A stretch of 28,693 bases of DNA from a virus, in IMG/VR virus record IMGVR_UViG_3300046817_000284, positions 1 through 28,693 of that record; one strand, given 5' to 3'. The position numbers were made by a program, and so were the translations under genes. The notes under the pieces are model-generated. The model had not been told where the DNA came from. It ran no database searches and was given only the letters and a program-made list of their open reading frames with translations. Of this stretch, positions 1 to 28,693 are shown in pieces. How positions within the stretch are numbered: the first letter of the stretch is position 1; each line of letters starts with the position of its first letter.

Positions 1-82
1 CATCTACCGGTATGTCCAGACACTGTTGAATTTCTTCTACGAAGGAGCCTTCATCGCCGTAACTTGTTGTAGGTCTAGTCAT
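1..82 (-). CDS. N-terminus of a peptidoglycan-binding protein, probable endolysin (partial, runs off left edge)
   Basis: Only the first 27 codons are in the window. The ATG at 82-80 has a good ribosome binding site (GAGG seven bases upstream) and overlaps the TGA of an upstream reading frame as ATGA. The visible residues include GDEGSFVEEIQQCLDIPVD, which fits the start of a PG_binding_1 repeat: a glycine-rich turn, then V/I-x2-LQ-type helix, then a short I-P-V-D strand that in this family normally continues into G-x-F-G. Such repeats anchor endolysins and other wall hydrolases to peptidoglycan. The position directly after the tail-fibre genes fits the beginning of a lysis module. The catalytic part is outside the window, so the enzyme class cannot be stated. 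It could also be a virion-bound or regulatory peptidoglycan-binding protein. Confidence 0.6.
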   Translation of the reverse strand, partial: MTRPTTSYGDEGSFVEEIQQCLDIPVD

Positions 83-200
83 TTAAAGACCTCGCGGGCC
101 AGAGGTTTGTATGTGACCACTCCAGCATCTGCCACGCAACCGGCTGTGCCTGATGAGAGCAAGCCGCCGCGAGGTATGGGGGATCCAGAGGAGGGTCATT

Positions 201-416
201 CTACAACTGGTCCCCATTCAATTTATGTTTGTGTAATACGAGTTTGGGTTTGAAAGGATGGTTTTGACGCAATTGCGTTGACAATCCACTTATAGACGAA
301 GTATTAGTAGGAACACTCCTAACAGATAGACTCTGGAAGGATGTTATCAACGGATTGGGAGTTTGGATATTCAGTATAAGCGGTAAAGATCTTATAGTAG
401 AACACTGATATGTCAT
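201..416 (-). CDS. possible 71-aa hypothetical protein (doubtful)
   Basis: An ATG frame starts seven bases after the glycosyltransferase stop codon, the position expected for the next gene of the operon. There is no clear ribosome binding site. The composition is rich in Ser, Thr, Leu, Pro, Asn and Gln with almost no acidic residues, which is what one often sees when the complement of a coding or random AT-rich stretch is translated. No family is recognised. It is listed only because its position and length would be acceptable for a small phage gene; a non-coding explanation is at least as likely. Confidence 0.2.
   Translation of the reverse strand: MTYQCSTIRSLPLILNIQTPNPLITSFQSLSVRSVPTNTSSISGLSTQLRQNHPFKPKLVLHKHKLNGDQL
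267..307 (+). promoter_or_regulatory. candidate plus-strand sigma70 promoter abutting a 12-bp palindrome
   Basis: A perfect TTGACA box at 278-283 is followed after 18 bases by TATTAG (4 of 6 matches to TATAAT) at 302-307. The palindrome ACGCAATTGCGT at 267-278 overlaps the first base of the -35 box, an arrangement typical of an operator. It would fire to the right, against the structural operon, where no gene is apparent. It could be an antisense promoter or chance. Confidence 0.2.
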
Positions 417-423
417 CGAATCA

Positions 424-1530
424 TCACCGTGTTAACCAATCGAGGTTTAAGCGATTGGCATGGAGTTCGTACCATCCTTTTCCTTCATAAACGTCATGAA
501 CCATTTGGAAATACTCTTGGTACATTGTACTGACTCGTTCCATAGTAAAATTTTCATTCGCCCAATTGACACAATCCTGCGATCTGATTCGTTTGATATT
601 ATTAACGGCCCAGATAAAATGATCCATCGTCCGACAACGATACCCGGTTACTCCATGAATTACATTTTCTGTAGCCGCTCCCCAATCTACCGTGATAACC
701 GGAGTGCCTGAAAATGCCGCTTCTATTAATACTCCGTGAAATGGTTCAATATACCGGCTAGGAGCTATCAGTGTCTTGGCTCGAGATAAAAGACTACGAC
801 GTGTTTTCTTATCAGCAAAGCCAATAAACTCAACACCATCTGGCATATCTTCTTTCTTGCCAGCTCCAGCAACTATCAGACGATGATTTGTTACTCTAGC
901 AATTTCGGCAGCAATATCTAACCCTTTAGCAAAACAGGGACGTCCTAGCAGTAACAAGAAATCTTCTTTCTTTTCGTTGTAATCAAAATCTTTTGGATCA
1001 AAATAATTTGGGATTACGACATTATACCAATCAACATGACCAGCAATTTTGACTGCTTCTAACCCAGTCCAAGCATGAAGCATAGCATACGACTCAAAAA
1101 CCTTCCAACGTGCAAATGTCTGAGTATATCCTATCCCCGGTTCAACTGTTATCATATCGGGGTGAGCTTCAGCAATTGGCTTGTGTCCTGCTCCCCAAAA
1201 GCATAGTAGAAAGTCATTTGGTTGTTTTCGTGCAGCAACAGCAGAAATAGTATGAGTGTAAAATTTCTGGTAAACTGAATCAGTAAATTCATATTTATAA
1301 TCTCCTTTTCGTCCTGATGTGGCCCCATATTCTTTGATAAGATCTTTATGAGTAGTTACAGAAACATGTTCATTACATTTAACAACACTACGTTCATTCC
1401 CATAATGAATAACATGATGTCCAGTGTCATGAAGCATTCCGCACAACCGACGAACCTTCTGAGTAAAGGCACAGGCTCCATGCCATTCATTCGTGGCAGT
1501 ATGTGGAATACCTAGTGCGTGAAATCTCAT
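424..1530 (-). CDS. GT4-type glycosyltransferase, phage-borne
   Basis: The 368-residue protein has the two-domain GT-B look. The C-terminal half carries a sugar-nucleotide-binding domain with LLLLGRPCFAKGLDIA near residues 193-207 and the family-4 E-x7-E signature at E262 to E270 (IEPFHGVLIEAAFSGTP). The N-terminal half contains conserved blocks seen in phage relatives (start RFHALGIPH, QPNDFLLCFWGAGHKPI near 103-119, VEPGIGY near 129). GT4 enzymes are retaining and transfer a sugar from a nucleotide donor. In a phage the acceptor may be a virion glycan, modified DNA or a host surface polymer; the sequence does not decide. The ATG overlaps the stop of the upstream gene as ATGA, so it is translated with the fibre genes. 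Lacking signal peptide or membrane segment, it should act in the cytoplasm. Confidence 0.88.
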   Translation of the reverse strand: MRFHALGIPHTATNEWHGACAFTQKVRRLCGMLHDTGHHVIHYGNERSVVKCNEHVSVTTHKDLIKEYGATSGRKGDYKYEFTDSVYQKFYTHTISAVAARKQPNDFLLCFWGAGHKPIAEAHPDMITVEPGIGYTQTFARWKVFESYAMLHAWTGLEAVKIAGHVDWYNVVIPNYFDPKDFDYNEKKEDFLLLLGRPCFAKGLDIAAEIARVTNHRLIVAGAGKKEDMPDGVEFIGFADKKTRRSLLSRAKTLIAPSRYIEPFHGVLIEAAFSGTPVITVDWGAATENVIHGVTGYRCRTMDHFIWAVNNIKRIRSQDCVNWANENFTMERVSTMYQEYFQMVHDVYEGKGWYELHANRLNLDWLTR

Positions 1531-1907
1531 CCACCTGTCGCCGTATTTAGGATAGAGCGTGCTCCTGGGTTTGCTGGAACTACGAGCCCATCAATATAAT
1601 GTCGAAGATCGTCGAGTGCTCCTTTAATTTGGTTAATTTCTAAAGCTGACACCGAACGACTTAGTCCAGTATAAATTGCCAGATCTATCATATTTCCGGA
1701 GACTGGAGCAGGGTCTGAATCACCAACACCACCGTCTGCTGTCGTGCTGACAGTTGCAAAAGTATCTAGCGTTGCAGCAACCTGCTGATCATTCCATTGC
1801 TGATCGAGTAGGTTAATTTGATCATAGATATTCATAATCTGTGCTGCAACGCCGAGCATCGAATTAGCAACATGGATTGCCTGACTTTGTGCCGTTCCAG
1901 TTGTCAT
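1527..1907 (-). CDS. small conserved fibre-region protein, function unknown
   Basis: The 126-residue protein starts at an ATG preceded by AAGGA about ten bases upstream. It lies three bases after the collagen-like fibre gene and overlaps the glycosyltransferase start. The first 45 residues look like an amphipathic helix (ANSMLGVAAQIMNIYDQIN). The middle is Thr/Ala/Asp-rich, then comes GNMIDLAIYTGLSRSVSALE and a second helix. Small proteins with this pattern of an early helix and a late GLSR-(A/S)(I/V)SA-type segment occur beside phage fibre genes. Possible roles are a fibre-associated virion protein or a chaperone for the fibre upstream. No enzymatic motif, membrane segment or cysteine cluster is visible. 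Confidence 0.75.
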   Translation of the reverse strand: MTTGTAQSQAIHVANSMLGVAAQIMNIYDQINLLDQQWNDQQVAATLDTFATVSTTADGGVGDSDPAPVSGNMIDLAIYTGLSRSVSALEINQIKGALDDLRHYIDGLVVPANPGARSILNTATGG

Positions 1908-1910
1908 TGG

Positions 1911-4298
<2,388 letters not shown>

Positions 4299-4309
4299 CT
4301 ATCCAATCC

Positions 4310-4582
4310 TTACGTTTCCGGTATTATTTCAATAAAAATAGGTTCACGAGTTTCTAATTCTAGTTCAGGAAATGTGGTTGATTGATCAATATATTTTTGA
4401 TATGGTGCAAAGTCCGTTATCACTTCATTTGGTTTTTTATGACCAACATATTCTAATATACCATTCTTATTATCCCATTGGATGGCCCTAACTCCTTCGG
4501 CTAAAAGTTCAGCACAATCTGAATTTCTAACTTCATTGTTAATATAGACAATGTTATCTATCGCGTGGATTGTTACTCGCAT
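4310..4582 (-). CDS. small conserved tail-region protein, function unknown
   Basis: The 90-residue protein starts at an ATG with GGAG eight bases upstream and overlaps the end of the upstream cysteine-cluster gene by 29 bases. It begins MRVTIHAIDNIVYINNEV, then ELLAEGVRAIQWDNKNGILEYVGHKKPNEVI. This pattern (MRVTI start, a central A-(I/V)-QW followed by G-x-(I/L)-E(Y/F) and a NE-x-I segment) occurs in small phage proteins encoded near tail fibres. Their role is not established; a fibre-assembly helper is one possibility. The protein is acidic at its C-terminus (ELELETREPIFIEIIPET), with no membrane segment or catalytic motif. The pairing with the cysteine-cluster gene appears to recur in other phages, from memory of the families. 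Confidence 0.75.
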   Translation of the reverse strand: MRVTIHAIDNIVYINNEVRNSDCAELLAEGVRAIQWDNKNGILEYVGHKKPNEVITDFAPYQKYIDQSTTFPELELETREPIFIEIIPET

Positions 4583-4877
4583 CTATCAATCTCCTTTGCG
4601 CTACTTCTGCCGCCGCCCCAACTGCTTGGAAGACACTGGTAACTACTCCATTACGAAATGTCTCAACCGCTGCTGCGGTCTGCCTGGATGTTTGCGCGTT
4701 TTCAATTAGAAGCATAGGAAGCAGAGCAATAGCACATCGCCAATCATCAATCATTTCTTCACTTTGTGGATTTTTACCAATAACTCGTGTCCACCAGGGA
4801 CATTTATGACAAACTTCACTAACATCCTGTTTATGTAGCGGACAGATTGGACCAGGTTCGGCGTGTGGAATAAGCAT
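4554..4877 (-). CDS. cysteine/histidine-cluster protein (putative metal site), function unknown
   Basis: The 107-residue protein's ATG overlaps the stop of the upstream fibre gene as TAATG. Near the N-terminus it has C12-x2-H15-x7-C23-x2-C26 (CPLHKQDVSEVCHKCPWW), four potential ligands spaced like a small zinc or iron site, with H24 as an alternative ligand. The rest is predicted helical: KNPQSEEMIDDWRCAIALLP followed by a long amphipathic helix around residues 45-100. The motif and the NPQSEE-x-IDDWRCA block are familiar from hypothetical proteins of other phages. No experimental function is known to me. It may be a fibre-assembly factor or a small regulator. The 29-base overlap with the next gene indicates coupled translation. 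Confidence 0.78.
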   Translation of the reverse strand: MLIPHAEPGPICPLHKQDVSEVCHKCPWWTRVIGKNPQSEEMIDDWRCAIALLPMLLIENAQTSRQTAAAVETFRNGVVTSVFQAVGAAAEVAQRRLIDASNNPRDR

Positions 4878-6163
4878 TAATTTTTACTCGCGATGATTAC
4901 ATCACAGTATTGAATATCCATTGTAATAGGATGATTATGAGCAGCACCACTCGTATTAGTTGAATTGACAGTAATATTAACGTTCGATTGACAATAATTT
5001 GCATAGCTTGAACTTCCAGTTGATTTAGCATGACTCGGGTCAGAACCAATAGCAGTTGCAGGATAAGACCATGCTCCAGCGCCCAACGGAAAATAAGCAC
5101 TACTCGGTGTGTATACCGTGATCAGATTGCCTTTACTACTAGTAATCAAAGGTATTTCAGCAGCAGAAAGAGTATGACCACCAACAACGCTTTGTGCCAT
5201 CACTATTGAAAATGCATTGGTGCCTCCGGCTACACCTCCAGTTCCACTGACAACACGCAATGCCTTATCATTCTGGGTCGTAACTTGTGTCCAACCAACT
5301 GGAGCAGCCGCCTGATAAAACAACATTACCGAGCCACTTGGAATACCTCCACTTACTGAATCTACATATTGCTTAGTCGCAGTACCTAGTGGAACTGTTG
5401 GATCAGCAGCAAGTAGCAATGGTCCAGTCAATGTGCCGCCGAGCAACGATAACACATTCTCCCATGCTCCATTTCTGCGACCATAACTTGTTCCATCACT
5501 CGGAGCATCTGCAAGTCCACCAGCACCAGCATGAGCGTCAACATATTGTTTAGTCGCAGCTTGTAAATTTGCAGTTGGATCTGCTGCCAACACCAATGGA
5601 CCGGTCATAGAGCCGCCTGCGGATAATAACGCCTTATCCGCATATTGTTTCGTCACAGTTCCAAGCGGAACAGTAGGATCAGCCGCCAGCAGCAATGGTC
5701 CTGTCATAGTGCCGCCAGCCAGTAGAAGTCTTCTATCTGTATACTGTTTAGTAGTAGCTCCAAGTGGAGTAGTAGGATCTGCTGCTAGAGCCAATGGTCC
5801 TGTTAAGGTTCCACCTGCTAAAGGAAGAAATGTTGCATTAATAGTGGTGATATAGTTATCTACATATGACTTTGTAGTTGCTCCTAAAGGATTAACTGGA
5901 GCTTCAGACAAGATCAATGGTCCTGTCATCGTTCCACCAGTATTAAGAAGATATTTGCTTATATTAACAAGAACTCCATCAACATATATAGACTTAGCAT
6001 TTAATGACCCTACTCCTTGATTTCCTCCTGTTGGAACTCCTATTATAATGCCTCCGGTAGTATAGGAAATATACCCGGGACCAATTCCCCATGGAGTTGG
6101 GAGAGAAAGCGGTCCTCCGGCTCCAGAGCCTAGAATACTTTCTTGGGGGGTTATATCAACCAT
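4877..6163 (-). CDS. tail fibre with five GGT(M/L)TGPL repeats and collar-like C-terminus
   Basis: The 428-residue protein starts at the ATG one base after the previous stop (TAA-A-ATG); a GTG 39 bases upstream would extend it but overlaps the upstream gene and is less likely. Residues 76-270 hold five copies of a 30-40 residue tail-fibre repeat (GG-(T/S)-(M/L)-TGPL-x2-AADPT-x-PLG-x2-TKQY-x-D), starting near 76, 117, 150, 183 and 242. Between the fourth and fifth lies DAPSDGTSYGRRNGAWENV, a short element common in fibres. The C-terminal 150 residues begin IPSGSVMLFYQAAAPVGWTQ, which resembles the tail-collar fold, and end with a His-containing segment (SGAAHNHPITMDIQYCDVI). It should form a trimeric rod with a distal tip that contacts the host. 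Confidence 0.88.
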   Translation of the reverse strand: MVDITPQESILGSGAGGPLSLPTPWGIGPGYISYTTGGIIIGVPTGGNQGVGSLNAKSIYVDGVLVNISKYLLNTGGTMTGPLILSEAPVNPLGATTKSYVDNYITTINATFLPLAGGTLTGPLALAADPTTPLGATTKQYTDRRLLLAGGTMTGPLLLAADPTVPLGTVTKQYADKALLSAGGSMTGPLVLAADPTANLQAATKQYVDAHAGAGGLADAPSDGTSYGRRNGAWENVLSLLGGTLTGPLLLAADPTVPLGTATKQYVDSVSGGIPSGSVMLFYQAAAPVGWTQVTTQNDKALRVVSGTGGVAGGTNAFSIVMAQSVVGGHTLSAAEIPLITSSKGNLITVYTPSSAYFPLGAGAWSYPATAIGSDPSHAKSTGSSSYANYCQSNVNITVNSTNTSGAAHNHPITMDIQYCDVIIASKN

Positions 6164-6164
6164 T

Positions 6165-6470
6165 TTATGCCCACTGAACAGCAGTGAATTGATGGTTAGC
6201 ACTTAAAGATGCCACACTAACCGTAGTAGTAGTATTGGGGATTACTGTGTATGATTGTCCAGGTTGAAGAGCTATGGTCGTTCCGTTAGCATGAACGTCA
6301 CATGGAGAGACCTGATTTACGAAAAGCACTTCAGCAGTGGCAAGACCCTGATCTACTGCTAAGAGTGGATTTACGATATATCCACCAGTCTGATTTGGAG
6401 CAATAACATTTACAGGAAGACCAGGAGTTCCGGCTGTTTGAGCTACTAGTCCAGCAAGAGGAGTAGACAT
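6165..6470 (-). CDS. stand-alone copy of the recurring ~70-aa virion domain
   Basis: The 101-residue protein has an ATG with AAAGGAA eight bases upstream. After a flexible start (LVAQTAGTPGLPV) residues 28-98 are one compact beta-rich unit: GGYIVNPLLAVDQGLATAE, LFVNQVSP, ALQPGQSYTVIP, then LSANHQFTAV. The same unit is embedded in the gpI-like protein (7994-9274, residues 37-108) and in the 435-aa protein (23531-24838, residues 93-164). Here it makes up nearly the whole protein. It sits between two fibre genes, so an adaptor or decoration role on fibre or baseplate is plausible. No enzymatic motif is present. I do not recognise a named family. Confidence 0.82.
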   Translation of the reverse strand: MSTPLAGLVAQTAGTPGLPVNVIAPNQTGGYIVNPLLAVDQGLATAEVLFVNQVSPCDVHANGTTIALQPGQSYTVIPNTTTTVSVASLSANHQFTAVQWA

Positions 6471-6501
6471 TGGATGTTCCTTTTATGTTGATGGAAATTT
6501 A

Positions 6502-7983
6502 TTAAGATCTCCATCCACCACAAGAAGTTGAACTAGGGGGTTCAATAAATCCTCCTAAGGTGCAGTCACTATTAAACACTGCATTATTACCATTTTCAAA
6601 ATTTATACCACCAGCACGATAAACCGAATATGGGCGTCCAGTAACTACTGGTCCTGAAATACTACTAACAGCATCATAAATATGAGTAGTTCCACCATAA
6701 TCAGAAAAGAAGATTCCTATAGAAATACTGTAAGCCCCCATCATTTGTAAAGTAAATGGAATACTTGCCCCTATACTGGGAGTCGCTCCAAAGTTTTGAG
6801 TTCCACCAGAAAGACAGGTAAATATTTGAGTAATAGGAGCTGTGGCTGTAAACGTAAAAGCATTGTGAAATTGAGTAACTCCAGACTCCTGAGTATTAAC
6901 GACAGACTGAAAATTAGTAGGAGCATTTAAATGAATCGTATCAAGAATAAGTTTTCCTCTATTTAATACATTCTCGATGTATGATTTGAACGTAAATCCT
7001 GTTACAGTCATATTAGCAACATGACCACAATATATACAAACTCCTGGAGTAGCACCTGGAACATAGCTGGGGATACTAGAAGAACGACAATCTAAAATAC
7101 AATTTGCTGGAGTAGACACATTTCCTATTATTATCCATGAAGCAATATATTGAGTATCGTCTGAAAATCCACTAGTATAAGTTCCATCAGCAACTCTTAG
7201 AGTTATTGCAACTGCGGAAATATAACGATTTTTGATAGTATTTATCGCACCTTGAATTGTTTTAAAAGCATCTGTTGTCGTATTAAAGAATCCACTGTTA
7301 CTTTCCAAACCATTTGAATCAACAACACTAACAGAATCTGATCTAATATAAAAAGTCGTAACTGGAGCTTGCTGAGGCACATTTGAAATAGTCGATTGGA
7401 AAAATACCCCATTCCATATAAAAAGGTATTCTTGATTTGCTACGATATTACCTCCAATTAAATCAGATCCATTATTACGTTTAGCTAAGACCGCAGGCTT
7501 TCCATTTAGCGCCAAGTCAGTCGGTCCAGTGTTATTATTTTTGACTCTAATAGCGAACACCATTCCAAGAGCATAAGCAGCAGGAACAGGAATCGTATTG
7601 CAAACAATATGATTAGGATTTGTAGAAATATCATCTCCAACGTATAAATCAGTCGTATTAATAGGAACTGCGCCCTGTTGCGGGAAAGCTGCTAAAGTCC
7701 CCGCTGTTACTAAGTTAGCGAATATGTCACCAGAATTCCAAGCTAGAGGAGTTGTCCCTTCTTGACCACGAATTATCGTAGCAACATTACCGGTTATATT
7801 GGTAACGTGAACAATTTCATTTAGAGTTTTTGTTATTTGATCATAAAAGGTTGCAACAAAGTAATCACCAGCAGTTAATGGATGAGGAAATATTGTTCCT
7901 GATGCCAGAGTAACAGTTACATCCGTAGAAACAATACTTCCAGCAACAGTTGTGGACGCATTATTACTCCAAAGAATTGTCAT
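6502..7983 (-). CDS. tail fibre/spike with N-terminal attachment domain and beta-helix
   Basis: The 493-residue protein has an ATG preceded by AAGGAG with six-base spacing. Residues 1-100 resemble N-terminal fibre attachment domains: ILWSNNASTTVAGSI, a TVTLASGT strand, GDYFVATFYDQITKTLNEIV and ATIIRGQEGTTP-x2-WNSGD. Residues 105-205 form a second small domain (ALNGKPAVLAKRNNG). From about 225, FKTIQGAINTIKNRYIS opens a right-handed parallel beta-helix of the pectin-lyase type, with repeated short strands and asparagine/glycine turns to about 470. Such spikes usually bind, and sometimes cleave, surface polysaccharide. No catalytic pair can be assigned by eye. The C-terminus (SSTSCGGWRS) is Cys/Gly-rich. 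Confidence 0.85.
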   Translation of the reverse strand: MTILWSNNASTTVAGSIVSTDVTVTLASGTIFPHPLTAGDYFVATFYDQITKTLNEIVHVTNITGNVATIIRGQEGTTPLAWNSGDIFANLVTAGTLAAFPQQGAVPINTTDLYVGDDISTNPNHIVCNTIPVPAAYALGMVFAIRVKNNNTGPTDLALNGKPAVLAKRNNGSDLIGGNIVANQEYLFIWNGVFFQSTISNVPQQAPVTTFYIRSDSVSVVDSNGLESNSGFFNTTTDAFKTIQGAINTIKNRYISAVAITLRVADGTYTSGFSDDTQYIASWIIIGNVSTPANCILDCRSSSIPSYVPGATPGVCIYCGHVANMTVTGFTFKSYIENVLNRGKLILDTIHLNAPTNFQSVVNTQESGVTQFHNAFTFTATAPITQIFTCLSGGTQNFGATPSIGASIPFTLQMMGAYSISIGIFFSDYGGTTHIYDAVSSISGPVVTGRPYSVYRAGGINFENGNNAVFNSDCTLGGFIEPPSSTSCGGWRS

Positions 7984-7993
7984 GTCAGTCTCC

Positions 7994-9274
7994 TTATCCT
8001 ATGACACATGTGAAATTATATTGATACGGTACTTCCAAAACCCCTAACTTTAGTGCTTCTTTAAAAGTTTCCATGTAAGGGAGTGGAGGATAAGAAACAT
8101 AGGTAGTTTCCAAATCGTTTAAAGTAATCCCTTTCTTTGTTTCAGTCCCTATATCCCAAGGAGGAGAAATACCCCAAGCAGGTTCAAACCCGTTACATCC
8201 AAATTTATTCAACAAGCATCCACCTGTCACAGTTCGTTTCCCTAACACAAAACGAATAGTAACATTTCGTCCCGTTCCTAGTGTGACACTAATTTGTTCA
8301 GTATCTGCTATAGAATTATCATTCGGCCACCAATCAACAGATTCTGGCGATTTACCATCTATCCCATAAAGAAATCGCCATATCCGACGTTTAAACCAGA
8401 GAGTACTGAAATAATTGCCATCACCCTTATAGAAATGCCATGTAAGAACTCTACGATAGATGTCATCACTTGTGTTAAGAAGATTTTCAAAATCATATTG
8501 TCTTATTATATTAAGTCCAAATTCAACTTCCATGCCAGGAGTAAACGTATCCCACATTGGAACTAACCAATTAGGACCAAACGTATTTAAAGGACCAAAT
8601 AAACTCTTATATTCAGGTCCAATAACAGGACGTGCCATTCCGTATAGTCCGCGCCCAACCCAATCTAATAAAGCTCCAGCAACAATAGGACCAGTATAAA
8701 TAGGAAGATTTAATGCATTGAATGTATCAACATAATCCTGTTGCATCTGATTTTGAGCTTTAACAAATTCTTGTAAGTCATCATCATCAGAATATTCTTG
8801 GTATAAATACGATGGAATTACTTCTGTCAACCCAGTTACATGTGATGGAGGAAATGGTAGTGATCCAGCTTCTGCTCCCAATGCCGATTGCCCACTTCCA
8901 GGCACTCCAGGAACAGGATTAGGTAGAAGATTAACTTTATATGTAGAAGCAAAGAAAGAAGTAAATTTGTGATTAGCAGAAAGAGCATTAACCCAAACAT
9001 TCATTTTAGGTGGAACTGAAAACATTTGTCCTGGGACTAGTTCCGTATTCCCTGGGACAATTACTGATGTAGATGCAGGTCCAAGTAAACTAACAAACAA
9101 TGATTCAGCAACTTGAATTCCTTGATCATCTGCTGTTAGTGGATTAACAATAATCCCACCAAGTTCGTTCATTAAAATGTTAGTTCCAGAAATACTACTC
9201 GTAATGTTCGCAACTTGAACAGAAGTTCTTGCAATTAAAACTTTAGATGTAAGTCCAGGAATAAGAAATTTCAT
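7994..9274 (-). CDS. baseplate tail protein (gpI-like position) carrying the recurring domain
   Basis: The 426-residue protein overlaps baseplate J as ATGA, the usual place of the gpI-type protein that joins J to the fibres. Residues 37-108 are the recurring domain (GGIIVNPLTADDQGIQVAES to ALSANHKFT). After a Gly/Pro linker, residues 150-215 are helical and acidic (YSDDDDLQEFVKAQNQMQQD). The core around 250-330 includes TSDDIYRRVLTWHFYKGDGN and LWFKRRIWRFLYG, which resemble tail proteins of this position in other myophages. The C-terminus, near 330-426, is beta-rich (ISVTLGTGRNVTIRFVLG). The likely role is linking baseplate wedge and fibres. The N-terminal extra domain may serve as a docking site. 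Confidence 0.8.
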   Translation of the reverse strand: MKFLIPGLTSKVLIARTSVQVANITSSISGTNILMNELGGIIVNPLTADDQGIQVAESLFVSLLGPASTSVIVPGNTELVPGQMFSVPPKMNVWVNALSANHKFTSFFASTYKVNLLPNPVPGVPGSGQSALGAEAGSLPFPPSHVTGLTEVIPSYLYQEYSDDDDLQEFVKAQNQMQQDYVDTFNALNLPIYTGPIVAGALLDWVGRGLYGMARPVIGPEYKSLFGPLNTFGPNWLVPMWDTFTPGMEVEFGLNIIRQYDFENLLNTSDDIYRRVLTWHFYKGDGNYFSTLWFKRRIWRFLYGIDGKSPESVDWWPNDNSIADTEQISVTLGTGRNVTIRFVLGKRTVTGGCLLNKFGCNGFEPAWGISPPWDIGTETKKGITLNDLETTYVSYPPLPYMETFKEALKLGVLEVPYQYNFTCVIG

Positions 9275-10731
9275 CTTATTCCACCTAATATTTGAATCAG
9301 ACTATTTTCTGTATAGAAATAACTATATGGATCACCAAATATAGCTTGAGTACCACCAGCCGGAGACTGTGGAATTCCATTGATACTTATAGACCATTCT
9401 AAATCTATAATAAATTCACCAACTACTAACATAGAAACTGCATCCAGAAAAACTTTATTCAGCACATTTAAATTGATTGGAGTTGTCCCTGCCGGTAATG
9501 AATTAATGTAGTCTATAATCGCACTTACTGCTGCTTGAGCAATAGCATCAGGAGATACATAATTAGGTGAGTCTGTTATCCATACAACAGTCATACTAAC
9601 AAGTTCTTGTGGGGGAATAACAAATGGGACAACATATGTATCCGGAAAATCTGATATAGAAATTTCGACATTGATAGGATTTGGAGTTACAATACCTCCA
9701 TAAGCATACAAACCAGAATTCGTTGTATCTACAGGAATAGTAAACTGTTTATCAGGGATTGAACCAAGGCTCGATGGAAAAGCTGTTCTAAAAGTTGTTA
9801 TTGGATATGGAGTATTGGTCACCCCACCAATCATTCCAACTACACCAATTATCGTTTCTATATCACCATCCAAAAGATTATGATTATTTGCACAAGTGAC
9901 AATTGCTGGATTAGAATTACTTATATTCGTAATCTCGATTGTTGCCCCAGTTAAACCAGGAACATTAAAATCAGCTTGCCAAATAGCATTAGCGACTTGA
10001 TAAGGATCACCTCCACCAACAATTACGACATATTGACTTCTTACTGTTTGAACAGAAACTAGTCTGTTTTGAACACCTGGAACATTTCCACACAAAGTTT
10101 TCAGGTAACGCCCCATTCCGGTAGAAGCTGCTAATCCTGCAGTCCAACAACGTTCACGAAAAACGCTGATTGGTTCTCCAGTAAGAGACGGAATACCAGA
10201 AATAGGATTTGTTACAGAAAGAGGAATATTAGCAGGGACAGAAGTTATCATTTGAACTACTGTATTCGGTAGAACTTCCCATGATCCTTCCTGAGTCGCC
10301 AAAGCATACATCAACAATGAATTCCTATCTACCCCACAAACTCCACTAGTTTGACAGATATACTGATAAGTTCCATCCGAAACAACAAATCCTTGTGAAA
10401 TTACATATCCTGGAGGTCCTGAAAAAATCACGTAGACCGCAGTATTGGTGATTGGTTGTTTATCTACTCCATACAAAATACCAAGTTGATTTAATAAATA
10501 AGGATTAGCTCCCAATGGGGTAACAGAATTCACGAGGTCTACAAGAAAACTGTCACTTTCAACAAGAGCAAATGTATCAGTGCTGGCAATATCTTCAATT
10601 AATGTTCCAGGTAAATTCGCAGTGTAATCAGGATTAGTGGCCGCTACAAGTGCAATCAACGCTGCTCGCAAATCAGAAGGAGCTGCTGGTTGCAGTCCTT
10701 GAGGTGTCATTACAAGAGGAAGAACTGCCAT
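9271..10731 (-). CDS. baseplate J-like protein
   Basis: The 486-residue protein shows the baseplate-J layout. The N-terminus has TNPDYTANLPGTLIEDIAST and a helix with NQLGILYGV. The middle has PGYVISQGFVVSD and the J-typical GEPISVFRERCW-x4-AASTGMGRYL segment (about 186-210), followed by GVQNRLVSV. The C-terminal part has IPPQELVSMTVVW and AAVSAIIDYINSLPAGTTPINLNVL. Around residues 264-350 an extra beta-domain interrupts the fold (IVTCANNHNLLDGD to TNSGLYAYGG), similar in pattern to the small inserted domains of other phage structural proteins. J proteins form the wedge ring that switches during contraction. It lies four bases from the gp25-like gene and overlaps the gpI-like gene. Confidence 0.9.
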   Translation of the reverse strand: MAVLPLVMTPQGLQPAAPSDLRAALIALVAATNPDYTANLPGTLIEDIASTDTFALVESDSFLVDLVNSVTPLGANPYLLNQLGILYGVDKQPITNTAVYVIFSGPPGYVISQGFVVSDGTYQYICQTSGVCGVDRNSLLMYALATQEGSWEVLPNTVVQMITSVPANIPLSVTNPISGIPSLTGEPISVFRERCWTAGLAASTGMGRYLKTLCGNVPGVQNRLVSVQTVRSQYVVIVGGGDPYQVANAIWQADFNVPGLTGATIEITNISNSNPAIVTCANNHNLLDGDIETIIGVVGMIGGVTNTPYPITTFRTAFPSSLGSIPDKQFTIPVDTTNSGLYAYGGIVTPNPINVEISISDFPDTYVVPFVIPPQELVSMTVVWITDSPNYVSPDAIAQAAVSAIIDYINSLPAGTTPINLNVLNKVFLDAVSMLVVGEFIIDLEWSISINGIPQSPAGGTQAIFGDPYSYFYTENSLIQILGGIR

Positions 10732-10734
10732 GAC

Positions 10735-11154
10735 CTATATCGGTTGTTGTTGAGGAAAGTCTGGTTTCGTTTGAATACCTACTCTAGCCCCATAGTTAGT
10801 TAAGATGCTGATATTGTAATTAGGAGCAGGAGCTCCATCTTGACCAGCGGCATAACTATCCGCAGATCCCTGGGCTATAGGAGCTAAAGTCATAAGAAGA
10901 GACGCAAAATATTGTGCAAATCGTTGTTGTATTCGTATCATATATAAATCAGGATATACTTGAGTTATAACAGACTCATGAGCAGGAATGCCCCAATCAG
11001 CAAAAAATGGACTTTCACCCAGATTAAGTTTACAGACTTGAGCTAACCAAGTGACATTAACAGAATCATTAAATCCATTTAAATCGGTCGTAACAATCCA
11101 CCACGTCTTTTTACCAGTAAGAACATCTTGAGTTCGACCAAAAACTCTACTCAT
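10735..11154 (-). CDS. gp25-like baseplate wedge protein
   Basis: The 139-residue protein is encoded between spike and J, the canonical place of the lysozyme-like wedge component (gpW/gp25 group). The sequence fits: WLAQVCKLNLGESPFFADWG, an IPAHESVITQVYPDLYMIRI segment, a helix with FAQYFASLLMTL and a final beta-strand (NYNISILTNYGARVGI). These blocks match baseplate proteins of similar length in other contractile-tailed phages. It should help connect the sheath's first ring to the baseplate. The ATG overlaps the spike stop as ATGA. The Q-rich C-terminus (FPQQQPI) is unremarkable. No catalytic glutamate of a lysozyme is expected in this family. Confidence 0.8.
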   Translation of the reverse strand: MSRVFGRTQDVLTGKKTWWIVTTDLNGFNDSVNVTWLAQVCKLNLGESPFFADWGIPAHESVITQVYPDLYMIRIQQRFAQYFASLLMTLAPIAQGSADSYAAGQDGAPAPNYNISILTNYGARVGIQTKPDFPQQQPI

Positions 11155-12071
11155 CCTATGCGACCCTGAGCATTAATCATAGGACCGCCGACCGTAGCAA
11201 TCTTAGCATATTTTCCCGTTTTACCATCACCACCAACATAAATAGTTTCATCTGAAGGAACTTGCAGTGTAATCTGTTTGTTCTTTCCATCAACAGTTAT
11301 TAGATGACTTGAGTCTTTACTTTGAATTGTAGCTAACCCATCTTTATCAAAACTGAATTGAGTTTTGTCATTATCTTGTTGACTGCTATTACTTCCACTA
11401 CCACTTCCGTTACTACTAGATCCAGCCCCACCTAAACCACCACTGGAACCACTAATGAGATCAGTTAAGCCTTTGCTCAGAAAACCTCGTGCCGCTATAA
11501 AGTTTCTTTGTTCCATTAAACGCATGTGTGTTCGTAACATAGCTGGAGATGTACTACCACCGCCGCTTCCATTTCCTGTACTGGTTCCGGTACTACTCCC
11601 TGATTGACTACCTTGCTGACTATTTTCTTCTTGCTTCTCCATAGTCTTAACGATCCAACCGTTAGGACCACCAGTTTCGTGATGCTGATCATAATCACGC
11701 TTGGGGGCTTTCAGATTAGCTACCGGTTGAAAACTCAATGTTGACAAATTTGCACGAGGATAGAAACTAGTGTTTCCTCCCGCATAAGCACTAACGCCTC
11801 CCATATAATAACCACCAGGAACCGCATATCCTTTATCTCCTACCTGAGTAGGTTCCCGGCCAAACCTAGAAAATCCTTGCGTCATCTTCACTGTTGGCAT
11901 TGTGAAGATGCTATTATTCGTTTCAAACTGTACGTGGATAAAATCTTTTTCTACCTTAACTACATGACATGGCAAAGACTTCGCTTGACTTTCTTGCGAA
12001 TCATTAGTTTTTCTAGTTGACCATATCCCCATACGATGAGGAAATGGATGTTTTATTGAATCGTAACGCAT
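11151..12071 (-). CDS. baseplate central spike protein (gpV/gp5-like, OB-fold)
   Basis: The 306-residue protein begins with a short tail, then an OB-fold-like beta-domain (about 33-125: LPCHVVKVEKDFIHVQFET, later EPTQVGDKGYAVPGGYYMGG). Two Ser/Gly-rich linkers (about 150-175 and 207-230) flank a helix (MLRTHMRLMEQRNFIAARGF). The last 70 residues are repetitive short strands (GLATIQSKDSSHLITVDGKN, QITLQVPSDETIYVG), which would build the triple-stranded needle. This protein pierces the host envelope at the tip of the tail tube. The Ser/Gly linkers are longer than usual and give the gene a low-complexity look. No metal-binding HxH apex is visible. Confidence 0.78.
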   Translation of the reverse strand: MRYDSIKHPFPHRMGIWSTRKTNDSQESQAKSLPCHVVKVEKDFIHVQFETNNSIFTMPTVKMTQGFSRFGREPTQVGDKGYAVPGGYYMGGVSAYAGGNTSFYPRANLSTLSFQPVANLKAPKRDYDQHHETGGPNGWIVKTMEKQEENSQQGSQSGSSTGTSTGNGSGGGSTSPAMLRTHMRLMEQRNFIAARGFLSKGLTDLISGSSGGLGGAGSSSNGSGSGSNSSQQDNDKTQFSFDKDGLATIQSKDSSHLITVDGKNKQITLQVPSDETIYVGGDGKTGKYAKIATVGGPMINAQGRIG

Positions 12072-12079
12072 GTGTTATC

Positions 12080-12604
12080 TCACGGATTGATTTCAAACGC
12101 ACCATTGCGATAAACTAATGAAGATATATTAAATACAGGTTCAATCATATCCAACATTCTATTAACAGTTCCTAATATGCCAACTGGTCCAGGGTCAGTT
12201 GGCATAGGAAATGTAAACGTAATTGTGTCCAGATGTAAACATCTAAATTTTCCATTGTAAGTATCCGGACTAAATCCCAATAAAGTATAGTCTATAATCG
12301 TACCGGGAGGAGTTACTAGTCCAGCATGAGATACTGGGACTGGCCATAATGCAGGATCTACCATTCGTATCATAACAGAATTTAGAAATGGATCATAAAT
12401 TGCCTTTTGGATGTTACGTGCTGGTGGACTAGAGACTAGTGGCACCGTAATTATCCAAATTTTATTTTGATCATAAATATCAATATAATATCGTTGTGCA
12501 GAGACATTCCAAGTTACTGTGATAGTATAGTTTTCTCCATCTAAATTCATAGGAATAGTGGGAGTAATAATATTAGAAGGAATAAAAGGAATAATTATTG
12601 TCAC
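12080..12604 (-). CDS. baseplate protein, plug-like (Pam3 gp18-type beta-domain)
   Basis: The 174-residue protein starts with GTG, overlapping the stop of the preceding gene as GTGA. The N-terminal 100 residues match the pattern of small baseplate plug domains: MNLDGENYTITVTWNVSAQ, RYYIDIYDQNKIWIITVPLV, then SPPARNIQKAIYDP. The C-terminal half contains PGTIIDYTLLGFSPDTYNGK and ends with LVYRNGAFEINP. In cyanophage Pam3 the corresponding protein plugs the hub; by position (between the 261-aa protein and the spike) the same role is likely here. It is predominantly beta-stranded, with no cysteines. The assignment to the Pam3 gp18 family is by pattern and should be treated as moderate. Confidence 0.72.
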   Translation of the reverse strand: MTIIIPFIPSNIITPTIPMNLDGENYTITVTWNVSAQRYYIDIYDQNKIWIITVPLVSSPPARNIQKAIYDPFLNSVMIRMVDPALWPVPVSHAGLVTPPGTIIDYTLLGFSPDTYNGKFRCLHLDTITFTFPMPTDPGPVGILGTVNRMLDMIEPVFNISSLVYRNGAFEINP

Positions 12605-13386
12605 GATATTCCACCAAGACTAAATCCTGCTGATGGTGCTGATGCTGGATAATTAAAAGCATTATGTGATGTTGGAGGATTAGTTGCCAAAGAAGGTGGT
12701 CCTCCTGCTAAAGCTCCAACTATTTTCAATGTTCCCTTCATCTGTGTTGGTTGTGCTGACTGTGCTCCAACTTGAGTTCCTGTAATCTTTCCATTTGTCG
12801 GTAATCCTTGTGTCAATTTACTGTTGAGACTACTCAATGCTCCAGTCGCTCCTGACAGTGTAACAAGAGGTTGTTCAAAATCAAATCTCCACGCATTCTG
12901 TGGTAACGAATTCTGTGCTCGTGAGACATCAGTTAAAGCCGTCATAATAAGATTTTCATATACACATGCTGGAGTTACAACAGTATAAGTTCCTCCAATA
13001 TTATTATGCTTTTCTAATGTCGCCTTCAACATCGTAAATATATGTAGTTTATAATCCCACCCATTCCCCTTTTGCCGCATTGGAGTATCCATTAAAACTG
13101 ACAATGTCAATGGTTCTCTAATCACAGCATTAGCAGCCACCCATTGATTAGCAAATGGATATTTACCTATTTGTTGAAGAATTAGCTGACCTCCAGGTAC
13201 AACATTGAAAGCACCAAATGCATTATCTAAATCATTAATATCATAAGGTAAGTCTAAAGGAGTACCTGAAGAAAACAAACTAATCAATGATATCATAGAT
13301 GGTGAGAGCGAAGAAGCCACACCACCGGTCAAAATAATAGGACTAACTTGATATCGAAGTTGAGCCTGAGTATTAGATGATGGCAT
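12601..13386 (-). CDS. baseplate/tail-tip adaptor protein
   Basis: The 261-residue protein shows a pattern familiar from myophage baseplates: RYQVSPIILTGGVASSL, then PYDINDLDNAFGAFNVVPGG, IGKYPFANQWVAANAVIREP, GTYTVVTPACVYENLIMTAL and QNAWRFDFEQPLVTL. The first 190 residues are the conserved core, the last 70 a Gly/Pro/Ser-rich tail with little structure. It lies between the second tape-measure-like gene and the plug-like gene, consistent with a ring that joins tube, hub and baseplate. The exact equivalent (distal tail protein or LysM-type adaptor) cannot be decided without structural comparison. No peptidoglycan hydrolase motif is seen. Confidence 0.75.
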   Translation of the reverse strand: MPSSNTQAQLRYQVSPIILTGGVASSLSPSMISLISLFSSGTPLDLPYDINDLDNAFGAFNVVPGGQLILQQIGKYPFANQWVAANAVIREPLTLSVLMDTPMRQKGNGWDYKLHIFTMLKATLEKHNNIGGTYTVVTPACVYENLIMTALTDVSRAQNSLPQNAWRFDFEQPLVTLSGATGALSSLNSKLTQGLPTNGKITGTQVGAQSAQPTQMKGTLKIVGALAGGPPSLATNPPTSHNAFNYPASAPSAGFSLGGIS

Positions 13387-13389
13387 ACT

Positions 13390-15003
13390 TCAACCCATCC
13401 CCGCTATTTCCATACGAACGCTAGGATGTTCGTTATGAACATGGATACTAGCAGTGCGTCCCATTTGCCACTGATCCATATCCAATGGCCCAGAACGCCC
13501 CATAGGTCCACCAGGAGCATTTAAACTAGACAATAAAGAATGATTATATTGTGCGAACATACTATTCAAACCACCTTTACCGGGAGCTGCTCTACTAACT
13601 GCGAACTGATTTCTTCCTAAAGAACTCTGTTTCCCAAATGGAGCGAATGAAGGACCCAATGGTGGAGATGATCCATAATCTGGACTACTCATCCATGGAC
13701 CACCAACAGGTCCTGATTTTGTAGTCGCAACTCCTGGACCAAACGCTTTCGGGACCATGAATGAATTAATAAAATCAGCACTCTTAGACGGAGTTAGATT
13801 TCCTTGAGAAGGAAGCGAAGATGGAGCAGAAGTTGCAGGAGCAGAAATTGCGGGAGCAGAAGTTGCAGGAGCAGCAATAGAAGGAGCATTACCAGGAGCT
13901 TCTGCTCCCTGAGCAGGACTAATAGGAGCTAAAAATTTCATCATAGTATTCAGTTTATCGACTAATTCTCCTGTTGTCTTACTCAATCCATCCATATGTG
14001 TTTTGAAATTAGTAATTGGATCATCAGGTCCACCAAACATTGATCTTCCAAGTCTCTTAACCAAATTCATTGGTAGATTATAATCTGTTATCGTATCTAT
14101 CCATCCAGGAATTTTTGGTAATGATTGAGTCACAAAATTAGAAGTTGCAGTAAGATATGGAGCTAATGCCGCCAACATCTTTGTTAAGTCAGCTCGAAAT
14201 ACCGCTGCAAAAGTAGTCCAAGACTCAAACAACTTATCAAGTTTTTCTTCTTCTGCTGGTGTTACTTTTGGAACATTCTTTTCTATCAATTCACTGAGTG
14301 CAGCTTCTTTATGAGCAGCCCGTCTTCCCTCTGGAGTGAGCATACTTCTAATTTTATCTTCACCTAATAAAGGAGTTAAACCAACTTGACCGGCAGTCAT
14401 TAATGCAGTTGTTGATGGCTGAGCTCCTATAAAATCTGCTCCTTTCCTTAGTAGTTCTCTACGAATCTCTTCAGGCGTTTTATTTCTAGTATCAATACCT
14501 AAGAGATTACCAGAAGCTAAAGCCTTGAATCCAGGATGTGTTGGATCATGCATTGCAGAAGTAATATTAGCAATCTGCGATGCAACATCCCCAGGAAACT
14601 GTTGACCGGCAACTTGACCAGCCATCGTTTGTTGATAAGTACCTCCTATTCCTAAAGCTTGGCGCTGACGTTGAATAAAAGAATTTAACAATCTATCTAT
14701 ACCAAACATCCCGGCTCCGCCGCCGAGCATCATCACGGTGGAACCGATTAACGTAGCCCATCTTCCAAATTGATTAGTTATACTAGAAACAGAAGTATGA
14801 AGTCTATTAGATGAAGATATCAATGAACTTATAGTGGTATTTAGAGTTTGAGCAGCTCTTGTAGTTCCAGTTATTGATGTTTGAATATTTTGAAATGAAG
14901 TTGTTAAGGTTTGGACTCTAGTCACAAACGCATCAAAATTCTTAGTAAATGCTTGAAACTGAGCATCATCAACTTGAACTGTTAAAGTAACAACTCGAGC
15001 CAT
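13390..15003 (-). CDS. second tape-measure-like tail protein
   Basis: The 537-residue protein begins with a Thr/Ser-rich helical region of coiled-coil character (MARVVTLTVQVDDAQFQAFT onwards, to about 80), then a hydrophobic, possibly membrane-active segment (residues 80-108, WATLIGSTVMMLGGGAGMFG). Residues 110-296 are helical and share the layout of the 1287-aa protein, including TPAEEEKLDKLF and FAAVFRADL (248-272) against TPQEEEDTINFL and FATAKADF there. Then follow an Ala/Pro/Ser linker with repeated APATSAP (about 372-395) and a Gly/Pro/Ser-rich C-terminus. It lacks enzymatic domains. It probably sits inside the tube or at the tail tip. The start overlaps the hub stop as TAATG. Confidence 0.75.
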   Translation of the reverse strand: MARVVTLTVQVDDAQFQAFTKNFDAFVTRVQTLTTSFQNIQTSITGTTRAAQTLNTTISSLISSSNRLHTSVSSITNQFGRWATLIGSTVMMLGGGAGMFGIDRLLNSFIQRQRQALGIGGTYQQTMAGQVAGQQFPGDVASQIANITSAMHDPTHPGFKALASGNLLGIDTRNKTPEEIRRELLRKGADFIGAQPSTTALMTAGQVGLTPLLGEDKIRSMLTPEGRRAAHKEAALSELIEKNVPKVTPAEEEKLDKLFESWTTFAAVFRADLTKMLAALAPYLTATSNFVTQSLPKIPGWIDTITDYNLPMNLVKRLGRSMFGGPDDPITNFKTHMDGLSKTTGELVDKLNTMMKFLAPISPAQGAEAPGNAPSIAAPATSAPAISAPATSAPSSLPSQGNLTPSKSADFINSFMVPKAFGPGVATTKSGPVGGPWMSSPDYGSSPPLGPSFAPFGKQSSLGRNQFAVSRAAPGKGGLNSMFAQYNHSLLSSLNAPGGPMGRSGPLDMDQWQMGRTASIHVHNEHPSVRMEIAGMG

Positions 15004-16505
15004 TAGTGTCTCCGAACACTACGTTTGAATATACTACCAAACGACATAATCTGTTGATTAGAAGATGGTTCATTAGGATCAGAAGGATCAACAATAATTG
15101 GTTTTCCTATTTCTACATTACCTAATGGTTCTGTATTATTAGGAAGTGGAGGTACACCAAATTGACTTTGACTACCAATCTGATTAGATATATTAAATGT
15201 AGGAACAGCAGGTGGGTTAGATGCTAATCCACGAATAACCGTACACCAGTAATTTCCATCAGGATTTCGGAAATCACCTATATGAGTAATTTTAGTGATT
15301 GAAATATACATACCTTCAAAAGTTATATTAGATCTTTGCTGAGAAGATTGAGAAACAATTCCTGCTGGTCCTGCAAAATTTATCAGTGTTCCGGTTGGAA
15401 TTATCAGTTTATCATTTAGTGCTAAATGTCCGCGCATGACAACTTTAATTTCTACAGTATTTACATCGACCCATGTTGGCTGACCAATCAAGTCAATAGC
15501 ACTAAGGTTATCACTCGCTGAAAAACCTGTTCCATCCCATATATTCATCACACCATTATCAACAGACATATGAACACCAAGATAATTTTTAGCTCCCATA
15601 ATAGATCTACTAAGATTTAAAATATAACCAGCATATTGTTCTAAATTTTGATAGACACCAGCATCTTGATAATTCAACTTTAACTGCGGTGAAATATTAA
15701 TTTTCATTTTTAATTGAGGAAATGCAGTAGATAACGTCTGCTGAATTGCTGACGACAATGGCATATTTTCCATCATATTATGGATTATATTCAATGGCTT
15801 AGTGAGGCCAGGGAAACCACCACCTAATAATGAAGACAACGCACCACCAGCACCAGACAATCCAGAACTCAAGCCTCCGACTAAAGTTCCTAGACCAAAA
15901 TCACCTCCACCATCTAGTGGATTAACAACCGGTTGTCTTCCTCGTGCAAAATTTCTACGATCTATAGATCGAATTCCTGTACGATTTACACGAAAGTTTT
16001 GTGCGTCTGCTGTAGTTGCCTGAGAAGCTGGAGCAGCAGAAGTACTACTATTAGAAGATGTATCACCAAATTGACCTTGACTCCCGACACCAGTATTTGT
16101 ACTTGGTGATGAAGCTATAAAAGATATACCAAGGGACATATCAGTCCCAACCCAACTACCCCAAGTCTTAGCAATAGTTCCTGAAACCAACTGACCAGCG
16201 TTTCTAGATTGAGCAGTAGCTAATTCTGGTCCCGGTTTAATTCCTCCAAATATTTTAATTGGAGTACCAATTAATTTATTTGAGTCTTTTATCTGCTGCC
16301 AACTTACACCTTGAATTTCTACAGTTGACTGATCACTTGCTGCCATTCCATTCTGTGGATCATTCGAAGCATTATAAACTTCTAAATTCATCAAAACTTC
16401 TTGTGCTCCAGGATCAGCAACACCACTAGGATGTGAAGTCCATCCTGAACCAAACGATCCTCCAGTAGCTCCTCCTCCAGCTAATTGAATATCATAATAT
16501 CTCAC
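15003..16505 (-). CDS. baseplate hub protein (gp27-like role)
   Basis: The 500-residue protein uses a GTG start overlapping the previous stop as GTGA. The N-terminus (MRYYDIQLAG, then EVLMNLEVYNASNDPQNGMA) and the following STVEIQGVSWQQI, IKIFGGIKPG and LVSGTIAKTWGSWVGTDMSL resemble hub proteins of myophages, where a first beta-barrel domain organises the tail tip. Residues about 130-250 are a Ser/Gly/Ala-rich insertion. The second half returns to folded sequence (LKMKINISPQLKLNYQD, VWIDV-type strands, VIRGLASNPP). The short motif GSQ-(G/S)-QFG occurs twice, before the insertion (about 142) and near the C-terminus. The hub joins tube, spike and tape measure. Its gene lies between two tape-measure-like genes. 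Confidence 0.75.
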   Translation of the reverse strand: MRYYDIQLAGGGATGGSFGSGWTSHPSGVADPGAQEVLMNLEVYNASNDPQNGMAASDQSTVEIQGVSWQQIKDSNKLIGTPIKIFGGIKPGPELATAQSRNAGQLVSGTIAKTWGSWVGTDMSLGISFIASSPSTNTGVGSQGQFGDTSSNSSTSAAPASQATTADAQNFRVNRTGIRSIDRRNFARGRQPVVNPLDGGGDFGLGTLVGGLSSGLSGAGGALSSLLGGGFPGLTKPLNIIHNMMENMPLSSAIQQTLSTAFPQLKMKINISPQLKLNYQDAGVYQNLEQYAGYILNLSRSIMGAKNYLGVHMSVDNGVMNIWDGTGFSASDNLSAIDLIGQPTWVDVNTVEIKVVMRGHLALNDKLIIPTGTLINFAGPAGIVSQSSQQRSNITFEGMYISITKITHIGDFRNPDGNYWCTVIRGLASNPPAVPTFNISNQIGSQSQFGVPPLPNNTEPLGNVEIGKPIIVDPSDPNEPSSNQQIMSFGSIFKRSVRRH

Positions 16506-19500
16506 AGTGCTGGACCTCCCATCACTGCTGCTGCATTAATACGAGCAGCATCCCGAACTCTCCTAAATTCGGCTAAAGCATCTTTCGGACGACCCTTTGG
16601 TGGATCAGCTAATCCAAACCAAGTACCTCTAGTAGCATGTAACATCCGTTGATAATCATTCTTTTCTATAAGATCTTTATATTCATTCGGCCAACGTCGC
16701 TTCATATATTCTGCAACCGCACTGGTTTGCTGTTCCAAAGTGCTATCATGATATGGCCCTCCAGTAAGATGTTGAGCCATATCACGAGACATTCCCAATC
16801 TGTTAACTGCATCATCAACTTGTTCTTGATTCATTTGATAGTAGCCATAATCTGCTCCAGCCTTACCTAATCTTGCAACATTCTTATTAGTTCCCGGTTG
16901 ATTAAGATTTTCAGCATAAGCTTGTTTACGACTAAAATCTGTTTCTGTACGACCAATAGCTCTTGTGAAAGCTCGAGCATTAACCGGGATATTGTTAGGT
17001 TCTTCTTCGTGTTTATCAAGCTCTGGTGGAGGAGTAGTTATCATAGATTGCGGGGATAATAGATTCGTTTGTTTTTGCCAAGGATCATGAACCGGAGCAC
17101 CCCTACGACGCATTGGAGATGCAGTCTGTACATCAGAAAGATTACTTCCGGCAGAACCATTCCATTTAATTTCAGCCTTAGCATCGGACCTATTATGTAG
17201 TTTCGCTTCTTTAAGAGCTGGATGCGTTAGACTACCGTGTTTTTCTTCTGGATGTTGTGGAGGATCATCCTTTTTGGGTTCTTCTTCTTTAGGTTTTGTA
17301 GATATTGGAGTTGGATCAAACATTCTTGGTGTATCTATAATGCTATTAGGTGGTTCTTCTTTCTTAATATTTACGTCTTTAACTGAAGGAGTATCTAATC
17401 CTTGTAACAACCTTTCCATAGTAGGTCCACGATTAGACCGTTCACCCTCTATATCAAAGTGTTCAAGATCAGAACGATTTGCCCCTGTCGCTGGGTCAGC
17501 TATACCTGGGCCTCCACTAGCATTAAAGAAACCTCCCCAATTGAACGCATGTGCCAATTCTGGATGACGTACAAGCATTTCACGACGAGCATGAACTGCT
17601 AATTCTCTATAGAGTCCAGTAGTATCCAGTCCATAAGGATTAATTATGTTCCCATGTGGATCCATAATATGTACATCTAAAGCATGAGCCCGACCATGTG
17701 GGTCATGAGTAGTTCGAAGTCCAGACGAACCTACAACTGTATAACCGGGATGTGCAGCCTCAAAACGATCTTTTGCACCAGACATAATTTCTCGTAAGCG
17801 TGGATCAACAGGTCCTGGATTCCATCTTCCTTCTTTCCCTGGTTGTACTGGCAGATCTGACCATTGACCCGGTCCACGTTTAGCAGGTCCTGGAGCAGCA
17901 AGTGCTCCTGGTAAATCCATATGATTCACACCCGGTAAGGCAATATTGCCATCTACTCCAGGAGCACCTGTGATAGTATACTTGAGACCTGGAAATTCTT
18001 GACGTAAGTGGTTTGCCGCATAACCACCCTGAGAAAATCCATAAACTGCATCAATTCCACCCTGTTGTAACCGAGCGCGTGCTACTGATAGTTGACCTTT
18101 GGAATCGTCTCCAGATACGTCTATTACTTCTAATTTGTAACCATTCGCGGTTGCATACTTTCGTGCTGATGCTTCAATTTCAGCAGGGGATTTATCACCA
18201 TAACGTGATTTCATCCCATGTAGAAACAACATCGTCTTAGTTCCAGTAGCAGGGGCAGCAGAAGCTGGAGCTGGAGCTGAAGCTGGTGCATCTCTATACA
18301 GTGGTGATCGCCCCATTCCAGTGACTAAAGAATTAGTTTTCTCTAACTGATCTTTAGGAATAGATCGTAAATCACTTTCAGTAAGCTGTTCACCTTTTCT
18401 AATCTTAGAATCAATTGCCGATGGGAGAGTTACTCCCTCACTTTTGAGTCGGTCAGCTACAGTTGGTCCCATGCCAGCAGGAATATCAGGTGGAATAAAA
18501 GTACGCACAGGAGCAGCAGGAGCAGAAGGAGCAGAAGGAGTAGCAGGAGCAGAAGGAACAGCAGGAGCTCCTACACCAGCAGCAGTTCTTGCATTACGTC
18601 GTCGTTCAGCTAAATTTGGTGCTCTTGGTGCTTCATAATTTAGTGTTAATGCATCAGAAACTTCATCTTGATTACCTCTACGTAATGCTTGTTGAGATCG
18701 CCCAAAACGAGGATTTGACATCACCTCATGAGCCATCCAACGACTTTGGTTGGCTGTGTTATTAGGATCAAGGTTATTTGCAGCCATCCATCGAATCATA
18801 TCCTGACCACGTGAATAGTCAGCACCATAAATTGATTTCACATATCCTGGTCTCCCGCCTTTCCCCGCATCGTGATACTGACTTACTAATCCACTTTCTG
18901 CAATTGCTTGTCCAACTAGTCCATTCGCTCCTACTTCAGCTTGCTCTACAGTTAATCCCTCTTTCATCAATTGATCTTTGGCAGCAGCTTTGATGTTAGC
19001 TATATTTGGCCAACGTCCACCTGTCGTTGATGATGGAGGTTGCGGAACAGTACCACGATATCCACCATCTACACCCCTAACATCACTTCTACCTCGCATT
19101 CCAGCAGGAATTACATTACCTCTCACTCCACTAGGACCTACATCACCTCTAACAGCACCTCGTGCTATTGCTCTGCCTCTAACTCTCGCTGCTATAGCAA
19201 GATTTCCTGGACTAGTCCTACTAGTGAGACGAGAAATCTGATTTTGAAATTCTTGAGCCTTATCTTGTATATACTTATCCAAATCAGCAAGCTGCTTTTC
19301 AAAATTCTTTATAACATCATTATCTCCATTCTTCTTAGATTTATTTACCGAACCAGGTTTATCGCTGGATGTTTCAAATGACTTTAACCATCTAGTCAAT
19401 CTATCTGATAGTTTTGTCAAAGCATCAGCTAAACCAGAACTAACGAGTGATTTCAAAAAATCTGCTTTTGCAGTTGCAAATAGAATTCGTTTTGCATTCA

Positions 19501-20365
19501 AGAAATTTATTGTATCTTCTTCCTCTTGTGGAGTTAGCCCTAACCGTCCTCGTAAAGCAAGTTCTCGTGATGCTACCCTCTTTAGTTCTTGAGGAGTTAT
19601 TCGTGGATCTCTTAAAGCTGCCAGAGTTGCTGGACTTAGCGGAATTCCAAATTCCCGTGCTGCCTGACCCTCTTGACTAGGGAATTGACGTAAAAATTCT
19701 TGAGCTCTTATTAAAACTTGAATCATACCATCTACAGTATCAATATTTCGCTGAACTCCTAAAGTTCCGTATATCTGCAAAGCTTGTGCAGAAACTGAAT
19801 AACCTTTAAGTATGCTCATTACACGTACTAGTAATGGATCATTAGGTAACATCCAAAAGGCTGTACGAAACGCCCGCAATCCACCAACTGTTGTTCCCAT
19901 CAAAATTGCTTGAATTCGGTCCTTCTGTAATGTTTCCATCAACAACATAGACTTATCATAAACCCATTTCACAACCGCAATAACCGCGCCAGGAACTCCT
20001 CCATACCGGAAAAGCAAGGCAAAACGTCCTGCACTCATTGATCCAGCTAATTTCGTAAGTGAATTAACTCCAGAAAATATATAATTAGGAATTGCCATCA
20101 TACTCGTAAAAGTTCTGGCTCTTGGTCCTAATAACATTATCATACGATCTATAAATCTCTGAAGTGTAGATCCAAATCTATTAAACAAAGAAGGAAGTCG
20201 GTTTATAAACCCTTGAATCTGTATTGGAGGTTGACGAGAAGGAATTATTGGAACTTGCACCCTCCTGGCTTGATTCATTATTACTTGAGTCTTATCAATC
20301 ACATCCATGAACTTCTTCATGGAATCGATAAAATTAGTTGGTACTGATATTTTAATCGGAGCCAT
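16502..20365 (-). CDS. tape-measure-like protein with tail lysozyme, alpha/beta-hydrolase, M15-like and second lysozyme-like domains
   Basis: The 1287-residue protein follows the chaperone frames (TAA directly followed by ATG), the tape-measure position. Residues 1-385 are helical with a hydrophobic stretch near 110-145 and the module shared with the 13390-15003 protein. An Arg/Gly-rich linker follows (395-440). Residues 455-580 resemble a phage tail lysozyme (VGQAIAESGLVSQYHD, candidate catalytic E490). Residues 709-825 look like an alpha/beta-hydrolase: LFLHG at 713-717, GFSQGG with nucleophile S778, a possible His at 815. Residues 852-985 fit an M15-type zinc peptidase: H890 and D897 in HGRAHALD (A replacing the usual G), H969 in LEHFD. 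Residues 1127-1280 look lysozyme/transglycosylase-like (E1141 in GRTETDF, YGYYQMN at 1173-1179). Ala/Pro linkers separate the units. It should be carried in the tail and injected to open the cell envelope. Confidence 0.85.
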   Translation of the reverse strand: MAPIKISVPTNFIDSMKKFMDVIDKTQVIMNQARRVQVPIIPSRQPPIQIQGFINRLPSLFNRFGSTLQRFIDRMIMLLGPRARTFTSMMAIPNYIFSGVNSLTKLAGSMSAGRFALLFRYGGVPGAVIAVVKWVYDKSMLLMETLQKDRIQAILMGTTVGGLRAFRTAFWMLPNDPLLVRVMSILKGYSVSAQALQIYGTLGVQRNIDTVDGMIQVLIRAQEFLRQFPSQEGQAAREFGIPLSPATLAALRDPRITPQELKRVASRELALRGRLGLTPQEEEDTINFLNAKRILFATAKADFLKSLVSSGLADALTKLSDRLTRWLKSFETSSDKPGSVNKSKKNGDNDVIKNFEKQLADLDKYIQDKAQEFQNQISRLTSRTSPGNLAIAARVRGRAIARGAVRGDVGPSGVRGNVIPAGMRGRSDVRGVDGGYRGTVPQPPSSTTGGRWPNIANIKAAAKDQLMKEGLTVEQAEVGANGLVGQAIAESGLVSQYHDAGKGGRPGYVKSIYGADYSRGQDMIRWMAANNLDPNNTANQSRWMAHEVMSNPRFGRSQQALRRGNQDEVSDALTLNYEAPRAPNLAERRRNARTAAGVGAPAVPSAPATPSAPSAPAAPVRTFIPPDIPAGMGPTVADRLKSEGVTLPSAIDSKIRKGEQLTESDLRSIPKDQLEKTNSLVTGMGRSPLYRDAPASAPAPASAAPATGTKTMLFLHGMKSRYGDKSPAEIEASARKYATANGYKLEVIDVSGDDSKGQLSVARARLQQGGIDAVYGFSQGGYAANHLRQEFPGLKYTITGAPGVDGNIALPGVNHMDLPGALAAPGPAKRGPGQWSDLPVQPGKEGRWNPGPVDPRLREIMSGAKDRFEAAHPGYTVVGSSGLRTTHDPHGRAHALDVHIMDPHGNIINPYGLDTTGLYRELAVHARREMLVRHPELAHAFNWGGFFNASGGPGIADPATGANRSDLEHFDIEGERSNRGPTMERLLQGLDTPSVKDVNIKKEEPPNSIIDTPRMFDPTPISTKPKEEEPKKDDPPQHPEEKHGSLTHPALKEAKLHNRSDAKAEIKWNGSAGSNLSDVQTASPMRRRGAPVHDPWQKQTNLLSPQSMITTPPPELDKHEEEPNNIPVNARAFTRAIGRTETDFSRKQAYAENLNQPGTNKNVARLGKAGADYGYYQMNQEQVDDAVNRLGMSRDMAQHLTGGPYHDSTLEQQTSAVAEYMKRRWPNEYKDLIEKNDYQRMLHATRGTWFGLADPPKGRPKDALAEFRRVRDAARINAAAVMGGPAL

Positions 20366-20689
20366 TTACGACTTCCACATAGCGATCATGTATCGCTGTT
20401 GCCACTGTAATCGACTAGAATGTGGCCATGCTATTTCAAACTGATCGAAGAATTCACTAAACCCTTCTTCTACTAACCATGTCAAACAGCTATGAATTAT
20501 TGACTCACGGCCGTTTTCAGACTCTCGCCAGTAGTCTCTTCCGGAGTCCAAATCGGCAAGGAACGTTGATATTCCGTAACATTCAATAATGTAGTTTGCG
20601 CGCCCCAGAGAGTGCTCAAGCCTTCCAGCGCCACTGTCAGTTCCGCTCTCAGATGAACCGACGAGGCGCATATAAAATATATGATACAA
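20366..20689 (-). CDS. C-terminal frame of the tail-assembly chaperone (probably made by -1 frameshift)
   Basis: This frame lies -1 relative to the upstream 189-aa chaperone and overlaps it by 193 bases. Its overlapping part (residues 1-60) reads like a shadow, but the unique part is protein-like: CLTWLVEEGFSEFFDQFEIA, then WPHSSRLQWQQRYMIAMW. The frame opens with TTG (20689) or ATG (20671), neither with a ribosome binding site. This is the classic arrangement of tail chaperones (lambda G/G-T type), where a minority of ribosomes shift frame to append a C-terminal domain that binds the tape measure. If the shift occurs at CTG-AAA-ACG (20520-20512), the fusion would be about 233 aa. That site is not a canonical heptamer. 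The tape measure starts immediately after the stop. Confidence 0.65.
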   Translation of the reverse strand: MYHIFYMRLVGSSESGTDSGAGRLEHSLGRANYIIECYGISTFLADLDSGRDYWRESENGRESIIHSCLTWLVEEGFSEFFDQFEIAWPHSSRLQWQQRYMIAMWKS

Positions 20690-21066
20690 TTCTCCACTTC
20701 GGCTATTGTATCAGCATCTAAAATCCCGCGCGCCTTCGCTACATTGAATGGATACTGTTCCCAACCATCTGCACCAGAAGCAATCACATTAGTTAACCGG
20801 TAGATTTCAGCTATCAGGGATTGCTGAGTATGCTCCCAGACACCAAGTTTCTTAGCTTCATCACGTAACAAAAGAGCCGCTACACGCGGCCCTGTGACTG
20901 GACCAAGTCCCTGAGTATAGACTTGGGTAAACGCTCTTGATATTACAAGATAATTATTTTCAAATGCTTCTCTTCCGATAGGAGTAGAGTGAATATAAAC
21001 TGGCCCTTTGTCGGTATCTACGCTTAGAACAATATTCAACTTTCTATTTAACGTGATATCTGCCAC
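20497..21066 (-). CDS. tail-assembly chaperone, N-terminal frame
   Basis: The 189-residue protein starts with GTG; the start is fixed by a near-perfect AAGGAGG six bases upstream. It is located between tube and tape measure, where tail-assembly chaperones are encoded. The sequence begins ADITLNRKLNIVLSVDTDKG, then YIHSTPIGREAFENNYLVIS, a helical part with LTNVIASGADGWEQYPFNVA, and DADTIAEVENCIIYFICASS, which fits the pattern of chaperone-like proteins at this position in other myophages. It should coat the tape measure during tail assembly and be absent from the mature virion. It overlaps a second frame in -1, consistent with programmed frameshifting. The DNA is more GC-rich than the tape-measure gene beside it. 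Confidence 0.8.
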   Translation of the reverse strand: MADITLNRKLNIVLSVDTDKGPVYIHSTPIGREAFENNYLVISRAFTQVYTQGLGPVTGPRVAALLLRDEAKKLGVWEHTQQSLIAEIYRLTNVIASGADGWEQYPFNVAKARGILDADTIAEVENCIIYFICASSVHLRAELTVALEGLSTLWGAQTTLLNVTEYQRSLPIWTPEETTGESLKTAVSQ

Positions 21067-21089
21067 TTGACCCTCCTTTTACGACGACG

Positions 21090-21530
21090 TTAAGTCCCAA
21101 AGAATCCTGTGTTGACGTTATAATAACCTCTCGCTGTGACCACCATAGCCGCTTCCATTCCAGCAAAGGCCATTTCCCGAACACTTTCGAGAGCTACGTT
21201 ATTTATGATATACGGTTTCAGTACATCCGTATCCGGAAAAATAGACATCAATCCCATAAGTGTAGTATTCTCAATTTGCTCCTGATACAGAGCTGCAAGT
21301 GAAGAACTCCGTACAACTGACATCGTGATCGACGCCGCAAGATATGGAGCTGGACTGCTCACCAAGCTCACCATAGCCGGGAGCAAATCAGTTGCGTTCC
21401 CTTCCAACGCTAATCGAATTCCTTCAGTTGTAAGAAAACTCGATGTAACGTTGAGTTCTGGAAATAGTTTCCAAACCACGGAAGCCCGGAGCCGATTTAG
21501 GACGCCGGGGGGAGTGAATTGAAAAGCCAT
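21090..21530 (-). CDS. tail tube protein
   Basis: The 146-residue protein lies directly after the sheath gene with an excellent ribosome binding site (AGGAGG, six-base spacing). Length and pattern fit tube proteins of contractile tails: PPGVLNRLRASVVWKLFPEL, NVTSSFLTTEGIRLALEGNA, a central hydrophobic part (SPAPYLAASITMSVVRSSSL) and IINNVALESVREMAFAGMEA with a final strand VVTARGYYNVNTGFFG. The product would polymerise into hexameric rings forming the inner tube through which DNA passes. It ends 23 bases before the chaperone. No signal peptide or catalytic site is present. Confidence 0.78.
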   Translation of the reverse strand: MAFQFTPPGVLNRLRASVVWKLFPELNVTSSFLTTEGIRLALEGNATDLLPAMVSLVSSPAPYLAASITMSVVRSSSLAALYQEQIENTTLMGLMSIFPDTDVLKPYIINNVALESVREMAFAGMEAAMVVTARGYYNVNTGFFGT

Positions 21531-21539
21531 TTGGGCCTC

Positions 21540-23144
21540 CTAGAGTGAGATGAGATCTGTGACCACCACATTTACAAGAATGTGGATAAAGCCACGCGCA
21601 GGGATAAACAGAGTTGAAAGCCCATCGTATTCCCCAATTTTGTAGTCTCCAGGATTGGCTAGTGTATAATTGAGGAATGGGACTGCGTTTACATCACATT
21701 GTCCAGCAAAAGTTCCACTGTTAATAGCCGAACCAAGATCAGGGCCATCAAATTGAGTCATTTGGATTTTGCCTAAGATCATACCAAAAGTCTGGGCATC
21801 TTGCATCGTACCAAGAAGAACGGTTTCCAAATAATTAATACCCTCCTGATTATAGTATAGCGGAGCCAATGGGTTATTTGATCCATTGATAATAGCATTG
21901 CTTAGATCTAGATTTACTTGGATCTGAACCCAATCAATTGTGTACCACCAGTTAAAATAATCATGACCATCTAAAGTCACTCCTTCATAAACCATAGTGA
22001 AACTTATTCCACCCTCCGCGCCAGTAGAAACATAATTGGTATTCGCGGATTTGAAGCCCCTAAGCAATGGACCATTATTCTTTTGAGGATATGCTGTAAC
22101 CCCATACAAGAATTTAAACGCCATAGGAGTAACACGATTAGTGTTTGATGGCCTATAAGCCAGAGCATTGTAAAACATCGCAGCAAGAGTAAACTCACCT
22201 TCTGGGTCTAGATAACTAGGAAGTTCATATCTTTCAGGATCAACACCACTAGCCGGAACATGAATTAGATTCGGATCAGTCAAAACAGGAGCTTCAACCA
22301 TTTGAATTACATCTTTGAAACTTGACCCTGTTCCCTTAGTTCCACCAGAACCTAACTGCCCTGGGAAGAAAAGATTATTCATTGTTGTTGAAGTCACAGT
22401 TAACCAGAAGTATTCCATCGTGTTTGAAGGAGCTTCATACTGCTTTAACAAATTTGTGAACGAAAGTGGAGTTGTCGCACTTCCCAAAATAAGTGGATCA
22501 CTTCCAAACCTACGTGGCATCAAAAACCCATAGATAGTCAGCGGATTCTGTTGAAGCCAATTTTCCAAAGCTGAAACATTATTATCAGGATTATTATCAT
22601 AACCAAGTTCCAAAATCCATACACCAATTTCATTGCCTTGACTAAAGAAAGTCGTCACCATCTGTGACAATTCAATAGAATTCAAGAATTGGTATGTTCC
22701 CATTGTTGTTACAGGGGTAGGATCAGGAGTAACTTGATACGTATATGATGTAGGTGATACGATTGTAACAGTCTTCAAACCATTTAGCCCTGGACCAATA
22801 GGGCTGAATCCTAACTGAACCATTCCTAGAACATCACCAACCTGAACATCAGGAATTGGGTCAGTAGTTGTAACAGTTGCAACTCCAGCAGCCCATGTTA
22901 CAGATGCAATTTCTTCTGACCCACGAAGTATTGGGAGTAAGGAAGAAGGAGCATCCGACGGCGGAACGTTCAAATCAGAAAATTGTGTCAACAATACTGT
23001 AGATCCAGGGAGCAGGCTCGTAGCACCAAAAGATACAAATGCTCCAGTGCGTTGATAGTTGATCGGTGTCGGAGCCTCAATGATTGAAACGTGTACCGTT
23101 ACAATCGAATTCGGATCCGTGCTAAACTGTGTTTGAACGGTCAT
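21540..23144 (-). CDS. tail sheath protein (DUF3383-type)
   Basis: The 534-residue protein has an ATG with AAGGAA eight bases upstream. The N-terminus matches sheath proteins of the DUF3383 type: SIIEAPTPINYQRTGAFVSF, then LLPGSTVLLTQFSDL. Residues 79-152 form an additional small beta-domain (SVTWAAGVATVTTTDPIPDV, then TVTIVSPTSYTYQV), an insertion typical of this group. The core continues with FFSQGNEIGVWILELGYD, NPLTIYGFLMPRRFGSDPLI and SANTNYVSTGAEGGISF. The C-terminal part ends with the domain that packs on the tube (FIPARGFIHILVNVVVTDLI). It forms the contractile outer cylinder. It defines the phage as myovirus-like and is followed directly by the tube gene. Confidence 0.88.
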   Translation of the reverse strand: MTVQTQFSTDPNSIVTVHVSIIEAPTPINYQRTGAFVSFGATSLLPGSTVLLTQFSDLNVPPSDAPSSLLPILRGSEEIASVTWAAGVATVTTTDPIPDVQVGDVLGMVQLGFSPIGPGLNGLKTVTIVSPTSYTYQVTPDPTPVTTMGTYQFLNSIELSQMVTTFFSQGNEIGVWILELGYDNNPDNNVSALENWLQQNPLTIYGFLMPRRFGSDPLILGSATTPLSFTNLLKQYEAPSNTMEYFWLTVTSTTMNNLFFPGQLGSGGTKGTGSSFKDVIQMVEAPVLTDPNLIHVPASGVDPERYELPSYLDPEGEFTLAAMFYNALAYRPSNTNRVTPMAFKFLYGVTAYPQKNNGPLLRGFKSANTNYVSTGAEGGISFTMVYEGVTLDGHDYFNWWYTIDWVQIQVNLDLSNAIINGSNNPLAPLYYNQEGINYLETVLLGTMQDAQTFGMILGKIQMTQFDGPDLGSAINSGTFAGQCDVNAVPFLNYTLANPGDYKIGEYDGLSTLFIPARGFIHILVNVVVTDLISL

Positions 23145-23185
23145 GGTTCACGTTCCTTCATTCGAGGATAACAAAAATTTAACCT

Positions 23186-23518
23186 CTACCGGCGATGTTT
23201 CACACGTTGAGGCTTTCTATGGCGAGGCTTGGGATGACCATTTTCATCATGTTCAACCTCTTCCTCAACCTCATCCTCTACTACTTCATCAGTTTCGTTC
23301 ACAGCAGTTTCATCCATAATAGCCTCTTCCACCACGGTCCCACCATCTACAGCCGAAAAGAATTCTGCTATTTGAATAGTTGGGGTAGATGGAGTTGGCT
23401 TATTCGGAACATCACCGGCTCCAACAGTGGTAGCAACGGTTACTCCACCCGGTTTCTGTACCCTAGCCAGGATCGGATAGCAAGCTGTGAATAACGTGAG
23501 ATAGTTGGTCTGTGGCAT
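23186..23518 (-). CDS. small polyampholyte protein upstream of the sheath, function unknown
   Basis: The 110-residue protein has an ATG with AGGAG seven bases upstream. The first half looks folded (LTLFTACYPILARVQKPGG). The second half is highly charged and segregated: residues 64-92 are dominated by Glu/Asp (EEAIMDETAVNETDEVVEDE), while residues 97-110 are Lys/Arg/His-rich (PRHRKPQRVKHRR). This block-charge tail resembles disordered regions of assembly factors or DNA- or protein-contacting tails. The gene lies between the 435-aa virion protein and the sheath, in the place of neck or tail-terminator components. No known family is recognised. It could be a minor virion protein or an assembly factor. 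Confidence 0.7.
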   Translation of the reverse strand: MPQTNYLTLFTACYPILARVQKPGGVTVATTVGAGDVPNKPTPSTPTIQIAEFFSAVDGGTVVEEAIMDETAVNETDEVVEDEVEEEVEHDENGHPKPRHRKPQRVKHRR

Positions 23519-23530
23519 TGGAGTCTCCTA

Positions 23531-24838
23531 TTAGTCACCAGTTATCCACTGGAGCTGATTCTGAACGATAGCATGTTTGATAAACTGCCGTGCTATATCT
23601 CGACTTGTTCCTTGCAGATAGTTAACAAGAAATTCAATTGTTTTATATTTAGAAAGAATACGAAATTCAGCTTGCTTGGCTTTTTCATCCTTAACATTTG
23701 GACTGTTAGCCATTCCTATAGTCATCCAATCACGAGAATACTGACTCACAAAAGCCACAAAATTATCAGATACGGTATTATCTGCACCATACAAATGAAT
23801 CTTCACACGATCTCTACACAGGCTAGCAGACTGTAATCGTGGCCCATAATAAGGACTCATTTCTAACGTCGTAGTTTCCTCAATATGTACAGAACCAAAT
23901 GGAGGAGGAAGATTATCATCAACCAAATAAGAAGGATAAAGAGGAACAGGGCAAGTAAATCCAGGGTATGGAGGCACATAGATCGGCATATACAACCAGA
24001 TTGGTAGCGAATTAGAAACAATCAACGAAGGATTAAATTGAGATGGATCGTCGATAATTTGAGTTGCACTCTTACTAAAAAGTGCATTCCCACGATAATG
24101 ATAAAGATCAGCTTGTTCATATAAACGACCACGCGCAGAAAATGCAAATATCAAATCACGATAATGACAAACATACATGAAGTCTGGGCCGATTTGATTA
24201 AATTCCTGGATTTCTGAAAGAGAAGTGAAAATCACTTCATTAGTATCATATGTTGAATCTACTTCTTGTTCTATTTCTGTTACATAATGAAAAGAACCTT
24301 TTACTTGTACATCAGTCGGCAATGTTACAGACGTAATAGTTTTCTGTAGAATACACGTGAATTTATGGCCTCCATGAGCAGAACAGACCCATGCTCCAGT
24401 CGTTAGGTTAGCCGGAATATCAATACTTTCTCCTGGTAAAAGTTCTACAGTAGTTCCTGTAACATGGGAATACGCCGGACCCGTAAAATCTACAAACAAA
24501 GATTCCACTATAGCAAGCCCTTGATCAGAAGCTAACAATGGATTAATTATACGACCTCCCACTATATCAGCAGCACCTAAATTCCCAGGTGAAACTTGTC
24601 TCGCTTCTTTATCTTTTAGTGTTTGTGGAAATCCTGCTCTTGTCCGAATACCAGGAGTTGTAACATTGCCAGTACTAGATGGAACTCTAAGCCAATAGAC
24701 CATACCATCTAACGGAAACACATATCGATTGTACAATGAAAATGATAACTCTTGATCCACCGACAGGGTATTGACCCCTGCCGCAAGAGCAGCCCCAAGA
24801 GGGGGTTTAGCACCAAGAGTTTCAAATATAGAAGGCAT
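23531..24838 (-). CDS. virion protein of neck/tail region carrying the recurring domain
   Basis: The 435-residue protein has an ATG overlapping the preceding stop as TAATG. Its start (MPSIFETLGAKPPLGAALAA, then NRYVFPLDGMVYWLRVP) resembles structural proteins encoded between head-completion genes and sheath in DUF3383-type phages. Residues 93-164 are the recurring domain (GGRIINPLLASDQGLAIVES to HGGHKFTCIL). The second half has EIEQEVDSTYDTNEVIFTSL, then YQ/YH-type strands and a Pro-rich part (PIYVPPYPGFTCPVPLYPSY), ending in a helical segment (YLQGTSRDIARQFIKHAIVQ). A neck, tail-terminator or sheath-initiator role is possible from position. No catalytic motif is seen. Confidence 0.75.
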   Translation of the reverse strand: MPSIFETLGAKPPLGAALAAGVNTLSVDQELSFSLYNRYVFPLDGMVYWLRVPSSTGNVTTPGIRTRAGFPQTLKDKEARQVSPGNLGAADIVGGRIINPLLASDQGLAIVESLFVDFTGPAYSHVTGTTVELLPGESIDIPANLTTGAWVCSAHGGHKFTCILQKTITSVTLPTDVQVKGSFHYVTEIEQEVDSTYDTNEVIFTSLSEIQEFNQIGPDFMYVCHYRDLIFAFSARGRLYEQADLYHYRGNALFSKSATQIIDDPSQFNPSLIVSNSLPIWLYMPIYVPPYPGFTCPVPLYPSYLVDDNLPPPFGSVHIEETTTLEMSPYYGPRLQSASLCRDRVKIHLYGADNTVSDNFVAFVSQYSRDWMTIGMANSPNVKDEKAKQAEFRILSKYKTIEFLVNYLQGTSRDIARQFIKHAIVQNQLQWITGD

Positions 24839-24957
24839 TATTTAGCTGAGGGGTTAGAACAAGCACCAGGAGATACCGGCTTGGCCGGAATAGGCAAAGG
24901 TTTCCCCTTACCTTGCGGTCCTCCCGATCTATTAACCGGGGAACAGGGTTCAGTCAC
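24838..24957 (-). CDS. 39-aa Pro/Gly/Lys-rich mini-protein
   Basis: A GTG start overlaps the stop of the two-helix membrane protein as GTGA, with GGAGG eight bases upstream (GGAGGGATAAAACT-GTG). The stop overlaps the next start as TAATG. The peptide begins TEPCSPVNRSGGPQGKGKPL and ends PGACSNPSAK: Pro, Gly and Lys-rich, two cysteines, probably disordered. A longer reading of the same frame back to 25083 would run antagonistically through the membrane-protein gene in another frame and is not credible. The tight coupling on both sides and strong ribosome binding site support translation. Function unknown; it could be a linker or assembly peptide. Confidence 0.6.
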   Translation of the reverse strand: MTEPCSPVNRSGGPQGKGKPLPIPAKPVSPGACSNPSAK

Positions 24958-25127
24958 AGTTTTATCCCTCCAAAAATCATGGCGGCGATCAAAAACGCAA
25001 TCGCAAGCCAACCAAGATGAATACGACCCCATGCTGGAGTTCCAGGCGGGATCGGTTGAAAAATTGCCGCCAAGATAGCGCACACGAGGCCAAATACTAG
25101 CAGAATGGTTCCTACAGATGCTATCAT
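24954..25127 (-). CDS. 57-aa two-helix membrane protein (small gene)
   Basis: The ATG lies one base after the previous stop, with AGGGGAG seven bases upstream. The 57 residues contain two hydrophobic segments: SVGTILLVFGLVCAILAAIF (about 4-23) and GWLAIAFLIAAMIFGG (about 39-54), joined by a Pro-rich turn (QPIPPGTPAWGRIHL). This is a clear hairpin membrane topology. Similar small two-helix proteins occur near head-tail genes of other phages. A holin function is possible by size and topology, but the location far from the lysis genes argues for another role. The stop overlaps the next start as GTGA. Confidence 0.75.
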   Translation of the reverse strand: MIASVGTILLVFGLVCAILAAIFQPIPPGTPAWGRIHLGWLAIAFLIAAMIFGGIKL

Positions 25128-25128
25128 G

Positions 25129-25548
25129 TTATCTCCCCTTCCACACTCTGAAATTATCTCTGTATGTTCCTGTTTCTACAAAACTTGGTTTTCCAGATTT
25201 TTTAGATTGTTCAGTTGGAGTATTGAACAATAAACCATCATATCTTCTATTATTAAGATTTTGTTTAAATTTCTCCTGAATTGTTGTTAAATCAGTATCT
25301 TTTAATTCTACTGACTTAGGTGTACCAGATGTCATAGATTCTATACCATCAGCATAAGCATCTTCTAGCATTGTCACTAACATCTGGTTTGCATCTAAAT
25401 TATAAAATGATTCAACAATCATAAATTCATCTTCTAACTCTCTAGCTACTGAAGCACTTTTTGTTAATCTTCTTTTCTCAAAGCGACCAGACTTACCTCT
25501 TCGTGGTGTTGTGTAAGTTACATTTTCAAACCCCAATTGGATTTTCAC
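25129..25548 (-). CDS. tail-completion / head-tail connector type protein
   Basis: The 139-residue protein is taken from the GTG at 25548, which overlaps the adaptor stop as GTGA; a TTG at 25608 would add 20 residues overlapping the upstream gene and is less likely. The sequence starts KIQLGFENVTYTTP and has a basic N-terminus (RRGKSGRFEKRRLTKSASVA), a helical middle with ELEDEFMIVESFYNLDANQM, and a charged C-terminus (SFVETGTYRDNFRVWKGR). The ending ETGTYRDNFRVW resembles neck/tail-completion proteins that act on the tail end. Position directly after the adaptor fits such a role. AT-rich DNA, in contrast with the capsid genes upstream. Confidence 0.7.
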   Translation of the reverse strand: MKIQLGFENVTYTTPRRGKSGRFEKRRLTKSASVARELEDEFMIVESFYNLDANQMLVTMLEDAYADGIESMTSGTPKSVELKDTDLTTIQEKFKQNLNNRRYDGLLFNTPTEQSKKSGKPSFVETGTYRDNFRVWKGR

Positions 25549-26003
25549 CCTGTTAGTCCCCAGATTGTACCCCATTGACCAGCAAACATAAGATAACGTC
25601 GTCCCCAAGGAGTCTTCAATAATTGTAGATTAAATAGTGTAAGACCATTAAGTAGAGAAGGTGGAATCACCATTCCTTCCCCAGTATGTTGATCATGTGC
25701 AGAATTAATGAGACCAGGAGTAAAAGAATTTATCCCGAATTTATTCCGAAGATCTTCCCAAAACGTACTATTTGGATTATCAACTGCGATTTCCATCAAT
25801 ATTGATCCAGCTAAATTATAGACAGCCAATGCATAAATAGACGGTGATGTAGGTTGACTAGGAATTGCAGCCAATAGATAATAAGCAAGATTTAAAGCTT
25901 CATCGTATGCGGCTTGAAGAGTATCATCATTTGGTATTTGATCTACAGGTACACCCATAAGGGTCTGTACCCATTGCTTAAATCCTGCAAAAGTAGGATC
26001 CAT
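25545..26003 (-). CDS. head-tail adaptor-type protein
   Basis: The 152-residue protein is helical and ends LLKTPWGRRYLMFAGQWGTI, a C-terminus that recurs in head-tail proteins of phages with this gene order. The N-terminal half has FKQWVQTLMGVPVDQIPNDD and DEALNLAYYLLAAIPSQP, fitting a helical bundle like connector adaptors. It follows the 181-aa post-capsid gene. The likely place is the neck, between portal ring and tail. The start is an ATG with AGGA about 11-12 bases upstream, and its stop overlaps the next start as GTGA. No catalytic or metal motifs are visible. Confidence 0.75.
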   Translation of the reverse strand: MDPTFAGFKQWVQTLMGVPVDQIPNDDTLQAAYDEALNLAYYLLAAIPSQPTSPSIYALAVYNLAGSILMEIAVDNPNSTFWEDLRNKFGINSFTPGLINSAHDQHTGEGMVIPPSLLNGLTLFNLQLLKTPWGRRYLMFAGQWGTIWGLTG

Positions 26004-26031
26004 TAGGAAATTATCCTAATACTCGTTACAG

Positions 26032-26577
26032 TTAGCTACGACGTCCTCGTCGTCCTGCCTCTGCCGTCGGAGGTCCATGGTCAGCTAACCGGGTTACACG
26101 GACACCTTCGGACAGATGGTCCGTATCATCCGAATAACCACCCCTTGGCTCTTCCTCAGTAAAACTCATTTCGAGATTACGCAACGGAGCACCAATTTGT
26201 TCCTCGATTTGAGAACTCACAGCAAGCGCCGCTTCCTGGCGCAACTTCTTCCCAAAATCTTTTAAAGCATCATCCTTCTTAACCATAGCTCGACGTAGCT
26301 TCTCAGCAGAAATCGGTTTACCGATAGAATAACAAATTCCACCAAATGGACTTGATACATTGTCCAATTCATCTATCGGAGCAATTCCATAGGTTTTATG
26401 TTGATCGATAATATAATCAATTTCTTGAATGGTTAAATCAGCTCTAGCCCCATTAGGGGCAATACGAATTTGTCCTCCAATAGGAATTGTTTGCAATACG
26501 ATCCCAGGTCGCTCTAGCGCACGATAAGCAAATTGCTGAATTTGCTTTGAAACATTCCCAATAAAAAGTTCAGGCAT
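26032..26577 (-). CDS. conserved post-capsid protein, function unknown
   Basis: The 181-residue protein has a strong ribosome binding site (GGGAGG, six-base spacing). It starts MPELFIGNVSKQIQQFAYRA, then a segment with IPIGGQIRIAPNGARADLTI and YIIDQHKTYGIAPIDELDN, followed by a charged helical region (EKLRRAMVKKDDALKDFGKK) and a Gly/Arg-rich end (EAGRRGRRS). This pattern (LFIGN, IG-x-Q, DQH-x-TYG) recurs in proteins encoded just after the capsid in related phages. The role is not known; a capsid-associated or head-completion factor is plausible. Its basic C-terminus could touch DNA. Confidence 0.7.
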   Translation of the reverse strand: MPELFIGNVSKQIQQFAYRALERPGIVLQTIPIGGQIRIAPNGARADLTIQEIDYIIDQHKTYGIAPIDELDNVSSPFGGICYSIGKPISAEKLRRAMVKKDDALKDFGKKLRQEAALAVSSQIEEQIGAPLRNLEMSFTEEEPRGGYSDDTDHLSEGVRVTRLADHGPPTAEAGRRGRRS

Positions 26578-26604
26578 AGGTTCCTCCCTAAATGCACCGG
26601 ACGC

Positions 26605-26724
26605 TTACAGTCGCCCCAACAGTTTGAAGCACGTCAATTCGTGCTGGTGCAACTGAAGTGGAGGGGATCGGCACAGCAAGGTCGCCAGCTTACGAATCTT
26701 GCCCGAAAGCCGATCCCCGATCAA
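26605..26724 (-). CDS. possible 39-aa ORF in the post-capsid intergenic stretch (doubtful)
   Basis: A TTG start follows TAGGAGGCT, so a good AGGAGG is present but too close (two bases). The frame encodes IGDRLSGKIRKLATLLCRSP and ends CFKLLGRL. The same DNA contains a perfect 10-bp inverted repeat, so an RNA structure is an equally good explanation. No homologue is recognised. Confidence 0.2.
   Translation of the reverse strand: MIGDRLSGKIRKLATLLCRSPPLQLHQHELTCFKLLGRL
26628..26718 (-). other. two stem-loops between capsid gene and downstream gene
   Basis: GGGGATCGGC at 26663-26672 pairs perfectly with GCCGATCCCC at 26709-26718, and inside it GCAAG (26676-26680) pairs with CTTGC (26698-26702). 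Next to it AGCACG at 26628-26633 pairs with CGTGCT at 26640-26645 around a six-base loop. No U-run follows on the minus strand, so neither is an obvious intrinsic terminator; RNA processing, mRNA protection of the capsid message or partial attenuation are possible. Confidence 0.55.
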
Positions 26725-26788
26725 AGCCTCCTAGCTGGTCCGGAAGCCTCGATATTACTGATACCCTAAATAGGTAAGCAACACTTAC

Positions 26789-27811
26789 TTATTGATACTG
26801 CATCGTCACGATAGTAACCGCCTCCGGACGGACGGCCCAACCGGAAGTGACACGCTGCTCGGCGAGCACGTCGATCGCTCCGCCGGCGAGCGGAACTGGG
26901 ATTTCGCGTGGAGCCGCCATATCGCAAAGCTGGAGTGTACACGCTGTCATTGAAGGAGTTAGCTTTGCGAATTCGTTGGTATTAATCCTCGCACCTTTCG
27001 GCTCCTCCACCTCAGGCATAACGATGATCACCGCGTCGTTGCCACCTGCGCCCTTGCCGATAAGCGTATCGTCATAGGCCCAGATGATTTCGTCATCGTT
27101 CATTTCCAAAACGTCTTTGACAACACCCGCCGTAGATGTAGAACCAGCACCGACCCGCTGATAACTGGTGAGCTGAACGATATTCTGATATTCCATGGCA
27201 CCGAGAGTTCGCTGCGGGCCAACGAACACGAACTTACGCCCAATGCCGAGTTGATTGGTCCTGGACTTGATGGCACTAATTAAAGATATCAAGAAGAATG
27301 CCATCTGGCCGTTATCATATGTAACGACCGTAGTATTCCCGGCGCTATCTGCCGGGAGACTGACTGCCGTGGCTCCGCTGGCATTGACGAGACCTTCGCC
27401 ATTAGCCGGATTGAAGCCGTACAGCAATCCATTCCGAATGAGCTGGAACGTCGCCTGCCGCATTCCAAGACGATGCGCATCGACGATTGAGAGACCCCAT
27501 CGTGCCATCGCCGCCGTGTCGTGGTGGTCGTATTCTGCACGAACCCGCAGGAGGTACGTTGGAGCACTGATCTGCGACATCGCAAACGAAACACCGGGCA
27601 ACTGGTTATAGGAAGATTGACCAGCCGCCATCCTCGTGCGAAGATCTACACGCTTGATGTAAGCGTACAGATCACCCTCAGAAAGTCGAATGAGTGGCGC
27701 GCCACTGGCAAGCAACTCAAACGCCCCAGAAGCCTGGGAATAAGGCATAAGTGTATCAGGCATCATATAGGAAGGATGTACCTGAACAAATGCCGGAGCG
27801 ATCGAACCCAT
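26789..27811 (-). CDS. major capsid protein (HK97-fold, DUF2184-like)
   Basis: The 340-residue protein has an ATG preceded by AGGAGAG with six-base spacing. Size, position and pattern fit an encapsulin/HK97-fold shell protein of the DUF2184 group: an N-terminal arm (SYMMPDTLMPYSQASGAF), ISAPTYLLRVRAEYDHHDTA in the E-loop region, a long helix starting DAHRLGMRQATFQLIRNGLL, a ligand-like GRKFVFVGPQRTLGAM strand and a C-terminal part ending QRVTSGWAVRPEAVTIVTM, which matches capsid C-termini of this group. It forms the icosahedral head. The codon use is GC-rich compared with the tail genes. A decoration-type gene precedes it and a structured intergenic stretch follows. Confidence 0.85.
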   Translation of the reverse strand: MGSIAPAFVQVHPSYMMPDTLMPYSQASGAFELLASGAPLIRLSEGDLYAYIKRVDLRTRMAAGQSSYNQLPGVSFAMSQISAPTYLLRVRAEYDHHDTAAMARWGLSIVDAHRLGMRQATFQLIRNGLLYGFNPANGEGLVNASGATAVSLPADSAGNTTVVTYDNGQMAFFLISLISAIKSRTNQLGIGRKFVFVGPQRTLGAMEYQNIVQLTSYQRVGAGSTSTAGVVKDVLEMNDDEIIWAYDDTLIGKGAGGNDAVIIVMPEVEEPKGARINTNEFAKLTPSMTACTLQLCDMAAPREIPVPLAGGAIDVLAEQRVTSGWAVRPEAVTIVTMQYQ

Positions 27812-27871
27812 GTGTCTCTCCTATGGTTAGGTTAGGCCAGAGTTGGCCCCGGCCTGGGTCCAGGTTGAAGT

Positions 27872-28501
27872 TTACAGCAAGCAGACTGCCGCTGCTCCGT
27901 TGTAATTCCAAGTAACGAAACCAGTTCCAGCAGAGTACGATGGAACCATGCATCCCGAGGACTTGATGGATAGAATCTTCACTGCCAATGCCGTTGTCGC
28001 AAAGGCAATGATCTTCTGGTTAGTAAAGTCCCACGAAACTTGTGCGGTGATAAGACCACCTTCCAACGTCACCAACGTTGGATCAATGGCCAATGCCACA
28101 CGAGCACCAGAACCGAGGCGATAGAAATTCACCATTCCACCGCTTCCGACTACAGGAACCGGAGATTGTGGAGTATTCACCGCCGCATAGTTCTGATCAA
28201 ATACGCTAAACCCGGTAAGGTTCGCGTAAGCTGTCGCGCGAGCAATTACAGGACCCAACGCAATATCTGCTCGTGTCGGAGTTGCCGGAGCAGTAGACCG
28301 CTCCGTTGCGACGTTTTCGGAAATGGCCACTCCGCCGAACATCGGCAGAGTTTCTGCTGTCGCTAGCCAGCCACCGGAAAGCGCGAAGCGTGCCGCCGGA
28401 TCAGGGAAAGCTGTACCAACAATGAGTCCATCGGACTCAACGGTGAACATTCCAGCCGCATTAGTCTGGAGATAAGGGTTGAATGCGATATTTGCTACCA
28501 T
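27872..28501 (-). CDS. putative capsid decoration / structural cement protein
   Basis: The 209-residue protein is encoded directly before the major capsid gene, with an AGAGG upstream of its ATG. It is beta-rich, Ala/Gly/Val-rich, without charged helices: FNPYLQTNAAGMFTVESDGL, then ALGPVIARATAYANLTGFSV and QSPVPVVGSGGMVNFYRLGS, ending TGFVTWNYNGAAAVCLL. Such composition and position are typical of cement or decoration proteins that stabilise the shell. A head-fibre protein is an alternative. No enzyme motif is present. GC-rich like the capsid gene. It ends 60 bases upstream of the capsid start, with two short hairpin-forming stretches (27836-27849, 27854-27865) between. Confidence 0.7.
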   Translation of the reverse strand: MVANIAFNPYLQTNAAGMFTVESDGLIVGTAFPDPAARFALSGGWLATAETLPMFGGVAISENVATERSTAPATPTRADIALGPVIARATAYANLTGFSVFDQNYAAVNTPQSPVPVVGSGGMVNFYRLGSGARVALAIDPTLVTLEGGLITAQVSWDFTNQKIIAFATTALAVKILSIKSSGCMVPSYSAGTGFVTWNYNGAAAVCLL

Positions 28502-28538
28502 GATGCCTCTAGTCCTTCTTCAAGAGTTCGGGAGAAGA

Positions 28539-28693
28539 TTAAACAGATTGCAAGGTACGGAAAGAAGAAACCCTGCGCCCCGGACGACCCATCGCCTTGA
28601 CAAAGGACTCTTTGCCATAGAAGACATTCGACCGCACTCCGGTCGATGGATCGATCTTGGTAACAGTCCGCAACTCACCCTCTCCCAGATCAA
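28539..28693 (-). CDS. C-terminus of an upstream head gene (partial, runs off right edge)
   Basis: The reading frame enters from the right edge and ends with TAA at 28541-28539. The last 51 residues are basic: DLGEGELRTVTKIDPSTG, later MGRPGRRVSSFRTLQSV. It ends 37 bases before the decoration gene and belongs to the same operon. In related head modules the gene here is often a prohead protease, scaffold or other head protein, but the visible piece does not identify it. The composition is GC-rich like its downstream neighbours. Confidence 0.6.
   Translation of the reverse strand, partial: DLGEGELRTVTKIDPSTGVRSNVFYGKESFVKAMGRPGRRVSSFRTLQSV

Follow-up and report, generated by a model that had tools for sequence, protein, structure and literature searches.

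Why should one small domain occur in proteins of the neck, of the baseplate and of the fibre locus in a single phage? The window, by which we mean the whole stretch of DNA analysed, is a 28.7 kb (28,693 nucleotides) IMG/VR virus record of an uncultured tailed phage. Its virion genes lie on the minus strand in the order major capsid, connector proteins, a 435-aa neck protein, a 110-aa protein and the sheath, followed by a small protein (likely the tube), the tape measure, baseplate proteins including gpJ and a 426-aa gpI-like protein, then by a 493-aa fibre-like protein, a 101-aa protein, a repeat-bearing fibre, a collagen-like fibre and a glycosyltransferase. An earlier note on this DNA had claimed that a domain of about 70 residues recurs in three virion proteins, from the neck, the baseplate and the fibre region, at 6177-6386, 8951-9160 and 24350-24559. 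One homologous module is indeed found in all three hosts, exactly at these coordinates, and the features that matter here are the following:

4877-6163, minus strand: tail-fibre protein, 428 aa, with five repeats (phrog_16641 tail fiber; start ATG)
6165-6470, minus strand: standalone module gene (copy 1), 101 aa, flanked by two tail-fibre genes; core 6177-6386 (ORF and alignment)
6502-7983, minus strand: tail-fibre-like protein, 493 aa, free of the module and lying between copies 1 and 2 (phrog_8469 tail fiber, E 3e-15)
7994-9274, minus strand: gpI-like/phrog_8212 baseplate protein, 426 aa, directly after baseplate gpJ (9271-10731)
8951-9235, minus strand: N-terminal module copy in the gpI-like protein (copy 2); core 8951-9160 (alignment)
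23531-24838, minus strand: neck protein, 435 aa (phrog_6359)
24314-24679, minus strand: in-frame insertion in the neck protein (residues 54-175, about 122 in all) that contains copy 3; core 24350-24559

Sequence comparison establishes the three segments as copies of one module. All are read from the minus strand, the same coordinates being stop-rich on the plus strand, and the reverse complement encodes GGYIVNPLLAVDQG...HQFTAV in the standalone copy, GGIIVNPLTADDQG...HKFTSFF in the gpI copy and GGRIINPLLASDQG...HKFTCI in the neck copy. Pairwise BLASTP gives 43-48% identity between copies with E values from 1e-16 to 1e-22, the copy alignments score 137, 172 and 147 against a mean near 26 and maxima of 45-53 for shuffles, and 24 columns are invariant across the three. 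The similarity noted at the DNA level is also real, with an aligned DNA identity of 64-68%, well over shuffles. Chance similarity is ruled out by the shuffles together with HMM scores, and an HMM built from the three copies detects no fourth one in the window. Small phage proteins often have jelly-roll folds, and it could be argued that the resemblance is merely a generic beta-sandwich pattern or chance, with no functional link; the level of identity, the invariant columns and the orthologues of each copy across dozens of contigs make such a reading scarcely credible. Recurrence in three proteins thus stands, while the size of the unit has to be corrected. Group alignments place the start of the conserved unit about 25 residues ahead of the GG motif, with the strand pattern VxTGGTxV-x-AI-x8-GG, and its end just past H-x-F-(T/S)-x-V, so that the module is nearer 95 residues than 70.

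In the fibre locus the module makes up nearly all of the 101-aa protein, as had been supposed. A good ribosome-binding site (AAAAGGAACATCCAATG) precedes its gene, dozens of contigs contain orthologues, and the gene of the 428-aa fibre begins 1 nt past the stop codon of the 101-aa gene. Among seven related contigs the standalone protein shows a mean identity of 71%, versus 65% for the body of the neck protein and 62% for that of the gpI-like protein; the gpI copies of the module are strongly divergent (mean 51% identity). As to the fibres on either side, the 493-aa protein is 45-52% identical to its orthologues in the contigs compared, and the 428-aa protein displays partial similarity in most of them, mainly over its first ~150-270 aa. 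The stronger conservation of the standalone copy relative to the fibres beside it speaks against a determinant of receptor specificity and fits generic adhesion or docking alike; the idea of a hypervariable receptor-specificity head is therefore unsupported.

In the baseplate protein the module appears as an N-terminal addition relative to homologues without it. The body of the gpI-like protein outside the module matches phrog_8212 (E 1e-41, residues 150-335), and its cultured homologues, among them a Pantoea phage PdC23 protein annotated DUF2612, align from residue 141-149 onward, i.e. past the module. Two records (L032:9953-11548 and L035:9950-11566) encode gpI-like proteins about 100 aa longer than that of the window, with an extra body insertion apparently unrelated to the module. 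In the adjoining gpJ (9271-10731, minus strand), residues 273-349 resemble the E1_FCCH domain, below the curated cut-off, and are possibly another inserted module.

The neck copy presents itself, by alignment with homologues devoid of the module, as a clean in-frame insertion into a tail-terminator-like protein. Outside the module the protein matches phrog_6359 with an E value of 7e-77, and its residues 276-410 align to many phage neck/tail-terminator chains with Z of about 7-8.8 (Foldseek, VIA-align; the model is of moderate quality, pLDDT 66). Tail terminators form hexameric rings in solved relatives. In neck homologues of 351 aa (L026, L028 and L030), MVYWIRQP is joined directly to VQGSLH, exactly where the window protein has some 120 extra residues, and matches from cultured phages begin at residue 169-174.

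The distribution of the module among relatives is nested. Fourteen cultured-phage records contain homologues of both host proteins, including Pantoea PdC23, Klebsiella Chronis, RothC and RothD, Shewanella QDWS and several Yersinia phages; their matches start past the module in the neck and gpI-like proteins, so the module is missing from both (of the Rac-SA53 prophage record, only these two host proteins were considered). With five module-bearing queries, tblastn gave no relevant match in 50,697 isolate-phage records; the module was not found in plasmids, nor in bacterial and archaeal genome contigs by two pattern-based scans, whose narrow patterns make this a weak negative. Among contigs of IMG/VR it is frequent, and within this phage group it occupies the same three genes. 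No copy occurs in PdC23 and in three contigs (G012-G014); two contigs carry only the standalone copy, with gpI-like and neck proteins free of the module (G053, G054); nine carry the standalone and gpI copies (G001, G007, G042, G044, G047-G049, G051, G052), their neck protein measuring 346-383 aa and lacking the module; and exactly three copies are present in near-complete contigs of 75-79 kb (G002, G004, G005, G006), as well as in further contigs spanning all loci. Where a record had fewer copies than the rest of its group, its coordinates indicated that it stops short of the missing locus. The existence of host proteins without the module, in cultured phages and, for the neck protein, in two-copy relatives, implies that it is dispensable for assembly in general.

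The trees are informative on the order of gain. When the body of the neck protein is used for the tree, proteins with the domain group in one clade (95/87) whose sister, G050-G052, is domain-less. In the domain tree, which rests on only about 100 columns, the neck copies likewise form one clade (98/97), which groups with the gpI copies of the sister lineage G050-G052 (100/94), not with those of its own clade, and the standalone copies occupy a separate region. Since the neck domains are closest to gpI domains of the sister lineage, the neck copy probably derives from gpI, and the two trees would be most simply read as a single insertion of a gpI-type copy into the neck protein. The exact donor is unsettled, because the gpI copies of the window clade lie just outside the group formed by the neck and sister-gpI domains. 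Ongoing gene conversion between the copies is unsupported, as they cluster by host gene. Taken with the nested distribution, this suggests a stepwise spread along the tail: the fibre locus would at first have encoded the module as a small protein associated with the virion; the module would then have been joined to the baseplate protein beside the fibres, and a further copy, with gpI as its probable source, would next have entered a loop of the neck/tail-terminator ring. With relatives at zero, one, two and three copies and domain-less cultured homologues, this phage group provides a clear record of a virion gaining a putative surface module.

The predicted fold of the module is, with confidence, a small all-beta jelly-roll. 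The AlphaFold2 model of the 101-aa protein, built with 57 aligned sequences, is all beta with pLDDT 96 and pTM 0.86. The possibility that the copies would be predicted with unrelated folds was checked on the two that were modelled, both as single chains, and residues 61-174 of the neck protein, i.e. the insertion, align to the set of jelly-roll chains that the standalone protein also matches. Among solved structures, the nearest are jelly-roll/double-stranded beta-helix (DSBH) proteins with VIA-align Z of about 6-8, namely a designed DSBH, Ena endospore-appendage subunits, cupins, a vitamin-K-dependent carboxylase domain and the PM2 spike P1; since Z values of this size arise from a common arrangement alone, we state the fold class and not kinship. 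Among predicted viral structures the nearest are phage proteins, many of them small, that have not been characterised.

The earlier reader recognised no named family, and searches by sequence against Pfam, NCBIfam and the PDB agree, giving no significant match. PHROG 22789 (100 aa, no described function) is possibly a distant standalone relative, to judge from weak matches of 29 of the 57 members (best E 3.8e-7; 0.05 for the window copy). At an E value of 0.1, the module has no match to any Ig/BIG/FN3 family in Pfam or NCBIfam, and its 57 members have none to CBM models or to Ena/DUF3992 in Pfam; Ig-fold chains are absent among the fold matches listed, which are jelly-roll/DSBH. Ena/DUF3992 proteins (7a02, 9i0y, 9t3p) are small jelly-roll subunits, a fold predicted for the module too, with VIA-align Z of 6-7 to the standalone model; for Ena 7a02 the figures are Z 7.1 and rmsd 3.1 over 84 residues, which is in the common-arrangement range. 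They differ from it by the missing sequence match, and 91 of 128 module sequences are cysteine-free. The cupin superfamily is also a fold neighbour, its DSBH chains reaching Z of about 7, under the level that separates kinship from common arrangement. Cupin_1 is hit by two of the 57 members (best E 0.0013), reflecting a weak echo of the PG-x-x-IPP motif in a minority, and this does not amount to a significant family assignment. A metal-binding cupin enzyme can be rejected, as the HxHx3-4E and PxGxxHxxxN motifs, and HxH, occur in none of the 128 module sequences.

The family extends beyond this phage group and is widespread in uncultured phages, so that a profile could annotate many 'hypothetical' proteins of fibre loci. 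Distant members are small fibre-locus proteins (L139, L180), and the fibre/spike neighbourhood recurs in other phages (L139, L180, L205). The link to fibres is not universal: in one contig (L138:9884-10231) a standalone module gene encoding a 115-aa protein is located in the head region, with head-morphogenesis and major-capsid genes on either side. Elsewhere the module is found at the C-terminus of proteins with apparent signal peptides (L012, L124, L130, L187, L193, L203, L205), some of which adjoin tail spikes or ejection proteins of other phage types. In three of them (L012, L124, L130) there are two cysteines at matching positions, one in GC-Y and one before the P turn, a pair that would suit an exported, oxidised protein. 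For such putatively exported phage proteins with a virion-type module, particle decoration does not explain the apparent signal peptides.

Accessory modules common to several virion proteins are of an already known kind. A review by Fraser and colleagues reportedly describes Ig-like domains on virion proteins of tailed phages, T4 Hoc and others. Both these and the module are promiscuous, dispensable beta domains in several unrelated virion proteins, surface-exposed in the case of the Ig-like ones, whereas the module belongs by prediction to a different fold class, a cupin/Ena-type jelly-roll, and has no Ig-family sequence match. The 936 lactococcal siphophages offer another parallel, as they carry CBMs at the neck (neck passage structure, NPS), on the tail tube (MTP extension) and at the baseplate (Dit), and GFP fusions of these CBMs bound host cells; decorations at all three sites were found in only one of 113 phages, NPS decoration generally excluding the others (PMC6669499). 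Like the module, these CBMs are accessory, are located at the neck, tail or baseplate of one phage group and are present or absent between relatives. The 936 modules are, however, of several kinds, rarely found together, and their binding was proposed and partly shown. In the window clade a single module family occupies all three places in a nested manner, in contigs that reach them. What is new is the module family itself, its simultaneous presence at the neck, at the baseplate and in the fibre locus, and a series of intermediates that survives among relatives.

What would a phage gain from the same module at neck and baseplate? This testable question is raised by the recurrence of the module in different virion structural proteins, the three of the window and their orthologues. 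Our leading but tentative answer, to which we give slightly less than an even chance, is a virion-surface accessory attachment module. Its insertion in a loop and its terminal position would be consistent with exposure on the outer surface, and the module may thus sit outside the particle at baseplate, neck and fibres and help in attachment, a reading less secure than that of the stepwise spread. There it would bind weakly and multivalently to a ligand widespread on cell surfaces or in the matrix, much like the Ig-like domains and carbohydrate-binding modules of other phages, host specificity staying with the variable fibre ends. Accessory attachment is best supported by the terminal or loop position, the dispensability, the repeated placement at baseplate and neck and the precedent of the 936-phage CBMs; no ligand, carbohydrate-binding family or binding residue has been identified for the module. 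The head-region gene of L138 and the copies behind apparent signal peptides count against this reading.

The same sites, i.e. a baseplate protein beside fibre genes, the neck and the fibre locus itself, could also be those of a docking socket for a shared virion partner, either a tail fibre or the standalone protein's own oligomer. One appendage would then be held both at the baseplate, through gpI, and at the neck, with an effect comparable to that of the T4 whiskers, which hold the retracted long tail fibres. The conservation of the standalone copy relative to the variable fibres is as expected of a docking partner, the next fibre downstream keeps a conserved N-terminus, and, in contigs reaching all loci, a neck copy is always accompanied by gpI and standalone copies. 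On the other hand, the divergence of the gpI copies, the occurrence of the module in other kinds of phages and in signal-peptide proteins, where a co-inherited partner is not evident, and the fact that no binding partner has been identified make docking a doubtful candidate. Structural reinforcement, in which the module would widen or stabilise the hexameric neck and baseplate rings through oligomerisation or packing and the standalone copy would act as a cement, strikes us as less probable still. The resemblance of the neck host to a tail terminator would agree with it, as would the standalone gene among head genes in L138 and the behaviour of jelly-roll subunits such as Ena1B (7a02), which polymerises; yet cultured phages have the same host proteins free of the module, as do two-copy relatives in the case of the neck. 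Also unlikely, though the most far-reaching, is the proposal that the module is a common socket by which the same fibre or ligand would be held at both ends of a contractile tail, having been copied stepwise from the fibre locus to the baseplate and to the neck ring. It would then be a new counterpart of whisker/collar control of fibres, its intermediates surviving in living relatives.

Some minor observations concern the fibre locus itself. The five repeats of the 428-aa fibre are of the type TGPLLLAADPTxPLGTxTKQYVD and may be a recombination hotspot. Further along, a 368-aa glycosyltransferase (window 424-1530, minus strand; Pfam Glyco_trans_1_4, E 7e-14) is encoded near the 795-aa collagen-like fibre, and glycosylation of the fibre is possible. 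A comparable arrangement is seen in L180, in which a beta-1,4-glycosyltransferase lies beside a collagen-like fibre and a standalone module.
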